From positions 358,884 to 422,883 of the forward strand of contig CP010425.1 of assembly GCA_000830295.1 (NCBI GenBank): a stretch of 64,000 bases of DNA. The letters run 5' to 3'. The stretch's first letter is position 1, and every line of letters starts with the position of its first letter. The position numbers were made by a program, and so were the translations under genes. Of this stretch, positions 1-64,000 are shown in pieces. The notes below the pieces were generated by a model that did not search any database, was not told the DNA's origin, and worked only from the letters and a program-made list of their open reading frames with translations. The DNA comes from an archaeon GW2011_AR15. GTDB lineage: Archaea; Nanobdellota; Nanobdellia; Woesearchaeales; GW2011-AR15.

Positions 1-177
1 TTCTATTATAATGAAGAACAAAAGAAAAAAGCTGAGAAATCCCTGAAGGAGGAGCAGAAAAAGCACAGCAAAAAGATTGCGACTGCAATTGTGGAAGCTG
101 AGGAGTTCTACAGGGCAGAGGAATACCACCAGAAATACTACGAGAAAAAAGGATGCATTGAAAACCTTTTTAAATGA
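1..177 (+). CDS. msrA: Peptide methionine sulfoxide reductase MsrA, C-terminal fragment
   Basis: Only the last 58 codons are present; frame 1 is open from the left edge to a TGA at 175-177. The tail carries two MsrA signatures: YYNEEQKKKAE near the start and FYRAEEYHQKYYEKK near the end, matching the conserved FYxAExYHQxY C-terminus of MsrA. The enzyme reduces methionine-S-sulfoxide in proteins with thioredoxin or a similar donor, in the cytosol. The catalytic GCFW motif lies outside the window. A cysteine (GCIE) five residues before the end could be a resolving cysteine, which is inference. Deoxyhypusine synthase follows in the same direction about 100 bases downstream. Confidence 0.85.
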   Translation, partial: FYYNEEQKKKAEKSLKEEQKKHSKKIATAIVEAEEFYRAEEYHQKYYEKKGCIENLFK

Positions 178-279
178 ACTAAGACTCCCTCATTCTATGG
201 AAAGCAGCGTCCGGAAAAAAGGCGTGTAAATCTGTTCTTAATATCATTAGCTTTCAATATACTTATTTGGTGAATATCT

Positions 280-1218
280 GTGGAAAAAGTAAAAGACTTC
301 AGGTGGAAAAAAGGAATATCTGTGAATGAATTAGTTGAATCGCTGGGAAATGTGGGGTTCCAGAGCAGCGAGATGAAGAAAGCTGTTGATGTCATTGTCA
401 AGATGAAGAAGGATGGGGCAAAGATCTTTTTCACATACACCAGCAACATGGTTACTTCCGGGTTAAGGGGGTTCTTTGCCCAGCTTATAGAATTAGGCAT
501 GGTGGATGTGGTTGTAACTACTGTCGGCGGGATTGAAGAGGATATCATGAAGGCAGAAGGCGAGAAATTCATAATAGGCAGATTCAGCGCTGACGATATC
601 GAGCTTTATGAGAAAGGCGTCAACAGGGTGGGCAACCTTTTCATAAGGAATGAGTCATATCTTAAATTTGAAGATACAATAGGGAAGATGCTCCTTGAAC
701 TCTATAAGAAAAAGCCGCGATGGACTCCCTCCGAATTAATACATGAGCTTGGGAAAAGGCTGGATGACAGGAATTCAATATTATACCAGGCATCAAAAAA
801 TAATGTCCCCATTTTCTGCCCGGGAATAACAGACGGCTCATTCGGGTTCCATCTGTTCATGCTGCAGCAGAAGCATCCTGATTTTGTTATAGATGTTGTC
901 CAGGATTTTAGGAACATATTATTCTGCACAAGCCATGACGACAAAAAAGGCCTTGTCTCGCTGGGAGGAAGCATTTCGAAGCACCATGCAATACTTGCCT
1001 GCCTTCTCAACGGGGGGCTGGATTATGCTGTGTATCTTACAACTGCGCATGCAAGCTCAGGCAGCATGTCCGGAGCAACAACAGAAGAGGCAAAGAGCTG
1101 GGGAAAAGTCAAAGATGACTCTGATGTCTCCACTGTAATCGGTGATGTGACCTTCACTTTCCCGCTTATAATGGTCAAGGCTCTTGAGACGCTTGAGAAG
1201 GACGGCATGCTGAAATGA
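280..1218 (+). CDS. dys: Deoxyhypusine synthase
   Basis: 312 aa, normal length for the family. It transfers the aminobutyl group of spermidine to one lysine of aIF5A, the first step of hypusine formation, using NAD. Recognisable parts are FTYTSNMVTSGLRG near residues 45-60, the NAD-site region around FCPGITDGSFG, and EAKSWGKV with the lysine that forms the enzyme-substrate imine at K276. The start is GTG at 280: an in-frame TGA lies at 271-273 and no ATG gives a full N-terminus. A weak TATA-like box (tcaatatact) is about 22 bases upstream. The stop overlaps the ATG of the next gene by 4 bases (ATGA), so the two are probably translationally coupled. Confidence 0.93.
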   Translation: MEKVKDFRWKKGISVNELVESLGNVGFQSSEMKKAVDVIVKMKKDGAKIFFTYTSNMVTSGLRGFFAQLIELGMVDVVVTTVGGIEEDIMKAEGEKFIIGRFSADDIELYEKGVNRVGNLFIRNESYLKFEDTIGKMLLELYKKKPRWTPSELIHELGKRLDDRNSILYQASKNNVPIFCPGITDGSFGFHLFMLQQKHPDFVIDVVQDFRNILFCTSHDDKKGLVSLGGSISKHHAILACLLNGGLDYAVYLTTAHASSGSMSGATTEEAKSWGKVKDDSDVSTVIGDVTFTFPLIMVKALETLEKDGMLK

Positions 1219-2234
1219 AGGCCCGTTTTGTAATATCAAAAAAGAAAGTCCTTGGACAGTATCAGGAAATAAAAAAATACGCTGACGCTGTTTCCTACAG
1301 CTACAAGACCAATGTTGATGTCGGGAAAATCCTTGAGGAAAATACAGACACGATGTTCAGCATCCATACACTAGAAAGCCTTGATGACTTAAAGGACATG
1401 AAAAGGGTATGGTTTTTCTCCCAGGCATGGAATGATAAAGATTTAGGGATGCTGTTCAAAAAAGGAGTCAATAAATTTGTTGTTGACAATGACACAGACC
1501 TGAAAATACTGCTGGATTATGCAAAAGAAAAAAAGAAAAAACTTTCTCTGCTGCTGAGGATGAGGCTGAAAGAGCACACAGTACACACGGGGAAGCATTT
1601 TGTCTATGGGTTTTATTCGGGCAGGGTCAACGAGCTTCTTCCTGAGCTGAGGAAAAACAAAAATATTGATCGGCTGGGGATACATTTCCACAGAAAAACC
1701 CAGAATGTCAGCGAGTGGGATCTCAAAGAAGAGCTAGAAGACACTATACTGCACTGGGATAAAATAGATATTGTGAATATCGGCGGCGGGCTTCCTGCTG
1801 AATACAAGAACTACAGCCAGGGCGTGCTGAAAGGGATATTTGAGAAAATAGCAGAGCTGAAGAAATGGCTCAACAAGCAGGGGATAAAAATGGTAATAGA
1901 GCCCGGGAGGTTCATAGCCGCCTCTCCTGTAAGACTTGAGACTGAAATACTCAATGTGATTGAGAATAACGTGATAATAAACTGCTCGGTCTATAATTCC
2001 GCCATGGACACTTTTGTGGCGCACATAAGGCTGATTGTTGAAGGGGAAAAGGAAAACGGCCGGGCATATACGATAAAAGGCTGCACACCTGACTCCATGG
2101 ACATATTCAGGTATAAAGTGTTCCTTGAAAAGCCGAAAAAGGGCGGGAAAATAATATTCCTTAATGCGGGAGCATACAATTATGCCTCAGATTTCTGCAA
2201 TCTTCCTAAACTGGAAACTGCTGTTGTGGATTAG
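1215..2234 (+). CDS. PLP-dependent ornithine/diamino-acid-type decarboxylase (fold III)
   Basis: 339 aa, in the alanine-racemase-fold decarboxylase family (ornithine, lysine, diaminopimelate, carboxynorspermidine). Visible features are the PLP lysine in YSYKTN (K31), the histidine-bearing GIHFHRKTQN, the glycine loop NIGGGLP, the phosphate-binding IEPGRF, the dimer-interface GCTPDSMD (C290, D293) and a late tyrosine in NAGAY (Y321). It overlaps deoxyhypusine synthase by 4 bases. Since that enzyme uses spermidine, a role in polyamine supply is the natural reading, but the substrate (ornithine, arginine or carboxynorspermidine) cannot be told from sequence alone. Its TAG stop at 2232-2234 interlocks with the TAA stop of the opposing 51-codon gene. 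Confidence 0.85.
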   Translation: MKARFVISKKKVLGQYQEIKKYADAVSYSYKTNVDVGKILEENTDTMFSIHTLESLDDLKDMKRVWFFSQAWNDKDLGMLFKKGVNKFVVDNDTDLKILLDYAKEKKKKLSLLLRMRLKEHTVHTGKHFVYGFYSGRVNELLPELRKNKNIDRLGIHFHRKTQNVSEWDLKEELEDTILHWDKIDIVNIGGGLPAEYKNYSQGVLKGIFEKIAELKKWLNKQGIKMVIEPGRFIAASPVRLETEILNVIENNVIINCSVYNSAMDTFVAHIRLIVEGEKENGRAYTIKGCTPDSMDIFRYKVFLEKPKKGGKIIFLNAGAYNYASDFCNLPKLETAVVD

Positions 2235-2386
2235 ATTGCGAACTCCCTTCTTGCAACTGCCCTGTTAAGCTCGTATAATTCAGCATAATCCTTCTCAGTT
2301 ACGTACCTTATGAGAGCGCTAATTTCTCTCCTTGTGTAAAAAACTCCCACGAGCAATGTTGACAGTAACACAATGATTTTTATCAT
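2231..2386 (-). CDS. Small membrane peptide, 51 aa
   Basis: A complete 51-codon frame from ATG at 2386-2384 to TAA at 2233-2231. The N-terminus MIKIIVLLSTLLVGVFY is one hydrophobic segment, followed by a charged tail of about 33 residues rich in R, E and Y. Two signals support it as real: a GAGGTGA Shine-Dalgarno about five bases before the ATG, and a TATA box (tatttaaaca) at 2421-2430 about 40 bases upstream. It lies downstream of the EamA transporter on the same strand and its stop interlocks with that of the opposing decarboxylase. I do not recognise the family. One membrane pass with a cytosolic or external tail is the likely topology. Confidence 0.62.
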   Translation of the reverse strand: MIKIIVLLSTLLVGVFYTRREISALIRYVTEKDYAELYELNRAVARREFAI

Positions 2387-2420
2387 GCAAATCACCTCTT
2401 TAAGAAAAAGAGGGCAGTTT

Positions 2421-2430
2421 TGTTTAAATA
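2421..2430 (-). promoter_or_regulatory. TATA box for the 51-aa peptide gene
   Basis: Read on the minus strand as tatttaaaca, centred about 40 bases before the ATG at 2386. A start site about 26 bases downstream leaves a short leader that holds GAGGTGA. Confidence 0.5.
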
Positions 2431-2463
2431 GCTCACAAGAGGATGTCTACTGTGTCCAGTGGC

Positions 2464-3348
2464 TTATAGGCTGATAAGGACCAGCCCTAAAAGAATTGTG
2501 AGTATTCCAACTTTCTGGTTAAGGACAAGCTTCTCTTTGTAGAATATCATGGCAAGCGTAACAATTATTGCGGGATAAAGCGAGCTTATGGGCGTTATTA
2601 TTGCAGCATCGCCCACTGTGAACCCGTAAGTAAGCACGAGCCATGCAAGAGTGTAGAGGACTGTAGAGCAGAAAAGTATGAAAAATGGCATCTTGTCTTT
2701 AAACTCTGATTTTTTCGGGATGCCTTTGTTATAGAGCGCAAACAGCATCAGGAAACTGCCGAAGGATATGTTTGAGAAAAAGAATACTGATATGTAGTGG
2801 GTTGCAGGAAAGTTGACTCCGAATAAGGTTATATCATTGGAAACAAGCTCCAGTATGAAAAAGTAGATTCCCCACATCATAAGTGTTATCAGGGATTCCT
2901 TCACTCCCCTTACTGCATGCATGCTTTTTATTTTTTTCAGGTCTGTTGACACAAGCACGACGCCTGACACGAGCATCAGGATAGCTATGAATGTAAAGAG
3001 GCTTATGCTCTGCCCCAGGAACAGCACAAGCAGCAATACAGTTATTACAGTATATGATGCTGAAATGGGCGTTACTATTGAAACCTCTCCTATCTCCAGC
3101 GACCTGTAGAAATTATAGATGGCTATTGTCTGGCAGATTCCGCCGATTACAAGCAGCATCAGGTTTGGGAGGGCGATGCTTACGCTGAAAAACAGCAAGA
3201 AAGGCAGTGTAAAGGCCAGCCCGAAAAGATTGGCAATGAACATAGTCTTGTATGTCCCAAGTTTTCTTATCACAACACTCTGAATAAAATCAGCAATTCC
3301 CCATGAGAACATGGGAATAAGTCCTGCGAGTATGCTTATAGGCAACAT
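2464..3348 (-). CDS. EamA/DMT-superfamily transporter
   Basis: 294 aa with about ten hydrophobic segments in two repeats of five, the normal EamA layout. Typical features are SWGIADF after the first segment, GEVSIVTPISASYTVIT closing the first repeat, and GDAAIITPISSLYPAII in the second. Family members export amino acids, nucleotides or other metabolites, or move sugars and lipid-linked sugars across the inner membrane; the substrate here is unknown. A TATA-like cttaaaataaac lies at about 3366-3377 and GGAG is five bases before the ATG. The 51-aa peptide follows on the same strand but has its own promoter signals. Confidence 0.8.
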   Translation of the reverse strand: MLPISILAGLIPMFSWGIADFIQSVVIRKLGTYKTMFIANLFGLAFTLPFLLFFSVSIALPNLMLLVIGGICQTIAIYNFYRSLEIGEVSIVTPISASYTVITVLLLVLFLGQSISLFTFIAILMLVSGVVLVSTDLKKIKSMHAVRGVKESLITLMMWGIYFFILELVSNDITLFGVNFPATHYISVFFFSNISFGSFLMLFALYNKGIPKKSEFKDKMPFFILFCSTVLYTLAWLVLTYGFTVGDAAIITPISSLYPAIIVTLAMIFYKEKLVLNQKVGILTILLGLVLISL

Positions 3349-3373
3349 AATCTCCGGGAGTTTTAGGTTTATT

Positions 3374-4126
3374 TTAAGCTTTCCTAATTATATCCTGTAT
3401 CAGGCGGGCTCCTTTCCATATTCTTGGCCCCGGCCTGTTCAGGAACGTGTCATCAACTGCAAAAACCTTTTTTTCTTTTACAGCCCGCAGATTTCTCCAC
3501 CCTCTTTTTAGTAAATCTTCCTTTTTTGATTTATCATGGAAGCCGCACCAGTGCAGGAGGATTATATCGGGGTCAAATTTCTCGACCTGTTTCAGTGTGA
3601 CTTCCGGGCTCAGCTTTCCTTCTTTTATCATGGGAATCCCGCCCGCTGCCTTTATCAGCTCAGGCACCCAGTTCCCTGCAACTGTCGGAGGCCTGTGAAA
3701 TTCCTCTGTGTATATTTTTGGTCTTTTTCTTTGTGCTAATTCCTGTATCCTGCCTATCTCAAGTTTAACATCAGAAACAATTTCCTTTGCTTTCGTGCCT
3801 GTTCCTGTAAGCACCCCTATCATCATGAAGCTGTCATATACGCCCTTCAGTGTCTGTGGAAACAGGTTTACAAGCCTGACATTGTTTTTTTCAGCCCATT
3901 CCTTTACAGCGGGCGGCACATACATGGAGGTGAGGATTAAATCCGGGTTGAGTTTCCTGATTTTTTCCATGTCCCTGACATGTATCCATGAGCCTGCTTT
4001 GGGGATTTTTCCGGCTGCCCCAGGATAGTCGCAAAAAGTTGTTACCCCGGCAATCCTGTCTCCCAATCCCAGTGCAAAGAGTATTTCAGTGTTGCTCGGT
4101 GCCAAAGATAAAATTCTATTGTACAT
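3374..4126 (-). CDS. BtuF-like periplasmic-binding-fold protein without signal peptide
   Basis: 250 aa. The start (RILSLAPSNTEILFALG) and the continuing GVTTFCDYPGAAGKIPKAG, LNPDLILTS and EKFDPDIILLHWCG segments are those of the helical-backbone substrate-binding domain of cobalamin/iron-chelate ABC transporters (BtuF, FhuD). Unlike transport proteins it has no signal peptide or lipobox, and no permease or ATPase gene is nearby, so a cytosolic role or use as a corrinoid-binding module is more likely than uptake. Its 5' end overlaps the 3' end of the phospholipase-D gene by 11 bases, suggesting one transcript. The fold call is firm; the ligand is not. Confidence 0.75.
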   Translation of the reverse strand: MYNRILSLAPSNTEILFALGLGDRIAGVTTFCDYPGAAGKIPKAGSWIHVRDMEKIRKLNPDLILTSMYVPPAVKEWAEKNNVRLVNLFPQTLKGVYDSFMMIGVLTGTGTKAKEIVSDVKLEIGRIQELAQRKRPKIYTEEFHRPPTVAGNWVPELIKAAGGIPMIKEGKLSPEVTLKQVEKFDPDIILLHWCGFHDKSKKEDLLKRGWRNLRAVKEKKVFAVDDTFLNRPGPRIWKGARLIQDIIRKA

Positions 4127-5402
4127 TTTTCCAGGATGATCCTGATATAGGGTATGGATCTGTCCTTAATAATGCTTCTCCTTCATCCGCTCTGAGGTTC
4201 CACATTCCCTCCCAGTAAACATAATCAATCACCTGCTGGGATTTTTTCAGCAGGAGGATGCCCTCAGAATTTTTCAGAGCAAACGATGGCTCTATTTTAG
4301 TTGTACCCCCGGGCCCTAATTTTCCCGAAAGCCTTGAATTAGTCTTGCTGTTGCTGAGAAAATAATAGCCTAGATCAATTGTACTGTTTCCGGTGTTTTT
4401 TATTTCTACATATTCTTTTCCTTCGTCAGCGCCTTCTGCGTCATACATTATGCGGTATAATATTATGCCGCCTGCTGCATTCGGCATAGTTTCCTCAAAC
4501 TCATATAATCTTTCAAACTCTGCAATAAATTTTTCAGCGGTTTTTTCATCATGGATTATCAGTATGTTCTCGTCATTGTTCTCGTTTGCGTTTTCTGTCG
4601 GGTTGTATGAGCCTGTAATCACAATTTTCCTGTCGATTATGAAAACCTTGTGGTGCATTGTATACGGATTATTGTCCAGTATTGTAAACTCTCTCAGGTC
4701 ATCATATCTTGAATAGTCCGCTGCCTGCCTTGTCTCCATTATGCCTTTCACATCAAGGCCTTCATAATCCTTGTTCCAGAGCAGGTTGCCTATATCCTCA
4801 TCAGTGAAGCTGAAATCCATGAAATATACTGAGCTGTTTGCCCCTCTTAATGCATTAATCACGTGCAGCTTGCAGCTGTCCTCGGGACAAAAATAATTCT
4901 CAATCTTTATTTCTCCTGAAAAAATAGCAGGATATTTTACTTCATCTCCCTTCCCGTAAATTCCATTGTCAAACTCTTCAAATTCAGCAAGATAATTTTC
5001 TGCAAGGTGGTCTGATTCTATGAAAACAATGTTGTTATTGTTGCTGTAGTTATCCCTTTCAGTCGGATTCATGCTTCCTGTCATGACTGTCCTGTTGTCA
5101 AAAACGCAGAACTTGTTGTGCATAAGGGCATAGGAACGGCCTGTTCTGAATTCGCCTTCTGATGTGCTGTCCTCTATGATAACTTCTGCATTTTTCTCCT
5201 TCAGCTTTGATATCAGCTCTGGAAGGTTAAGCTCATAGAAAGCGCACTTTATTTCTGATGAATTATCAATCTGCTCCATAATCCTGTCAAGGCACGCATC
5301 TTCAGGGCAGAAATAGACTTTGATTTCAGAATAGGGCTCCCTTATCTCTGATGGTGTGCACGATGCAATGAACAGAAGAACCAGGATAACCTGCCATCTC
5401 AT
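4116..5402 (-). CDS. Phospholipase-D-family lipoprotein with lamin-tail domain
   Basis: 428 aa. A signal peptide ends in the lipobox-like FIASC (C15), so the protein should be lipid-anchored outside. Two HKD repeats follow: H95-x-K97 with D102 and TGSMNPT, and H250-x-K252 with D257 and TGSYNPT, the paired half-sites of one phosphodiesterase active site. Both halves begin with a related YFCPEDxC segment (about 30 and 170), so the gene looks like an internal duplication. Residues about 310-420 resemble a lamin-tail beta-sandwich (YVEIKNTGNSTIDLGYYF). Substrates could be phospholipid, nucleic acid or a surface polymer. Its stop overlaps the BtuF-like gene and its start overlaps the upstream gene by 4 bases, so three genes form an operon. 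Confidence 0.85.
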   Translation of the reverse strand: MRWQVILVLLFIASCTPSEIREPYSEIKVYFCPEDACLDRIMEQIDNSSEIKCAFYELNLPELISKLKEKNAEVIIEDSTSEGEFRTGRSYALMHNKFCVFDNRTVMTGSMNPTERDNYSNNNNIVFIESDHLAENYLAEFEEFDNGIYGKGDEVKYPAIFSGEIKIENYFCPEDSCKLHVINALRGANSSVYFMDFSFTDEDIGNLLWNKDYEGLDVKGIMETRQAADYSRYDDLREFTILDNNPYTMHHKVFIIDRKIVITGSYNPTENANENNDENILIIHDEKTAEKFIAEFERLYEFEETMPNAAGGIILYRIMYDAEGADEGKEYVEIKNTGNSTIDLGYYFLSNSKTNSRLSGKLGPGGTTKIEPSFALKNSEGILLLKKSQQVIDYVYWEGMWNLRADEGEALLRTDPYPISGSSWKNVQ

Positions 5403-5974
5403 CTTGAGAATTCCCTTGAGCTCTTCAGCAGGCTGAATTTCGCTTCAGGGTATTCTTCTTCAAGCTTATCCATCATCTCCCTTATGGGGCTTTTATCTTT
5501 TTTCTCTGTGTAGCTGAAGTTCCTTATTTTTGCAAGCTGCTCTGCCTCAGAAGAAAGCACAGGAAGGAGAAGCTTCACATATGTCTTGCTGCTGGTTGTA
5601 TAGTGCCCGAGGAATTCCGCTTCCCTGTTCTGCATGACGCAGCTGAGAAAATATTCATCCTCAAGGTCAGCATTCCACGGCACAACAACCTTATTGTAGT
5701 CTCCCTTAATTTCCATGCCCGGCTCAAACTCCTTTTGTTTTATCTCTATCTGCACAGGCATGCCTTTTATTATCTTTTTCAGCAGATATCCGGAAACTTT
5801 TCCGGACGCAGAGCCGTCATCTATAACAAGAATCTTATCATTTTTCTCTATGAGGCCGGCTGTCCTTACCTCTTTTCTCACTCTTTTTTCTATGATTTTC
5901 TGGAAGCAGCTCCCGCATGTATCAAGGTTCTGCACGTGGACAGTTGAGGGCTTCCCGCACTTGACGCATTTCAT
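5399..5974 (-). CDS. TtuA/Ncs6-like protein with degenerate PP-loop (Ncs2-like)
   Basis: 191 aa. The N-terminus MKCVKCGKP with CGSCFQKIIEKRVRK matches the zinc-binding start of tRNA 2-thiolation enzymes TtuA/Ncs6 (C3, C6, C20, C23). The ATP-binding PP-loop, SGGxDS in active enzymes, is here IDDGSASGK. The C-terminal half (LLPVLSSEAEQLAKIRNFSY and the late R/E/P pattern) still aligns with TtuA, but the CxxC-type residues that hold the iron-sulfur cluster and second zinc are missing. I infer a catalytically dead paralogue, as Ncs2/Ctu2 is to Ncs6/Ctu1 in eukaryotes. It could instead be a remnant. First gene of the PLD/BtuF-like operon. Confidence 0.6.
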   Translation of the reverse strand: MKCVKCGKPSTVHVQNLDTCGSCFQKIIEKRVRKEVRTAGLIEKNDKILVIDDGSASGKVSGYLLKKIIKGMPVQIEIKQKEFEPGMEIKGDYNKVVVPWNADLEDEYFLSCVMQNREAEFLGHYTTSSKTYVKLLLPVLSSEAEQLAKIRNFSYTEKKDKSPIREMMDKLEEEYPEAKFSLLKSSREFSR

Positions 5975-6029
5975 GACTTAGAGAAGCAGGAGTTGGTTTA
6001 AAAAGATTGGCCATAGACGAGAAATTATT

Positions 6030-6053
6030 TGTCACCACTCTGAAATTTATACA
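6030..6053 (+). repeat. Direct repeat copy 1 in the 5975-6212 divergent promoter region
   Basis: A 24-base element reading tgtcaccactctgaaat then tttataca region; it matches a second copy 46 bases downstream at 19 of 24 positions, with the central CTGAAAT and terminal TACA identical. A TATA-like ctttaaatat (6063-6072) lies between the copies. Possible tandem operator sites. Confidence 0.5.
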
Positions 6054-6075
6054 AAAAAGAAAGCTTTAAATATTG

Positions 6076-6099
6076 TGTAACCATTCTGAAATGAGTACA
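6076..6099 (+). repeat. Direct repeat copy 2 in the 5975-6212 divergent promoter region
   Basis: Second copy of the element at 6030-6053, exactly 46 bases on. Shared core is TGT-ACCA-TCTGAAAT then TACA; the differences are single bases at positions 4 and 9 and a three-base block before TACA. See the finding on this region. Confidence 0.5.
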
Positions 6100-6180
6100 A
6101 TTTAACAAATTTACTTTCACCTCTTTTTCCCTGGAAGGGTCTCCCTCGGGAGATCTTTCTGGGGTTTTAAAATCCTAAAC

Positions 6181-6190
6181 ATTTATATAA
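6181..6190 (+). promoter_or_regulatory. TATA box of the GT-C gene at 6213
   Basis: atttatataa centred 27 bases before the ATG at 6213 with no Shine-Dalgarno between, so the transcript is probably leaderless. Confidence 0.6.
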
Positions 6191-6212
6191 CACGTTTCAA
6201 TCATCTCTCCTG

Positions 6213-7976
6213 ATGGCTAAGAGGAAATCCGGGGGAGAGGATGCTGATTTTTTCCAGACGCTTAAGAAGTATAAGATAGGTGTGGCTTTCGCTGTCCTCA
6301 TTGCAATTCTCCTGCTGGGCTTCTGGCTTAGACTCTATCATATCGATTACCCTGTCGCAGGCTATCATAACTGGAAGACTGCGCATTATATTACAGAGGC
6401 AAGGAATTTTGCTGAAAGGGGTTTTTTTGAGGATGGCCTGTTTATCCCTATGAGGGACACAATGGAAGCTGTTACTGAACCGCCTGACGGGGCCCACAGC
6501 GACACTTTCCCTACGATAGCAATAATTGTCGGGTTCTTATTCAGATTTTTTGGAGCCTCCCTTGTTTTGGCCAGGCTTGTTGGGGTAATATTTTCAGTTG
6601 CCGCTGTCGCGGTGTTCTATTATCTGGTAAAAGAGCTGTTCGGGAGCGAAAGCCTTGCCCTGCTCGCTGCCTTCCTTGCGGCAATAAACCCATTATATGT
6701 ATTTTTCAGCCACAATGTCCAGCTTGATAACCCTGCATTATTCTTCATGCTTTTCGGCTCCCTGTATTATGTAAAATGGCTGAACTCGCTGGAGACGCAC
6801 AAGTATCTTTACATTGCTGTCCTGTTTGTAATGCTGGGAGCTATAACAAAGTATTCATTCTCGCTCATCGGCATACCAATACTGTTCACGCTTCCATACA
6901 AAAAACTGCTTAAAGATAAAGAGAAATTTATGAAGCCTTTGCTGGTTGCGGGCATTATACTTGCTGCATTCCCTGCGTGGGCGCTCTATTCTGAAGTCTA
7001 TGTCAGGTCAAAAATCCTGGCAAGCGGCGTTACCCTTAACTCTGAATCAAATTTCGGCGGCCTTATTGATTTCAGCATGGTCGCTGACCCGGGTTTCTGG
7101 CAGGTCATGAAAAGCTATGTTGCGGATAACTTTACCCTCATAGGGATATTTTTTGCAGCCATCGGCCTTGGGCTGCTGCTGATGCTTTATTTTACAAAAA
7201 ACAAGGACGACACCGGATACAGGTTCATGGTCGGCTACTCAGTAGGGCTTGTTGCATTCCTGTTTGTCATGGGATACAAATTAAGCGGGCACAATTACCA
7301 CCAGTTCCCTGCTGCCCCCCTCATAATCTTCCTTATTGCCTATTTCATTGAGGTTGTCTCAAAGAATGTGCTGAGGCTTGTCAAGCTTGAGAAAAACCTG
7401 AAATCTGCTGCATATATAGGTATAGTGCTGGTTATACTATTTGCCCCTCTTGCCGGAGGAAGTTTCATGACGCAGAGCAGGGAAGCAAGGGACAGGATGT
7501 TCAACACACAGTTCCCCGGGCTTGATATTGCAGGGGAATACATAAACACACACAAAAATCCGGGCGACAGGATGTTCCACTCTTCCCACCAGAGCTTTGG
7601 TGTGCTGTGGCATGCTGACGTGCCGGGATATAAGCCGCCTGCAAGCATAGATGCTTTCAGGAAAGGCGAAGAACTCGGTGTGGAATGGGTATTCGTCTAC
7701 CAGTGGGGAATGCAGAATTACTGCATACTTGACACTTCCGGCTGCAATGAGCTGGAGACTGAAAGAGGGGACTATATCAGAAATAATTACCGGCTGGTCC
7801 AGATTGCCATGTTCCAGAACGGCCAGCAGCTGCAGCCTGTCTATTTCCTTTTCAGGAAGGGAGGCACTTTCAATGAATCAGACCTAAACTCCCTTATAGG
7901 CGGAAAAGCTCCCCTAAAGCAGCAATATGAAATGACAACAGGAACTTATGAGCTGCTGTATATAAACATAGAATGA
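6213..7976 (+). CDS. GT-C (PMT/ArnT-like) membrane glycosyltransferase
   Basis: 587 aa. A short basic N-terminus, then about eleven to thirteen membrane segments, then an extracellular C-terminal domain of about 170 residues. The first loop after segment 1 (LRLYHIDYPVAGYHNWKTA) holds the acidic and histidine residues typical of the GT-C first outer loop, and FFSHNVQLDNPALFF fits the second. Such enzymes take a sugar from polyprenyl-phosphate-sugar on the outer face and transfer it to protein, lipid or glycan. Start is ATG at 6213 behind a TATA box, apparently leaderless. The next gene starts 4 bases before its stop, so the two are coupled. Confidence 0.8.
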   Translation: MAKRKSGGEDADFFQTLKKYKIGVAFAVLIAILLLGFWLRLYHIDYPVAGYHNWKTAHYITEARNFAERGFFEDGLFIPMRDTMEAVTEPPDGAHSDTFPTIAIIVGFLFRFFGASLVLARLVGVIFSVAAVAVFYYLVKELFGSESLALLAAFLAAINPLYVFFSHNVQLDNPALFFMLFGSLYYVKWLNSLETHKYLYIAVLFVMLGAITKYSFSLIGIPILFTLPYKKLLKDKEKFMKPLLVAGIILAAFPAWALYSEVYVRSKILASGVTLNSESNFGGLIDFSMVADPGFWQVMKSYVADNFTLIGIFFAAIGLGLLLMLYFTKNKDDTGYRFMVGYSVGLVAFLFVMGYKLSGHNYHQFPAAPLIIFLIAYFIEVVSKNVLRLVKLEKNLKSAAYIGIVLVILFAPLAGGSFMTQSREARDRMFNTQFPGLDIAGEYINTHKNPGDRMFHSSHQSFGVLWHADVPGYKPPASIDAFRKGEELGVEWVFVYQWGMQNYCILDTSGCNELETERGDYIRNNYRLVQIAMFQNGQQLQPVYFLFRKGGTFNESDLNSLIGGKAPLKQQYEMTTGTYELLYINIE

Positions 7977-8956
7977 ATCTCAAAAATATTCTTAAGTGGA
8001 CAATGGCTGTCGCTATGTCGGTTTTTCTTGTCTTCATCATGCTGTCAAGGGTGAAAATTGAGGATATAATATCGACGCTCGCAAATGCCAACCTTCTTTA
8101 TCTGGCAATATTCTTCCTGCTCTACGTGCTGCTTATGGTCCTGCGGACTGTAAGGTTCACTATGGTGCTGAAGAATAAGATGTCTTTCAGGCAGATGCTT
8201 CCGGTTGTATTGCTTCAGAACCTGCTTCTTAACCTTATCCCCTTCAGGATCGGCGAGCTGAGCTACATCTATTATGTGAAAAAAATAGGGAAGCAGTCAT
8301 ATCACAAAGGGATTTCCACGCTTGTCATCACAAAAGTCTTTGATTTATCCATCCTCATCATATTTTTCGTAATCTCTGTCTTCTCCCTTCACCTTGCCTC
8401 TTCCGGGTTCGGGCAGTCAGTACCTTACCTTGTTGCTTTACTGGCCCTGATGTCTCTTGCCCTTATCCTCCTTATTTACCAGCAAGGGATTATTATCCGT
8501 ATTGTCGAAGTATTTGAAAAGATTGCACTGAAAATAAGCACCAGGCTCAGTTTTTTTACAGAGCAGGTAAAAACACTTGTAAATTCATTTGAGGAATTCA
8601 AATCCCCGAAAATGCTTGCCGCCATATTCATCCAGTCTGTGCTTATAATGAGTGTCAGCATGGCGTGCTTTTATTTCACAGTCAATGCCCTTGGATTTTC
8701 CATACCCCTTAATGTCCTTATCATAGGCTCAACTTTCGGCGTGCTTTCAAACCTTATCCCTGTCAACGGGATAGCGGGGTTCGGGACTGTCGAGGGTGTC
8801 TGGGTCCTTGTGCTGACGTTCTTCGGCTATCCTCTTGAATCAGCCATTGTGCTTTCCTTCAGCCTACATATAATACAGCTTATATCAATAAGCATAATGG
8901 GTTCTGTAGGATGGCTAAAGCTGAATGCTCTGCAGTCATCAGAAAAAGCTAGATGA
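7973..8956 (+). CDS. LPG-synthase-TM/UPF0104-type integral membrane protein
   Basis: 327 aa with about eight membrane segments. The family signature is seen as LRTVRFTMVLKNK near 45-60, LIPFRIGELSYIYYVKK near 85-105, and NLIPVNGIAGFGTVEG near 260, the pattern of the lysylphosphatidylglycerol-synthetase membrane domain that is also fused to or paired with polyprenyl-phosphate glycosyltransferases such as AglD. Overlap of 4 bases with the preceding GT-C gene and convergence with a GT2 gene place it in glycolipid handling. A flippase or lipid-carrier role is inference. It overlaps the 3' end of the GT2 gene by 8 bases. Confidence 0.8.
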   Translation: MNLKNILKWTMAVAMSVFLVFIMLSRVKIEDIISTLANANLLYLAIFFLLYVLLMVLRTVRFTMVLKNKMSFRQMLPVVLLQNLLLNLIPFRIGELSYIYYVKKIGKQSYHKGISTLVITKVFDLSILIIFFVISVFSLHLASSGFGQSVPYLVALLALMSLALILLIYQQGIIIRIVEVFEKIALKISTRLSFFTEQVKTLVNSFEEFKSPKMLAAIFIQSVLIMSVSMACFYFTVNALGFSIPLNVLIIGSTFGVLSNLIPVNGIAGFGTVEGVWVLVLTFFGYPLESAIVLSFSLHIIQLISISIMGSVGWLKLNALQSSEKAR

Positions 8957-9878
8957 TTTTTTCAACTGCATAGTTTCTTTTTTTTCCGCTGTAATACATC
9001 TTAAGAAGTATGTCTGCGATAAGGCCGAATATCAGGAACTGTATCCCGATTATCACCAGGAGAACTGACAGCAGGAGCAGCGGCCTGTCTGCTATAGGCT
9101 CTGCATAGAAAAATTTCCTGAAGACCAGATAGCCTCCTGCAAGGAATCCAAGGAATGAAGATAATATTCCCACTCCCCCGAACAGATGTATGGGCCTGTT
9201 GGAATATCTCTGCCAGAAAGCTACAACAAGGAGGTCAAGAAAGCCTTTTGGCAGCCTGAGCAGCCCGTATTTTGTCTTTCCTTTTTTCCTCGGAAAATGA
9301 TTTATTTTAACTTCCGCAACTTTGTATCCTTTAAGCACGAGGATATCCACTATATACCTGTGCATTTCCCCATCCATCTCAAGATCTTCCAGGCATTCTC
9401 TCCTGTAGGTTTTCAGGGAGCATACGGGGTCCTGGAATTTCCCTTTTATTATGATCCTCCTTAAAATTCTTGAAATTACAGAGAAAGCCCTTTTTGAGAA
9501 GCTGTCTTTTCTGTTATATCTCCATCCTGAAACAGCATCATACCCCTCGTTAATTTTGCTTATAAGTTTGGGGATGTCTGCAGGGTCATTCTGCAGGTCT
9601 GCATCCATTGTAACTACAAGCTCTCCCTTTGCATTCCTGAAACCCATGTCCAGTGCGGCAGTCTGGCCGAAATTCCTCCTGAATTTTATTACGCGGACAT
9701 TCCTGTCAGATTTAGCGGCTTTTTCAAGCTCTTTGAAGGTATTATCTGTTGAGCCATCATCTATGAAGATAATCTCGTATTTTTTCCCGAGCTTTTTCAT
9801 TACTCCGGTTACTTTTTCATGGAGCTCTCTTATATTGTCCTGCTCGTTGTATGCTGGGATTATGACTGATATGTCCAT
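8949..9878 (-). CDS. GT2 polyprenyl-phosphate glycosyltransferase with C-terminal membrane pair
   Basis: 309 aa. N-terminal GT-A domain: SVIIPAYNEQDNI at 4-16, FIDDGSTDNT near 39, and the metal-binding TMDADLQNDP near 90. The C-terminal 90 residues hold two membrane segments, the layout of GtrB and AglD-type enzymes that charge undecaprenyl or dolichyl phosphate with a hexose at the cytosolic face. It converges with the LPG-synthase-like gene and most likely supplies lipid-linked sugar to the GT-C enzyme next door. A TATA box (cttttaaata, 9901-9910) sits 27 bases before the ATG; leaderless. Confidence 0.85.
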   Translation of the reverse strand: MDISVIIPAYNEQDNIRELHEKVTGVMKKLGKKYEIIFIDDGSTDNTFKELEKAAKSDRNVRVIKFRRNFGQTAALDMGFRNAKGELVVTMDADLQNDPADIPKLISKINEGYDAVSGWRYNRKDSFSKRAFSVISRILRRIIIKGKFQDPVCSLKTYRRECLEDLEMDGEMHRYIVDILVLKGYKVAEVKINHFPRKKGKTKYGLLRLPKGFLDLLVVAFWQRYSNRPIHLFGGVGILSSFLGFLAGGYLVFRKFFYAEPIADRPLLLLSVLLVIIGIQFLIFGLIADILLKMYYSGKKRNYAVEKII

Positions 9879-9900
9879 GGCGGCTGTTAAACTGGCTCTT

Positions 9901-9910
9901 TATTTAAAAG
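9901..9910 (-). promoter_or_regulatory. TATA box of the GT2 gene
   Basis: Minus-strand cttttaaata centred 27 bases from the ATG at 9878; no Shine-Dalgarno. It faces the RadB box about 25 bases away in a divergent promoter. Confidence 0.55.
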
Positions 9911-9926
9911 TTGCTGATTTCACTAA

Positions 9927-9936
9927 TTTTAAATAT
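9927..9936 (+). promoter_or_regulatory. TATA box of radB
   Basis: ttttaaatat centred about 27 bases before the ATG at 9958, which supports that start over the much longer upstream reading frame. Confidence 0.6.
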
Positions 9937-9957
9937 GCCATAGCTTTTGTTTTTTCC

Positions 9958-10650
9958 ATGGCCTACACTGTTTCTCCAAACACTGATGTTATCGGAAAAC
10001 TCATAGGCGATTATGAGTCGGGGAAAATAACAATGGTCTACGGGAATTCCGCTTCAGGAAAAACAACGCTGTGCCTGCTGGCTGCAATATCCGCTGCTGA
10101 AAAGGGAAAGGTTATTTTTGTTGATGCTGAAAAAGGCTTTAATCCTGAAAGGCTAAAGCAGCTGTACGGAAAAGACATCGGGAAACTGCTTGACAATATA
10201 TTTTTGATCCAGCCCAAATCATTCAGAGAGCAGCATGATACAATACTGAAAGTGAAAAAAATATGCAGCGGCGAAAAGATAAAGCTGGTTGTCGTAGATA
10301 CCGTCGGCCACTATTACAGGAATGTTCTCAACGAGACGCCGAAGGAAGTCAATGAGGCAATGGCTGAGCTCATGGCCAACCTGATAAGGATTGCAAGGGA
10401 CTATGACAAGGTTGTGCTGCTTACAAATCCGGTATATGCAAGAATGGATTCTCCTGACGGGATAAAAATGGTCGGCGGCTCGCTCATGGAAAGGATGTGC
10501 AAAGTGATTGTTGAGCTCCACAGAAAAGATGACAAGAGGACTGCAACCCTAAAGAAATACAAGAGAGATGATGAATCTGAGCATCCGAATATAGGAAAAG
10601 AGATCAGTTTTGAGATAAGAGAGAACGGTTTGTTTTCTTTAGAACATTAA
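9958..10650 (+). CDS. radB: DNA repair and recombination protein RadB
   Basis: 230 aa, the usual RadB length. Archaeal RecA/Rad51 paralogue with only the ATPase core: Walker A GNSASGKT (29-36), Walker B LVVVDTVG near 105-112, and no N-terminal helix-hairpin-helix domain. It assists RadA in homologous recombination. The reading frame is open back to 9451, but those codons lie antisense to the GT2 gene; ATG at 9958 gives the family N-terminus and has a TATA box at the right distance. The 3' end overlaps the opposing unknown gene by 12 bases. Confidence 0.88.
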   Translation: MAYTVSPNTDVIGKLIGDYESGKITMVYGNSASGKTTLCLLAAISAAEKGKVIFVDAEKGFNPERLKQLYGKDIGKLLDNIFLIQPKSFREQHDTILKVKKICSGEKIKLVVVDTVGHYYRNVLNETPKEVNEAMAELMANLIRIARDYDKVVLLTNPVYARMDSPDGIKMVGGSLMERMCKVIVELHRKDDKRTATLKKYKRDDESEHPNIGKEISFEIRENGLFSLEH

Positions 10651-11472
10651 TTTAGCAGCCATCCTCAGTTTTTCTTTAAGGGGCAATGCTATCCCTGCTT
10701 CATGCATATCCTCTTTTAGCCTGACCTGCATCTTCTCACTTGTCTTTTTTGCCTGGTAGAATGCTTTCATAAAATAATGCTCTGCCTGTCCTTTATCTCC
10801 AAACCTGCCAAAAGCCAGCGCCACTATTCTGCTTCTTCTGGAATCCCTTGTAGCATTCTCAAGGTATTCTTCAGGCTGTTCAGCAAACCATCTCAAGGCC
10901 CTGCCACAAAGCTTCCCAAGATTAACCTTGCTGTCTGGGCTGCTGTATATTTCCTTCCAGCTTTCAGAAAAATATTTCGCCCAATAGGGATTATTAATCA
11001 GCTGCCTGTACGTATGGGCAAGGTCCATGTGATAATCAAAAGCTATATCCCTGAAAACAGGATTATGCATCTCAGCAAAATATTCCCACATTGCTGTCTT
11101 TGCTTCTTTTAGCTGCATTTCCGCGGGGTGTATTGCTGATGAAAAATTCCTTAGTATCCCGCTGAGATATTCGTAATCGTTTTTTTCTTTTTTGCCTGCC
11201 TGCCTGTTCGGTTTTTTTCCTGTAAGATATCTTATGTATCCCCATTCAGCTGCATTGAAGGAATCCGCAATGTCAGAATAGCTGCTGTATGAGAACATCC
11301 TGCCATATTCTGCAATAGCCTTGCTTACTGATGTCCTGTCCCTAAGTTTTTTCTCCGGCAATTCAAGCACATCATCTACAAGAGATTCCATGCCTTCCTG
11401 TGGAAATCCGCACTCAACAGTAAGCTCCAGCCTGCTCTTTACCCTGTCAGCAAGCTCTGATTTTACGCCCAT
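10639..11472 (-). CDS. Uncharacterised soluble protein, 277 aa
   Basis: No family recognised. It is probably all-helical, rich in Ala, Tyr, Glu and Arg, with no signal peptide or membrane segment. Segments such as YEYLSGILRNFSSAIHPAE, ALAFGRFGDKGQAEHYFMKA and ALRWFAEQPEEYLE have the spacing of TPR-like helical hairpins, which is a weak suggestion. Start taken as ATG at 11472: a TATA box (ctttaaatataac, 11491-11503) is centred about 25 bases upstream, so the four upstream codons from a TTG are not needed. The following minus-strand neighbour upstream is another unknown protein with its own TATA box. Confidence 0.6.
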   Translation of the reverse strand: MGVKSELADRVKSRLELTVECGFPQEGMESLVDDVLELPEKKLRDRTSVSKAIAEYGRMFSYSSYSDIADSFNAAEWGYIRYLTGKKPNRQAGKKEKNDYEYLSGILRNFSSAIHPAEMQLKEAKTAMWEYFAEMHNPVFRDIAFDYHMDLAHTYRQLINNPYWAKYFSESWKEIYSSPDSKVNLGKLCGRALRWFAEQPEEYLENATRDSRRSRIVALAFGRFGDKGQAEHYFMKAFYQAKKTSEKMQVRLKEDMHEAGIALPLKEKLRMAAKLMF

Positions 11473-11490
11473 AAATAAGGGCAACCTGAA

Positions 11491-11503
11491 GTTATATTTA
11501 AAG
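11491..11503 (-). promoter_or_regulatory. TATA box of the 277-aa unknown gene
   Basis: Minus-strand ctttaaatataac centred about 25 bases from the ATG at 11472; fixes the start. Confidence 0.55.
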
Positions 11504-11513
11504 TTAAAAGGAA

Positions 11514-12119
11514 TCAGTAAGTAAGAGAGGCATGCTGAAGAGTTATGGTATTGTTTCTGACTACAACGTCTTTTAATTTTTCCAGAGGAGAAAGAGGGCC
11601 GTAAATAATGCCGCTAAGCTGGTACCTTTTGTGTGTCACCGCCCGAACTACATCCATGGTATGCTTAACACCTTTTTCTTTATACGTATCCTCTATAAGA
11701 TCTCTGAGGTGCTGGGCATATTTCTCCGGAATGTCCTGGGTATAATACCACTCTGACGAGAAAGTAAGTGTTGCTGTATCTATGATTTTTGCTTTTTCTA
11801 CCATCACCGGAAGTTTTGTTATGTACTCGTTAACTGTATCCATATCATCTACTGTGCCTGAAAGGACCATTTCCAGCGTGCCTTCCTGTGCTGATCTTTT
11901 GAATAATCCGGGAAAATGCCTTGCCCTATCCAGGCTATACCTTAGTATCTCAAATTCTCTTGACAACGGAAGCTGGGACCTCTCTGCATATTTGGCTACA
12001 TTCTCTCCGGAAAATATATTTTCCAGCAGTGCAACTTCTGATACTTTTTCAAGGTTGTCTTCTGATTCCTCTATAGAAAGGATATATTCCCTGGCCATAA
12101 TCCCGTTATCTGCGAGCAT
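11514..12119 (-). CDS. Uncharacterised soluble protein, 201 aa
   Basis: No family recognised. Predicted soluble, mixed alpha/beta, acidic N-terminal half (YILSIEESEDNLEKV), with a later segment YAQHLRDLIEDTYKEKGVKHT and a C-terminal stretch LSGIIYGPLSPLEKL. In-frame ATGs occur at 12134, 12119 and 12098. A TATA box (tttataaa, about 12143-12150) is 28 bases from 12119, so that start is preferred; starting at 12134 would add five residues. It lies between two other minus-strand genes and may be lineage-specific. Confidence 0.55.
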   Translation of the reverse strand: MLADNGIMAREYILSIEESEDNLEKVSEVALLENIFSGENVAKYAERSQLPLSREFEILRYSLDRARHFPGLFKRSAQEGTLEMVLSGTVDDMDTVNEYITKLPVMVEKAKIIDTATLTFSSEWYYTQDIPEKYAQHLRDLIEDTYKEKGVKHTMDVVRAVTHKRYQLSGIIYGPLSPLEKLKDVVVRNNTITLQHASLTY

Positions 12120-12161
12120 AGAAGCCGGGAACATTGAATTAATTTATAAAATTATTCAGTA

Positions 12162-12995
12162 TCACAGTTTTTCAGCAGTAACTCCGTTGAACACCCTCTG
12201 CATGTTCCTGAAGCCTGCCTTCTCAAGCCTTTTTATTATGCCCGCCCGTATGTCCATGCCTCTTTTCTTGCTGCCCGGATCTCCTGTGTAATGGTATAGT
12301 TTCCCTCCGGGTTTCATTACCCTGTAAAGCTGGTTGTAGAACTCCTGGGAATAAAGCAGCGTGGACAGTGCAAGCCTTGGCGGGTCATGTATCACCCTGT
12401 CAAAAAAAGCATTCGGGAATTTCTTTATCTCCGCAAACGCATCCCCTATTATCATTTTTATTTTCTTATTGTCAAACAGTTCCTTTGACCACGGGTTGAT
12501 TTTCTGCAGCTCAGCCACGTTCGGGTCTATCTCTATGGTATAGACTATTTCTGCTGTCTCTGCTGCCTTTATTGCCGTATAGCCGAGGCCGCAGCATGTG
12601 TCAAGCACTGTCCCGGTGCATGGCGCAACAAAATTAATTTTCTGCTTCGTGTCTTCCAGGGGTGAAAATTTTTTGGTGACGTGCATCCTTATTCCTGATA
12701 TCTCTATTGTCGGCGGAGTCCTGTACCCTGTCGGGACGAGCTTGTAGTATCTCTGCAGCTCTTCTGAGAATATTGCGACCTGAATTATCGAGCTGTTCTC
12801 AACCAGAAAGCACATAGTGTCTTTTTTTATTATTTTTTTTATATCCGCAATGCCAAGCTTCTGGCCGTCGGGAAATATGAAGTACTCTCCTTCCCTTCTT
12901 ATTTCTGATTCTGTCAGGCCGAGGTCAAGCGATGCCGTGGCCTTGTCTCCCGCCGGGAGGAATTTCCTGGCCTGGTATGCTGAAAGAAGTATCAT
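12162..12995 (-). CDS. Predicted archaeal SAM-dependent methyltransferase (COG2521-like)
   Basis: 277 aa. N-terminal region (about 1-120) has SAYQARKFLPAGDKATASLDLG, typical of the COG2521 archaeal methyltransferases, and is followed by a class I Rossmann core: VLDTCCGLGYTAIKA (motif I), TIEIDPNVAEL (acidic loop, motif II) and FDRVIHDPPRLAL (DPP catalytic/substrate motif IV). The DPPR motif suggests an amino group on a base or polypeptide, but the target is not known. The frame is open much further upstream, but that part is antisense-free only because it overlaps the end of rpsB; ATG at 12995 begins 32 bases after the rpsB stop and starts the conserved domain. Likely cotranscribed with rpsB. 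Confidence 0.75.
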   Translation of the reverse strand: MILLSAYQARKFLPAGDKATASLDLGLTESEIRREGEYFIFPDGQKLGIADIKKIIKKDTMCFLVENSSIIQVAIFSEELQRYYKLVPTGYRTPPTIEISGIRMHVTKKFSPLEDTKQKINFVAPCTGTVLDTCCGLGYTAIKAAETAEIVYTIEIDPNVAELQKINPWSKELFDNKKIKMIIGDAFAEIKKFPNAFFDRVIHDPPRLALSTLLYSQEFYNQLYRVMKPGGKLYHYTGDPGSKKRGMDIRAGIIKRLEKAGFRNMQRVFNGVTAEKL

Positions 12996-13026
12996 AAGGA
13001 AAAAGAAAATAGCGGAAAATAAAAAC

Positions 13027-13620
13027 TTATTCAGACGTGAAGTCCTCAATTGTGTACTTGAAGTCCTTCTCCTTGAATTCGCCTCTCTGCTTGAGGTATT
13101 CCCTTGTAACAATGTAGAACAGCAGCCCCAGGCTCTTCTTTCCTTTGTTGTTGCATGGGACAACGAGGTCAATGTTGTTTGCCTGGTTGTTTGTATCGCA
13201 GAGTGCAATTACGGGTATGCCTACCTTCATTGCATCCAGCACAGCGTTCCTGTCGGGCCATGCGTCTGTGACCACAAGTATCTTTGGCTCAGTGTAGTTC
13301 TTCAGCTTTGGGTTTGTCATTATTCCCGGCGGATACCTGCCGGCAAAGAATTTTGCACCTGTTATCTTCCCGAAAATCTTTACAGGAAGCCAGCCGTTCT
13401 CTCTTCTTGACACAATAAGTATGTCTTCAGGAGCATATCTGGCAAGCATGTTTGCCATCATCCTTATTCTTTCATCTATCTTCTGGACATTCAGCACTGA
13501 TAGTCCGTCCGGCCTTGTTTTGTAGATGAAGTTTTCCATAAACCTTGTCTTGAATTTTGTTCCTATGTGTATACCTGCCTTAAGGTAAGTGTCGTTGTCA
13601 ACAAGCAATTCTTCAGTCAT
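13027..13620 (-). CDS. rpsB: 30S ribosomal protein uS2
   Basis: 197 aa, normal for archaeal uS2. Identifying segments are LKAGIHIGTKFKT, IYKTRPDGLSVLNV, FAGRYPPGIMTNP, EPKILVVTDAWPDRNA and VIALCDTNNQANNIDLVVPCNNKGKKSLGL (given here as separate short parts in order). A strong AGGAGG lies eight bases before the ATG, one of the best Shine-Dalgarno sites in the window. The leader upstream holds two inverted repeats. Usual archaeal neighbours (enolase, RNA polymerase subunits) are absent; instead a Lon-like protease gene is upstream and a methyltransferase downstream. Confidence 0.95.
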   Translation of the reverse strand: MTEELLVDNDTYLKAGIHIGTKFKTRFMENFIYKTRPDGLSVLNVQKIDERIRMMANMLARYAPEDILIVSRRENGWLPVKIFGKITGAKFFAGRYPPGIMTNPKLKNYTEPKILVVTDAWPDRNAVLDAMKVGIPVIALCDTNNQANNIDLVVPCNNKGKKSLGLLFYIVTREYLKQRGEFKEKDFKYTIEDFTSE

Positions 13621-13628
13621 CTTAATTT

Positions 13629-13634
13629 CCTCCT
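13629..13634 (-). promoter_or_regulatory. Shine-Dalgarno site of rpsB
   Basis: AGGAGG on the minus strand, eight bases from the ATG at 13620, with a stem-loop ending six bases upstream of it. Confidence 0.8.
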
Positions 13635-13640
13635 ATGCAA

Positions 13641-13663
13641 CAGTAAAGAAACAATCTTTACTG
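13641..13663 (-). promoter_or_regulatory. Leader stem-loop ahead of rpsB
   Basis: Perfect 8-base inverted repeat, cagtaaag then a 7-base loop then ctttactg, ending six bases before the AGGAGG of rpsB. Candidate site for control of uS2 translation. Confidence 0.5.
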
Positions 13664-13686
13664 CATCTTTATCGCCTCAGCAGTGT

Positions 13687-13715
13687 GTTAAAGGTCCTTT
13701 CGCTTTCCCTTTAAC
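13687..13715 (-). promoter_or_regulatory. Second inverted repeat between the Lon-like gene and rpsB
   Basis: Perfect 8-base arms gttaaagg and cctttaac separated by 13 bases. It lies 41 bases past the Lon-like stop and about 70 bases ahead of rpsB. It could be a leader hairpin, an operator near the start site, or a processing site. Confidence 0.4.
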
Positions 13716-13721
13716 GTCGGC

Positions 13722-13730
13722 AATATATTA
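13722..13730 (-). promoter_or_regulatory. Candidate TATA box of rpsB
   Basis: Minus-strand taatatatt. A second candidate, ttttataaat at about 13746-13755, overlaps the end of the Lon-like gene and would put both inverted repeats inside the leader. Confidence 0.35.
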
Positions 13731-13755
13731 CTGGATAAAGAAGCCATTTATAAAA

Positions 13756-15426
13756 TTATCTCCCTCTTCTCTTTTTCCTGCTCATGACGAGCACAGCAAA
13801 CGACGCTCCTGCGACAGCTCCTAGGCCAAAGAGGAGGAGATACCTGTAGTTTATTATGGGGAATCTGAATCCCTTCTCCTCAAAATATATATCAAGGCTC
13901 CCGAGCTCAAGGGCATATTCAAGATAGAGCAGTGCAGAGCCTTTGTCTGTTTCTCTCAGGGAACCCCCGTATTCATAATAGCTGTAGGCTGCTATGGGAA
14001 ACATGCCCCTGGCTGTCTGCTTTGCTATGAGCGACTTCACTATGCTGAGCCTGTCCTCTATTATTTTTTCATCATATTCAGGGTCGACTGACATTGTATT
14101 AAGTATGACGTCAACCCTTGCTTTTGCTATGCTGGCCTCATAGAGGCAGATTTCAGGGTTCCCGTTGTTATATTCCGTGTTTGACCTCACAATCGCTTCC
14201 CTTGCCTCATTGCCTCCTTCCGGAAGGTAGAGCTCAAGATACTGTATTCTCTCCTCAACCTCGGATATTTTCTCAAGGCAGGATTCATTGAGTGCTTCTT
14301 TGTCAATATTGAATTCTGTCCCGAAGGTGTTGAAGAAGCCTGACCACGACCTTGCTGTGTTCAGCCTCTCTGTTGCGTATGCAATGCTGTATATTGTCGA
14401 ATTGTCAAATTCTCCCCTGCTGATTCTCCTGGATACGTCGCTGAGGCCTGCCTCTGCCTCTGAAATCCTGGAGGAGACTATCATATAAGTCTCAAGGTCC
14501 GTAAGCGTATCTATAGGGTTATTCTCTATGTTTGCCCTGAAAAGTATTGCATCTGCCTTTATCTGATCTATTTTTTCCCTTGCTTCCCTTACTGTCAGGT
14601 TCTGCCTCATAAACTCCTCATACTTCAGGTTGACATTTGCAACAAAGCAATAGCTGGCTGCGCTGTAGTATCTCCCGCTTTCCTGCGCAGCTCTTGCAAG
14701 GCTGTAATATTCCTCCTCGACACCCAAGCTGAGAAGAAGCTTCTCTGCCTGGCTGCATATGTCGTCTGAGAGGCGCTGCATGACTTCAACATATTCCTGG
14801 CTAAGCTCTATATCTGCTTCTGTCGCATATTCTTTTCCTGTTATCTCTTTTACCGCATCGCTGAGGTGCGAGATCTCTATTATCTCAACAGTATTGTTTC
14901 CTGTCCCGTTTGTCAGGTTGAGCTGCATGTATTTCGGGATAAGGACTTTTGCTATGCCGTTTTTTGCTGCCGCATCCAGTTTCGTTGTTATGCCGCCCAC
15001 CTGCCCTATTATACCTCCTGAATTTATCGTCCCTGTTATTGATACGCTCTGGTCTATTGCCAGGCCTTCAAGGACGGCAACTGTAAGCACTGCTGCCCCT
15101 GCCCCTGCGCTCGGGCCGCCTACAAGCCCGCTCGTCGACCTTATCCTGTAGAAAAAATCATACCTGCTGCAGTCCCTCTCAAGGAAATTGCAGGCAACCT
15201 CTTTTGCAAATCTTGTGGATATCTGCGTGTCAAGTCTTGAGAGCGGCAGGGAGTCTATGAATACCCTTCCTGTGCCTTCCTTTATCTCCAGCTCCATGTC
15301 AGCGACGCTGCCTATGAGCTCTTCTCCTGTATTTGTCACGGCAAGCAGCTTTATGCTGCCTGATTTTGCCATGGCTGCGGGCATAAGGATCAGCACCAGC
15401 ACAATCATGAAATATTTTTTGAGCAT
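13756..15426 (-). CDS. Exported Lon-like (S16) serine protease without ATPase domain
   Basis: 556 aa. Signal peptide ends near PAAMA (about 20); one C-terminal membrane helix (about 522-545) followed by RKKRRGR, so the protease domain is outside and anchored by its tail. The S16 dyad is intact: S106 in GGPSAGA and K149 in TTKLDAA, 43 residues apart as in Lon. There is no AAA module. The middle third (about 200-510) is helical and rich in Glu and Ala, perhaps TPR-like. Archaeal proteins of this kind are known but their substrates are not; misfolded surface proteins are a reasonable guess. Confidence 0.88.
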   Translation of the reverse strand: MLKKYFMIVLVLILMPAAMAKSGSIKLLAVTNTGEELIGSVADMELEIKEGTGRVFIDSLPLSRLDTQISTRFAKEVACNFLERDCSRYDFFYRIRSTSGLVGGPSAGAGAAVLTVAVLEGLAIDQSVSITGTINSGGIIGQVGGITTKLDAAAKNGIAKVLIPKYMQLNLTNGTGNNTVEIIEISHLSDAVKEITGKEYATEADIELSQEYVEVMQRLSDDICSQAEKLLLSLGVEEEYYSLARAAQESGRYYSAASYCFVANVNLKYEEFMRQNLTVREAREKIDQIKADAILFRANIENNPIDTLTDLETYMIVSSRISEAEAGLSDVSRRISRGEFDNSTIYSIAYATERLNTARSWSGFFNTFGTEFNIDKEALNESCLEKISEVEERIQYLELYLPEGGNEAREAIVRSNTEYNNGNPEICLYEASIAKARVDVILNTMSVDPEYDEKIIEDRLSIVKSLIAKQTARGMFPIAAYSYYEYGGSLRETDKGSALLYLEYALELGSLDIYFEEKGFRFPIINYRYLLLFGLGAVAGASFAVLVMSRKKRRGR

Positions 15427-15522
15427 CCTGTCTGGGAATTCAGGAGGGTATATAAGTTTTTTTTAAATTCTGACCACAATCTTTTAATAGGACTGTAATA
15501 TATTCTATGCTGGGTGATATGA

Positions 15523-16167
15523 ATGGAATTTTTCGTTGATACTGCAGATGTTGACATGATTAAGAAGCTTAATGATATGGGTCTTGTGGACGGGGTTACA
15601 ACAAATCCCACGCTGATTATGAAAGCCGGGAAAGGGCACAAGGAAACCATCCAGAAGATAAGCTCCATTGTGAAAGGCCCGATAAGCGTTGAGACGCTTA
15701 GCACTGATGCAGAGGGCATGGTGAAAGAGGCCCTTGAGTATGTAACCTGGGGTAAAAACATTGTTGTAAAAATTGTGATGACTCCTGAAGGCATGAAGGC
15801 TGTAAAGATACTCTCAAAAAAAGGCATAAAGACAAATGTGACTGTTACTTTCTCCCCGCTGCAGGCCCTGATAGCTGCAAAGGCAGGCGCAACTTATGTG
15901 AGCCCTTTTGTAGGAAGACTGGATGATGTCGGCCACTTCGGCATGGATACTGTTGCGCAGATAAAGGAGATATATGAAAACTACGGCTACCAGACAAAAA
16001 TACTTGCGGCAAGCCTGAGGCACCCAACGCATGTCCTTGAAGCTGCTCTTATGGGAGTAGATGTTGCAACAATCCCTCCTGATGTGATGCTGAAGCTGTT
16101 CAATCATCCGCTGACAGATGCAGGGATAAAAAGCTTCCTTGATGACTCAAAGAAGTGGAAGAAATAG
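15523..16167 (+). CDS. tal: Transaldolase, small (TalB-like/fructose-6-phosphate aldolase subfamily)
   Basis: 214 aa, the length of the short transaldolase/FSA subfamily. Key parts are [14 protein letters not shown] (3-16), [13 protein letters not shown] (24-36) and the Schiff-base lysine K83 in [10 protein letters not shown]. It moves a dihydroxyacetone unit between sugar phosphates in the non-oxidative pentose phosphate pathway, or acts as a fructose-6-phosphate aldolase; conserved FVGRLDD in the C-terminal half favours transaldolase. Start ATG at 15523 has GGTGAT a few bases upstream. The oxidative branch genes lie 4-7 kb away, so this may complete the pathway. Confidence 0.88.
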
Positions 16168-16222
16168 GCCTTCCGATATCTTTATATATTTACAGGAAAA
16201 CAAGAGGAACAGGTGATAGCAA

Positions 16223-16642
16223 ATGACACTTTTGGGATTCCACTTTAAGAAAATGTCTGTCGAAAAAAACAAGAATGCGACAGGCAGCATTAACATAAAA
16301 AACAACATGACTGTTACAAAAGTCAGGGAAGCAAAGCTGAACCTTGGCAAGGACAGGCAGACTGGCATCGAGTTCTCATTCACATTCCATGTCGGCTATG
16401 AGCCGGGAATTGCCTCAATCGACCTTGAGGGCGGTGTGCTCTATGTATCCAACACAAAGCAGGCAGAGGAAATCCTGAAAAACTGGGAAAAGAAAAAGCA
16501 GCTTCCTGAAGACCTCATGAAAGAGGTATCACTTCATGTAGTGTCAAAGTGCAACGTGCAGGCAATTGTGCTTGCAAAAGAGATGCAGCTTCCGCCTCAC
16601 ATCGCTATGGTTAAGATAAGCGATGAGAAAAAGAAGAAATAA
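16223..16642 (+). CDS. Conserved archaeal small protein, possibly SecB-like
   Basis: 139 aa. N-terminal LLGFHFKKMSVEKN and C-terminal VVSKCNVQAIVLAKEMQLPP are a pattern I recognise from an uncharacterised family widespread in archaea. The predicted order of four strands (ending in YEPGIASIDLEGGVLY), then a linker and two helices, recalls the SecB chaperone fold, so export or folding assistance is a hypothesis only. A TATA box (ctttatatatt, about 16180-16190) and AGGTGAT ahead of the ATG mark it as a separate well-expressed gene. The C-terminus ends in a lysine run. No signal peptide. Confidence 0.65.
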   Translation: MTLLGFHFKKMSVEKNKNATGSINIKNNMTVTKVREAKLNLGKDRQTGIEFSFTFHVGYEPGIASIDLEGGVLYVSNTKQAEEILKNWEKKKQLPEDLMKEVSLHVVSKCNVQAIVLAKEMQLPPHIAMVKISDEKKKK

Positions 16643-16658
16643 AAATTAATTTCCTAAT

Positions 16659-17225
16659 TTATTTTTTGCCCATTCTTTCTGACAGTGCGTAGAAATTAGC
16701 AGCTGCTATCCCTGCCGGCACAAGAGGGTTTGGCGGCACTCCGTATGCCTGCATGATTGTGCTGTCTAAATTTGCGCTTGTGCCTGGTCCGAGTGTTGAG
16801 TCCAGGGCAGTTCTCATGATTCCTCCTGTCAGAGGCGTGTAGTATAATGCGGCAAGTGCATTGCCTGCTACAATCACTGCCTGAAGGGCTGTGGTAGCAT
16901 ATTCAAGAATCTGTGCGCCTTTCTTTGGCTGGCCTGATGCTGCGTCCCTGCTGCGGAGAGAGTCTGACATAAGCTCCATAACATATGGCAGGGCTGTCTG
17001 CGCAAGAACAACAGGGTTTCCCCAGTTTGGCTCCTGGCCTTCAATCCCGACATAGCTGGCATTATGGCCATATGCTGCATTTGCATATGCTGCCAGGTAA
17101 GCCAGCGGCTCGGTAAAAAACCTTGTTACCGGAGATCTTATGCTCTCTCTGGCTCTGCTTGTAAATCCTCTTATTTTATCTTCCAGAAAGCCTTTTTTCT
17201 GGGGTGCGATTGGTGTGTTGTTCAT
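16659..17225 (-). CDS. Uncharacterised protein, 188 aa, with hydrophobic segments
   Basis: No family recognised. The N-terminal 40 residues are basic and amphipathic (KKGFLEDKIRGFTSRARESI); the middle is alanine-rich with moderately hydrophobic stretches (ALQAVIVAGNALAALYY), suggesting weak membrane association. Start is ATG at 17225, preceded by GAGGT eight bases upstream; a further in-frame ATG 14 codons upstream has no such site. A TATA box (atttataaat, 17271-17280) lies about 50 bases upstream, in the divergent region shared with cdc48. Confidence 0.55.
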   Translation of the reverse strand: MNNTPIAPQKKGFLEDKIRGFTSRARESIRSPVTRFFTEPLAYLAAYANAAYGHNASYVGIEGQEPNWGNPVVLAQTALPYVMELMSDSLRSRDAASGQPKKGAQILEYATTALQAVIVAGNALAALYYTPLTGGIMRTALDSTLGPGTSANLDSTIMQAYGVPPNPLVPAGIAAANFYALSERMGKK

Positions 17226-17349
17226 TTTTTCATACCTCTTAAGTGTTATTACTCTGCGGTAACACATTTTATTTATAAATCTTTTGGATTCCCTCGTTTT
17301 CGATAGCTTTATTTATCTTTTCTTATTTTTATGGCATAGGTGGTTTATC

Positions 17350-19629
17350 ATGGTCAATGAACTAAAACTCAAAGTTGCAGAGGCTATCCAAGATGACGTA
17401 AACAAGGGAATCGTCAGGATAGACAGCAGTTTCATGCACGACCTCGACATAAGGCCGGGTGATATTATAGAGATAGCAGGGGAGAGGAAGACTGTTGCAA
17501 TCGCAGACAGGGCATATCCCGGGGATATCGGGCTGAACATAATAAGGATGGACGGGCTGATAAGGAGAAATGCAAAGGCAGGAATAGGGGAGCTTGTATC
17601 CATAAAAAAAGCAGGCGTCATAGAAGCAAAAAAAGTAATAATTGCGCCGCAGAGAAAGGGCATTGTCATAAGGGCCAACCCGATAATATTCAAGCAGGGG
17701 CTTCTGGGAAGGGCTGTCGTGAAAGGAGATATTGTTTCGCTGGGAGGGACAAGGAGGAGAAGGACCACAATGTCCTCAAATCCGCTGTTTGGAGATGATT
17801 TCTTTAATATGCTTGACGAGGGCCTGATGGGGTTCGGGCTCGGCGACCTGAAGTTTGTCGTCGTATCAACAAACCCGAAGCAGCCTGTGCTCATCACAGA
17901 GCAGACAGAGGTTGAGTTCAACCCTGAGGCCACAGAAGTTTCGGAAGAAAGGGTCCTTGAAGTCACTTATGAGGATATCGGCGGGCTGCAGGACGAGATA
18001 AGGAAGGTCAGGGAAATGGTAGAGCTGCCATTAAAGCACCCTGAAATATTTGAGGCACTGGGAATAGAGCCGCCAAAGGGTGTTTTGCTGCATGGCCCTC
18101 CGGGAACAGGAAAGACTTTACTGGCCAAGGCTGTCGCAAACGAAACAGACGCTAATTTCAGTCTCATAAACGGGCCTGAAATCATGAGCAAGTACTACGG
18201 CCAGAGCGAGGAGAACCTGAGGAAGAAGTTTGAGGAAGCCGAGAAAAACGCCCCGTCAATTATTTTCATAGACGAGATTGATGCAATAGCAAGCAAGAGG
18301 GAAGAGAGCAGGGGAGAAGTTGAGAGAAGGGTTGTAGCACAGCTGCTTGCGCTTATGGACGGGCTGAACACAAGGGGAAGGGTCATTGTAATAGGAGCGA
18401 CCAACATCCCGAATGAGCTTGACCCTGCACTGAGAAGGCCGGGAAGATTTGACAGGGAGATGGAAATCGGAGTCCCTGATAAAGAAGGAAGGCTCAATAT
18501 CCTGAAGATCCATACCAGGAACATGCCTCTTGCAAAGAATGTCAACCTGAAAGAATTTGCAGAGATAACGCATGGTTTTGTCGGCGCAGATCTGTCTGCA
18601 CTGGCAAAAGAGGCTGCTATGACCCTGCTGAGGAGGATTTATCCTGATTTAAAGCTTGAGGAAGACCAGCCTATTCCGAAAGAAGTCCTTGAGAAGCTCA
18701 AGGTTTCCAAGATAGATTTTATCGAGGCGCTGAAAGTCGTAAGGCCTTCTGCATTGAGGGAGGTCTTTATTGAAGTCCCTAATGTAAAATGGGAGAATGT
18801 CGGCGGGCTGGAGAATGTAAGACAGGAGATTATCGAGGCTGTTGAATGGCCGCTGAAGCATCCCGATGCTTTCACGAAGATGGGAATAAAGCCGCCCAAG
18901 GGAATTCTTTTATACGGCGCTCCCGGAACTGGTAAAACTTTATTGGCCAAGGCTGTCGCAAATGAGAGCCAGGCAAACTTCATACTTGTAAAAGGCCCTG
19001 AGCTTTTGAGCAAATGGGTTGGCGAGTCAGAAAAAGCTGTAAGGAAAGTTTTCGAGAAGGCAAGGCAGACATCGCCTACAATCATATTCTTTGACGAGAT
19101 TGATTCCCTTGCACCGAGAAGGGGAATGGGCTCTGACAACCAGGTTACTGAGAGGGTCGTCAACCAGCTGCTTACAGAGATGGACGGCTTAATCGAGCTG
19201 GATAATATTGTGATACTGGCAGCAACCAACAGGCCGGACATGCTTGATACTGCATTATTGAGGCCGGGAAGGTTTGACAGGATCGTGCTTGTGCCTGCCC
19301 CTGACGAAAAATCAAGAGAGGAGATATTCAAGATACACACAAAAGACATGCCTCTTGATAAGGGAATATCAATCAAGGAGATGGCAAAAGAGACTGAGGG
19401 CTATGTCGGAGCGGATATTGAATCTGTTGCCAGGGAGGCAGCAATGCTCGCCCTGAGAAAAGACATGGCTGCAAAGAAAGTCACAAAGGAAAATTTCAAT
19501 GCCGCGCTGAAGAAAGTCTCTCCGAGCGTGACAAAAGAAGTTGCGGACGCCTACAAGGACCTGCTGAAGCAGTTCAGCTCTGCCCGCGGCAAAGAGATGA
19601 AAGAGACCAAGCCGGAGTATTATGGTTAA
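17350..19629 (+). CDS. cdc48: Cdc48/VAT-type double AAA+ ATPase
   Basis: 759 aa, normal length. N-terminal double-psi/four-stranded domain (about 1-190), then D1 with Walker A GPPGTGKT, Walker [12 protein letters not shown] and arginine fingers, then D2 with Walker A GAPGTGKT and Walker [12 protein letters not shown], and a short charged tail ending YYG. It unfolds and extracts proteins, feeding the proteasome or other proteases. Start ATG at 17350 has AGGTGG six bases upstream; the frame continues 22 codons further up but those are hydrophobic and unlike the family. Its 3' end faces a small AN1 zinc-finger gene 19 bases away. The C-terminal tyrosine resembles the archaeal HbYX-like tail only loosely. 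Confidence 0.96.
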
Positions 19630-19648
19630 ATACGTTGTTTGAGTAAAC

Positions 19649-19870
19649 TTAGGTATATTTCAAAGAATCTGGTGTTGGTCTCGGCCCACCGGAATGTAAT
19701 TTACCTTGATGTTTGCCTTGACAATTATGATTGTAAACATTAAAGTGAGATTCACAGAAAGTCCCACCGCAATAAATACACATATTATTTCTTGATGGCT
19801 TCAACTTGGATTTACATAATAAACAAGAATCTCTTAATTTATAGGTTTTATATTTTGGAGTTTTTTTCAT
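19649..19870 (-). CDS. AN1-type zinc-finger protein
   Basis: 73 aa. One AN1 finger with exact spacing: C16-x2-C19-x11-C31-x2-C34-x4-C39-x2-H42-x5-H48-x-C50. Flanks are short and basic; the tail is Gly/His/Pro-rich. In eukaryotes AN1 proteins work in stress and ubiquitin pathways, and ZFAND1/Cuz1 binds Cdc48/p97. Here the gene converges on cdc48. It also follows gnd by 24 bases on the same strand, so it may be read as the last gene of the zwf operon. Its coding sequence is visibly more A/T-rich than its neighbours, a hint of separate origin. Start ATG at 19870. Confidence 0.82.
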   Translation of the reverse strand: MKKTPKYKTYKLRDSCLLCKSKLKPSRNNMCIYCGGTFCESHFNVYNHNCQGKHQGKLHSGGPRPTPDSLKYT

Positions 19871-19894
19871 AATTCTTCGGAGTTGTTTATCAAT

Positions 19895-20776
19895 CTATTT
19901 CTCAACTTCATGCCCCCCAAATTCCTTCCTCACTGCGGCAATTGTCCTTTTTCCTAATGCAAACTTCCTGCTCTTGTCTTTCCTTATCTTCACAGCAGCA
20001 TCAAATGCAGGAGCATATCCCTTGACTGCGTTTTTCGTCCTGATGAGCTCATCTATTGTAACGCTTCCGATTGCAGGCTTTATCTTGCCAAAATCTTTCC
20101 TTGAAACTGCCTTCACTGTCAGGTCAAGCAGCCAGCTGTTTATCACAGAAGCAGGCTGCCACACAGAAACCGCTTTTTTTATGTCGATATTAAAATCATC
20201 CAGCAGCTCAACTCCCTCTGCCAATCCTTCTAAATAAACATATTCGATTATGTTATGCACACTCTTGACATAATGTCCGCTTCCGGCCGGCCCGAAATAT
20301 CCGTAGCCGTTTTTAGGAGAAAGCGCTTTGCAGAAAGGCTCTATGTGCCTAAACTCTGATTTAGGCCCACCAATCATTAAAGTATATCCGTTCTGAAGCC
20401 CCCATACCCCTCCTGAAACCCCGCAGTCAAAGAAATGAACTCCCTTTTTCCTGCACCACTTGTCGTGCTTCTCTGCATTCCCGTAGAAATCATTTGCACC
20501 ATCTACAATAATGTCCCCTTTCTTCAGAAGGGGAAGAAGCTGCCTTATCATGCCATCAGTTACCCTGCCTGCGGGAAGCATCAGCCATATTATCTTTCTT
20601 GAAGAAAGCTTCCCAACAAATTCATTTAAGTTATAGGCAGGTATTGCGCCTTTTCCTGCAATGCTTTTAGTTTTTGAGGCTGTCCTGTTCCAGACAACAA
20701 CTTCTTTTCTATGGAGGAGAAGCCTCTCGACCATGCCATGCCCCATCCTTCCCAGGCCGATGAATCCTATTCTCAT
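19895..20776 (-). CDS. gnd: 6-phosphogluconate dehydrogenase, short (GndA/YqeC) type
   Basis: 293 aa, the length of the short decarboxylating type, not the 470-aa enzyme. N-terminal Rossmann GFIGLGRMGHGM (4-15) binds NAD(P); substrate site DCGVSGGVWGLQNG near 118-131; catalytic-type lysine in GHYVKSVHNIIEY near 165-180. It oxidises and decarboxylates 6-phosphogluconate to ribulose 5-phosphate. The start overlaps the end of pgl by 4 bases. Last of the three oxidative pentose phosphate genes; the cofactor preference cannot be told here. Confidence 0.9.
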   Translation of the reverse strand: MRIGFIGLGRMGHGMVERLLLHRKEVVVWNRTASKTKSIAGKGAIPAYNLNEFVGKLSSRKIIWLMLPAGRVTDGMIRQLLPLLKKGDIIVDGANDFYGNAEKHDKWCRKKGVHFFDCGVSGGVWGLQNGYTLMIGGPKSEFRHIEPFCKALSPKNGYGYFGPAGSGHYVKSVHNIIEYVYLEGLAEGVELLDDFNIDIKKAVSVWQPASVINSWLLDLTVKAVSRKDFGKIKPAIGSVTIDELIRTKNAVKGYAPAFDAAVKIRKDKSRKFALGKRTIAAVRKEFGGHEVEK

Positions 20777-21447
20777 TTTAGATCAGTAACCACTACCACT
20801 TTTCTTATCCTCTGCACAAGTTTTGCAGGGCAATCATCTGTTGATACCTTCGGATTATTAAATTTTTCATATGCCTCCCTTTTCCCCTCGCCAAAAAACA
20901 ATACAACTGCCATCCTCGACCTTTCCAGTAGTTTCCTGCTGGAAGTCATCCTGTCCTTCGGGGGCTTGGGAGATTCGTGGGTTATAAGGAAATAATCTGA
21001 ATTGTCTTTTACTGTCAGATTCGGAAACAATGCGCCGACATGCCCGTCCTCCCCTGCACCTAAAACTATGATGTCATAATTTTCTTTTATCATCCTCAGG
21101 TTTATTTCATATTCCCTTATGCCGTAGTCCGGCATGTCCTCGTCCATTATGAAAGGATGGATGTTCTGCGGAAGCAGTCCCCCTTCATCAACAAGCCATG
21201 AAAGCAGTCCCCTGTCAACCAGCCTGAAATTGCTCTCTTCATCATCAACAGGAACAAGCTTCTCATCAATCATGAATATGTGGACCCTGTTCCAGGGTAT
21301 GTTCACTTCTTTCAGTGCCGGGAACAGCTTGGTTATGCTCCTCCCTCCCGGAAATGCCATTGTAACATTGTCATGGCTCTCAAGCAGGAAATTTATCTCT
21401 TTTGCAATCATCTCTGCAGCTTCGTTAGCATTGTCTGTCGTGTGCAT
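20773..21447 (-). CDS. pgl: 6-phosphogluconolactonase
   Basis: 224 aa, DevB/Pgl type of the NagB-like fold. Diagnostic parts are MAFPGGRSITKLFPAL, FMIDEKLVPVDDEESNF and VLGAGEDGHVGALFPN. It hydrolyses 6-phosphogluconolactone to 6-phosphogluconate. It begins one base after the end of zwf and overlaps gnd by 4 bases, so the operon encodes reactions one to three in order. Confidence 0.92.
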   Translation of the reverse strand: MHTTDNANEAAEMIAKEINFLLESHDNVTMAFPGGRSITKLFPALKEVNIPWNRVHIFMIDEKLVPVDDEESNFRLVDRGLLSWLVDEGGLLPQNIHPFIMDEDMPDYGIREYEINLRMIKENYDIIVLGAGEDGHVGALFPNLTVKDNSDYFLITHESPKPPKDRMTSSRKLLERSRMAVVLFFGEGKREAYEKFNNPKVSTDDCPAKLVQRIRKVVVVTDLK

Positions 21448-21448
21448 T

Positions 21449-22912
21449 TTACATGTGCTCCAGGCCCCAGTGGTGGCCGTTTTTCTTCACAAGCCTGTCA
21501 GCTGCTTCAGGCCCCGGACTTCCTGAGCTGTAATAATGCAGCCTGATTTTTTTCTTTTTCGCAATTACCGGGTCAATCACTTTCCATGCTGCCTCTACTT
21601 CATCCCACCTTGTGAACAGGGTCGGGTCTCCAAGAAAGATATCATGCAGCAGTTTTTCATATGCCTCGGGGGTATTTATGACGAAAAGGCAGCTATGGCA
21701 GAAGTCCATGCTTACATTTTCTATTTCAAAATTATTCCCGGGCGTCTTTATGTTCATCCTGAGGTATATGCCTTCATCAGGGAATAATTTTATTATAAGC
21801 GCGTTCGGGTGTATGCCGCCTGAAAACTTTGACAGCAGTGATGTGTTCCTGAAATAGACAATAATCTGGACGAGCTTCCTGTCAAGGTTCTTGCCTGTCT
21901 TGAGATAAAAAGGGACGCCTTTCCACCTTTCATTGTTTATGCAGAATTTTATTGCCGCGAACGTCTCTGTCCTTGAGTCTTTTGCAACACCCTCTTCATC
22001 TTTGTAATCAACAGAGCCTTTCAATGCCCCTTTCCTGTACTGGCCTATGACAATATCATTTTTTTTCGGGATTGATATTTCCCTCAGCACTTTTACCTTG
22101 CTGTCCTTTACTTCACCGGGGTTGAAATTCTTGGGCGGGGACATTGCTATAAGGGACAGTATCTGCATCATGTGGTTCTGCATGACATCCTTTATTGCTC
22201 CGTACCTGTCATAGAATCCTCCCCTTGTGCCGATTCCCGTGTTTTCCAGGAGGGTTATCTGGACATTTTCTATGTTCCTCTCCCCCCATGCAGGCTCGAA
22301 TATCTTGTTTGCGAACCTCAGCGCAAAAAGGTTCTGCACTGCCTCTTTCCCGAGGTAATGGTCTATCCTGAAAATCTGGTTTTCTCTGAATGCCGTATTT
22401 ATTATTTTATTCAGCTTCCTGGCAGATTTCAGGTCGTCCCCGAAAGGCTTCTCTATTATCAGCCTGTGGTCTTTTCCCTTTGCAAGAAACTTCTGCTTCC
22501 TGAGATTCTTTATTATGGGCTCGAATTTGTCCGGGAGAGTGGCAAGGTAAAAAATCCTGTTTCCTGCTGTCCTGTATTTTTTATCTGTATCTTCAAGGAA
22601 TTTTTTCAGCCCTGCATAGGAATCCGCTGTATCAAAATCATTCCTGTAATAGAAGACTCCTGAAAGGAACTTGTCCAGCCTGTCAAATTTTTCTTTTGGC
22701 AGGAATTCTGCCATTGATTTTTTTACATCCTGCCTGAAATCATCATGGGTCTTGTCTTTCCTGGCAACCCCCACTACTGCAAAATTCTTCGGCAGCTCAT
22801 TTCTTACATAGAGCCTGTAAAGCGCGGGCATCAGCTTCCTGTGCGTTAAATCTCCTGTGGCTCCGAATATGACGAAGATGCAGGATTCAAGCATTTTAAG
22901 TTGTCCCCCCAT
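21449..22912 (-). CDS. zwf: Glucose-6-phosphate 1-dehydrogenase, bacterial type
   Basis: 487 aa. NADP-site FGATGDLTHRK near 16-26, active-site RIDHYLGKEAVQNL near 198-211 with the catalytic His-Asp pair of this family, and TGIGTRGGFYDRYGAIKD near 235. This is the bacterial/eukaryotic Zwf, not the unrelated archaeal azf enzyme of haloarchaea. First gene of zwf-pgl-gnd. Two starts are possible: ATG 22912, 25 bases from a TATA box (cttaatataag, 22931-22944), or ATG 22894, which gives the more usual N-terminus MLESCIFVIFGATG. The first fits a leaderless mRNA and is listed. Confidence 0.93.
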   Translation of the reverse strand: MGGQLKMLESCIFVIFGATGDLTHRKLMPALYRLYVRNELPKNFAVVGVARKDKTHDDFRQDVKKSMAEFLPKEKFDRLDKFLSGVFYYRNDFDTADSYAGLKKFLEDTDKKYRTAGNRIFYLATLPDKFEPIIKNLRKQKFLAKGKDHRLIIEKPFGDDLKSARKLNKIINTAFRENQIFRIDHYLGKEAVQNLFALRFANKIFEPAWGERNIENVQITLLENTGIGTRGGFYDRYGAIKDVMQNHMMQILSLIAMSPPKNFNPGEVKDSKVKVLREISIPKKNDIVIGQYRKGALKGSVDYKDEEGVAKDSRTETFAAIKFCINNERWKGVPFYLKTGKNLDRKLVQIIVYFRNTSLLSKFSGGIHPNALIIKLFPDEGIYLRMNIKTPGNNFEIENVSMDFCHSCLFVINTPEAYEKLLHDIFLGDPTLFTRWDEVEAAWKVIDPVIAKKKKIRLHYYSSGSPGPEAADRLVKKNGHHWGLEHM

Positions 22913-22930
22913 TCCATTAAATCAATCGGG

Positions 22931-22944
22931 ATTCTTATATTAAG
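22931..22944 (-). promoter_or_regulatory. TATA box of the zwf-pgl-gnd operon
   Basis: Minus-strand cttaatataagaa centred 25 bases from the ATG at 22912. It lies about 25 bases from the opposing box of the sugar isomerase gene. Confidence 0.55.
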
Positions 22945-22958
22945 CTTTCGATACAATC

Positions 22959-22969
22959 TTTAAATATAA
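22959..22969 (+). promoter_or_regulatory. TATA box of the sugar isomerase gene
   Basis: tttaaatataa centred 25 bases before the ATG at 22989; no Shine-Dalgarno, leaderless. Confidence 0.55.
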
Positions 22970-22988
22970 CCTGCTGTTAGAAACCAGG

Positions 22989-23783
22989 ATGCTAAGGTCA
23001 GATATCAACAGGATGATAGAGGAGGCAATGCGGGAATTTGAGAAAAAAGGGCTTATCCTGCCTGCGTGGGCCTATTGGGATGTCAAGGAGTGGTATAAGA
23101 ATCCTGGGCTTGGAAATGAGATAAGGAAAGATGGGCTTGGGTGGAGAGTGAGCGATTTCGGGCTTGGAGATTTTGATTCTTATGGCGGAGTGTTCTTTAC
23201 AATGTCTAATTCACAGGTTGAGGCTGGCAGCAAAGAAAGCATAGATCAGCTGCATTCACTGAAATATATTTACAGAAGAAATGGGCAGGGAGCCCCTCCG
23301 CATTTCCACTGGTCAAAAAGGGAGGAATATCTTAATCTGGGAGAAGGTATAACAACTGTGGCAGTGTACAACAAGACTGATAAAAACATGATTGATTATT
23401 ATTCCCCCATAAGGATAAAGATAAACCACGTCTGGGCTGAGATTTCTGCCGGAGAGCCGCAGAGAATACCTCCGGGCAGTTCAGTCTACATTCCCGACAG
23501 GATAATACATTCATACAGCGCAGAAGGCAATTCTACTGTTGCCATGGAGATTGCAAGCAGGAACAATGATGATACAGACAACTACTGGGATGTTACAGAG
23601 GATAATAAATCAGGAACTTACACACAAACCGAAGAGAACATTATTGTTCCCTGCGACAGGACGGCCGTTGCAATATTCCCGCAGCTGAATGAGCTTCCCG
23701 GAAGCGAGACGTTTGATATTCTTACCCTTCTCTACTCCCCTTATATCCCCCGCTCTTTGGCAAATTATAAAAAGTCCTCCTGA
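22989..23783 (+). CDS. D-lyxose ketol-isomerase-like cupin
   Basis: 264 aa. N-terminal helical part with LPAWAYWDVKEWYKN, then a cupin barrel whose metal residues are seen in GAPPHFHWSKREEY (HxH plus E) and the later IHSYSAEG (H). This is the D-lyxose isomerase family, which interconverts D-lyxose/D-xylulose or D-mannose/D-fructose with a divalent metal. The divergent promoter with zwf suggests a shared sugar theme, and xylulose would connect to the pentose phosphate pathway after phosphorylation. Exact substrate unknown. The endonuclease IV-like gene follows 12 bases later on the same strand. Confidence 0.75.
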   Translation: MLRSDINRMIEEAMREFEKKGLILPAWAYWDVKEWYKNPGLGNEIRKDGLGWRVSDFGLGDFDSYGGVFFTMSNSQVEAGSKESIDQLHSLKYIYRRNGQGAPPHFHWSKREEYLNLGEGITTVAVYNKTDKNMIDYYSPIRIKINHVWAEISAGEPQRIPPGSSVYIPDRIIHSYSAEGNSTVAMEIASRNNDDTDNYWDVTEDNKSGTYTQTEENIIVPCDRTAVAIFPQLNELPGSETFDILTLLYSPYIPRSLANYKKSS

Positions 23784-23795
23784 TTTTTGTATTGC

Positions 23796-24632
23796 ATGAA
23801 ATTCAGCAAGCTTCTTTTCGGCCCTGCCGGCATCCCCCTGTCAACAAAAGACAGGAATACGCCAAACGGGATAGCAAGGACAAAAGAGCTCGGGCTGGGA
23901 TGCATGGAGCTGGAGTTTGTAAGGAATATAAACGTGAGCAGGGAAAAAGCTCCTGAAATAAAGAAAAAGGCTGAAAAGGAAGGGATAGTGCTGACATGCC
24001 ATGCCCCATATTACATAAACCTTAATTCTGAAGAGCCGAAGACAAAATATGGCAGCATGAGCTACATAACAAAATCTGCTGAGATACTCAACCTGTGCGG
24101 CGGCTGGTCTGTCTGCTTCCATCCCGGCTATTACCTGAAGATGGAGCCTGAGAAAGTGTACAGCACAATAAAGGAAAGGATTGTGGAAATGAGAAAGAAG
24201 CTGGACGGCGAGGGCAACAGTGTCTGGATAAGGCCTGAGACAACAGGGAAGCCCACGCAGTTCGGGAATTATAAGGAATTACTGAAGATATCGCAGGAAG
24301 TGGAAAGAGTGATGCCTGTTTTTGATTTCTCCCATTTGCATGCAAGGACTAACGGAAAATACAATACTGAAGCAGAATTCAGGAAAATTCTGGAGGATGT
24401 GGAAAAGGCTCTTGGAAAAGAGGGCCTGCACAACATGCACATCCATCTTTCAGGCATTGAGTACGGAGAGAAAGGGGAGAAAAACCACCTCATACTTGAA
24501 GAGTCTGACATGAATTACAAAGAGCTGCTGAAAGTGTGGAAAGAGTTTGATATCCGCGGCTGCGTCATTTCTGAGAGCCCGAACATAGAGGAAGATGCGC
24601 TGCTTATGAAGAAGTATTACGAGAGCCTATAA
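23796..24632 (+). CDS. nfo: Endonuclease IV-like TIM-barrel protein
   Basis: 278 aa. Metal-site segments of AP endonuclease IV occur in order: TCHAPYYINL, VCFHPGYYL, RPETTGKPTQFG, FDFSHLHAR, HIHLSGIEYG, and ISESPNIEED. One position differs: where Nfo has DxH late in the barrel, this protein has KNHLIL, a form I associate with archaeal members. It would cut 5' to abasic sites in DNA. An isomerase of the same xylose-isomerase-like barrel is the alternative, given the sugar isomerase just upstream. Start ATG at 23796 is preferred to a TTG three codons earlier. It converges with the lipoprotein gene one base away. Confidence 0.78.
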   Translation: MKFSKLLFGPAGIPLSTKDRNTPNGIARTKELGLGCMELEFVRNINVSREKAPEIKKKAEKEGIVLTCHAPYYINLNSEEPKTKYGSMSYITKSAEILNLCGGWSVCFHPGYYLKMEPEKVYSTIKERIVEMRKKLDGEGNSVWIRPETTGKPTQFGNYKELLKISQEVERVMPVFDFSHLHARTNGKYNTEAEFRKILEDVEKALGKEGLHNMHIHLSGIEYGEKGEKNHLILEESDMNYKELLKVWKEFDIRGCVISESPNIEEDALLMKKYYESL

Positions 24633-24633
24633 T

Positions 24634-25812
24634 CTATCTCTCATACATTTTTGCATTTTCTGTAAACCCTGTAACCTCTGACGCATCTTTTCCCGGAAAT
24701 GCTTCAAACCTGATTTTTCTTTCTTCTGTCATCTGCACGAGGACAACGCCTTCTACCTGATCATATCCCTCTGTATAGATTCCTTTTGCAAGGAATTTTC
24801 TGTCCCAGTAATCCCCGTCTGCTGTAAAGTAATCATATTGGACAAGCTCATATTCTACAACTCCTGTTTCTGCGCTGAGATCCGCAGGATCGGGGGTATT
24901 TCCTTTGACTGCATACTGCCTGGAATTTTCCCCGTCATAATTACCGATTGATAGGACTATCCTGTCAGGGTCCAGATAATCATATGCAAAAGCAAGATGG
25001 CCCAGCCAGTATCTTCCGGGCCCTCCGGCGTAGCCCTTTGTTCCCTCCAGGAACCAGTTGCCAACAAGCCTGCCATCAATATCATAATCAATCTTTCCTG
25101 ATATCGGCTCGGCTGTACGGAGATTTTTCTCAATTAACCTGCTCTTTACAGGCTCGTTGAAGTAATCAAATGTATTTGGGGGGACATGTATTTTCCACGG
25201 CTCTCCGTTATAATGCTCTTTTACAACAAAACCAGGCAGGACAACTTCTGTATCAACAAGGTTATAATCCACATTCTTTGAATAATAGCCTATTATTTCC
25301 CCTGCTTCAACAGGGACTCTTACACTGACATAGCTATTGGCAGCAGGAGCATTTTCTTTTAGTTTTTCAGATAGTATATCAATATGGATATAGATGCTTG
25401 AAACAGTGCAGGTGTGTTCTATCACAACCCTATAATCCTTCCCCGCTGGTGCCCCTGGCATATGCTGTATGCTTGTCACATAGCCGTCCCCCGGGGAATA
25501 TACTTCTATATCCGCCTCTTCATTATCAAAGTCCTGGAAATAGTGATGGTCAATGGGAGTAACATGGCTATCTATCATTAGTCCGAGAGGAATCATGACT
25601 TTTGTCTTCTCCAGATTTACAGGAGGATAATCAAATTTTATATCGGCTTTGCATCCTTCTTCCTGTTCCCTGGGTTCGGAGATATCATTGCTTTCTGCTA
25701 GACCGTTGTTTTCCTCTCCTGCTCCTTTTTCAATATTATCCCGAGTGCATGCGCTGATAAAGAGAATAAATACTACAAAAAATACAAGAAAAGGCAGTTT
25801 AGATATTCTCAT
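24634..25812 (-). CDS. Lipoprotein with degenerate M23/LytM-like domain
   Basis: 392 aa. Signal peptide and lipobox-like FISAC (C22), so probably lipid-anchored outside. Residues about 70-200 (PLGLMIDSHVTPIDHHYF, VYSPGDGYVTSIQ, RVVIEHTC, IYIHID) follow the strand order and histidine placement of M23/LytM peptidases, but the usual HxxxD and HxH sites are altered, so activity is doubtful. A second beta-rich domain of about 170 residues has WLGHLAFAYDYLDPDRI. Archaea of this kind have no murein, so the domain may bind rather than cut a surface polymer. Ends one base from the opposing gene. Own promoter not clear. Confidence 0.6.
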   Translation of the reverse strand: MRISKLPFLVFFVVFILFISACTRDNIEKGAGEENNGLAESNDISEPREQEEGCKADIKFDYPPVNLEKTKVMIPLGLMIDSHVTPIDHHYFQDFDNEEADIEVYSPGDGYVTSIQHMPGAPAGKDYRVVIEHTCTVSSIYIHIDILSEKLKENAPAANSYVSVRVPVEAGEIIGYYSKNVDYNLVDTEVVLPGFVVKEHYNGEPWKIHVPPNTFDYFNEPVKSRLIEKNLRTAEPISGKIDYDIDGRLVGNWFLEGTKGYAGGPGRYWLGHLAFAYDYLDPDRIVLSIGNYDGENSRQYAVKGNTPDPADLSAETGVVEYELVQYDYFTADGDYWDRKFLAKGIYTEGYDQVEGVVLVQMTEERKIRFEAFPGKDASEVTGFTENAKMYER

Positions 25813-25867
25813 CCGGCATTATTATTTTTTATTCTTTAATAACTTTTTGGGGCATGCATAATTTTTT

Positions 25868-26344
25868 CTAAATCCTTGGCAGCCATCTTGGCACTTTTTT
25901 CAAATAGTCTCTATATCCCTTTCCAAATCTCTTCTTTAGTTTCGGCTCTTCTTCAAAAACAACATAAAAATGTAGAACCATTACTAATATTAGCAGATAG
26001 ATTAACAGCAATACATGCCCAAGAATAAGGAAATAAGAAAGAAAAACAGAAAAATGCCCCAGATATATTGGATTTCTTACGTATCTGTAATTTCCTTTAA
26101 TGATGAACTTTTTTGCTGGTTCTGTCGGAAGAGGAGTGCCTTCCCCAAATTTGTTAAAAAGGGATATGCAGTAGAAGAAATTTGCTATACCCAATATGAA
26201 AAAGAATATGCCAAAAATTTTCATCTCCATATTTGAATAACGCGGAAGGCCAGTTATGTTGTTTAAAGTAACAGCGCCATAGGGCAGCAATATGAAAAAA
26301 ATTAACAGTATGGAGATAACGAGCAAAAGTGATTTGATTTTCAT
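25868..26344 (-). CDS. Isoprenylcysteine-methyltransferase-family membrane protein
   Basis: 158 aa with about four membrane segments. The C-terminal half has the ICMT/PEMT signature: GNYRYVRNPIYLG, then EEEPKLKKRFGKGYRDYLKKV. These enzymes bind SAM within the membrane and methylate isoprenylated cysteine, phospholipid or other lipids. The target here is unknown. The start ATG at 26344 is two codons inside a frame that could begin at TTG 26350. Upstream is the divergent Zn-ribbon gene. Confidence 0.78.
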   Translation of the reverse strand: MKIKSLLLVISILLIFFILLPYGAVTLNNITGLPRYSNMEMKIFGIFFFILGIANFFYCISLFNKFGEGTPLPTEPAKKFIIKGNYRYVRNPIYLGHFSVFLSYFLILGHVLLLIYLLILVMVLHFYVVFEEEPKLKKRFGKGYRDYLKKVPRWLPRI

Positions 26345-26407
26345 AATCAATATGTTTTGTTCCCTGTTTATATGGGTTACGGAATATGTGTTCTCTGATT
26401 CAAAACC

Positions 26408-26416
26408 TTTTTAAAT
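26408..26416 (+). promoter_or_regulatory. TATA box of the Zn-ribbon/aEF1-beta operon
   Basis: tttttaaat centred 26 bases before the ATG at 26438; no Shine-Dalgarno. Confidence 0.55.
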
Positions 26417-26437
26417 CCCTGCCGAATCCAAGAGCCT

Positions 26438-26602
26438 ATGGAACAATGCTTAACATGCAAGACAAAGATTACCAACCTTAAAGGCACTGCAAGATTCAAG
26501 TGCCCAAGCTGCGGGAAATACGAGATAATACGGTGCCCAAGCTGCAGGACAATTGTTGCAAAGTACACCTGCCCGGAATGCGGCTTTATAGGTCCAAACT
26601 AA
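26438..26602 (+). CDS. Small zinc-ribbon RNA-binding protein (HVO_2753-like)
   Basis: 54 aa. Four CxxC-type knuckles: CLTC (4-7), CPSC (22-25), CPSC (33-36) and CPEC (45-48), giving two zinc sites with almost no linker. The family is a conserved archaeal double Zn-ribbon protein whose gene commonly sits directly before aEF1-beta; here one base separates the stop from the next ATG. A haloarchaeal member affects biofilm formation and swarming; the molecular role is not settled. Leaderless behind a TATA box. Confidence 0.82.
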   Translation: MEQCLTCKTKITNLKGTARFKCPSCGKYEIIRCPSCRTIVAKYTCPECGFIGPN

Positions 26603-26603
26603 A

Positions 26604-26882
26604 ATGGCGAGGGTAGTTGTCACGTTCAGCATCATGCCTGAATCTCCTGATGTTGACCTTAAGGATATTGAAACTAAATCTCTGGAAAAAATAAAATCAT
26701 TTGCAGGCACGGATGACTACAAGGTATCAGTAGAGCCTATTGCATTTGGGCTAAAGGCAGTGAAGATAATGTTTGTCATGGACGAAGACAAAGGCTCAAC
26801 AGACGACCTTGAAGCGGATATAGAGACAATTGACGGCGTGAATTCTGTTGAAGTTACTGATGTCAGAAGGGCTATCGGATAA
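26604..26882 (+). CDS. ef1b: Elongation factor 1-beta
   Basis: 92 aa, normal for the archaeal protein. MARVVVTFSIMPESPDVDL opens the ferredoxin-like fold, and VEPIAFGLKAVKI and MDEDKGSTDDLE are the conserved middle. It exchanges GDP for GTP on aEF1A during elongation. Translated from the same mRNA as the Zn-ribbon protein. Confidence 0.93.
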   Translation: MARVVVTFSIMPESPDVDLKDIETKSLEKIKSFAGTDDYKVSVEPIAFGLKAVKIMFVMDEDKGSTDDLEADIETIDGVNSVEVTDVRRAIG

Positions 26883-26945
26883 ATTTATTCTGAAATGAAT
26901 CTTATTTTCAGTAACCTTTTTTAATAGCTTTTCTCTACACGTATC

Positions 26946-27659
26946 ATGGCAAATGATTCTGATATAATATCTTATATTACAAAAAACAGGTCATTTATTG
27001 ATTATGTAAGGGAAATAAAGAGGGTTTCAGGACTGGATATAAGGGACATAGTAATAGAGGCTGCCCTGGAAAAAGACAGAGCCAATTTTTTTGATCTGGG
27101 ATGCGGCTACGGCTATGCTTCCCTTGATTTTTTTAATGTTTTGGAAGAAAGATGCCTTCAGAAACGTGTGAACCCTGATATTCTGCAAAATGTTAATTAT
27201 TATGGCTTTGACCTGTTTGTAAAGCCTGTAGAAAATAAAGACAGGAGAACTCATTTTGCTTATCCAAAAGATATATGCGATTCATTTGAAGGTTTTCCTG
27301 CCGCGGATATTGCGGTTTCTTTCTTCTCTTTTCCCTATCTTGATGATAAGCTTGGAGCCCTGAATTCCTGGTATACTTCCCTGAATAACAACGGAAAAAT
27401 AATAACAACTCATTACTATCCCCATCAGATAGAGGCACATGGCCTCAAGTTATCAGAAAAGGTTAATTTTGATTTGACGGAGATTTTCCCTGCTACTATA
27501 AAAAAGGGCAGCGACCCTCTTTTATTGGTTACCCGTAAGAATCCACCTGGCCATCTGCCGAAATTTCTGGCAAGTGAAATGGAAAATACGCACTGGTGGA
27601 GAGGAACTCCAAAAGGATTTCATGCGGGACAAAAAATATCACATTATCTTATTGATTGA
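26946..27659 (+). CDS. Class I SAM-dependent methyltransferase, unknown target
   Basis: 237 aa. An N-terminal helical section, then motif I FFDLGCGYGYASLDFF near 48-63. The acidic end of strand 2 may be YYGFDLFVKP near 87, and the following strands contain VSFFSFPYL, where a DxxY/NPPY catalytic motif would be expected but is not seen. So methyl transfer is probable but nucleic-acid base targets are less so. The last 60 residues are polar with WWRGTPKGFHAG. The 3' end overlaps the opposing trm1 gene by 21 bases. Confidence 0.65.
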   Translation: MANDSDIISYITKNRSFIDYVREIKRVSGLDIRDIVIEAALEKDRANFFDLGCGYGYASLDFFNVLEERCLQKRVNPDILQNVNYYGFDLFVKPVENKDRRTHFAYPKDICDSFEGFPAADIAVSFFSFPYLDDKLGALNSWYTSLNNNGKIITTHYYPHQIEAHGLKLSEKVNFDLTEIFPATIKKGSDPLLLVTRKNPPGHLPKFLASEMENTHWWRGTPKGFHAGQKISHYLID

Positions 27660-28679
27660 ATTGCGGGTTCTTACACCCCACCCCAGGAAATGCGTCCTTG
27701 AAACTCCTTTCCTGACAACATCCTCCACTTTCGGGATGGGCTTTTTCTTTGCCTGGCTCAGCCTGTGCAGATCATAAAAGCCCACAGCATCAATCTCAGA
27801 TTCCTCTGAAATCAATGAAACCAGGCCAAATAATTTTTTGTTGTCTTTATCGCTGTTTTTCAGCATTGCCTTAACCAGTTTTTTATCCCACAATCCTCCA
27901 ACCCACATCGGCCCTGCATAATCAAAGCCTTTCAGGCAATTATGCTCAGAGACCTTTCTCTCCTGTGTTTTCCTGTTCCAGAGGAGATATGCATGCTCTT
28001 TCAGCAGTTCATCCGCTTTTTTCCTCCCTTTTTCAGCCCTCAAAAACACCCGGTAGTAATGGTCTTTTGAATATGAAAAAATAGGCCTGAGGGATTTTTC
28101 ATGCTCTGCCCCCACAAGCTGCACTTTCCTTATCAGAATTCTTATTGCAGTCTCATGCATGAATTCATTTCTCAGGGGCTTTGCCCAGTATTTCCTTCTG
28201 CACGCAAGAGGAGAGCTGCCCGCGAGCGCTGCTGTGTCTGTTGCTGTAACTGCGAGTATGCCGTTCCTTGCAAGCCTTACAATTGCAGAATCGAGAAAGG
28301 GATTTGGGGAGCCGAATGGGTCAATATCAATATAGTCAAACCCCCTGCTTTCCAGCAGGAACATATTGGCATCCTTGCCGAATACCTCTCCTTTAACCCT
28401 ATTCATCTCAAGGTTTTTCTTTATGCTCTCAGAAGTTTTGTAGTCATTGAATGCAATGCTCTTTATCTTGCCCTTTTTCAGCTCCTTAAAGAATCTTATT
28501 CCCCTTACTCCTGACCCTGCAAGCGGCAGCGCAATCTGCATGTCTTTGTCAGGCACAGAATCCAGAAGCAGGACAGAAACATCCCTGTTCAGCTTCATCA
28601 CAGGATTATAGAAAACTCCCAGCTGCTTTGATATTTTGCCGGAAGGCACGTCAATTTCCGCGCTCTCTTCAGTGACCAT
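27639..28679 (-). CDS. trm1: tRNA (guanine26-N2)-dimethyltransferase Trm1
   Basis: 346 aa, near the archaeal length. N-terminal GVFYNPVMKLNRDVS, SAM site PLAGSGVRGIRFFKE (AGSGVRGIR), and the catalytic DIDPFGSPNPFLDSAI near 117-132. C-terminal domain has the cysteine- and basic-rich RNA-binding part typical of Trm1, here reduced. It makes m2,2-G26 in tRNA. TATA-like aatttaattaa about 25 bases before the ATG. The 3' end overlaps an opposing methyltransferase gene. Confidence 0.92.
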   Translation of the reverse strand: MVTEESAEIDVPSGKISKQLGVFYNPVMKLNRDVSVLLLDSVPDKDMQIALPLAGSGVRGIRFFKELKKGKIKSIAFNDYKTSESIKKNLEMNRVKGEVFGKDANMFLLESRGFDYIDIDPFGSPNPFLDSAIVRLARNGILAVTATDTAALAGSSPLACRRKYWAKPLRNEFMHETAIRILIRKVQLVGAEHEKSLRPIFSYSKDHYYRVFLRAEKGRKKADELLKEHAYLLWNRKTQERKVSEHNCLKGFDYAGPMWVGGLWDKKLVKAMLKNSDKDNKKLFGLVSLISEESEIDAVGFYDLHRLSQAKKKPIPKVEDVVRKGVSRTHFLGWGVRTRNSINKIM

Positions 28680-28711
28680 AATGGATAAGTAAAAAGAAAG
28701 GGTTAATTAAA

Positions 28712-29068
28712 TTAATTGTATAAAAAGACCCAGCTGTGCGTTGTGCTCCTGTGGCCGTCATCATTGTATGTGTCGATTATTACAGGATAATAACCCGGGA
28801 CTGCATCCTGCGGAAGCTCCATTGCAAGGTATGCCCTCTCGCCTGCCTGTTTCTTTATTGTTACTTCATCTGTTCCTGTCCTGGATCCGAAATCCGGGAA
28901 GTAGCCTCTGACACTCACATCGTGCAGTGTTGACGGGCCTGGATTAAAGAATGATACCACCAAGGTCTCCTCATCTGAACTAAAAGCATCAGGATAGACC
29001 CTCACGCTAAGCGCAGAGACGCTCGCTATTAAAAGCAGGAATATTGCTATAAGTGCCAGTTTTTTCAT
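28712..29068 (-). CDS. Exported single-domain beta-sandwich protein
   Basis: 118 aa. Signal peptide KKLALIAIFLLLIASVSA (cleavage near 19). The remaining 99 residues have the strand pattern of CARDB/Ig-like adhesion modules (VVSFFNPGPSTLHDVSVRGYF, YLAMELPQDAVPGYYPVIIDT), so it should fold outside the cell and bind surface components. No catalytic residue pattern. GGTGAT lies a few bases before the ATG, and a TATA box (ctttaaatataaag, about 29101-29114) is about 39 bases upstream. Such small secreted Ig-like proteins are common in this archaeal group; the partner is not known. Confidence 0.65.
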   Translation of the reverse strand: MKKLALIAIFLLLIASVSALSVRVYPDAFSSDEETLVVSFFNPGPSTLHDVSVRGYFPDFGSRTGTDEVTIKKQAGERAYLAMELPQDAVPGYYPVIIDTYNDDGHRSTTHSWVFLYN

Positions 29069-29144
29069 TTAAACATCACCCTCTACTATTCCAAAGTGGT
29101 ACTTTATATTTAAAGATTGCCTTCTCTCTATGTTCCTATAACAA

Positions 29145-29154
29145 ATTTTAAAAG
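29145..29154 (+). promoter_or_regulatory. TATA box of the aIF5B gene
   Basis: attttaaaag centred 27 bases before ATG 29177; fixes the start and marks a leaderless mRNA. Confidence 0.55.
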
Positions 29155-29176
29155 CATATCTCTTGTTCTCTCATTT

Positions 29177-30940
29177 ATGGCAGAAAAATTAAGGCAGCCG
29201 ATAATATCTGTGCTTGGCCATGTTGACCATGGAAAAACAAAATTATTGGACAGGATTAGGGGGACCGCTACGCAGATAGGGGAATCCGGAGGCATAACAC
29301 AGGCCATCGGCGCCTCAATCATCCCGCTGGATACTGTAAAAAAAATATGCGGGAGCCTGCTTGGAAACAAAATAAGCCTCACACTTCCGGGGCTGCTGTT
29401 CATAGACACTCCGGGCCACGCTGCTTTCACCACGCTGAGGAAGAGGGGGGGAAGTATATCGGATATTGCGATTCTTGTGGTTGACATAAATGAGGGCCTG
29501 ATGCCCCAGTCGCTGGAAAGCATAGACATCCTGAAAAACTCAAAGACGCCTTTTGTGATTGCAGCCAATAAGATTGACCTTGTCCCCCAATACAGGCAGG
29601 CTGACAAGTTTTTGGTGAAAAACCTCAGCGTCCAGGATCCTTTTGTGCAGGAGAAAATTGAAACAAAGATATATGAAATCGTCGGGAAGCTGTCAGAGAT
29701 GGGCATTAATTCTGAAAGGTTTGACAGGGTTGAGGAGTATACAAAGCAGGTTGCCATAGTCCCTGTATCTGCAATAACCGGGGACGGCATCCCAGAGCTT
29801 CTCATGGTTCTTGTCGGGCTGGCCCAGAAATACCTTGAAAACTCGCTGAGGCTGCATGTGAGCGGGGGGGCAAAAGGGACTGTACTGGAAGTGAAAGAGA
29901 CTGTCGGGCTGGGAAAGACTCTTGATGTCATAGTCTATGACGGCCTGCTGAAAAAAAACGACAAAATAATCATAGGGGGACTTGAAAAGCCCATAAAGAC
30001 CAGAGTGAAAGCCCTTCTGGTGCCGCTGCCTCTTAAAGAGATGCGGGACAAGAAAACAAAATTCATGGGAGTGAACGAGGTTGTTGCCGCAACCGGAGTA
30101 AAGATATCCGCCCCTGATATTGATGAAGTTATTGCAGGCATGCCCCTCCAAAGCTATACAGAAGATACAAAAGAGGAAGTTATGAAGGAGATAAAGGCAG
30201 AAATCGGGGAAGTTATAATCGAGACAGGAAGCTCAGGCATAATAATAAAAGCGGATACGCTCGGCTCTCTCGAGGCGCTTACTTTCCTGCTGAAAGAAAA
30301 AAATATTCCTGTAAGAAAAGCAGGCATCGGGAAAATATCAAAAAAAGATGTTGCTGATGCGGAATCAGGCCATGAAAAAAGCCCTACGGAATCTGTTATA
30401 CTGGGCTTCAATGTCCAGAGGGATGCAGAGATTTCAGGAAATGAGAAAGTCAAGATAATAACAGGCGATATAATATACAGGATAATCGATGAGCTTGAAG
30501 AATGGCAGAAGCAGCAGGAGGAGATTATGGAGGCAAGGGCGCTTGATAATCTTGTGAGGCCGTGCAAAATCCAGATTCTCAAAGGGTTTGTTTTCAGGCA
30601 GAGCAATCCTGCTATTGTCGGCGTTGACATACTTGAGGGGAAGCTGGCAACAGGCACTGCACTGATGAAAAGCGGGGCCGGGATAACAACAGTAAAAGAG
30701 ATCCAGCATGAGAAGGAAAACATAAAGAGCATCACGAAGGGAAAGCAGGCAGCACTTTCCCTTGACAAGGTTACTGTAGGCAGGCAGATAAAGGAAGGCG
30801 ATATCCTGTACAGCTCCATCCCGCAGGAAGATTTCAGGGAAATAAAGAAGCTCGCGAAATATCTTTCCAACGGTGAAATTGAAGTTTTGAAAGAGGTTGC
30901 TGAAATGATGAGGAAGGACAATCCTGTCTGGGGTGTCTGA
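29177..30940 (+). CDS. infB: Translation initiation factor aIF5B (IF2 family)
   Basis: 587 aa, normal for archaea and lacking the long eukaryotic N-terminus. GTPase domain: G1 GHVDHGKT (14-21), G3 IDTPGHAAF, G4 AANKIDL, then beta-barrel II, domain III and barrel IV, ending with the helical tail. It joins the ribosomal subunits with initiator tRNA. No intein is present in G1, a common insertion site. The start ATG at 29177 has a TATA box at 27 bases; the open frame extends 20 codons up but without signals. Its TGA is followed directly by the next ATG. Confidence 0.96.
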   Translation: MAEKLRQPIISVLGHVDHGKTKLLDRIRGTATQIGESGGITQAIGASIIPLDTVKKICGSLLGNKISLTLPGLLFIDTPGHAAFTTLRKRGGSISDIAILVVDINEGLMPQSLESIDILKNSKTPFVIAANKIDLVPQYRQADKFLVKNLSVQDPFVQEKIETKIYEIVGKLSEMGINSERFDRVEEYTKQVAIVPVSAITGDGIPELLMVLVGLAQKYLENSLRLHVSGGAKGTVLEVKETVGLGKTLDVIVYDGLLKKNDKIIIGGLEKPIKTRVKALLVPLPLKEMRDKKTKFMGVNEVVAATGVKISAPDIDEVIAGMPLQSYTEDTKEEVMKEIKAEIGEVIIETGSSGIIIKADTLGSLEALTFLLKEKNIPVRKAGIGKISKKDVADAESGHEKSPTESVILGFNVQRDAEISGNEKVKIITGDIIYRIIDELEEWQKQQEEIMEARALDNLVRPCKIQILKGFVFRQSNPAIVGVDILEGKLATGTALMKSGAGITTVKEIQHEKENIKSITKGKQAALSLDKVTVGRQIKEGDILYSSIPQEDFREIKKLAKYLSNGEIEVLKEVAEMMRKDNPVWGV

Positions 30941-31384
30941 ATGAATGTTCTCAACATCCTGAATTCAAGGGAGAAGAAAAACATAGGCAGGCTCCTTGAA
31001 GGGCAGTTCGGCTGCAAAGGGGTGCTGGAGTATGAGTTTTTTATGAACAGCAAAAACAGGATCTTTCTTCTGAGCAAGGATGCCGGAAAAATTGACATGG
31101 AGGAGCTCAGGGTAAATTCTCTCGGCATGTATTTCGGGGAAATAAATGACAGGGAGCTGAGGCTGAGCATTGAGGGGAGCCAGCTTATAGGGCCTTTAGC
31201 AAAAAAAAATGTGCTTGAGCTGGATGATGAGCAGGCTGCAAGGTGGATGGCAGGAGAGGACTTCGAGGTTGAGACCGGATTAAAAGGATTTGCACTAATA
31301 AAAAACAGGGAAGACTTCATGGGATGCGGAAAGATTGCGGGGAAAAAATTACTCAACCACGTGCCTAAAGAAAGAAGGGCGTAA
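30941..31384 (+). CDS. NOP2/RsmF C-terminal-type PUA-like protein (COG3270-like)
   Basis: 147 aa. The ending MGCGKIAGKKLLNHVPKERR is the hallmark of the NOL1/NOP2/Fmu C-terminal module that binds rRNA. The N-terminal half (LEGQFGCKGVLEYEFFMN) resembles the pre-PUA fold. There is no methyltransferase domain attached, as in other archaeal stand-alone members. Probably a ribosome-assembly factor. It starts right after the aIF5B stop (TGA-ATG), so the two are cotranslated, in keeping with a ribosome role. Confidence 0.75.
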   Translation: MNVLNILNSREKKNIGRLLEGQFGCKGVLEYEFFMNSKNRIFLLSKDAGKIDMEELRVNSLGMYFGEINDRELRLSIEGSQLIGPLAKKNVLELDDEQAARWMAGEDFEVETGLKGFALIKNREDFMGCGKIAGKKLLNHVPKERRA

Positions 31385-31405
31385 TTTATTGATTTTTGTA
31401 TAATA

Positions 31406-31417
31406 TTTATATATAAG
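31406..31417 (+). promoter_or_regulatory. TATA box of the PIN-domain gene
   Basis: tttatatataag centred 25 bases before ATG 31436; this distance favours that ATG over the GTG at 31418. Confidence 0.55.
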
Positions 31418-31435
31418 GTGCGTATTTCCGATGCG

Positions 31436-32110
31436 ATGGTAGCTCAGTTTCTTGCCAGCATAGGAAAAGGAGAAGTTCCTGAAATTTTTGGAATTGAAAA
31501 TTTCCTTACGGATTCCACAACATGCTGCAGGACTCCTGTGGTCTTGTTAGACACATCCGCTGTCATCGGGATTGAACAGAACTACCAGAGCCTGACAGGC
31601 CGCCAGGGTGAAGCATGGAAAATAATCAAATACCTTTCCAGGGACTATGATGAGGAAGGCAGGAATTATATCGTCTTAATTACTGAGAATATTTTCAGGG
31701 AGCTTACTGCGAAGAAAAAAAACCGCGAGATATCCGATAGGACATATGACTGCCTTATGCAGCTGTATCAGGGCTCAGCTCCTTTTATTGATGGGAAAAG
31801 AAGGGGCGGGAGCAGCATGACAAGCATTGAAGCAAAGGTTGTGCAGGCATATGAAAATGGCATGGCTTCTCAAAACAAAAAGGCGAAGGAAAGAAAACTG
31901 AACGGGGATTATATCTCTGCTCCTGATGTTGAAGTCCTGGCTACTGGTGTAGCCCTTGAAAGAAGCGGGACATGCAAAGTAGTTGTCTGTTCTGCGGACG
32001 CCCATTTCAGGATTACTGCAAATGAGCTGAAAATCGGGCCTTATTTCGGAAACCTGAAAAGAAACAAGGATAACCTTCCGCACTTCCACTATCTTCACAC
32101 CAGAAATTGA
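31436..32110 (+). CDS. PIN-domain ribonuclease-like protein
   Basis: 224 aa. A 30-residue N-terminal arm, then a PIN domain: first acidic residue D39 in VVLLDTSAVIG, a conserved E in VLITENIFRELTA near 80, and the late acidic pair region VVCSADAHFRI near 193. About 100 residues lie between the second and third sites, with basic patches (GKRRGGSS, KAKERK). PIN enzymes cut single-stranded RNA with Mg or Mn. No antitoxin gene precedes it, so a plain toxin-antitoxin pair is not supported. Leaderless. It converges on an RNA ligase gene 5 bases away. Confidence 0.7.
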   Translation: MVAQFLASIGKGEVPEIFGIENFLTDSTTCCRTPVVLLDTSAVIGIEQNYQSLTGRQGEAWKIIKYLSRDYDEEGRNYIVLITENIFRELTAKKKNREISDRTYDCLMQLYQGSAPFIDGKRRGGSSMTSIEAKVVQAYENGMASQNKKAKERKLNGDYISAPDVEVLATGVALERSGTCKVVVCSADAHFRITANELKIGPYFGNLKRNKDNLPHFHYLHTRN

Positions 32111-32115
32111 GTTGG

Positions 32116-32847
32116 TTATTTTCGCACCCAGCGGTCTGCCCAGAAAAGGTCTGAAAGCCCTATGCCTTCCCTAAGAGTGTTCTGGACCGGGTTTTTTGGG
32201 AATTGCGTTTGCTGCCTTTTGAGCCAGAACTCCCTATTTACAAGCTTAAAATATCCCTCCACGCCTCCCTCTTTTTCTATCCTTCCGTAAAGGCCTTCAA
32301 TTTTTGTGGAGCCAAACTCTGAGTTTCTCCCAAGGAGAGGTGCCAGCTGATCATATCCTGATATCTCTCCTGTGTATAACAACGGCGCATGTGGGATTCC
32401 CATTTCCTCAAAGAGTGCATACCTCCTTTCTGTGCTGATTGGTCTGCCCTCCTCCTTATCCCATACCCCGGTTCCTATGAAGTAATGCGGGAGATTGTCA
32501 TAGGGTACTGTATGCTTTGCGAACATCCATTCGCCAAAAACCACGTATGTTTCCCCTATAATTTCCTGAAAATGATACCGCATTACTTCTGCCCAGTTTT
32601 TAAGAAGGTCGTACTGGCTGTGGCTTCCAAGCTTATGGCCTCTTGACTGCAGTACAAGCTGTCCGTACTCAAATCCGATGCCGACATTAGAGCCGTCAAG
32701 CTTCTCTTCAAGCTTTACTGTTTTTCCTTCAAGCAGCTTGTCTGAAGCCTCATCTGTATAGAATGCATGCACCTTCTCACCCCTAAAATGGGAGTTATAG
32801 TAAATATGCGGCGTGCTAGGGAAATCTACATAATCAATATGGTCCAT
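32116..32847 (-). CDS. RNA ligase, T4 Rnl2-like nucleotidyltransferase
   Basis: 243 aa. All adenylyltransferase motifs are visible in order: motif I EKLDGSNVG with the adenylated K49, motif III YVVFGEWM near 103, motif IV KIEGLYGRIE near 180, and motif V YFKLVNREFW near 197. The protein stops soon after motif V, so it has the catalytic core and a small C-terminal helix set. It would seal 3'-OH/5'-phosphate RNA ends, as in repair. It is unlike the archaeal RtcB and the Pab1020 (Rnl3) types. A TATA box (atatttatatat, 32869-32880) gives a leaderless mRNA. Confidence 0.85.
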   Translation of the reverse strand: MDHIDYVDFPSTPHIYYNSHFRGEKVHAFYTDEASDKLLEGKTVKLEEKLDGSNVGIGFEYGQLVLQSRGHKLGSHSQYDLLKNWAEVMRYHFQEIIGETYVVFGEWMFAKHTVPYDNLPHYFIGTGVWDKEEGRPISTERRYALFEEMGIPHAPLLYTGEISGYDQLAPLLGRNSEFGSTKIEGLYGRIEKEGGVEGYFKLVNREFWLKRQQTQFPKNPVQNTLREGIGLSDLFWADRWVRK

Positions 32848-32868
32848 AGTGCAGAAGAAAAACAGGCT

Positions 32869-32880
32869 ATATATAAATAT
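32869..32880 (-). promoter_or_regulatory. TATA box of the RNA ligase gene
   Basis: Minus-strand atatttatatat centred 28 bases from the ATG at 32847. Confidence 0.55.
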
Positions 32881-32909
32881 AACTCATTTCTTCACTGTAT
32901 AGTAACAAA

Positions 32910-33356
32910 TTATATGTTCCAGATTTCATCCCCTGCATAATGGATATTTCTTATTGCTCTGCCTGAACCCATTGCCCTTATTTCCTCTGCTGGAAACAGG
33001 GCTTTCCCTATTGCAAGGGGCTTCCCGTGCGTCTCATCAACAACCGCAATGATCTCGTCTTTCTTTATGCCATTATCTATCTTTGTAATGCCCGGCCGCA
33101 TTATGTCTGCGCCTTGGGCAACAAATTTTACTGCACCCATATCAACTGTTATTTTTTTCAGTATGTCGTTTTTAAGGATGAATTTCAGCGTCGGAAGCAG
33201 CTCATTCTCATGGTAGAAAAAAGCAGGCTCATTGTTTATCAGGACTATGCTTTCATCTGTCTCATACCTGTCTTTCTTCGGCAGCTCTATTGAAAATTTT
33301 TCCCTGGCTTTCTCTATAAATTCCTTTGCGTCCCTGCTCTTCATTGCTTTTTTCAT
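32910..33356 (-). CDS. PUA-domain RNA-binding protein (MCT1/Tma20-like, archaeal)
   Basis: 148 aa. N-terminal half is the pre-PUA fold (YETDESIVLINNEPAFFYH, LLPTLKFIL); C-terminal PUA domain has VDMGAVKFVAQGADIMRPGI, the hallmark glycine turn, and GKALFPAEEIRAMGSG. This is the archaeal relative of MCT-1/Tma20, which bind the small ribosomal subunit and tRNA. Last gene in the rio1 operon, overlapping DUF371 by 4 bases. Confidence 0.85.
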   Translation of the reverse strand: MKKAMKSRDAKEFIEKAREKFSIELPKKDRYETDESIVLINNEPAFFYHENELLPTLKFILKNDILKKITVDMGAVKFVAQGADIMRPGITKIDNGIKKDEIIAVVDETHGKPLAIGKALFPAEEIRAMGSGRAIRNIHYAGDEIWNI

Positions 33357-33745
33357 TCTATTCCTGCAATTTCCACGCTGGCCCTTGCCCCCGGATTTTT
33401 CAGCATTTCAATAATCCCCCTGTTAAGGCCAATGGCTGCCTTGTCTGCTTTTATGCCGAGTGTCCTGGCTGAAATAAAATCAGTTTTTCTTACAACAATC
33501 TCATCCGGATGGCTGAAATCCTTATTCAGGGCTGCTGTAACCGTGTCTTTCAGCCCCCCTGCAGTTATAGTGATTTTCATCCTGCTGTATTTTTTAGCCA
33601 GTTTTTTCAGCTCATCAACAGAATAATCCGCGCTGACACCGACTATGCAGTCGCCTTTTCTTGTTAGGTGCCCGTGCCTTGTGAACTCGAGAGTATTCCT
33701 GTGAGTCCCGAGCAAATTTTCATGTCCAGAAATGCTGAAGATCAT
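33353..33745 (-). CDS. DUF371-family protein
   Basis: 130 aa. ISGHENLLGTHRNTLEFT at the start, GDCIVGVSADYS near 33, and IVVRKTDFISARTLGIKADKAA near 84 match the archaeal DUF371 (COG2090) family. Function unknown; members are often near translation and ribosome genes. Small beta-rich fold, cytosolic. Coupled to the coiled-coil gene (one shared base) and PUA gene (4-base overlap). Confidence 0.8.
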   Translation of the reverse strand: MIFSISGHENLLGTHRNTLEFTRHGHLTRKGDCIVGVSADYSVDELKKLAKKYSRMKITITAGGLKDTVTAALNKDFSHPDEIVVRKTDFISARTLGIKADKAAIGLNRGIIEMLKNPGARASVEIAGIE

Positions 33746-33987
33746 TATTTCTTTCTGCTTTCTTTTTTTACAAGGTCTTCTATGGGCTTGCTGCCTTCCT
33801 TGGCTGCATCCTCTGCCATCTTCTGAAGGTCAACTCCCAGCTCCTGCAGTGCCTTTACATGCATCTGCATAAGCTGTTCTACAATGCCCACGAGCTTCAT
33901 AAGCTCCTGCCTCTCTTTGGCAAGGGTTGACAATGCGCCCTTGTGAAAGCCTACCTGTTCATTATTGGAAACCTTATCTGCCATCAT
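33745..33987 (-). CDS. Small coiled-coil protein, 80 aa
   Basis: Residues about 15-60 form one amphipathic helix (GALSTLAKERQELMKLVG and on), with a charged Lys/Glu-rich tail. It resembles a small uncharacterised protein I associate with DPANN archaea but no function is known. Start is the first of two adjacent ATGs at 33987, with GGTGAT just upstream. Gene two of the rio1 operon, between the kinase and DUF371, where many archaea have a KH-domain gene. A structural adaptor is possible. Confidence 0.65.
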   Translation of the reverse strand: MMADKVSNNEQVGFHKGALSTLAKERQELMKLVGIVEQLMQMHVKALQELGVDLQKMAEDAAKEGSKPIEDLVKKESRKK

Positions 33988-33988
33988 A

Positions 33989-34723
33989 TCACCTTTGGTT
34001 CTGTGAATCCTCTGTTTTATTTAATAATTTCCTTTTTAGGTTTTCTGTAACACTGTCGTCCATCTGCACGCCATGCTTTGCAAAAAACCTCTTTATATTT
34101 TTCATATCCCTCTCAAGGTATTCTGCTGCATTACGGTCTTTTACGCTTGTTGACTGCGAGAAATCAATGAAATAGGGCTTTTCCCTGTGGTTCAGGATAT
34201 TGTATTCTGAAAGGTCGGCATGGACTATGCCGAGCTCAATCAGGTCTCCGACTGAATCTATTATGCTCTTCAGGAATTTTTCCATGTCTTTCGGCAGGCT
34301 GTCCTTGAGCTGCGGCGCTGGCTTTTCAGAGCCTATTGATTCCATTATAAGAACATTATTGCGGAAAGCTATCGGGGTCGGCACGTTTATCTTTTCCCTT
34401 GCTGTGAGCAGGTTCCTGTATTCCCTCTGCACCCACTTGAATATCACCTGCCTCCTCTGGTTCTTTAATCCCATGAACCTTGGGTCTGATTTTATGTAGG
34501 AATACATCTTGTTGAAATTGCAGGACTCCAGCCGGTATATTTTTACTATGACGTAATCATCCGCTGTATCCGCAAGAAAAACATTGGATTCCTTCCCTAT
34601 CATCACAGGCATCAAAAGGTCGTCAAAGTGCCTCTGGGAGCTCAGCCTGAAGAGCGTTGAAAGCGTAAATTCATCAAATACGTTCTTGTATATCTTAAAT
34701 TTCTCCCTGCTCTTCTTGACCAT
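33989..34723 (-). CDS. rio1: RIO1-family atypical serine protein kinase
   Basis: 244 aa, close to archaeal Rio1. Flexible ATP-loop GKESNVFLA (43-51), lysine K61 in VIVKIYR, catalytic HADLSEYN with D170 and N175, and metal D187 in YFIDFSQS. It acts in late 40S/30S maturation, by ATP-driven release. TATA box (gatttataaag, about 34743-34753) 25 bases before the ATG, leaderless. It heads a four-gene operon with the coiled coil, DUF371 and PUA proteins. Confidence 0.94.
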   Translation of the reverse strand: MVKKSREKFKIYKNVFDEFTLSTLFRLSSQRHFDDLLMPVMIGKESNVFLADTADDYVIVKIYRLESCNFNKMYSYIKSDPRFMGLKNQRRQVIFKWVQREYRNLLTAREKINVPTPIAFRNNVLIMESIGSEKPAPQLKDSLPKDMEKFLKSIIDSVGDLIELGIVHADLSEYNILNHREKPYFIDFSQSTSVKDRNAAEYLERDMKNIKRFFAKHGVQMDDSVTENLKRKLLNKTEDSQNQR

Positions 34724-34885
34724 AAAGCTGAGATAATCCCAAGCTTTATAAATCTAGAGAAAAAAACAATTCCCGTGCCTTTTTTGCACCTGGGGTAGGG
34801 GCTCTAACTGTTTACAACGGACTGTGTCCATAACAATTTAACCCTAATATCCCGGCAAAGAAAAAGGCATAATTTTAATTTCTGG

Positions 34886-35152
34886 TTACTCTTCTTCAGC
34901 TTCGTAAGAAGGAACTGCTGACTTGTTTATTATCATTATGTCGCCTATGCTCTTCACAAGAGGGTGGGGGACGACAACTCCCTTTGCGCTTCCGAGAACA
35001 GCGTTCAGGAATGAATTTCTTGTTGCTTTTACACGCCAGCCGAATATCTTGTTTGTTGTGACAATGACTTCCTCAACATCTCCGAAATAATCACCGCTGT
35101 CTGTAAATACCTTCATGTCATAGCATTCTGAAATTCTTTTCATCTTTAGCAT
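34886..35152 (-). CDS. PRC-barrel domain protein
   Basis: 88 aa. One PRC barrel: KVFTDSGDYFGDVEEVIV, KIFGWRVKA, and KGVVVPHPLVKSIGDIMII. Short PRC proteins are common in archaea; some bind RNA or associate with ribosome and cell-division factors. Start ATG at 35152 with AGGTGG about eight bases upstream; a second ATG three codons in is also possible. The 162 bases between this gene and rio1 contain no gene or clear element. Confidence 0.8.
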   Translation of the reverse strand: MLKMKRISECYDMKVFTDSGDYFGDVEEVIVTTNKIFGWRVKATRNSFLNAVLGSAKGVVVPHPLVKSIGDIMIINKSAVPSYEAEEE

Positions 35153-35186
35153 TTTAATCCCACCTAATGTAAACTAATTTATTACC

Positions 35187-35211
35187 ATATTTATATAGTT
35201 TTTTATATTTC
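35187..35211 (+). repeat. 25-base A/T-rich repeat, copy 1 (AK6 promoter)
   Basis: An exact 25-base match to 37242-37266. It contains atatttatatag followed by a T run. Here it holds the TATA box centred about 28 bases before the AK6 ATG. Confidence 0.6.
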
Positions 35212-35219
35212 AATAAGCC

Positions 35220-35651
35220 ATGACAGTCATAATCGTGACAGGGACTCCCGGGACAGGAAAGACCACGATAGCCAGGAAGATAGCCGGAGAGAAAAATCTC
35301 AAGTACATAGATGTGAATAAGCTTATTGAAGAACAGCATCTTTATGATGCCCTAGACTTTGACAGGGATTCCAAGATTGTAGATACTGGAAAGCTGAACA
35401 GGGCCCTTATAAAGATAATAAAAGAAGAGAAGGATGTTGTGATTGACTCGCACCTTTCCCACTATCTGCCGAAAAAATACGTGGATAAGTGCATAGTTAC
35501 CAAGTCCAGCCTTGAAGAACTGAAAAAAAGGCTGAAAAAAAGAGGATATAAGGAGGGCAAGATAAGGGAAAACCTCGATGCTGAAATATTTGACATATGC
35601 AGGATAGAAGCAGAGGAAGCAGGGCATGATGTTGAGGTTGTGCAGACCTAG
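35220..35651 (+). CDS. Adenylate kinase AK6/Fap7-type
   Basis: 143 aa. P-loop GTPGTGKTT (8-16), YIDVNKLIEE as NMP-binding part, VVIDSHLSHYLP near 73, and a lid region with KKRGYKEGKIRENLDAEIFD. This is the short AK6/Fap7 kind, which has adenylate kinase and ATPase activity and works in small-subunit maturation with uS11. That fits the nearby rio1 operon. Its TAG is followed at once by the opposing stop of the radical SAM gene, with no gap. Leaderless. Confidence 0.88.
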   Translation: MTVIIVTGTPGTGKTTIARKIAGEKNLKYIDVNKLIEEQHLYDALDFDRDSKIVDTGKLNRALIKIIKEEKDVVIDSHLSHYLPKKYVDKCIVTKSSLEELKKRLKKRGYKEGKIRENLDAEIFDICRIEAEEAGHDVEVVQT

Positions 35652-37190
35652 CTAGCCTGATTCGTCTTTATACCAGTGGTTGCTCAATTCTGTATCTGAA
35701 CTTGTCTGGTCTTGCTTCCTCAGTTTGACAGGCCCAAGCTCAAACGGGATGCCCGCATTTATGTCGGCTTCTGCCTGATTGACCAGAAGCGTTATCAGGT
35801 GGTCATATGAATCCATGAATCTGTCGTCACTCTTATCCAGATCTATGATTTTCCTGCTGGCTATGAATTCTTTAAGAATGTCTGCCATGGACTTATCTTC
35901 TGTTATCCTGCCGGCAATGAATTTCTGGTTTTCCGGCCTGTCTAAAAATCCTGCCTCTTTATAGAGGAATATGTCACCGTGGCTGTCCATGGCAACAGAT
36001 AGCTGGGGGTAGCCTGATTTTCTCATCTGGGTCCCCTTGACTCTTGCCAATGGCTTTCCCAGAATTCCTTCTCCCAGAGCCGCCATGGCATATCCGAAAT
36101 CAACGTGCATATCCGGGCACTCTTTCTCTCTTCTTTTATTGAACTCTGCAAACAGGGATATCAGCTCTTGCCTCTGCTCTTCTGTCAGGAAACCTTCCAG
36201 ATAATACTTCCTCCCCTCGACTGATTTGTCCACATCATCTTCTATCTCTGTAACGCTCCCGAAATCTTCCCTGATTGTAAGAAAATCAATTCCCGGCCCA
36301 TTGTCTACTTTAGAATTGACTTCATTGATATAATCAAGCAAGGGTAGTATTGTATGCATATTTTCAGGCAGGATAATGTAGTTGAGTCCTACTTTCAGGT
36401 TTGATTTCCTTTTGTTTCTCTCTTTCAGGAATTCTATTATGTTACCCTTAACCATTTCATAGGCCTGTGGATGCCTCGTGACATTGAATGTGGATTCCTG
36501 ATCTGTTCCATACAATGATACTCTTAATGAATCAAGATCCCAAAGCCCCGGCTGCATTGCCACATATTTAGGAGTAAGCATGTGGGCGTTTGTAATCAAA
36601 GGCACTTTATATCCCAGCTTTTTTGCATGGGTGATTATCTCACCCAATTTGAAATTTGTAAGCGGCTCAAGCCCTCCTGAGATTGATATCCTTGAGCCTT
36701 TTGGCAGCCCTGAAATGGCATCCTTAAACTTTTTTGCTCCTGATACCAATACCTCGCCAGGCTTGTAGCTCGCCTGCTGATTTCTGCCGCAAAAGCCGCA
36801 ATAATACATGCAGGACATGCCCGGAAACAACGTCAGGCGGAAAGGCAGCGCGTATTCATAATTCAGCACCTTGCTTATGTTGCCGCTGCTGACATGGGTC
36901 AGGATCGTGTTCCAGTATTTCTTGCCTAATCCTTCAAAAACTATCATTTGCTGTAAGAAATCAGAATTCTGGATTATGGCATTCAGCTCAATTAATTCTT
37001 GTTTTGATAATTCTGTGTCTTCAAGCAGCTGCTTTTGTGTGTACCAGGGCATTTCTGAAAGGTGATGGATTATCATTGAAGCAGGCACAATCCATTTTTC
37101 AGGAATACCTTCCTTAAGAAGAGTATTGGTTACGTGTGTGGGAATACCTGTTTGATATTCTTTATATAACCAGTCTTTAAAATTCTTCAT
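35652..37190 (-). CDS. Radical SAM enzyme of the DesII (dTDP-4-amino-4,6-dideoxyglucose ammonia-lyase) type
   Basis: 512 aa. Cluster site CX3CX2C at C127, C131, C134 in GMSCMYYCGFCGRN. Around it the DesII pattern is complete: RISISGGLEPLTN, ITNAHMLTPKYVAMQPGLWD, SLRVSLYGTD, GIDFLTIREDFG, VDFGYAMAALGEG, QLSVAMDSHGDIFLYKEAGF, and KFIAGRIT. DesII removes the C4 amino group of a dTDP-aminosugar in desosamine synthesis. The N-terminal 110 residues are helical as in DesII. No other dTDP-sugar gene is in the window, so the substrate may be a different activated aminosugar, perhaps for surface glycan. Promoter probably within the repeat at 37242-37266. Confidence 0.78.
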   Translation of the reverse strand: MKNFKDWLYKEYQTGIPTHVTNTLLKEGIPEKWIVPASMIIHHLSEMPWYTQKQLLEDTELSKQELIELNAIIQNSDFLQQMIVFEGLGKKYWNTILTHVSSGNISKVLNYEYALPFRLTLFPGMSCMYYCGFCGRNQQASYKPGEVLVSGAKKFKDAISGLPKGSRISISGGLEPLTNFKLGEIITHAKKLGYKVPLITNAHMLTPKYVAMQPGLWDLDSLRVSLYGTDQESTFNVTRHPQAYEMVKGNIIEFLKERNKRKSNLKVGLNYIILPENMHTILPLLDYINEVNSKVDNGPGIDFLTIREDFGSVTEIEDDVDKSVEGRKYYLEGFLTEEQRQELISLFAEFNKRREKECPDMHVDFGYAMAALGEGILGKPLARVKGTQMRKSGYPQLSVAMDSHGDIFLYKEAGFLDRPENQKFIAGRITEDKSMADILKEFIASRKIIDLDKSDDRFMDSYDHLITLLVNQAEADINAGIPFELGPVKLRKQDQTSSDTELSNHWYKDESG

Positions 37191-37241
37191 TTTTTAAATA
37201 TAAATGTTCATGAATACTTTTCACTTTTAACATTTTAACGA

Positions 37242-37266
37242 ATATTTATATAGTTTTTTATATTTC
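37242..37266 (-). repeat. 25-base A/T-rich repeat, copy 2 (DesII-like gene promoter)
   Basis: Exact match to 35187-35211. On the minus strand it reads as actatataaat with the TATA box about 40-50 bases ahead of the ATG at 37190, so the same element serves genes of opposite direction. Confidence 0.6.
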
Positions 37267-37273
37267 TATAATT

Positions 37274-38203
37274 TTATTCAAGAATCTCAACGCTGTCTAT
37301 CTTCCCGTCGCCGTCCAGGTCAAATCCCTGCACAATTGCATGGAATTCCTTCTGGCCTGTAAACCTGTGTATGACCTGGCCTGTGTTTCTCGTGAAAGCG
37401 AATACAGCAGCCTTTGTGCCTATGAACCTTATGCCTGACAGCACAAGCACGAAATATTCCGGGTTATATGGGTTGGGAAGCCTGGATATCATGCCTATGC
37501 TCTCTTCTGTGTAAGTTGCTTTTTTTGTTATTATTCCCCACGGCTTCTTGTCTGAGAACTTCGCAGGCAGGAAATCGTTTATCTTGCTCACAACATGGTT
37601 TGTTACAGGCCCGCCGACCAGGATCAGATTTCTGCTCTCCTTTAGGTCAATATCAACATCCAGCTTTGTTGAGAAATTCTCATCCATGCTGCAAAGACCT
37701 CCTAAAAACAGGCCGAGGTCTATTGCGTAATGCCCGTCGCGCGCCCTTGCCTTGTGAGGGCCGTGCGGGTCAGGGGAGCCCACGACAATGCTGGCATTCA
37801 GCCTGTTGTTCTGTATGAACGGCTTCAGGAAATTCAGGGTTGTATCATCTTTCTTTTTAATGAGGGAAGCAAGAGGTTTCCATTCTTTTGACATTGTAAG
37901 GGCGAAATTAAGCTGTTTTGGGGAAAGCTTTTTGGCAACTGTGCCCCTTATCTCTTCCCTGCCAACAACATCAAGTATGCCGGAATTCATCATCTGCTTT
38001 ATGTGGTAATAGATTTTCTGCTCATGCATCTTCATCTCTTTTGCAAGCTCTGCAGGATACATCGGCTTTTTTGCCAGAAGCTCAAGAATCTGCATCCTTA
38101 TGGGATGATCTACAATCTTCAGGGCCTCCGGACTGTCAACTATGAGTGCGTCGCTGTAAAGCATGCTGCCGTCCCTTTCCTGCAATATATAGGATTTCAC
38201 CAT
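37274..38203 (-). CDS. Winged-helix regulator fused to S-layer-like C-terminal domain
   Basis: 309 aa. Residues about 25-100 are an ArsR-type winged helix: DHPIRMQILELLAKKP, YPAELAKEMKMHEQKIYYHI (recognition helix) and SGILDVVGREEIRGT. Residues about 125-300 resemble the C-terminal part of archaeal S-layer proteins: NLILVGGPVTNHVV near 200 and an EF-hand-like DLDGDGKIDSVEILE at 295-309 as the very end. No signal peptide or membrane helix, so the S-layer-like part is cytosolic. The palindrome at 38214-38229, between TATA box and start, suggests autoregulation. See finding. Confidence 0.7.
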   Translation of the reverse strand: MVKSYILQERDGSMLYSDALIVDSPEALKIVDHPIRMQILELLAKKPMYPAELAKEMKMHEQKIYYHIKQMMNSGILDVVGREEIRGTVAKKLSPKQLNFALTMSKEWKPLASLIKKKDDTTLNFLKPFIQNNRLNASIVVGSPDPHGPHKARARDGHYAIDLGLFLGGLCSMDENFSTKLDVDIDLKESRNLILVGGPVTNHVVSKINDFLPAKFSDKKPWGIITKKATYTEESIGMISRLPNPYNPEYFVLVLSGIRFIGTKAAVFAFTRNTGQVIHRFTGQKEFHAIVQGFDLDGDGKIDSVEILE

Positions 38204-38213
38204 TTTATTATCC

Positions 38214-38229
38214 TATAAGAAATCTTATA
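38214..38229. promoter_or_regulatory. Palindromic operator candidate at the HTH gene promoter
   Basis: Perfect inverted repeat tataag-aaat-cttata between the TATA box (38231-38241) and the ATG at 38203, so overlapping the expected start of transcription. Size and placing fit a dimeric ArsR-type repressor. Confidence 0.5.
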
Positions 38230-38230
38230 A

Positions 38231-38241
38231 TATTTATATAT
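38231..38241 (-). promoter_or_regulatory. TATA box of the HTH/S-layer-domain gene
   Basis: Minus-strand tatataaata centred about 32 bases before the ATG at 38203. Confidence 0.5.
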
Positions 38242-38324
38242 CTTTTCATAATATAATTAAAGCCTGCTTCCTTTGGCTTATAGACGAGAAACCCTGTTTT
38301 TACTATAAATTCCGTTTGAATTAA

Positions 38325-38334
38325 CTATATAAAT
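38325..38334 (+). promoter_or_regulatory. TATA box of the glm operon
   Basis: ctatataaat centred 26 bases before ATG 38356; leaderless start of glmM. Confidence 0.6.
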
Positions 38335-38355
38335 AGACTGAACTCAACTGAGAGC

Positions 38356-39696
38356 ATGAAATTATTCGGAACAGACGGCATAAGAGGAGAGGCCAATAAA
38401 TTCCCTATTACCGGGGAAGTTGCCCTCAAGCTGGGCAAGGCTTTTGCCAAGGTAATGTCCAGAAACAAAAAGCCTGTTTTCCTTATAGGAAAGGATACAA
38501 GGCTTTCAGGCTACATGCTGGAATATGCACTTACTGCGGGGCTTACATCCATGGGCGCTGATGTCCTTCTTGCCGGCCCTCTTCCCACTCCCGGGGTTGC
38601 CTATCTGATAAGGGAATTCAGGGCAGATGCGGGCATAATGATAACTGCCTCCCACAATCCATACATAGACAACGGCATAAAATTATTTGATTCTGAAGGG
38701 AGAAAGCTGCCTGACAAAACAGAAGAAAAAATACAGGACCTTATCCTCAATCATAGGATTGACACTGCGCACGTGACTTCAAAAAACATAGGAAAGGCAA
38801 AAAGGATTGATGACGCTGCTTTGAGATATGCCCAGTATATCAAAGGAACAATAGATAACACCTCCCTGAAACCATTGAAGCTTGTGCTTGACTGCGCAAA
38901 CGGAGCTGCCTACAAGGTGGCTCCAATGGTTTTTTCAGAGCTCGGAGCTGATGTAACCACAATATTCAGCACACCGGACGGAAACAACATAAACAAGGGC
39001 TGCGGAGCCCTGCATCCTGAAGTTGTCAAAGAGGCTGTGCTGAAGCGCGGGGCAGATGCCGGAATAACGCTTGACGGCGATGCCGACAGGGTAATCATGG
39101 TCGACGAAACCGGAAAAATAATTGACGGGGACTACATGCTTGCAATCGCAGGCCTTTATATGATGGAAAAAAAGAAGCTGAAAAAAGACACTGTGGTTGC
39201 AACAGAATATTCCAATCTTGCTTTTGACGAGCTCATAGGAAAGAAAGGCGGAAATGTCGTAAGGTCAAAGAACGGCGACAGGTATGTCATTGAAGAAATG
39301 ATTAAAGGGGGCTACAATCTTGGCGGAGAGTTCTCAGGCCACCTGATTTTTTCAGACTACAATACAACAGGAGACGGGATAATTGCAGGAGCGCAGATAC
39401 TGAGGATAATGAAGGAAAAAAACAAAAAGCTCTCTGAGCTTGCTGCTGTGCTGCACAAGTACCCGCAGGTATTGATGAGCACCCCTGTGAAAGAAAAAAA
39501 GCCTTTTGAAGAAATGCCGAGCGTAATGAATGAAATAAAAAAAGCTGAAAAGGCTCTCGGAGACAAGGGAAGGCACCTGATAAGATATTCAGGCACTGAG
39601 ATGAAAGCAAGAGTCATGATAGAAGGCCAGAACGAAGAGCTTATAACAATGCTCTGCAGGGATATAATTTCAAAGATAAAAAATGAGGTGGCTTAA
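38356..39696 (+). CDS. glmM: Phosphoglucosamine mutase
   Basis: 446 aa, the family length. FGTDGIRG (4-11), phosphoserine S99 in TASHNPYIDNG, metal loop LDGDADRV near 236, sugar loop GGEFSGH near 325, and phosphate-binding RYSGTEMKARVM near 415. It converts glucosamine 6-phosphate to the 1-phosphate. The SGH sugar loop with the RYSGTE ending favours GlmM over phosphomannomutase. The operon neighbours GlmU and GlmS confirm the assignment. Its stop is two bases before the glmU ATG. Confidence 0.92.
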   Translation: MKLFGTDGIRGEANKFPITGEVALKLGKAFAKVMSRNKKPVFLIGKDTRLSGYMLEYALTAGLTSMGADVLLAGPLPTPGVAYLIREFRADAGIMITASHNPYIDNGIKLFDSEGRKLPDKTEEKIQDLILNHRIDTAHVTSKNIGKAKRIDDAALRYAQYIKGTIDNTSLKPLKLVLDCANGAAYKVAPMVFSELGADVTTIFSTPDGNNINKGCGALHPEVVKEAVLKRGADAGITLDGDADRVIMVDETGKIIDGDYMLAIAGLYMMEKKKLKKDTVVATEYSNLAFDELIGKKGGNVVRSKNGDRYVIEEMIKGGYNLGGEFSGHLIFSDYNTTGDGIIAGAQILRIMKEKNKKLSELAAVLHKYPQVLMSTPVKEKKPFEEMPSVMNEIKKAEKALGDKGRHLIRYSGTEMKARVMIEGQNEELITMLCRDIISKIKNEVA

Positions 39697-39697
39697 G

Positions 39698-40876
39698 ATG
39701 CAGGCAGTTATACTGGCAGCAGGAAAGGGAACAAGGACATATCCGCTTACTCTGGAAAAGCCAAAGCATCTGCTTAAAGTTGCGAACAGGACAATAATAG
39801 AGCATAATCTTGAGCAGCTGAAGGGCCTGGCTGATGAAATCCTGATTGTTGTGGGAAAAGAGAAATTCACAGAAAAACTTCTGGGAAATAATTACAAGGG
39901 TATCAGGATAAGGTATCTGATACAGGAAAAGCCTGAGGGAAACGGTCAGGCACTGATGATTGCCGAGAGATTCATCAAAGACAGGTTCATAGCAATGGTT
40001 GCTGATGACCTGTATTCAGGAAGCGACATAAAAAAATGCCTGAAGCACAGATACTGCGTCCTTGTAAAAGAAGTTGATGATCTTTCAAGGTTCGGCGAAG
40101 TAAGCCATAAAGGCAGCCTGGTTACAGGATTCATGGAAAAGCCAGGCAGGAAAAAAGGGCTTGCAAATACAGGGCTGCAGGTTTATGACAGGAAAATATT
40201 CTCCCACAGGCTGATGAAGTCAAAAAGGGGGGAATTTGAAATTGTGGATTACATAACATATCTTATTGAAAAAGGCGAAAAAGTGCATTATGAAAAAATA
40301 GCAGACTACTGGTTTCCCATAACTTATCCCTGGAGCCTGCTTGAAGCAAATGAGTTCCTTCTCTCAAAAATAAAGAAAGCAGTCGGCGGGGAGGTCGAGA
40401 AATATGCTGTGCTGAAAGGCCCTGTCGTTGTCGGAAAAGGCACGATAATAAAATCAGGCTCATACATTGAGGGCCCTGTCATCATAGGAGAAAACTGCAG
40501 CATCGGCCCGAACTGCTACATAAGGGCGCACAGCTCAATAGGAAACAGCTGCAAAATAGGGAATGCTGTTGAAGTGAAAAATACAATTGTCGGAGACAGG
40601 ACATCAATAGGCCACCTCAGCTATGCCGGCGATTCGGTAATAGGGGATGATGTCAATTTCGGCGCAGGAACAATCATTGCGAATTTAAGGCATGACGGAG
40701 AAAATATCTCCTCTCCTGTAAAAGGAGAGATGACTAATACAGGAAGAAAAAAATTCGGCGCGGTAATAGGGGATGGCGCAAAACTCGGGATAAAGACAAT
40801 AATATATCCCGGGAGAAAAATCTGGCCGGAAAAGACAACACTGCCGGGAGAGATAGTAAAGAGGGATGTGCAGTGA
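39698..40876 (+). CDS. glmU: Bifunctional GlcN-1-P acetyltransferase / UDP-GlcNAc pyrophosphorylase
   Basis: 392 aa. N-terminal nucleotidyltransferase: ILAAGKGTRTYPLTLEKPKHL (read as LAAGKGTR, then KPK), QEKPEGNGQA, and ADDLYSG as the metal site. C-terminal left-handed beta-helix from about 240: hexapeptide repeats IIKSGSYIEGPVIIGENC, HLSYAGDSVIGDDVNFGAGT, and acceptor region ANLRHDG. Makes UDP-GlcNAc from GlcN-1-P, acetyl-CoA and UTP, as with archaeal ST0452-like proteins. GAGGTGG six to seven bases before ATG 39698 supports this start; five codons upstream there is another ATG within glmM. Confidence 0.9.
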   Translation: MQAVILAAGKGTRTYPLTLEKPKHLLKVANRTIIEHNLEQLKGLADEILIVVGKEKFTEKLLGNNYKGIRIRYLIQEKPEGNGQALMIAERFIKDRFIAMVADDLYSGSDIKKCLKHRYCVLVKEVDDLSRFGEVSHKGSLVTGFMEKPGRKKGLANTGLQVYDRKIFSHRLMKSKRGEFEIVDYITYLIEKGEKVHYEKIADYWFPITYPWSLLEANEFLLSKIKKAVGGEVEKYAVLKGPVVVGKGTIIKSGSYIEGPVIIGENCSIGPNCYIRAHSSIGNSCKIGNAVEVKNTIVGDRTSIGHLSYAGDSVIGDDVNFGAGTIIANLRHDGENISSPVKGEMTNTGRKKFGAVIGDGAKLGIKTIIYPGRKIWPEKTTLPGEIVKRDVQ

Positions 40877-41733
40877 AAAACAGGGGAGAGATCTATATCC
40901 TGCTTACTGCACTTATAATCTCAACGTTCGGCATTTTCATAAGGGAGCTCGACAAGGAAGTTCCGCCTATAGCACAGGTCTCGCTTAGGTTCATGATAGC
41001 TGCTATAATTTATTTTGTACTGTTCGCAAAAGACAGGGCTTACCTGAAAATCACGAAGCCGCAGTTTTTCAAATTGCTGATTGCCGGGTTTCTCGCATAC
41101 GGCGTGATGGTTGTGCTGTTTGTATTATCATATCTCAACACGAGCTATGCCAATGCGTCCGCATTCACGAGCATGACCCCGCTGTTTGCAGGGATATTCG
41201 GCTGGATGCTGCTAAGGGAAAAAATAACAAACAGCAAGATTATCGCATTGCTGCTTTCTGTCTCCGGAGTCATGATAATTTTCAGGCCTGATTTTTCTAA
41301 TTTCGACATCGGCATTGCATATGGCATTGCCTGTGCCCTGCTCTACGGGCTTTATTTCACAATCATAAGAAGCTTTAAGAAAGATGACTGGAAAACATCA
41401 GCTTTCTATGTCCCCCTTTTTGCAGGATTTCTCCTTTTTCCTTTTGTGCTTATATTTGAAACAACAAGCTTCAGCTACAGCCTGACAACCTGGATTTACA
41501 TAATAATAATGTCCCTGCTGAATGTTGCTGTGCTGTTTTTTCTTAACAGGGGGATGCAGACAGTTGAGGCCGGTGTCGGCGGGATACTCTCATCCTCAGT
41601 TATTGTATTCGGAAGCATAATCAGTATATTGGTCTATCGCGAACTGCCTTCCCTGGCTGAATTGGCAGGGTATGCTTTCATACTGCTTGCAGTCGTAGCT
41701 GTGCATCTGAAATTCAAAAAAGGTGATCGATAA
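40873..41733 (+). CDS. EamA/DMT transporter inside the UDP-GlcNAc operon
   Basis: 286 aa, ten predicted membrane segments in two repeats. TFGIFIRELDKEVPPIAQ in the first loop, ANASAFTSMTPLFAGIFG at the end of repeat one, and GGILSSSVIVFGSIISI in repeat two. It starts with GTG at 40873, overlapping glmU by 4 bases, and its stop shares one base with the glmS ATG. This tight placing suggests a substrate linked to GlcNAc metabolism (amino sugar, precursor or lipid carrier), which is inference. It is distinct in sequence from the EamA protein at 2464-3348. Confidence 0.82.
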   Translation: MKNRGEIYILLTALIISTFGIFIRELDKEVPPIAQVSLRFMIAAIIYFVLFAKDRAYLKITKPQFFKLLIAGFLAYGVMVVLFVLSYLNTSYANASAFTSMTPLFAGIFGWMLLREKITNSKIIALLLSVSGVMIIFRPDFSNFDIGIAYGIACALLYGLYFTIIRSFKKDDWKTSAFYVPLFAGFLLFPFVLIFETTSFSYSLTTWIYIIIMSLLNVAVLFFLNRGMQTVEAGVGGILSSSVIVFGSIISILVYRELPSLAELAGYAFILLAVVAVHLKFKKGDR

Positions 41734-43442
41734 TGTGCGGAATTGTAGGAATGGTTTCTGCTGATGAGTTTTACGCAAGGGAAGCAGTGCAGAGGCTGAA
41801 AAGGCTGGAATACAGGGGATATGACTCATTCGGATATTATTATGACGGAAAGCTGTTCAAGAAAACAGGCCACATAATTGTCCCGGAGACAAAAGACAGG
41901 ACCAAAATGATAATAACGCACACAAGGTGGGCGACTCACGGCGGTGTAACTGATGCCAATGCCCATCCCCACAGGGCAGGAAAGGTTACAATAGTGCACA
42001 ACGGCATAATTGAAAATTATGAAGAGCTGAGGGAAGGGCTGAAAGAAAAGGGGCGTGTGTTCAGCAGCGAGACAGATTCAGAGGTCGCTGCGCATTATTT
42101 CGATGAGAAGCTGAAGACAAAACCAATGAAAGAGGCGTGCGTTGACTTCATTAAGGATATTAAAGGCGAATTTGCAATACTTGTTATGATAGACAGGGAG
42201 GATACTCTGTATGCGCTGAGAAGGGATTCCCCGATGGTATTGGGAGTCGGGGAAAACATAAACATACTTGCATCTGATATCTATGCTTTCTCTGATGTCA
42301 CAAGCAAGGCCATATTTTTTGAGAATGATGAGTTCGCTGCTGTGAAAAGCGGCTCTTACACTTTCTATGATAGGCACGGAAAAGAAATAAAAAAGAAAAT
42401 CCAGCAGTTCAAGTGGGAGCAGGAGGAGTCAACCCGTGAAGAGTATGAGCATTTCATGCTGAAAGAGATAATGGAAGAGCCGAAAGCTGTCAGGAGGCTG
42501 ATACTGAGCCTGGAGACGGAGCAGAAGGAAAATTTCGGCAAATTCGTAAAGCTCATGAAAGAATCAAGGAAAGTCACTTTTGTCGCCTCAGGAACGAGCT
42601 ATCACGCTTCCCTTCTCGGCGTGTATTACCTGCACAAGTGCGGTGTCGAGGCCCAGACAATAATTGCCTCAGAGTTTGAGCATTTTGTGGGCGTTGACAG
42701 GAACACCCTGGTTGTGGCAATATCGCAGTCAGGAGAGACAATGGATGTTATTGAAGCGCTGAAATATGCAAAAAAGAACAGGGCAAAAATCGCCTCTATT
42801 GTTAATGTGCCGTATTCAACTGTGCAGAGGATGTCAGAAATCTCCCTGAATATTGTGGCCGGCCAGGAAATATGCGTTGCTGCGACAAAATCTTTTGTCA
42901 ATCAGGTAACCCTTATGCTGAGCATTGCCAGGGAATTCGGGTTCAGGATAAATACAAGCAACATTCCGGGCAAGATAGAGAAGATATTCAGGCAGAAAGA
43001 CAAGATAGAGAAAATGGCGAAGGAACTCAACAGGCACAATGATATCTATGTCCTGGGCCGGGGCCTGAGCTATCCTGTTGCAAGGGAGATTGCCCTGAAA
43101 ATAAAAGAGATATCATACATGCACGCAGAAGGAATGATGGGCGGAGAGCTGAAACATGGAACAATAGCCTTGATTGAAAAAGGCACACCAGTTATTGGAC
43201 TGATAAGCAACAAAGATTATGACATGCTCTCAAACATAAAAGAGGTTGAGGCAAGGGGGGCCCATGTAATAAAAATCACAAATGAGATGAAAGGAGATTT
43301 CATGGTCGATACTTCAAACGACGGAAAATTCGGGATACTTGCGACCATAGTGGGCCAGCTTCTTACATATTATGTTGCGAAAGAAAGGGGGCTGCCTATT
43401 GACAAGCCGAGAAACCTCGCGAAAAGCGTGACAGTCAAATGA
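41733..43442 (+). CDS. glmS: Glutamine-fructose-6-phosphate aminotransferase (isomerizing)
   Basis: 569 aa. Glutaminase domain begins MCGIVGM with nucleophile C2, and has RLEYRGYDS, HTRWATHGG and HNGIIENY. Two SIS domains follow: FVASGTSYHAS near 287 and VLGRGLSYPVAREIALK near 434 with LKEISYMHAEG. It ends in the conserved LAKSVTVK. Makes glucosamine 6-phosphate from fructose 6-phosphate and glutamine, feeding GlmM and GlmU. ATG shares a base with the transporter stop; its own stop overlaps the methyltransferase start by 4 bases. Confidence 0.95.
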   Translation: MCGIVGMVSADEFYAREAVQRLKRLEYRGYDSFGYYYDGKLFKKTGHIIVPETKDRTKMIITHTRWATHGGVTDANAHPHRAGKVTIVHNGIIENYEELREGLKEKGRVFSSETDSEVAAHYFDEKLKTKPMKEACVDFIKDIKGEFAILVMIDREDTLYALRRDSPMVLGVGENINILASDIYAFSDVTSKAIFFENDEFAAVKSGSYTFYDRHGKEIKKKIQQFKWEQEESTREEYEHFMLKEIMEEPKAVRRLILSLETEQKENFGKFVKLMKESRKVTFVASGTSYHASLLGVYYLHKCGVEAQTIIASEFEHFVGVDRNTLVVAISQSGETMDVIEALKYAKKNRAKIASIVNVPYSTVQRMSEISLNIVAGQEICVAATKSFVNQVTLMLSIAREFGFRINTSNIPGKIEKIFRQKDKIEKMAKELNRHNDIYVLGRGLSYPVAREIALKIKEISYMHAEGMMGGELKHGTIALIEKGTPVIGLISNKDYDMLSNIKEVEARGAHVIKITNEMKGDFMVDTSNDGKFGILATIVGQLLTYYVAKERGLPIDKPRNLAKSVTVK

Positions 43443-44209
43443 GCTTTGGAAACTGGAATCCGAGAAGGTATCTTGAGATATATTTTCCAAAAGATATAGG
43501 CTATGAGCCTGCTATTGAATTCATAGTCCAGCAGAGAAAAAATTTCCAGGGCAAGATTGGGGTAGAGATAGGGAGCGGTCCGACTGTCTGTTATTTTTCT
43601 GCTGCTGCAGACTCTCTCAAAGGGATATATGTCTCTGATTTTCTTGAAGCTAATCTTGAGGAGATAAAGAAGTGGGCTGATGGAAGCGGATATGACTGGG
43701 GTAATTTCTCAAGGATGATTCTGGAATATGACGGGTCCAATCAGAGCATATCTGAATATGAAAGGGAAGTGAAAGGCAAACTTTCGGGATTTCTCCACTG
43801 TGATATCAGGGAAAAGGATATTTTCGGAAACAAGTTTGATTTTGTCATGTCGTTCTATTGCGCAGACAGCATGACTGATGACAAGGAAAAATGGAAAGAG
43901 TATTTTACGAACATTCTGAATGTTGTCAGGCCCGGAGGCTTTTTCATAGGCGGGGCGCTGTACAGATGCAGGAAATACATGATTGATGGTGCTGAATTCC
44001 CTTCTGCCAACCTTGATGAAAATGATGTCAGGGATGCCATGATTGATGCGGGGATGTATGATATAACCGTCAAAGTGGCAGATGACAGCATGCCCAAAGA
44101 TAAGGAAAAGAGGGAGCAGCTTAATTATACTAAAATCATACTCATGTCGGGCTTCAGGCAGGGCCGGCCATCATTAGAGGATATTACCGGGTCCCATGCG
44201 CTTGGGTAA
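43439..44209 (+). CDS. NNMT/PNMT/TEMT-like class I methyltransferase
   Basis: 256 aa. NWNPRRYLEIYF at the start, motif I GVEIGSGPTVCYFSAA, YVSDFLEANLEEIKKW as the acidic SAM site, MSFYCADSM, and RPGGFFIGGALYR near 164. The FxPxxYLxxYF start and DF-xxNLxExxxW pattern are those of the nicotinamide/phenylethanolamine N-methyltransferase family, more usual in eukaryotes and bacteria. Target is unknown; last gene in the glm operon, coupled by ATGA overlap to glmS, so it may modify an amino sugar or a nucleotide sugar. Confidence 0.75.
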   Translation: MSFGNWNPRRYLEIYFPKDIGYEPAIEFIVQQRKNFQGKIGVEIGSGPTVCYFSAAADSLKGIYVSDFLEANLEEIKKWADGSGYDWGNFSRMILEYDGSNQSISEYEREVKGKLSGFLHCDIREKDIFGNKFDFVMSFYCADSMTDDKEKWKEYFTNILNVVRPGGFFIGGALYRCRKYMIDGAEFPSANLDENDVRDAMIDAGMYDITVKVADDSMPKDKEKREQLNYTKIILMSGFRQGRPSLEDITGSHALG

Positions 44210-44252
44210 TTTACCAAAACAATATTAATAGGCAGATAAATTCTATGGCCAT

Positions 44253-44966
44253 ATGATTAAAGATATTTCAGTTATTGTCCCTGCCTATAATGAAGAAAGA
44301 AGAATAGGTAAAACCCTTAGGAAGATAACAGCATATCTTGGAAAAAGGAAAATCAATTATGAGATTATTGTTGTGGATGACGGCTCTTCTGACAGGACCT
44401 CTGCGGTTGCCGGGTCTTTTAGCAATCCAAGGATAAAAATACTCAGCAGTGAAAAGAACAGGGGGAAAGGGTACTCTGTGAAAAAAGGCCTGCTGTCTGC
44501 AAAATACGGCATTGCTCTTTTTTCTGATGCTGATCTCAGCACACCGATTGAAGATATTGGGAAGCTTGAGAGATATATTGATGATTATGGCATTGTCATA
44601 GGCTCGCGAAAAGAAAAAGGGGCAAATGTAGTCGAGAAGCAGCCGCCGTGGAGAGTGATGGCGGGCAACATATTTCCTCTTTTTGTGAATATCATGACCG
44701 GGCTTGGAATCAAAGACACGCAGTGCGGGTTCAAGCTCTTCAGGGTGAAAAAATGCAGGCAGGTTTTCAAAAAAATGACAATTGACGGTTTCAGCTTCGA
44801 TGTTGAGATGCTGTACATTGCAAAGAAAAAAGGGCTTAAAATAAAGGAAGTTGGTGTGGACTGGAATAATGACAGGGCAACTAAAGTAAGGTTTGTACGG
44901 GATTCTTTTTCTATGCTCATGGATTTGATTGGAATATGGGTAAAAAGCATTGCAGGCAGATACTAA
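44253..44966 (+). CDS. GT2 dolichyl-phosphate sugar synthase (ALG5/DPM1-like)
   Basis: 237 aa. SVIVPAYNEERRIGK at 6-20, VVDDGSSDRTS near 43, metal-binding FSDADLSTP near 92, and DTQCGFKLFR near 158. It has no membrane segment beyond a weak C-terminal helix, like the single-domain ALG5-type enzymes. It would charge dolichyl phosphate with glucose or a related hexose at the cytosolic face. TATA box acaatattaat about 27 bases before the ATG. Its last 4 bases overlap the opposing methyltransferase. Confidence 0.82.
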   Translation: MIKDISVIVPAYNEERRIGKTLRKITAYLGKRKINYEIIVVDDGSSDRTSAVAGSFSNPRIKILSSEKNRGKGYSVKKGLLSAKYGIALFSDADLSTPIEDIGKLERYIDDYGIVIGSRKEKGANVVEKQPPWRVMAGNIFPLFVNIMTGLGIKDTQCGFKLFRVKKCRQVFKKMTIDGFSFDVEMLYIAKKKGLKIKEVGVDWNNDRATKVRFVRDSFSMLMDLIGIWVKSIAGRY

Positions 44967-45592
44967 TTTTTTCTGAATTCCATTACTGAACCGAGTGAAA
45001 TAAAAAAAGGGAGATTAAATGGAATATTGTACTGTGATGCTGTTTTAAGGCCTATTGATTTTCTGATTTTTTTAGGACTGAATGAGTTCACGTGGTCCGG
45101 GACTTTTATCGGCCGCCTCATGAGAAGGGCTCTGCTGAGCGTCCACATATTTTCATTGGGAAAAGTCAGTATAAGCCTGCCGTTATCTTTAAGCACTCTC
45201 CTGAACTCTTTAAAGACTTCAGTATATTCATAGATATGCTCAATAACTTCTGTACATGTTATTATATCAAAAGAATCATTTTTGAATCCGAGTTCTGACA
45301 GGTCCATTTTTCTTATAGTGGCATAGGAGCATCTCTGTCTGGCTTTTTTGAGGGCTATTTCTGTTATGTCAATCCCGTAGTACTCATTACTCTGGTTTCT
45401 ACTATGCATCCTGGCTATGAGATGACCTTCCCCGCACCCAGCATCAAGAATTTTTTGATGTCCGTTTCTATTTATTTTATTCGTGATAATCTCCAACCTT
45501 TTTCTATGTATATAACTTACAAGGGGATTTCCTGAATTGTACAATTTATCCATATGGTCATCCGGCATATAGATATGGTCAGTTTTTGCCAT
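44963..45592 (-). CDS. Class I methyltransferase (UbiE/Methyltransf_11-like)
   Basis: 209 aa. ILDAGCGEGHLIARM near 46 (motif I), YGIDITEIALKKAR near 73, IITCTEVIEHIYEY near 108, and LKDNGRLILTFPNENM near 134. The EVIEH motif is common among methyltransferases for small molecules or glycan groups. Its placing between a GT2 and a GT-C gene suggests sugar methylation in surface glycans, which is inference. A TATA box (cttaaataaac, about 45612-45622) is 25 bases from the ATG; leaderless. Confidence 0.75.
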   Translation of the reverse strand: MAKTDHIYMPDDHMDKLYNSGNPLVSYIHRKRLEIITNKINRNGHQKILDAGCGEGHLIARMHSRNQSNEYYGIDITEIALKKARQRCSYATIRKMDLSELGFKNDSFDIITCTEVIEHIYEYTEVFKEFRRVLKDNGRLILTFPNENMWTLSRALLMRRPIKVPDHVNSFSPKKIRKSIGLKTASQYNIPFNLPFFISLGSVMEFRKN

Positions 45593-45677
45593 GAAAATTA
45601 TAGTTTGAGTAGTTTATTTAAGCCTTGCCTTTATATTATAAAAAAATTAATAAGCTGAACAGGAATTACAGTAACAG

Positions 45678-47336
45678 ATGGGGGGATTTTTTAAGATAAA
45701 CGAGAAGCATGCACCTTATATACTGTTTGCTATTTTTATGCTGGGATTATTACTTTATCTGAATCTTGACGACGTGCCTCTGACACACCCCGGCAATATT
45801 AAAGCGGCAGACCCTTTCTATCATGTGTTGGCCGCAGAAAGCATAATAGATACCCAGCAGTGGGAGTACTACGACCTCTATATTTCCCTCGGAACTGAAA
45901 GAGCTTCAAGTGTCCAGCCTCCTCTCAATTATCTGAATTCAGCGATCCTTACACTATTTTCTGGCGTGCCCGCTTGGGTGACTCTGTATTTTATTATTTG
46001 TCTGTTTTTTGCATTTTTCATATTACTTGTATATCTTATAGTCATCGAGATTTTTGGTGACTGGAAAATTGCCCTTTTAGCTTCTGCTGCATCAATACTT
46101 CCCATTCCTGTTCATGTCTGGCTCTACAGTCTTTATATCGGACTGTGGCTACAGGTTTTTTCAAATGTTTTCATGCTGGCTTTCCTCTGGATGTTTATAA
46201 GATACCTAAAAAAAGACGGACATCCGGAGCTGTTTTTTATGGGGCTCTGTTTGACAGGCATTATGCTTGTTCATCCGCAGGATCTCAGCATCATGCTGCT
46301 ACCTTCGCTGATTGTCGGCTGGAAAATACTGCAAAAGCATCTTGTGAAAAAAGAGTTTGCAAAGCTTGTGAAAGAAGCCGTGCTGTTTGGTGCATTGCCG
46401 GTTATTGTGCTGCTGGTCCTTCTTCCAACCTTCCTGTTTGTATGGAAAGCACACGGAGCACAACAATTCAATATCGGATTTTATGGCGTAAGAGAAAATT
46501 TCTTTTCAAGAAATTACACCGGCGGCCTGGTGTATCCTGATATCTTTTTTATGCCATGGATAGTTCTGGTGATACTGGGAGTCGGAATATTGCAGATGAT
46601 CGCTAATGCAAAAAAATACAAGATTTTCCTATATACGCTTCTCTATTTTTTCATTGTAGCCTATATTTCCGCGCTTATATTCAGCGACCCTTATTATTTT
46701 GTAAGAATGAGGACCATGACTCCTTTTCTGGTAATCCCTGTTGTTGCATACACCATGGTATATTTTATTGAAAAATACATGAAGGACAAATCCTGGCACA
46801 TGCCTGCAATAGCCCTGGTAGCTGTCTTGTTTATTATTTCCGGATTTGTACAATACAATAAACTTGTTCCGCAACTTAGTGGGGAACATATAAGCATGGA
46901 TGAATGGGAAGCCTACCGATGGATTCATGAAAACACAGAAAAAACTGACAGAATACTGTTTTTTGGATCTGTATTCCAGCAGGAGTTTCTCTACACGAAA
47001 AGAATGGTCGCTGCTATTGACATGAATGAATACCAAAGATTGTTGACAGAATATCTTGCAACCAACAGGACAAGCCTGTTCTTTACAGGAATGTATGGAG
47101 GAGACACTTTAAGGTCTGTGCATAAAGTTAAGAATTCATATTTCTCATACGGAACCTATTCCGAACCGAATTCAACATTATACCTCCTGGATTTTGATTA
47201 TGTTTTCTTCCAGGACATATCACAGCAGGTTGCTCAGGCAAATTATTTGTTTGGAAATGAGTTCATAAATAATTACGGATTTAGCCTCGTGTACAATAAA
47301 AACGGGTATATTATAATAAAAAATGGCCAAAAATAA
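45678..47336 (+). CDS. GT-C membrane protein, distant STT3-like
   Basis: 552 aa with about twelve membrane segments and a 140-residue outer C-terminal domain. The first outer loop has KAADPFYHVLAAE, like the DPYYH-type motif of STT3 and GT-C enzymes, but no WWDYG is seen. LVHPQDLSIMLLP in the middle is another recurring element. Probably uses polyprenyl-linked sugar outside. The C-terminal part (EAYRWIHENTEKTDRILFFG) matches other GT-C genes in this window. The next small membrane gene overlaps it by 14 bases. Confidence 0.7.
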   Translation: MGGFFKINEKHAPYILFAIFMLGLLLYLNLDDVPLTHPGNIKAADPFYHVLAAESIIDTQQWEYYDLYISLGTERASSVQPPLNYLNSAILTLFSGVPAWVTLYFIICLFFAFFILLVYLIVIEIFGDWKIALLASAASILPIPVHVWLYSLYIGLWLQVFSNVFMLAFLWMFIRYLKKDGHPELFFMGLCLTGIMLVHPQDLSIMLLPSLIVGWKILQKHLVKKEFAKLVKEAVLFGALPVIVLLVLLPTFLFVWKAHGAQQFNIGFYGVRENFFSRNYTGGLVYPDIFFMPWIVLVILGVGILQMIANAKKYKIFLYTLLYFFIVAYISALIFSDPYYFVRMRTMTPFLVIPVVAYTMVYFIEKYMKDKSWHMPAIALVAVLFIISGFVQYNKLVPQLSGEHISMDEWEAYRWIHENTEKTDRILFFGSVFQQEFLYTKRMVAAIDMNEYQRLLTEYLATNRTSLFFTGMYGGDTLRSVHKVKNSYFSYGTYSEPNSTLYLLDFDYVFFQDISQQVAQANYLFGNEFINNYGFSLVYNKNGYIIIKNGQK

Positions 47337-47667
47337 GCATATATCTGAATTGAAGGAGCTTGTCTTAGCCGGGGCTGTCGTATTTTTCATAGTGTCGTTA
47401 GTGCTCATGGACCTCTGGGCATCCCTAAGGCTTTTTATGGCATACATGCTTTTCATCTATCTCCCTTTTGTCCTGCCTGTCGCCACGCTGAAGCTGCCGC
47501 TTGTTGAAAGCTTCCTGCTGGTAAACCTGGCAGGGTTGAGCTATGCTGCAATATATGTGATATTCGACCTTGTGCTCAATATCCCGCTTACAAAACCTGT
47601 ATTTGCTGTCACGACCTTGCTGGCCTATGCTCTTGGATACTTCTATTACCGCAAAACTTCCGAATGA
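47323..47667 (+). CDS. Small membrane protein, 114 aa
   Basis: Four predicted membrane segments (about 15-33, 37-60, 65-85, 90-108) with a short charged head (MAKNKHISELKELV). It overlaps the GT-C gene by 14 bases in another frame and is probably cotranslated with it, so may be a partner subunit. No family recognised; loose likeness to GtrA-type or DUF proteins is not enough for a call. Confidence 0.6.
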   Translation: MAKNKHISELKELVLAGAVVFFIVSLVLMDLWASLRLFMAYMLFIYLPFVLPVATLKLPLVESFLLVNLAGLSYAAIYVIFDLVLNIPLTKPVFAVTTLLAYALGYFYYRKTSE

Positions 47668-47709
47668 ATATTGATTAGATTTTAATTGTATCTTCTGTAT
47701 TACCTGTCC

Positions 47710-48360
47710 ATGAAAATAAAAGACATCCCACTGCAGAACCAGCCGCGCTACAGGCTGATGAATTTCGGGGCTGAGTCGCTGAGCGATGCAGAGCTGCTTG
47801 CCATAATACTGCAGAAAGGGACAAGAGAGGAGAATGTCGTGGATATGTGCAACAGGCTTCTCAGGCATGATATTGGCTCCCTTTCTCTGGCTGAGCTGCA
47901 AAAAATAAAGGGCATGGGGCCGGCCAAGGCAATGCAGGTGATTGCTTTATTTGAGCTCTCCAGAAGGCAAAAGCCTAAAAAAAGCAATGTCCAGGTAACA
48001 AAATCAAAAGATGTCTATGAGCTAATGTCTTTCCTGAAAAACAGAAAAAAGGAGTTTTTCTACTGCATTTCCCTTGATGTCAAGAATCGGGTTATTGACA
48101 AGGCAGACCTGGTTTCTGTGGGCATCCTGGATGCCTCTATTATCCATCCCAGGGAGATATTCTCAAATGCTATAAGAAAATCGGCCAAATCTGTCATTCT
48201 TGTCCATAACCATCCCTCCGGGGATGCGAGCCCGAGCAAGGAGGATGCCGAGATTACTGAGCAGCTGAAAAAAGCCGGGGAGCTGCTGGATATTGTGCTG
48301 CTTGACCACGTGATAATAGGCAATAAGTGGTATAGCTTCAGGGATGAAAACAGGATTTAA
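47710..48360 (+). CDS. radC: RadC/JAMM-domain protein
   Basis: 216 aa, the bacterial length. Helical N-terminal HhH part (LMNFGAESLSDAELLAIILQ, IKGMGPAKAMQVIALFEL) and a C-terminal MPN+/JAMM metalloprotease-like domain with LVHNHPSGDASPSKED (His-x-His, Ser, Asp). RadC is widespread in bacteria and mobile elements but patchy in archaea. The old DNA-repair label is doubtful; the JAMM site suggests a hydrolase. ATG at 47710 is 28 bases from a TATA box (gattttaatt). Confidence 0.9.
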   Translation: MKIKDIPLQNQPRYRLMNFGAESLSDAELLAIILQKGTREENVVDMCNRLLRHDIGSLSLAELQKIKGMGPAKAMQVIALFELSRRQKPKKSNVQVTKSKDVYELMSFLKNRKKEFFYCISLDVKNRVIDKADLVSVGILDASIIHPREIFSNAIRKSAKSVILVHNHPSGDASPSKEDAEITEQLKKAGELLDIVLLDHVIIGNKWYSFRDENRI

Positions 48361-48409
48361 TAAGATTTATAAGCAACCTCCAAAATACCTCTTTATTCTA
48401 GGCGATTTG

Positions 48410-50236
48410 ATGCTAAAGAGACTAAGAAAATTCATTATAGGGGAGAGGCTTCCAAGCTGGGAATTCAAGCATCAAAAGCTTTCCAAGACTTTGGCTCTGG
48501 CTGTATTTTCCTCTGACTCGTTGTCATCAGTCGCATACGCTACAGAAGAGATATTACTGGTACTGGTTACTGCAGGTGTTGCATTCCTGTCATATTCGCT
48601 GCCTATTGCCCTTGCAATACTGATTCTCCTCTGGATACTTATAGTATCTTACAGGCAGACAATAGAAGCATATCCAAATGGTGGCGGGGCATATATTGTG
48701 GCAAAAGAAAACCTCGGGAAATACCCCGGGCTTGTTGCTGCCGCAGCACTGCTGCTTGACTATGTCCTGACTGCCGCTGTAAGCGTGGCTGCTGGTGTGG
48801 CTGCTGTCACTTCTGCATTCCCTGAATTATTGCCGTATAAAGTGGCTATCGGAGTATTTGTGCTTATACTGATTTCACTGCTGAATCTCAAGGGCGTCAA
48901 AGAATCAGGGGTTATATTCTCAATACCTACATATTTGTTTATAATCACATTTTTCATCATGATTGGCGTAGGCTTTTACAGGTATTTTACAGGCCAGATT
49001 GTCCCTGTTCCAAGCGAAGGCGTAACCATTGTTGCGGGCTTCTCTGCTTTCCTCCTGCTGAGGGCTTTTTCTTCAGGCTGTGCTGCGCTTACAGGAATTG
49101 AGGCTGTCTCAAACGGTGTACCTGCTTTCAAAGAGCCCGCCAGCAAAAATGCAAGAACGACACTCCTTGCCATGGCAATCATACTGTCCATCCTGTTTTT
49201 TGGCATAACCTTCCTTGCGCTCCAGTACCATATAACGCCGGCCAGTGAAAGGACTGTAGTCTCAATGCTTGCAGAAGGTGTATTCGGAAAAGGCGCGATG
49301 TTCTTTATAGTACAAATATTCACAATGATGATTTTATTTTTGGCTGCAAACACAAGTTTTGCTGATTTCCCGAGGCTGTGCTTTTTCCTTGCAAAAGACA
49401 AGTACCTGCCAAACCAGTTCAAGCAGCTCGGGGACCGCCTTGTTTTCTCAAATGGGATAATCTTTCTCGGCATAGCAGCATCTGCCCTGATAATCTTTTT
49501 CGGAGGAAGTGTCCATCATCTTATTCCCCTGTATGCCATAGGTGTGTTCACTTCTTTTACACTATCGCAGGCCGGGATGGTAAGAAAAAACATCAAAGAC
49601 AAGGTGGTGCCAGGCAGAAAGAGGGCCATTGTAATAAATGCTGTGGGAAGCGTAGTGACTTTCATCGCGCTTATCATAATCGCTGTTACAAAATTTGCTC
49701 TGGGAGCATGGATGATTGTTATTTTGCTGCCGATTTTTGTCCTGCTGCTGAATAATATACACAACCATTATGCCAAGCTGGCCAGGCAGCTTTCTGTTGA
49801 AGACCTGAAAGCCCCGCTTCCGAAAAATGTTGATGATAAGCATCTGATGATTGTGCTTGTCCCTTCATTCCACAAAGGCGTAATAAAATCAATAAGATTT
49901 GCAAAAGCATTCTGCAGGAATGTAAAGGCTGTGCATATAAATATGAGCGGTGGCGAAAAAAAGAAACTTCTGGAGAAATGGGAGAAATTCGAACCGGGCA
50001 TTGAGCTTGTTATACTCGATTCTCCTTATAGGATACTTGTCGGCACATTGATGAAATACCTTGATGAGCTGGAAAAGGACCCGAAGCTGAATGTCACTGT
50101 TGTTGTCCCGGAGTTCGTGCCTGTAAAGTTCTGGCACCACCTGCTACACAATCAGACTGGGTTTGCCTTAAGGACAGCAATCTATTTCAGAAAAAGAACT
50201 TCTTACATTAGCGTGCAGTACCATCTTGATGAATAG
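48410..50236 (+). CDS. APC-superfamily amino acid permease with cytosolic tail domain
   Basis: 608 aa. About twelve membrane segments up to about residue 455, with SSDSLSSVAYATEEILLVL in segment 1, NGGGAYIVAKENLG as the conserved loop, and RAFSSGCAALTGIEAVSNGVPAF in the segment 6-7 region. A soluble 150-residue tail (KHLMIVLVPSFHKGVIKSIRFAK) resembles a universal-stress-like fold. This is the KUP/amino-acid type found in bacteria and archaea. Start ATG 48410; a frame reaching into the radC end exists but adds a polar segment without signals. A TATA box (gatttataag) is about 40 bases upstream. Confidence 0.85.
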   Translation: MLKRLRKFIIGERLPSWEFKHQKLSKTLALAVFSSDSLSSVAYATEEILLVLVTAGVAFLSYSLPIALAILILLWILIVSYRQTIEAYPNGGGAYIVAKENLGKYPGLVAAAALLLDYVLTAAVSVAAGVAAVTSAFPELLPYKVAIGVFVLILISLLNLKGVKESGVIFSIPTYLFIITFFIMIGVGFYRYFTGQIVPVPSEGVTIVAGFSAFLLLRAFSSGCAALTGIEAVSNGVPAFKEPASKNARTTLLAMAIILSILFFGITFLALQYHITPASERTVVSMLAEGVFGKGAMFFIVQIFTMMILFLAANTSFADFPRLCFFLAKDKYLPNQFKQLGDRLVFSNGIIFLGIAASALIIFFGGSVHHLIPLYAIGVFTSFTLSQAGMVRKNIKDKVVPGRKRAIVINAVGSVVTFIALIIIAVTKFALGAWMIVILLPIFVLLLNNIHNHYAKLARQLSVEDLKAPLPKNVDDKHLMIVLVPSFHKGVIKSIRFAKAFCRNVKAVHINMSGGEKKKLLEKWEKFEPGIELVILDSPYRILVGTLMKYLDELEKDPKLNVTVVVPEFVPVKFWHHLLHNQTGFALRTAIYFRKRTSYISVQYHLDE

Positions 50237-50267
50237 GTTTTAATATAACTCTTTTTAACTCTGGTTG

Positions 50268-50801
50268 ATGATGGGAAAATGCTGCGCTTATTTTGAGCTT
50301 GATTTGAACAGCCTGGAATACAGCAGGAGAGCCTCTGCAAGAGATGATACTGTGTTTAGCCTTTATTTTAAAGGTTGGGCGCCTGATTCTTTGGAGGCAA
50401 GGGGAAGCAGCTCATTTGTTTCAAGGCATGATTCTCTGCCATCTGCCTCGCTGGGAGAGATAGAGCATACCCTCGAGCTTATAGGCTACCCTGCGCATGC
50501 AGGGGTTTCTGTAAATGAATACCTGGCCAAGCTGGCAATGATATATTCATTCAGATGGGGAAAAAATCCTTTAATTCTGGGAATGGGTGATGTTACTGAT
50601 TTATTGTACCGGGAGCGTCTGGTACCGGGAGCTTTGCCTGGCATAAAAAGAAAAATATTAAGCGGTATTTTCAATTATTACCAGAAATCTGAGCTGACAA
50701 TCGGCGATTTTGCATACATGTCCCCTTCTGAACTGAGAAACTTTGCCAATGATAAAGTCATGGGCATACACCGCCAGCTTAACGGGAAGGTTGAGCCGTA
50801 A
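50268..50801 (+). CDS. Uncharacterised soluble protein, 177 aa
   Basis: No family recognised. CCAYFELDLNSLEYSRRAS near the start, then a mixed alpha/beta body with EHTLELIGYPAHAGVSVNEYLAKL, and a helical C-terminus (LTIGDFAYMSPSELRNFAND). A TATA box (ttttaatata, 50238-50247) lies 26 bases before ATG 50268, which is followed by another ATG, and preceded by a TTG; leaderless transcription favours 50268. No signal peptide. It converges on two paralogous membrane genes 5 bases away. Confidence 0.55.
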   Translation: MMGKCCAYFELDLNSLEYSRRASARDDTVFSLYFKGWAPDSLEARGSSSFVSRHDSLPSASLGEIEHTLELIGYPAHAGVSVNEYLAKLAMIYSFRWGKNPLILGMGDVTDLLYRERLVPGALPGIKRKILSGIFNYYQKSELTIGDFAYMSPSELRNFANDKVMGIHRQLNGKVEP

Positions 50802-50806
50802 TCCTG

Positions 50807-51217
50807 CTATTTTGCCAGATATTCCAGGATCTGCGGCAGTGTCAGTCCTGCATTATATATAGTATATACTGCTGTAGCAAGTGTCACAGTATTAGCCGCA
50901 GCGCCTATCGCTTTAGGGATTGCAAATATTGTTCCCGCAACCCTGCTGCTAAATCCGGTAAATCTTTCGATGTTGCCAGCCAGGGCAGCTGACGCATAAA
51001 TATATGCTGCACTGAGACCAAACACTCCTATTTCCGGGCCGAAGATTTCAAATGCTCCTCTTGCCGGAGCGTATAATTCGCTGTCAATTCCGACTATCTT
51101 TACACCAATATACGTTGTGACTGCATCCAGAGCTGTTGCTGCGCAGAGAAAAATAAAGAGGTTTTTATTATCTTTTATAAAGTCCTTCCTCGCCTCTATG
51201 AAGTCCTCAAGCCCCAT
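50807..51217 (-). CDS. Multi-pass membrane protein, paralogue A (DUF5658-like)
   Basis: 136 aa with four predicted membrane segments. The motif LDAVTTYIGVKIVGIDSE, then PARGAFEIFGPEIGVFGLSAAY, is nearly repeated in the adjacent gene. An Asp in the first segment followed by TT and a conserved E/N is a pattern of DUF5658-type proteins; function unknown. TATA box (cttaaataac, about 51235-51245) 24 bases upstream of the ATG; leaderless. Confidence 0.6.
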   Translation of the reverse strand: MGLEDFIEARKDFIKDNKNLFIFLCAATALDAVTTYIGVKIVGIDSELYAPARGAFEIFGPEIGVFGLSAAYIYASAALAGNIERFTGFSSRVAGTIFAIPKAIGAAANTVTLATAVYTIYNAGLTLPQILEYLAK

Positions 51218-51262
51218 ATTAAATGTGAAAAAGAGGTTATTTAAGAATCGTTGCTTTTTATT

Positions 51263-51631
51263 TTAATTATAAAGCTTAATTGCCTCATTAACAAGCGCAA
51301 CAGTATTGAGAAGTCCTAAAATATATTTATAGGCGCCACCCGCCGTCATTATATAGCTTGCCTTTATTCCCAGGCCTTTCTCAACAATATCGGCAGAATA
51401 AATAAAAAGGGGCAGGTATGCCAGATGAACCCCAAGCAATCCTATTTCCGGGCTAGTAGTGTGCATCAGAGATCTAAAAACCGGATTTATTTCAGTATCA
51501 ATCCCATAGACCCTAACCCCTATATAAGTTGAAACAGAATCCAAGAGAAACCCTGCTGTGAGAAAAAGAAATGCGTCTTCATTATTTTTAACTATCTCTT
51601 TGCCCCAATCCACAATTTCTTCAAGCTTCAT
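51263..51631 (-). CDS. Multi-pass membrane protein, paralogue B
   Basis: 122 aa. Tandem relative of the gene at 50807-51217: LDSVSTYIGVRVYGIDTE and SPEIGLLGVHLAY match its motifs position for position, with divergence elsewhere. Four predicted segments. Start ATG at 51631 fits a TATA box (ttttatatag, 51651-51660) 25 bases upstream; a longer frame up to 51679 would cross that box. Both paralogues have their own promoter, so they are not simply cotranscribed. Confidence 0.6.
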   Translation of the reverse strand: MKLEEIVDWGKEIVKNNEDAFLFLTAGFLLDSVSTYIGVRVYGIDTEINPVFRSLMHTTSPEIGLLGVHLAYLPLFIYSADIVEKGLGIKASYIMTAGGAYKYILGLLNTVALVNEAIKLYN

Positions 51632-51650
51632 TCGGGGCTGTAGATAAAAA

Positions 51651-51660
51651 CTATATAAAA
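51651..51660 (-). promoter_or_regulatory. TATA box of paralogue B
   Basis: Minus-strand ttttatatag 25 bases before the ATG at 51631. Confidence 0.55.
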
Positions 51661-51678
51661 AGCTATCCCAAAACAACA

Positions 51679-51690
51679 TTTATATAAAAT
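51679..51690 (+). promoter_or_regulatory. TATA box of the NFACT gene
   Basis: tttatataaaat centred 27 bases before ATG 51712. Confidence 0.55.
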
Positions 51691-51711
51691 AACTCCAACC
51701 ACCCCATCTCT

Positions 51712-52629
51712 ATGAAAGAGCTGACCTCATTAGACCTGCACTATCTCCTGCAGGAGCTGAAAGTAATTGAAGGCGGAAAAATAGACAAGGTATTCCAGAG
51801 CAACAATACTATATGCTTCCAGCTGCACATACCCAATGCAGGAAAGAAATACCTCACTGTGATACTGCCAAGCATGCTTTTCCTTACAAACAAAAAAGAT
51901 TCAGGGGAAGGAAAATTCGGCCTTTCAATAAGAAAGCACATAAGCAATGTCTGGATAAAGAGCATAGAGCAGCTGGGATTTGAAAGGATAATAAAATTGG
52001 AGCTGGAATCAAAAAACAGGTGTGCCCTTTACATCGAGCTTCTCAGGCCGGGCAATATAATCCTTGCAGATGATAAAAATAAAATCATAATGGCCCTGGA
52101 CTACAAGGGCTTCGGGACAAGGACAATAAGGCCCAACATAGAATACGAATATCCAAAGAGGGATGTTGACTTCCTCACGCTCAAAGAGGCAGAACTGGTT
52201 AAATTACTGGAAAAATCAGACAGGAACAGCATTGTGGTGACGCTGGCAACTGAGCTCGGGCTGGGCGGGAAATATGCAGAAGAGCTCTGCGAGCTGGCAG
52301 AAATAGACAAGAAAAAATCGCATATTGATATAAAAGAAATAAAGAGGCTTTACGGGGCTATTGAAAAACTCAGGCTGCCGAAGAAAATAAACGAGCAGCT
52401 GGCAGAAGAGCATAAAGAAGAGAAAGAGGAGAAAAAAGAAAGCCTGCATGGGAAAAAGAAGCAGCAGATCCTGAGCATAATAAAGCAGCAGGAAATGACA
52501 ATAAAGGGGCTCGAGATATCAGCAGGGGAAAACCAGAAAAAGGGCAACCTGATATACGAGAATTACCAGAAAGTTGACAAGCTGCTGAAAGAAAGCAAGG
52601 GAAAGGTTTCTGTGGACATAGAGCTTTGA
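51712..52629 (+). CDS. NFACT-N protein (RqcH/Tae2-like), lacking the C-terminal half
   Basis: 305 aa; full-length archaeal RqcH is about 650. Present: the NFACT-N domain (MKELTSLDLHYLLQELK, YIELLRPGNIILADDKNKII, MALDYKGFGTRTIRP), the HhH-like section (LATELGLGGKYAEELC), and the first coiled coil (KQQEMTIKGLEIS to NYQKVDKLLKES). Missing: the second coiled-coil arm and the NFACT-R (DUF814) domain. RqcH binds split 60S/50S-tRNA complexes and adds tails to stalled chains. The TGA comes two bases before the next gene's ATG, so there is no room for the rest. It may be a truncated or a split protein. Confidence 0.8.
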   Translation: MKELTSLDLHYLLQELKVIEGGKIDKVFQSNNTICFQLHIPNAGKKYLTVILPSMLFLTNKKDSGEGKFGLSIRKHISNVWIKSIEQLGFERIIKLELESKNRCALYIELLRPGNIILADDKNKIIMALDYKGFGTRTIRPNIEYEYPKRDVDFLTLKEAELVKLLEKSDRNSIVVTLATELGLGGKYAEELCELAEIDKKKSHIDIKEIKRLYGAIEKLRLPKKINEQLAEEHKEEKEEKKESLHGKKKQQILSIIKQQEMTIKGLEISAGENQKKGNLIYENYQKVDKLLKESKGKVSVDIEL

Positions 52630-52631
52630 AG

Positions 52632-53330
52632 ATGATAGCAGTAATAATCCCGACTTATAATGAAAGGGAGAACATAATGCCTTTGATTATATCTATAGAA
52701 AAAAATCTGCCTGGTGCAGAAATAATTGTCGTTGATGATAATTCACCGGACGGCACAGGGGAGCTGGTCAAAAAAAACAGGAAAGTCCGCCTTATAACAA
52801 ATCCGGAAAAAACAGGGCTTGGCAGAGCATATCTTAAGGGCATGGATTATGCAGTGAAGAAGCTGAAGGCAGATGTTCTTATAGAGATTGATGCTGATTT
52901 TTCCCATGACCCAAAAGACCTTCCTGCACTGGTAAAGATGGCAGAAGAGTATGATTTGGTATTGGGCTCCAGATACATAAAGGGCGGCTCTATCCCAAAA
53001 AAATGGCCTTTTTACAGGAAATTCCTGAGTGCTGCCGGAAACTCTTTCATAAGATTCATGCTAGGCAGGAAAATAAGGGACTGGAGCACAGGCTACAGGG
53101 CAATAAGAAAAAAGGTATATCTGGACATAGGAAATGAGATAAACCAGGACATGTTTTACGGCTACACGTTCCAGATCGGATTTCTTTACAAAGCAATGAA
53201 GAGGGGCTACAAAATAGCAGAAGTTCCCATACACTTCAGGGACAGGACAAAGGGAAAATCAAAGCTGGGCATGGAATACCTTCTCAACACATTCATATAC
53301 ATAATAAAGATAAAATTAGGCATGAAATAG
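52632..53330 (+). CDS. Dolichyl-phosphate mannose synthase, DPM1-like GT2
   Basis: 232 aa. VIIPTYNERENIMPL at 4-18, VVDDNSPDGTGELV near 37, DADFSHDPKDLP near 88, GSRYIKGGS near 115, and DWSTGYRAIRKK near 155. One of the best DPM1 matches here; it lacks membrane helices, as in the soluble human-type catalytic subunit. It makes dolichyl-phosphate mannose from GDP-mannose for GT-C enzymes outside. ATG at 52632 is two bases after the NFACT stop. The GT-C genes follow. Confidence 0.88.
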   Translation: MIAVIIPTYNERENIMPLIISIEKNLPGAEIIVVDDNSPDGTGELVKKNRKVRLITNPEKTGLGRAYLKGMDYAVKKLKADVLIEIDADFSHDPKDLPALVKMAEEYDLVLGSRYIKGGSIPKKWPFYRKFLSAAGNSFIRFMLGRKIRDWSTGYRAIRKKVYLDIGNEINQDMFYGYTFQIGFLYKAMKRGYKIAEVPIHFRDRTKGKSKLGMEYLLNTFIYIIKIKLGMK

Positions 53331-53360
53331 GGCGGTCCGGAACATCAGGGAAAGGGAGTC

Positions 53361-53383
53361 GTAGAGGGGACATTCCCCTCTGC
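53361..53383 (+). other. Stem-loop between the DPM1-like and GT-C genes
   Basis: A nine-base stem (gtagagggg with cccctctgc, one G-T pair) around a five-base loop, in the 123-base gap ahead of the GT-C gene. No T run follows, so a plain terminator is unlikely; a leader element or RNA processing site are options. Confidence 0.45.
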
Positions 53384-53453
53384 TATATCAGGAGCTCAAA
53401 TTTTCTATATCACATTGGCAAAATATAAAAACAAAGTAAGCTTCAGGGGCAGT

Positions 53454-54956
53454 ATGGAGTTAAAAACAAGGCACATTATACTTATAGTGCTGTTCACGCT
53501 GTATTTTTCAGCCAGGCTGTTCTTCTCCCTGCAGACCCCGGAGTTCAGCTCGGACTACTCTTATTTCGCCCTGAGGCAGATAGAGCATATACAGCAGACA
53601 GGCCTCCCTCTTTCGGATGACCTGCTCAGCTATGGCGGAAGGAACTTTGTGGTCATGCCGTTTTATTTCTATATACTGGCAGCTCTTACCATGTTCCTCC
53701 CAGAGATAATAACAATAAAAATAGTCAACACGCTGCTGGCTTCCTCTCTCATTGCTGCCATGTACCTTGTCTGCAGGAAAGTATTGCAGAACAGGCGGGT
53801 TTCCATTATCTGCTCTGTTGTGGCTGCAACAATGCCGGTCTATATAAGCCAGACCCTGAATGACATAAGCCCGCTTTCCCTTATCCTGCCGGGAAGCCTG
53901 TTCCTGCTCTATCTTTTCCTGGTGCTGGAAAAGAAGCGTGCAATAGATTATGCAATACTTTTAAGCATCGTGCTGGCCCTGGTCTCTTCCTCAAGCTTCA
54001 TACTTCTCCTTGGCTTTATTGTCTACCTTATACTGAAATATCTTGACAAGCATGCAATCTCAAAAGCCAGATTTGAGTTTACTGCCTTTTTCCTTTTGTT
54101 CCTGCTGTGGATAAATATAATCGTCTACAAGCAGGCTTTCCAGGAGCACAGCTTCTCCATTGTGCTGAGAAACCTCCCGCAGGTTCTCCTGGACAGCTAT
54201 TTCGCAGACCTGAGCATACAAAAGGTTATCCTCGGAATAGGGGTTTTTCCCTTTTTTTTCGGGCTCTACACAGTCAGCATATACCTTTTCAGGAAAAAGA
54301 GCGAGAACATCCTTCTTTTCATCAGCCTGTTCATCTCAGCTTTCGGCCTGCTGTGGTTCAAGGTCGTTGAGATTGAGGTTGCCCTGGCTTTCCTGGGCAT
54401 AGCTCTGGCAGTATTGTTCGGACAGGCGCTGAAGAGCCTGCGGGTCTATATGAAAAGGACAAAGTTCGCAAAAAGGGCTGAGATGATATTCAACATACTT
54501 CTGGTGGTTCTGATGATAAGCCATATTTTTCCAGGCGTTTATCTGATATACCAGGAATCGGGAAAAAGCTTCAGCACAGAATATATTGAGGGATTCAGGT
54601 GGCTCGCAAATAACACCCCTGAAGACAGCGTTGTCCTGGCTCTCCCTGAAGAAGGCCACCTTGTGGCTTATTTCGGAAAAAGAAAGAATGTTATTGACAA
54701 TGATTTCCTGCTTGTTGGAGATGCCAACGAGAGGTTCAACGACGTCCTGCTGTTCTATACCTGGAGGTTCAAGGTGCCTGCTGTCAGGGTCCTTGAGAAA
54801 TACAGTGTGGATTATGTCATAGTTTCAGAAAAGATTAAGGATTACAGGATTACAGAAAACCTGCTGAAAAGCGAATCATGCTTCGTGCCTGTCTATGAGG
54901 GAAGCATAACAGTATACAGGAACAGGTGGGACAAGGATGTGTGCAGTGTAATATGA
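53454..54956 (+). CDS. GT-C (PMT-like) membrane glycosyltransferase 1 of tandem pair
   Basis: 500 aa with about twelve membrane segments and a C-terminal outer domain (about 375-500). The first outer loop has LQTPEFSSDYSYFALRQIEH, with the acidic residue and R typical of GT-C enzymes. The tail domain (GFRWLANNTPEDSVVLALPE, KRKNVIDNDFLL) has a pattern shared with the next two GT-C genes. Probably transfers dolichyl-linked mannose or another sugar from the neighbour's product. ATG 53454 with AGGGG four bases upstream is preferred; a TTG 13 codons earlier is possible. Confidence 0.75.
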   Translation: MELKTRHIILIVLFTLYFSARLFFSLQTPEFSSDYSYFALRQIEHIQQTGLPLSDDLLSYGGRNFVVMPFYFYILAALTMFLPEIITIKIVNTLLASSLIAAMYLVCRKVLQNRRVSIICSVVAATMPVYISQTLNDISPLSLILPGSLFLLYLFLVLEKKRAIDYAILLSIVLALVSSSSFILLLGFIVYLILKYLDKHAISKARFEFTAFFLLFLLWINIIVYKQAFQEHSFSIVLRNLPQVLLDSYFADLSIQKVILGIGVFPFFFGLYTVSIYLFRKKSENILLFISLFISAFGLLWFKVVEIEVALAFLGIALAVLFGQALKSLRVYMKRTKFAKRAEMIFNILLVVLMISHIFPGVYLIYQESGKSFSTEYIEGFRWLANNTPEDSVVLALPEEGHLVAYFGKRKNVIDNDFLLVGDANERFNDVLLFYTWRFKVPAVRVLEKYSVDYVIVSEKIKDYRITENLLKSESCFVPVYEGSITVYRNRWDKDVCSVI

Positions 54957-56311
54957 TGCCGGAGGAAAAAAGGGAATTGCTTGTAATTATGGCTGTTGCC
55001 GCCCTGGTGCTCGGCGCCATGCTCTTTTTCAGGATAGGGAACACTGAAGTCCTGCCGTTCTACGGCCAGTACGAGCATCTCGCTGCGATAAGGAGCAGGG
55101 AAGTCTCACAGATAAACCCTCACATGCCGGACCTCCTCCTCTCATATTCTGGCACTCCTGTCTTCCTTATGAGGGTCCTGCCCTTCATCATTGGGCTCTG
55201 CAATATCGCCCTGCTTTATTTTATACTTGGAAAGATAATAAAAAAACCAAAACAGAGGCTCCTGACAATGGCTGCAGTAATGGCCTCCCCCGTATTCTTT
55301 TTCCTATACGGCTCGTATAACTCGCTTTTCCTCCCTCTCTTTTTCATACTTTTGGGCACTTTACTTATACTAAAAAACAGCTACTTTTGGGCCCTGCTCT
55401 GCTTTCTCGCAGGACTTGCAGCAACGCCAAGGATGTTTTTCGCTATTGCCATATGCCTGATTGTGATATTTGAAAGGCTGAAGAGCAAAAAGGGATTGTA
55501 CCCTTTCCTGGGGATTGTGGCTGTTGTCATATTCTTCATGGCTGTCAATGCCGTCTCCTTTGACATCAGCTTCTATAATATGCTGACTGAGCACATAGCC
55601 GACCTCGGGGCGGTGGTGGGCGTCGGCATATTCGGGATTGTGCTCTCCTTAGTAGGCATAATTATTTCCTGGAAGGATAAGCACAGCCATGCGTTTATCT
55701 ATGTGGCTCTCCTGTCTTTTGCTGTCTTCACGCTCTACGACCCCCACTATATTGTCTTCGTTGACCTGATAATGTCATACTATATCGGTGTGGCTCTTTA
55801 TATCATGGTCAGCAGGAGATGGTCTGCAAAGATTGTGGGGAACTACATCCTCGTGCTTGTGGCCTGCGGGCTGATATTTTCCCCGGGCGCCTACATAAAA
55901 AAAATTTCCGAAGCCGGGCCTTATGATACAGAGGTCAGCAGCCTGGAATGGCTTTCCGGCCGGAACAACACGGGAAAAGTGCTCTCACATTATGAATTCG
56001 GCTCTCTTATAGAGGCTGTGAGCGGGCTTGATGCTTATATAGATAGATCATATTTCACTTATTCAAAAGACAGAACAAGGATAAACAATGCAGATGCAAT
56101 ATTCCAGTCAAGGAATCCTACAGAAATAATGGGTTTTCTGGACAGAAATAGTATTGAGTATATCTGGATTAGCAGCGAGATGAAAAGCGGACTTGTCTGG
56201 GAGAAAGAAGATGAGGGTATGCTGCTGGTAATGCAGACAGACGGCAGCTTCAGGAAGATATATGACTTTATGGATATTGAAATATGGAAGTATGAAACTC
56301 CTGTTAATTAG
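54953..56311 (+). CDS. GT-C (PMT-like) membrane glycosyltransferase 2 of tandem pair
   Basis: 452 aa, about eleven membrane segments and an outer tail (SLEWLSGRNNTGKVLSHYEFG). The first outer loop (NTEVLPFYGQYEHLAAIRSRE) is shorter and lacks the clear DxD of active enzymes, so it could be a partner to the preceding gene, with which it shares layout. The ATG overlaps the stop of that gene by 4 bases. The 3' end overlaps the opposing thioredoxin-like gene by 8 bases. Confidence 0.7.
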   Translation: MMPEEKRELLVIMAVAALVLGAMLFFRIGNTEVLPFYGQYEHLAAIRSREVSQINPHMPDLLLSYSGTPVFLMRVLPFIIGLCNIALLYFILGKIIKKPKQRLLTMAAVMASPVFFFLYGSYNSLFLPLFFILLGTLLILKNSYFWALLCFLAGLAATPRMFFAIAICLIVIFERLKSKKGLYPFLGIVAVVIFFMAVNAVSFDISFYNMLTEHIADLGAVVGVGIFGIVLSLVGIIISWKDKHSHAFIYVALLSFAVFTLYDPHYIVFVDLIMSYYIGVALYIMVSRRWSAKIVGNYILVLVACGLIFSPGAYIKKISEAGPYDTEVSSLEWLSGRNNTGKVLSHYEFGSLIEAVSGLDAYIDRSYFTYSKDRTRINNADAIFQSRNPTEIMGFLDRNSIEYIWISSEMKSGLVWEKEDEGMLLVMQTDGSFRKIYDFMDIEIWKYETPVN

Positions 56312-57008
56312 CGTTGGCCTCTGCCTCGCATATCTCTGATTTTTCCTCGTAGCCGCCGCATATCTCAAACATGAGCTCATCCCTTGATGTAAATCCCTGG
56401 TAAACCCTGTCTCCCACCACGACTGCAGGATATGATGTTATGTTAAAGCTTTTTTTAAGCACTGGGATAAGGGGCTCTTTTTCATAGTTTGAGTCCAGTG
56501 CAAATACCATCAGCTTAGTCTGGAACAAATCTTTGAGATATGTAAGTATGAACGCCTGGTCAGCGCAGTCTGGGCATGCCTCATCTGTTGAATAGAAATA
56601 AAGGACAGTGACAACATCAAGGCTGCACATCTTCTCAATCCTCTGGAAAAGCAGCCAGTATCTCAGCTGGGCCTGCAGGTATTCCCTTCTCAGTATCTCA
56701 AATTCCTCCTGGTTTATCTTAGACTCCTCATCATATGACTCCAGCCTAAGCCTGGTCTTCTCAAGATGATCAAGGGAAAGATCGTATATATTCGGGATTG
56801 TGCTGCACTCGTTTGTCTGGGAAAGCTGGTCTATGTAGAGATACAGCAGCTGTGCGGAGTTGTAGTCAAGCTTCTGGAACTGGTCCTCTTTTGTTATATA
56901 TTCCAGCCTGTAATTTTCAACTATAAGGCCGAGAAAAAGCCCGAGAAGGAATATGCCGCCTGTAAGTATTGCAGCAAAAAGATATCTTCCTGAACTAAGA
57001 TTCCTCAT
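56304..57008 (-). CDS. Membrane-anchored thioredoxin-like protein
   Basis: 234 aa. One N-terminal membrane helix (about 9-29), a helical middle (about 40-130) and a C-terminal thioredoxin-like domain with DEACPDCADQ (CPDC) near 146 and SYPAVVVG, the cis-proline loop, near 192. Late cysteines C222 and C229 may pair. It probably handles disulfides of exported glycoproteins; DPANN-type archaea often keep such genes near STT3. TATA box (ctttataaac, about 57031-57041) 28 bases upstream, leaderless. Confidence 0.72.
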   Translation of the reverse strand: MRNLSSGRYLFAAILTGGIFLLGLFLGLIVENYRLEYITKEDQFQKLDYNSAQLLYLYIDQLSQTNECSTIPNIYDLSLDHLEKTRLRLESYDEESKINQEEFEILRREYLQAQLRYWLLFQRIEKMCSLDVVTVLYFYSTDEACPDCADQAFILTYLKDLFQTKLMVFALDSNYEKEPLIPVLKKSFNITSYPAVVVGDRVYQGFTSRDELMFEICGGYEEKSEICEAEANAN

Positions 57009-57049
57009 ACCCTCAGTGTTTTTCTCATGGTTTATAAAGCTTTACGAAA

Positions 57050-58312
57050 TTACCACTCCTGCACTCTGGAAAAAATAATCTCAATGACTATGGCGCTCCA
57101 TACAAAGGCCAGAAAAAACGGGTACATCAGGAGAAATACGAGTGTCGTCAGCTTTCCATACCTGAAGACTTTCTCATTTACCATCCTGTGCGAAAGTATA
57201 AATGTTATCGCTCCCAAAAACAACATGAGGGCTGCAATGAGGAGCTTTGTGTAATCCCCGTCAAGTATATTAAATCCAAGGTTCAGGTTTGAAACTACTG
57301 TTGGCAGGTCGAAATTTATGGCATATATCCTGAAAATAGCATCATATGCTTTTTCAAGGAAATAATAAGTGTATATTGAAAACATGATGACTGCCAGGAA
57401 CCCCGGCACTATTATGGTCGGCATCTGTATAAACCCGAAGTCCCCGTATTCCCTGTTGAACCACATCTTCCTGTAATCCTTGCTTACTGAGTTGAATATT
57501 GAACCCTTATACCACCTGTTTCTCTGCTTGTAAAGGTCCTTCAGGCCTTCGGGGGCAATTGTCCGGACTTCTGCATCTGTTGTCTGGATTACCCTGTAAT
57601 GGTGCTTATGGAGCTTCAGAGTTATCTCAAGGTCCTCTGTCAGGTTGGGATGGGAGAACCCGCCAAGCCTCCTCAATATTTCTGTCCTGTAGACTGAAAA
57701 CGGGCCCGGAGCGACATGCACACAGTCAAGGTTGCCCATTATCCTTTTGAAGAATATGCTGAGGATATACTCATGCCTCTGGAGCTTCTGCAGGAAATTT
57801 TTCGGGGCGGCAACTTTCATCATCGGAAGCACGCAGGCTATGCTGCTGTCCTCCCTGAAATAAGGAAGGAGCTTTTTCAGTGCCTTGGGCTCCGCATATG
57901 AATCTGCATCAAGAAGGACAAAAAAGTCCCCTTTTACTATCTTTAGTGCCCTATTCAGGGCAATGCCCTTGCCCTTCTCCCTGGTGCTTATTATTTTTAT
58001 GTTTGTTTCCTTATACTCTTTTTTTATTCTTCTGGCTATCTTAACTGTGTCATCGGTGCTGGCATTGACAGCAACTATAATCTCATATTTGTTTCTCGGA
58101 TAGTCTATGGCTATGGCATGCTCCATTGTCGATGCTATTACCTTTTCCTCATTGTGGGCAGGTATGACAAGGCTTACTTTCGGCTCATCTTTCGGCCTTT
58201 TTTTCGGAACCCATTTGTCCCCGTCAAGAAAATAGACAATCAGCCAGAATATATTGAGATACATCAGGAGTATGTAGATTATCCATAATATTGTGTCTGT
58301 AACAGTATTCAT
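57050..58312 (-). CDS. Processive-type GT2 membrane glycosyltransferase
   Basis: 420 aa. An N-terminal membrane helix, GT-A domain with SLVIPAHNEEKVIAS near 50, VLLDADSYAEP near 134, and the QxxRW motif in KQRNRWYKGS near 270, then three or four C-terminal membrane helices. The Q-R-W motif marks the cellulose/hyaluronan synthase-like class, which extends and exports polysaccharide. The frame continues 106 codons upstream, antisense to the opposing gene; ATG at 58312 has the shared TATA box 27 bases off and starts with the first helix. Confidence 0.82.
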   Translation of the reverse strand: MNTVTDTILWIIYILLMYLNIFWLIVYFLDGDKWVPKKRPKDEPKVSLVIPAHNEEKVIASTMEHAIAIDYPRNKYEIIVAVNASTDDTVKIARRIKKEYKETNIKIISTREKGKGIALNRALKIVKGDFFVLLDADSYAEPKALKKLLPYFREDSSIACVLPMMKVAAPKNFLQKLQRHEYILSIFFKRIMGNLDCVHVAPGPFSVYRTEILRRLGGFSHPNLTEDLEITLKLHKHHYRVIQTTDAEVRTIAPEGLKDLYKQRNRWYKGSIFNSVSKDYRKMWFNREYGDFGFIQMPTIIVPGFLAVIMFSIYTYYFLEKAYDAIFRIYAINFDLPTVVSNLNLGFNILDGDYTKLLIAALMLFLGAITFILSHRMVNEKVFRYGKLTTLVFLLMYPFFLAFVWSAIVIEIIFSRVQEW

Positions 58313-58332
58313 GGGGCTAGTAAATAGGAAAA

Positions 58333-58343
58333 CATATTTAAAC
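58333..58343. promoter_or_regulatory. Shared bidirectional TATA box
   Basis: catatttaaac reads as gtttaaatatg on the other strand. It lies about 27 bases from both the ATG of the GT2 gene (58312, minus) and that of the GT-C gene (58365, plus). One box may serve two leaderless transcripts. Confidence 0.55.
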
Positions 58344-58364
58344 CTAATTGCAGAGAATATAAAT

Positions 58365-59732
58365 ATGGATAGCAGGCTCCTGAAATACGGTCTTCCTGTA
58401 TTGATTGCCCTTTTTATTGCGCTGAAGATTCTGGATATTGGCGGAGTTTCATGGGACGATTCTGTATATATGGGTATGGGAAAATACCTGTTCTCTGGCG
58501 GAAACACCGGTCTGTGGGAAACAATAAGGCCCATCGGCCTCCCCAGCCTGCTTGGTTTTTTCTGGGCCCTTGGGGCTGACATGATAGTGGTCTCAAAAAT
58601 CATATCCTTGCTGTTCAGCGCCGGCACCATAATAGCCGCTTATCTCCTGGCAAAAAAGATTTTCAATGAAACAGCTGCATTGCTGGCTGCGCTATTGCTC
58701 ATGATGTCCCCTGTCTTTTTCAGCAGCTCGTCTGCAGGTCTTACAGAAATCCCTTCTGTGTTCTTTGCCCTGCTTGGAATATATTTTTTCGCTGAAGAGA
58801 AAAATTTTGCCGCAGGCGTGCTGGCAGGGATCTCCTTTATGTTCAGGTTTCCCATGGGGCTGCTGCTTGCTGCCCTGCTTGCATCTTCATATATCAAAAA
58901 AAAGAAAATCGACCGGGCACTCCTGTCCGGATTCTTCCTGGCTGTGCTGCCTTTCCTGATATTCAATTACATGGCATACGGCAACCCCATCACGCCGTTT
59001 GCAGATGCCGTCCTCCACCAGGACAATCCTGCCTACAGCGTAATCTCAGACTCCCTCGTGTCACACATATACAACCTGTTTTATTATGCCATATGGCTGA
59101 TACGGCAGAATCTTCTTCTGCTTTTCCTCATTCCCGGAATTTATCTGGTGGCAAAAAACAGGAAAGCGGATACTGTTATCATATGCTTTGCGCTGTTCAT
59201 TGTATATTTTACTTTTATAATAAACAAGCAGCCAAGGTTCATGCTCTCCTTCCTCCCTTTCGCATGCATCATTGCGGCATTCGGGATGGTTAAACTCTAT
59301 CCTGCAATGAAAAAAAGAGTGAGGCATGCCGGAATAAGTCTGGTTTTGATATCGCTGATTCCTGCCCTGCTCATGCCCGGAGAATTCGGGCCAAACGGCC
59401 AGGAGGGCACATCTCTTGAATTTTACACTTATTTCAGAAAACATGGGACAAATCTCAGCATCCTAGCGACAACACCAATCCCGATAGCATATTCAGATGT
59501 GAAACTGGTGCATTTCTACAACAATGTCGATGAAGCAACAGAAATCTATGAAAAGGAAAAAAATAATGTGGGCTATATCATGTACACCTCTGAATTCTAT
59601 CCCTGCCCTGATGACATATGCAGAGGAAAAAAGCAAGAGCTGTTTGAGTCAATAAGCAGCCAGAATGAGCTTATCTATTATAAGGAAGGGAAACAGGGAT
59701 ATTATATTTTCAGGACTTATACCCCCGGATGA
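58365..59732 (+). CDS. GT-C (PMT/ArnT-like) membrane glycosyltransferase
   Basis: 455 aa, about eleven membrane segments. The first outer loop, GGVSWDDSVYMGMGKYLF, has the DD acidic pair, and NQPRFMLSFLPF matches the late conserved element of PMT_2 enzymes. The C-terminal outer part is short and ends with a YYIFRTY strand. The start is taken as ATG 58365, from the shared TATA box. The 3' end overlaps the opposing epimerase gene by 23 bases. Confidence 0.78.
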   Translation: MDSRLLKYGLPVLIALFIALKILDIGGVSWDDSVYMGMGKYLFSGGNTGLWETIRPIGLPSLLGFFWALGADMIVVSKIISLLFSAGTIIAAYLLAKKIFNETAALLAALLLMMSPVFFSSSSAGLTEIPSVFFALLGIYFFAEEKNFAAGVLAGISFMFRFPMGLLLAALLASSYIKKKKIDRALLSGFFLAVLPFLIFNYMAYGNPITPFADAVLHQDNPAYSVISDSLVSHIYNLFYYAIWLIRQNLLLLFLIPGIYLVAKNRKADTVIICFALFIVYFTFIINKQPRFMLSFLPFACIIAAFGMVKLYPAMKKRVRHAGISLVLISLIPALLMPGEFGPNGQEGTSLEFYTYFRKHGTNLSILATTPIPIAYSDVKLVHFYNNVDEATEIYEKEKNNVGYIMYTSEFYPCPDDICRGKKQELFESISSQNELIYYKEGKQGYYIFRTYTPG

Positions 59733-60654
59733 ATTTCTTCAGGCCTTCCTCAATCGTAGTCTGAGGGACATACCCAAGAATTTTCCCTGCTTTGCTTATA
59801 TCTGCGTGCGTCGCCACCACGTCTCCCTTGGGCATCTGCTTTTTTGCTATTTTTGCTTTTTTTGAAAGTTGTTTTTCAATCAGGCTGATGAATTTCTTCA
59901 GTTCAACCGGGTTTCCGTTGCCAAGGTTGATTATTTCAAATTTTCTGCTTTTTTCAACTGAAAGAAGAATGCCCCGGACAACATCATCAACATAAGTGTA
60001 GTCTCTCTTTGAATTTCCATCTCCATACATATTCACAGGGTGGCCTTTGTCTATTGCCTCGGTAAATCTGTAGGGTGCCATGTCCGGCCTTCCTCTTGGC
60101 CCGTAGACTGTGAAGAACCTGAGGCAGGTTATATTCAGGCCGTATGTTTCGCTGTAAAATTTGCACAGCATCTCCCCTGTTTTTTTGGTGATTGCATACG
60201 GGCTCTCCTGGCTCTCTGTGATGTCTGCCTCTGAAAAAGGCATTTTTTTGTTTGCGCCGTAGACGCTGGATGAGGAGCTGAATATGAATGTCTTTACGCC
60301 GTGCTTTCTTGCAAGCTCAAGAAGGTTTATTGTCCCGAGGATGTTAACTTCTGCGTAAAGCAGCGGATTGTCAAGAGACGGCCTCGCGGCTGCCCTGGCA
60401 GCAAGGTGGACTATTGCACTTATGTCTTTGTTTTCCCCGAAAACTTTTTCCAGTGATTTTCCGTCTGTTATGTCTGTTTCAGCCAGGATGAAATTTTTAC
60501 TGGCTAAATTGCGCTCTATGTTCTTCCTTTTTTTTTCTGGCGGGTAATAATCATTGAAGTTGTCAAGGCATATGACTCTCTCGTTCTTCTTCAGAAGGGC
60601 ATCACATGTGTGGCTGCCTATAAATCCTGCTCCGCCGGTAACAAGTATTGCCAT
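59710..60654 (-). CDS. NAD-dependent UDP-sugar epimerase (UDP-glucuronate 4-epimerase-like)
   Basis: 314 aa, extended SDR. TGGAGFIGSHTCDAL (7-21) binds NAD; active-site SSSSVYG and YAITKK give the S-Y-K triad; FFTVYGPRGRPDMA near 186 is the substrate loop of UDP-glucuronate 4-epimerase and UDP-glucose 4-epimerase relatives. It would supply galacturonate or galactose for surface glycans. Ends inside the opposing GT-C gene end. The next genes on this strand upstream are the SMR pair. Confidence 0.82.
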   Translation of the reverse strand: MAILVTGGAGFIGSHTCDALLKKNERVICLDNFNDYYPPEKKRKNIERNLASKNFILAETDITDGKSLEKVFGENKDISAIVHLAARAAARPSLDNPLLYAEVNILGTINLLELARKHGVKTFIFSSSSSVYGANKKMPFSEADITESQESPYAITKKTGEMLCKFYSETYGLNITCLRFFTVYGPRGRPDMAPYRFTEAIDKGHPVNMYGDGNSKRDYTYVDDVVRGILLSVEKSRKFEIINLGNGNPVELKKFISLIEKQLSKKAKIAKKQMPKGDVVATHADISKAGKILGYVPQTTIEEGLKKFIRGYKS

Positions 60655-60655
60655 T

Positions 60656-60997
60656 TTACCTTACAACAAGGAAGCATCCTGCTATTATAAGCATTATGCC
60701 GAGCCACTTCATGCCGGTCATCTTTTCTTTCAGATACTTTACAGAAAGCAAGGATACAAAAATGTAAGTTATGGTACTTAAAGGATAAATAACAGATAGA
60801 TCGCTGAACCTGAGTGCAAATATGTAAAGAAGCATGGAAAGCCCGAACAGGAACATGCCGAATGCTGCCGGCATGCTTTTCTTTATTTTCCTGGGGTCGA
60901 GGGAAAAGTCGAGAGAGCCTTTTTTCATGAATATTGAGCCGTATGCTGCAAGTATCTCTGCAGGTATCAGGGCAAGAATTGAGTATATGCTTATCAT
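60656..60997 (-). CDS. SMR/EamA-half transporter subunit 1
   Basis: 113 aa, four membrane segments. YGSIFMKKGSLDFSL after helix 1, and SDLSVIYPLSTITYIFV in helix 3, are those of EmrE/ArnF-like proteins. It overlaps its upstream partner by 4 bases; SMR pairs in tandem usually work as heterodimers (as with ArnE-ArnF, which flips lipid-linked aminosugar). Near a UDP-sugar epimerase and STT3, a flippase for lipid-linked sugar is plausible. Confidence 0.75.
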   Translation of the reverse strand: MISIYSILALIPAEILAAYGSIFMKKGSLDFSLDPRKIKKSMPAAFGMFLFGLSMLLYIFALRFSDLSVIYPLSTITYIFVSLLSVKYLKEKMTGMKWLGIMLIIAGCFLVVR

Positions 60998-61356
60998 TTT
61001 CTGCTCTCCTTTGCCGCCCTATGCTTCCTTGTTATGAAAATAACTCCTGTAAGTATCAGCGCATTCCCCGCAATCCTGGCAGGAGTGATGCTTTCATTGA
61101 GCAGGAAATAGCTTATCAAGGTAACCCAGACCAGCGAGAGTGATATCATCGGGTATATCATGTTGAGCTCGCCGTGCCTCAGTGCAAATATCAGCACGAC
61201 TGCTCCTCCGGCATAAAGCACAATCCCTATCAGAAGGCTGATGTTGATTATGCCTGCTATCGGTATCTGGCCTGTGCCGTCCTTCAGGAAAAACTGGCCG
61301 GCTGCTGTGAAGAAAGTGGTCAGGAGTGCCAGCAGAATGCCTTTGTGATGTTTCAT
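60994..61356 (-). CDS. SMR/EamA-half transporter subunit 2
   Basis: 120 aa, four membrane segments, similar to its neighbour: GQFFLKDGTGQIP after helix 1 and GELNMIYPMISLSLVWVT in helix 3. The basic tail KHRAAKESRK is cytosolic. Starts one base after the STT3 stop region and overlaps subunit 1 by 4 bases, so STT3, subunit 2, subunit 1 and epimerase probably form one operon in that order. Confidence 0.75.
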   Translation of the reverse strand: MKHHKGILLALLTTFFTAAGQFFLKDGTGQIPIAGIINISLLIGIVLYAGGAVVLIFALRHGELNMIYPMISLSLVWVTLISYFLLNESITPARIAGNALILTGVIFITRKHRAAKESRK

Positions 61357-61357
61357 T

Positions 61358-64000
61358 TTACCAGCTGATCTTCCATGTTATAATCCTCTGGCCTGATATG
61401 TCAGTAACATCATGGAATTTCCTGAAATGCGTGAGTCCCTGGCCGTCGAGGTAGAACATCCTTGTGAACATGCTGCCTACAAGCTCGTCTTCCATTACCA
61501 GCAGGGAGCTTTCTCCCACAAGCACGATGCTGTAAGCCATAGTCTCTCCGCTGTATTCTTTTATCCTGAACTGCCCGTTTTCAACATAGCCGAATCTCTT
61601 CGGGTGTATTGTCTGGGTGCTTGTCACTATTGATGCGTCTTTTGATGCGAGGTTTACAGTGAGAGGAAGCACTCCCCCGTCTGTCGTCTGGAGGTTGCAT
61701 CTCAGTGTGCTCTCATCCTGCTTTGCACACCCTATCTGGCCGCCGTAGCTTGGCCACGGAGCTATCCAGCTGTTTATCTGGCTGTCAGTGCTGAGCGAGC
61801 TTATCTCGTAATAAATTGACTGTGCTTCCTGCTCTGTATAGCCGAATTCCTGGACCAGTGCTGCTGTGAAATTGGGAAGTTTTTCTGTCTGAAAATAACT
61901 GTATATTTTTGCCCTTTCAAAATTCCAGCTGCCGAAATGCGCCCATACCGGTGCCTTGCCTACCATGTCCTCGCTTGTTATGAAATAATCCTCAGGAGGC
62001 TGGCAGAACATGTATGACAGTATCTCATCTGCCTTTTCTTCAGAAGCTGTTTTCATCAGGTCTGCCTTTACAGCTGCACTGTCCATCTTCAGGTATCTGT
62101 AAATCAGATTCACGGAATCATATGTGTCACCGGTGAGCTTTGTTATTTCCTGTTCTGCTTTTGCTCCGCCGCAGTCAAGCATCCTCAGGATTCCAACTGA
62201 AAGCTGCTCGTCATCTGTCAGCAGGGCATTGCCCACCCAGTGCGCCTGCTGCTCGTTCTGCGATGCACCGTCGCTTGTGACCCGCCTGTCTGCAAAATAC
62301 TTGAACCAGTGGCCGAAATCCCACCACGAATTTATAATCGCATCAGGCTGGGACTCTGCTTTTATTTTTTCAAGGGATTCAACCCATGCGTCATTGACTC
62401 CGGGGGCGTATGAATATGATACGGCTATGCCGTTTTTTACGGGCTGTATCAATACCAATGCTATCAGAAGAATGAAGACTGCCTTCGGGATTGTCTCCGA
62501 CATATCAAGGGATTTGCCCAGCATTGATGACATCTTCTCTGCTGCTGTGCCGAAAAAGACGCCGAATGATACTGCAAATACAGGCGCTATCAGCACGATA
62601 AACCTGACTCCCTTTGTTATTGCATATAACGTTGCCATCAGCCAGATAATTGTCAATATGGAATGTGCAGGCTCAAGCTCGTACTTGTAATACCATGAGA
62701 GTATAAAGCCTGCAAGCATGGGAACCACAAGCAGCGCCGCAAACATTATGGTGCTGATGCCTCCTGAGCTTGCGCTTCCTACGATAATCATGAAATAAAG
62801 GGCCGCTCCTGCAAGATATGCCGCTGTCAGCATTGAATGGTTTTTATTTTTGAGGTTGACAAAGGACAGTGTTGCGCCCATCAGCGCAAGTATGAAAAAC
62901 AATGCTCCTCCGAGGCTGACGATTGCCTGCCCGACATCTGCGGAATTAAGCTCTGCAACTGTTGTATATACGTTCGGCCAGAGGCTCCCTCCTTTTGCAG
63001 CATCCTTGAGATTGACTATCCTCAGCGGGTTTGTGAACGATTGGATGAATTCCCCTGCATTGCCAAAGACAGCAAGAGAGATAAATGTCACAACTATATA
63101 AACCCCGAGAAGCATGAGCATCCTGCGGATGTTTTTGTTTGAGGCTATCTCCTTGATGTCTCTCTTCTTATCTATAAACTCGTATACTGCGATATATCCG
63201 ATATATATTCCAAGTGCAAGTATTATGAAAAGGAACATGAACCACCAGCCTGACCATGCAAAGCTGTAGGCCCCGAGGAGCAATCCTGCAACAGCTGAAA
63301 ATATCATTGTTTTTTTCTGGTCTTTCGAGTCAAAAGCATATACTGCAAAGAGCATTACCAGCAGCGGAAAAACCGCATTCACCATGTCATTGTCAGAGCC
63401 GAGAGACCTGCTCAGCACTGTCGGATTGACTGCTATCAGCAGCGCTGCGATGAGGCCTGCAATGTCCCCCGAAAGCTTTTTTCCGACCAGGAATGCTGCA
63501 ATTATGGCTATAAATGAGAGGAAAATAGGAGTATAGAATCCTGCCTTGAGCAGGTTCATGCCTGGGTCAAATATTCTCATGAACTTATATATGAATGCTT
63601 CAAGGTAAGGGTAAAGGTTCTGGGTTGCGGGAAGGCCGTTGGGCGCATTCATGTGGTTGTCATATGCAACTCCGTCCCTGTACTCATCTGCCAGCTGGCC
63701 TGTGTCAACTATGTTCCTTGCATACCTGAGCCAGAAATAAGAATCAATATCCCCCAGATATGTTGTGCCTGAATCATCCCTGTATAATGCCCTTATCTGC
63801 TCTGCATGGCCGGCTATCAGCGCCTCTATCTGCGACTGCTGCTGGGAAACCACTGTCTGCAGCTGCTCATTTATCATGGCTTCCTTGCTCTGCTGCGGCA
63901 GATTCGGATATTGCGTGTCAACCTGTGCCTGGATGTTCCTTGCTATGTTATTATATATGCTCTGCCTGGCCTGGTCTTCTGCCATCGGCAAATGATAGGG
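61358..64000 (-). CDS. aglB: Oligosaccharyltransferase STT3/AglB, N-terminal end outside the window
   Basis: At least 880 residues, open to the right edge with no stop, so the first membrane helix and the start lie beyond 64000; a TTG at 63991 is not a good start since the family has a helix before the first DxD loop. A long outer loop rich in Gln leads to YLGDIDSYFWLRYARN, the DxD-type metal motif. SLGSDNDMVNAVFPLL in the second loop and SWWDFGHWF, the acceptor-site WWDYG, are clear. About twelve membrane helices, then a 340-residue outer domain. It moves glycan from dolichyl carrier to Asn in N-x-S/T of exported proteins. Confidence 0.93.
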   Translation of the reverse strand, partial: PYHLPMAEDQARQSIYNNIARNIQAQVDTQYPNLPQQSKEAMINEQLQTVVSQQQSQIEALIAGHAEQIRALYRDDSGTTYLGDIDSYFWLRYARNIVDTGQLADEYRDGVAYDNHMNAPNGLPATQNLYPYLEAFIYKFMRIFDPGMNLLKAGFYTPIFLSFIAIIAAFLVGKKLSGDIAGLIAALLIAVNPTVLSRSLGSDNDMVNAVFPLLVMLFAVYAFDSKDQKKTMIFSAVAGLLLGAYSFAWSGWWFMFLFIILALGIYIGYIAVYEFIDKKRDIKEIASNKNIRRMLMLLGVYIVVTFISLAVFGNAGEFIQSFTNPLRIVNLKDAAKGGSLWPNVYTTVAELNSADVGQAIVSLGGALFFILALMGATLSFVNLKNKNHSMLTAAYLAGAALYFMIIVGSASSGGISTIMFAALLVVPMLAGFILSWYYKYELEPAHSILTIIWLMATLYAITKGVRFIVLIAPVFAVSFGVFFGTAAEKMSSMLGKSLDMSETIPKAVFILLIALVLIQPVKNGIAVSYSYAPGVNDAWVESLEKIKAESQPDAIINSWWDFGHWFKYFADRRVTSDGASQNEQQAHWVGNALLTDDEQLSVGILRMLDCGGAKAEQEITKLTGDTYDSVNLIYRYLKMDSAAVKADLMKTASEEKADEILSYMFCQPPEDYFITSEDMVGKAPVWAHFGSWNFERAKIYSYFQTEKLPNFTAALVQEFGYTEQEAQSIYYEISSLSTDSQINSWIAPWPSYGGQIGCAKQDESTLRCNLQTTDGGVLPLTVNLASKDASIVTSTQTIHPKRFGYVENGQFRIKEYSGETMAYSIVLVGESSLLVMEDELVGSMFTRMFYLDGQGLTHFRKFHDVTDISGQRIITWKISW

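Follow-up and report, generated by a model that had tools for sequence, protein, structure and literature searches.

In actinomycetes, DesII has been investigated for its part in the biosynthesis of macrolide sugars. A substrate of the DesII type requires a 4-keto-6-deoxy precursor and an aminotransferase. The enzyme of Streptomyces venezuelae is a TDP-4-amino-4,6-dideoxy-D-glucose ammonia-lyase that is represented by the family TIGR04426 and by the structures PDB 8hzv/8hzy (PMC11434129). Its GGE motif binds the Met part of SAM, a flexible loop (residues 323-337) covers SAM, the role of general base has been proposed for E408, and activity depends on D456, since the D456A variant is inactive; a ternary structure was not obtained (PMC11434129). 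DesII also oxidises a 4-hydroxy analogue rather than eliminating from it (PMC11434129). In the open-access literature that we searched, no DesII-like enzyme is described in phages or archaea, nor is the marine clade to which the archaeal enzyme reported here belongs.

Results

A DesII-like enzyme in an archaeon

The ORF at 35652-37190 of the window (the whole 64-kb stretch of DNA that was analysed) is on the minus strand and encodes a radical SAM protein of 512 aa, P0001. The earlier note had given exactly these borders, with no mention of the strand, and the motifs it quoted are all in the translation: CMYYCGFC (CX3CX2C, aa 127-134), ISGGLEPLTN, MQPGLWDLDS, IREDFG, DFGYAMAALGEG and MDSHGDIFLYKEAGF. 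The host is an archaeon, as that note held. An artefact or contamination is ruled out, because the 1.16-Mb chromosome is a single contig, its GC content here is normal, and the conserved genes that flank P0001 lie close to each other in a sister species as well.

In a profile search, TIGR04426 (DesII) matches aa 41-480 of P0001 with 320.8 bits (E=1.4e-95). This is below the equivalog cutoff of 450 bits, which three annotated Streptomyces DesII proteins exceed with 768-856 bits, and for this reason the reaction and the substrate may have shifted. The sole strong match among solved structures is DesII (PDB 8hzv, E=6.6e-68). The AlphaFold model of P0001 (pLDDT 81, pTM 0.83) superposes on DesII with TM values of 0.80/0.85 over 470-489 alignment columns, while all other structures reach about 0.4 or less by query length. 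Both the profile and the fold match show that the DesII architecture around the radical SAM domain spans nearly the whole chain. The earlier note had allowed for a better match to a different radical SAM family; the profile search found none, with the runner-up at only 44 bits, and together with the fold comparison this rules out another family. Searches of the annotated phages of INPHARED and of PHROGs with P0001 gave no match, and no Rfam family was found within the 64-kb window. It is well supported by these comparisons that P0001 is a DesII-type radical enzyme homologous to DesII. The DesII-type reading of the earlier note thus stands as regards homology, fold and catalytic residues; P0001 is, however, not DesII itself, since its score stays below the equivalog cutoff and its place is in a sister clade.

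Catalytic residues and the active-site loop

P0001 was aligned in a set of 15 sequences, where the chain numbering of 8hzv is that of the DesII paper (PMC11434129). The alignment with DesII that the earlier note had proposed as a check shows that 13 of the 14 SAM-binding and catalytic positions tested are kept (C141, C145, C148, G187-E190, R238, S240, Y242, D323, E408 and D456). The sole change is Tyr324 to Phe, and this position is Phe across the entire marine clade. The [4Fe-4S] motif CX3CX2C (36789-36812, minus strand, as are all features of the enzyme given here) supplies C127, C131 and C134, the equivalents of C141, C145 and C148 of DesII, and the ribose motif R223/S225/Y227 (36510-36524) corresponds to R238/S240/Y242, with the roles described in PMC11434129. 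P0001 has four Cys in all; three belong to the cluster motif, which fits a single [4Fe-4S] cluster. The GGE motif GGLEPLTN (aa 172-179; 36654-36677) aligns with G187-E190 of DesII and the residues that follow. E412 (35955-35957) and D460 (35811-35813), the counterparts of E408 and D456, are both invariant in 15/15 sequences.

P0001 also departs from DesII in the active-site loop after IREDF (aa 311-334; 36189-36260), which by alignment is about 17 residues longer than in DesII and is modelled with low confidence (pLDDT below 50 at aa 311-318 and 325-332). As its counterpart covers SAM, the extra residues may bear on substrate choice. In the same alignment, 25 fixed differences separate the marine clade from Streptomyces DesII.

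Judging from the sequence, P0001 probably carries out DesII-type radical chemistry on a nucleotide sugar. The best explanation, to which we incline by a modest measure, is that it is a radical ammonia-lyase of the DesII type that acts on a nucleotide-linked 4-amino sugar; 4-deamination as such is likewise only somewhat favoured. In this reaction, a reduced [4Fe-4S] cluster on C127/C131/C134 would cleave SAM, and the 5'-deoxyadenosyl radical would abstract the C3' hydrogen of the sugar. E412 and D460 would shuttle protons, and ammonia would be lost from C4' to give an NDP-3-keto-4-deoxy sugar.

A sister clade of DesII in marine phages and bacteria

P0001 lies within a sister clade of DesII that is marked by the longer active-site loop and whose members come from T4-like marine phages, Prochlorococcus and Pelagibacter. 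Its identity is 54-55% to the Prochlorococcus proteins, 44-50% to those of Pelagibacteraceae and 54-68% to those on marine IMG/VR contigs; the search of genome contigs used patterns from one sequence, which misses distant relatives. Seven further members that were tested score 326-358 bits against TIGR04426, all below 450. In the tree, the separation of the marine clade from Streptomyces DesII is fully supported, and the archaeal sequence falls inside the marine clade, together with Prochlorococcus and three phages, with support of 90/94, short of the strict standard. Several viral contigs carry T4-like genes, including a DNA polymerase, a clamp loader, a UvsX-like recombinase, a DnaB-like helicase and a major head protein. 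We infer that these contigs are marine from the cellular relatives and the gene content, not from sample records.

Chromosomal setting

A search of 145 relatives and of 371 genomes of the phylum gave no second genome with the P0001 gene, and an inherited archaeal gene is therefore not supported. To its left is an AAA_18/adenylate-kinase-like gene (35220-35651, plus strand) with a 62% identical counterpart in the sister species (G002). To its right is a protein with an ArsR-type HTH and an S_layer_C domain (37274-38203, minus strand), which is 62-73% identical in 7/9 members of the genus and family and stands beside GlmM in most relatives examined. Between the same borders (RIO1 and the AAA_18 kinase on one side; the HTH/S-layer protein, GlmM and GlmU on the other) the sister species has an EamA-type transporter and a Maf-like gene instead, as named from their sequences. 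The spot is thus variable and differs between lineages, most simply through an insertion. The GC content of the gene (43.1%) is like that of its neighbours (43.8%), so that its arrival was not very recent or the donor had a similar background. A provirus location is not supported: the P0001 gene stands among conserved housekeeping genes, away from the genes that accompany its phage counterparts.

Beyond the right border, at 38356-43442 (plus strand), are GlmM, GlmU-like and GlmS genes for UDP-GlcNAc synthesis and an EamA transporter, all conserved neighbours in relatives. The nearness of GlmM/GlmU/GlmS as a clue to the substrate is ruled out, because the order is kept in relatives that lack a DesII-like gene: the same HTH gene precedes GlmM and GlmU in both G002 and G001, neither of which has one. 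Further along, the 552-aa ORF at 45678-47336 has no Pfam match at E 0.001.

Partner genes

A Gfo/Idh oxidoreductase gene is present at 14 of 14 marine loci, in glycan clusters; it adjoins the DesII-like gene in 12, and is one gene off in L013 and two genes off in L003. At eight of the ten phage loci the Gfo/Idh comes with a DAO-type flavoprotein, mostly as a fusion; L009 has the DesII-like gene between Gfo and DAO. The flavoprotein fold resembles that of sarcosine/glycine oxidases. Its profile has no match in the Pelagibacter and Prochlorococcus genomes, several of which are partial, and Gfo/Idh is thus the constant partner. In the archaeon, a Gfo/Idh gene (C1:498108-498980) adjoins a flavoprotein gene (C1:499016-500089) about 100 kb from the P0001 gene. 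Identity of the archaeal flavoprotein is 43-51% with the phage proteins encoded near DesII-like genes and 26-33% with the few that occur in archaeal relatives. The archaeal Gfo resembles that of phages only distantly (25-39% identity). A dedicated unit of DesII and flavoprotein is weakened as an idea by a wider survey, in which 57 of 66 viral flavoprotein loci have a Gfo and only 9 have DesII-like genes; since the pair occurs mostly without DesII in phages, it is not dedicated to the DesII-like enzyme. The Gfo/Idh-DAO fusion, of about 580 aa, is itself widespread in these viral contigs (L089-L154; 49/66 fused, 8 with a separate Gfo), usually beside glycosyltransferase-like genes. Where the DesII-like enzyme is present, Gfo/Idh would then reduce the ketone, and the two enzymes together would strip the C4 function of a sugar destined for a surface glycan.

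Other genes at these loci were also observed. In Prochlorococcus AG-402-I21 (L003:11699-14357), genes for a cupin, a C-methyltransferase (PF08421/PF08484) and Gfo/Idh come after the DesII-like gene, a set suggesting a branched deoxy sugar. PIG-L/LmbE de-N-acetylase-like genes occur in phage glycan clusters that carry DesII-like genes (L007:15242-15838, L010:11291-12244 and L062:7369-7992, the last directly upstream of the DesII-like gene) and could free the amine for the lyase. Near DesII-like genes and Gmd, four phage loci encode DegT proteins in which His replaces the PLP lysine (HHMSTIEGG), a feature of the ColD/RfbH 3-dehydratases (L007:4404-5585, L008:2493-3674, L061:4213-5394, L062:3792-4967), and from these sequences the phages may make 3,6-dideoxy sugars.

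The phage records with DesII-like genes show no 4-aminotransferase, only a ColD/RfbH-type DegT or none, and as His replaces Lys in these DegT proteins, the source of the amine in phages is unexplained. This speaks for the possibility that the clade has drifted to another radical outcome on a nucleotide sugar that has no 4-amino group. The enzyme, partnered by Gfo/Idh, would then dehydrogenate the sugar to a 3-keto form or dehydrate it. DesII offers a precedent, because it oxidises TDP-quinovose instead of eliminating and partly dehydrates TDP-fucose (PMC11434129), and a dehydrogenase role is thus possible for P0001; the 25 fixed differences and the longer loop are in line with such a shift. 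Against it, the equivalents of E408 and D456 are invariant, and DegT proteins that retain the PLP lysine are present in the archaeon and in several cellular relatives. We regard this drift as rather unlikely.

Nucleotide-sugar genes and the candidate substrate

The earlier note had described the genome as one with heavy surface glycosylation, and a large glycan island is indeed present. It spans about 38 kb (G000:C1:482670-521084; L034-L036), which is unusual for a 1.16-Mb archaeon, and holds Gmd, two DegT aminotransferases, a formyltransferase, a flippase-like protein, many glycosyltransferase-like genes and, as read from sequence, heptose-type genes (GmhA-, HldE- and GmhB-like). The Gfo/Idh and flavoprotein genes are in this island; the P0001 gene lies outside it, which counts against the proposed role.

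The same note saw no other dTDP-sugar genes within view, and this absence extends to the whole genome: no dTDP-glucose 4,6-dehydratase reaches the cutoff (best RmlB score 192.6 vs 365), and the matches to the DesI model have 218 and 176 bits against a cutoff of 650. P0001 could still be a true dTDP-4-amino-4,6-dideoxyglucose ammonia-lyase if the dTDP pathway were too diverged to score, and a glucose-1-phosphate thymidylyltransferase-like protein (226 vs 320 bits) and the SDRs that reach up to 192.6 bits can be read in that way. We consider this very improbable, as none of the SDRs read among the matches (ten loci, one of which reads ASSASIYG) has the TDE active-site signature of RmlB, and the marine relatives tested all score far below true DesII.

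Gmd (C1:494148-495203) is the only confident hexose 4,6-dehydratase of the genome (563.6 bits vs a cutoff of 415). It lies in the same strand run as the formyltransferase and an aminotransferase (C1:491564-492661) that has the PLP lysine. Among solved structures, this aminotransferase is nearest to an unnamed sugar aminotransferase, followed by perosamine synthetases (E about 4e-69), but it reaches no equivalog cutoff. Gmd, a perosamine-synthetase-like aminotransferase and a formyltransferase are what is expected for a GDP-(N-formyl)perosamine pathway. Gmd is also present in five phage loci with DesII-like genes. Our leading guess for the archaeon, a tentative one, is that the substrate would be GDP-4-amino-4,6-dideoxy-D-mannose (GDP-perosamine), which Gmd and the nearby aminotransferase would supply, with a GDP-4,6-dideoxyhexose as the product.

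The earlier note had preferred a UDP-aminosugar. This is not the best-supported substrate, because Gmd is specific for GDP-mannose and no PseB/WbpM-type UDP-GlcNAc 4,6-dehydratase scores well (no match to PF02719 above 61 bits). A UDP-linked 4-amino sugar could instead be a 4-amino-4-deoxypentose, formed by a UDP-xylose-synthase-like SDR and the second aminotransferase. That DegT protein (G000:C1:502271-503479) keeps the PLP lysine, is closest to the PseC/ArnB models (328 and 296 bits, below the cutoffs) and finds ArnB among its top structural matches (E=1.3e-69); the UXS-like SDR at 520065 has an acidic residue at the active site, and UDP-sugar dehydrogenase-like ORFs are also in the island. 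Against a UDP-linked substrate, the known substrate of DesII is a 6-deoxyhexose, and five phage loci carry Gmd. We regard an ammonia-lyase for a UDP-linked sugar as rather unlikely, and we retain GDP-perosamine as the candidate.

Discussion

What is new here is the clade together with its context (marine phages, SAR11, Prochlorococcus and one archaeon; Gfo/Idh; GDP-sugar genes), not the class of chemistry. The earlier note was silent on the link to marine phages, SAR11 and Prochlorococcus, on the Gfo/Idh partner and on the species-specific insertion. If a conserved sister clade serves T4-like phages, an archaeon and bacteria that abound in the ocean, then radical SAM aminosugar elimination would also be a tool for cell-surface or phage glycans, possibly on GDP-sugars. 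The clade is also a natural set of variants for asking what fixes the substrate and the split between lyase and dehydrogenase. At its widest, the proposal is a radical SAM deoxygenation module spread by phages, in which a DesII sister clade acting on GDP-perosamine is common to marine T4-like phages, SAR11, Prochlorococcus and a small archaeon. This speculative reading, which in its entirety is doubtful, predicts an unreported sugar in the archaeal surface glycan, of the 4,6-dideoxymannose type, by a route not described before.

Comparison with known systems

P0001 shares with DesII the whole-chain fold, CX3CX2C as the single cluster motif, GGLE, the ribose motif and the equivalents of E408 and D456. 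It differs in sequence (36% identity over the aligned part), in Y324F, in the loop longer by about 17 residues, and in a genome with GDP- rather than dTDP-sugar genes.

Two annotated macrolide clusters on Streptomyces plasmids (S. griseofuscus pSGRIFU1 and Streptomyces sp. NBC_01224) encode a DesI-type aminotransferase, DesII and Gfo/Idh in a stretch of about 6 kb. Both are presumably for D-chalcose, and we take the Gfo/Idh there to be a 3-ketoreductase. As in the marine loci, Gfo/Idh is near DesII, which here adjoins the aminotransferase. Unlike them, the Streptomyces Gfo/Idh is full-length (324 aa), with marine and archaeal Gfo/Idh matching it over short stretches only at 18-38%, and the sugar is for a macrolide, not a surface glycan.

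AprD3 is the ketone reductase partner of AprD4. The pair resembles the proposed one in that a radical elimination gives a ketone that a reductase takes up, whereas the radical SAM subfamily, the substrate and the reductase are different; AprD4 is a radical SAM diol dehydratase (discussed in PMC11434129). Viperin and BlsE, the next structural matches, have the radical SAM core in common with P0001, with TM only about 0.4 by query length.

The closest system is the marine clade. Its partner genes are adjacent, whereas those of the archaeon are distant on the chromosome; in sequence (44-68% identity), in the long loop and in the Gfo/Idh partner, the two are alike.
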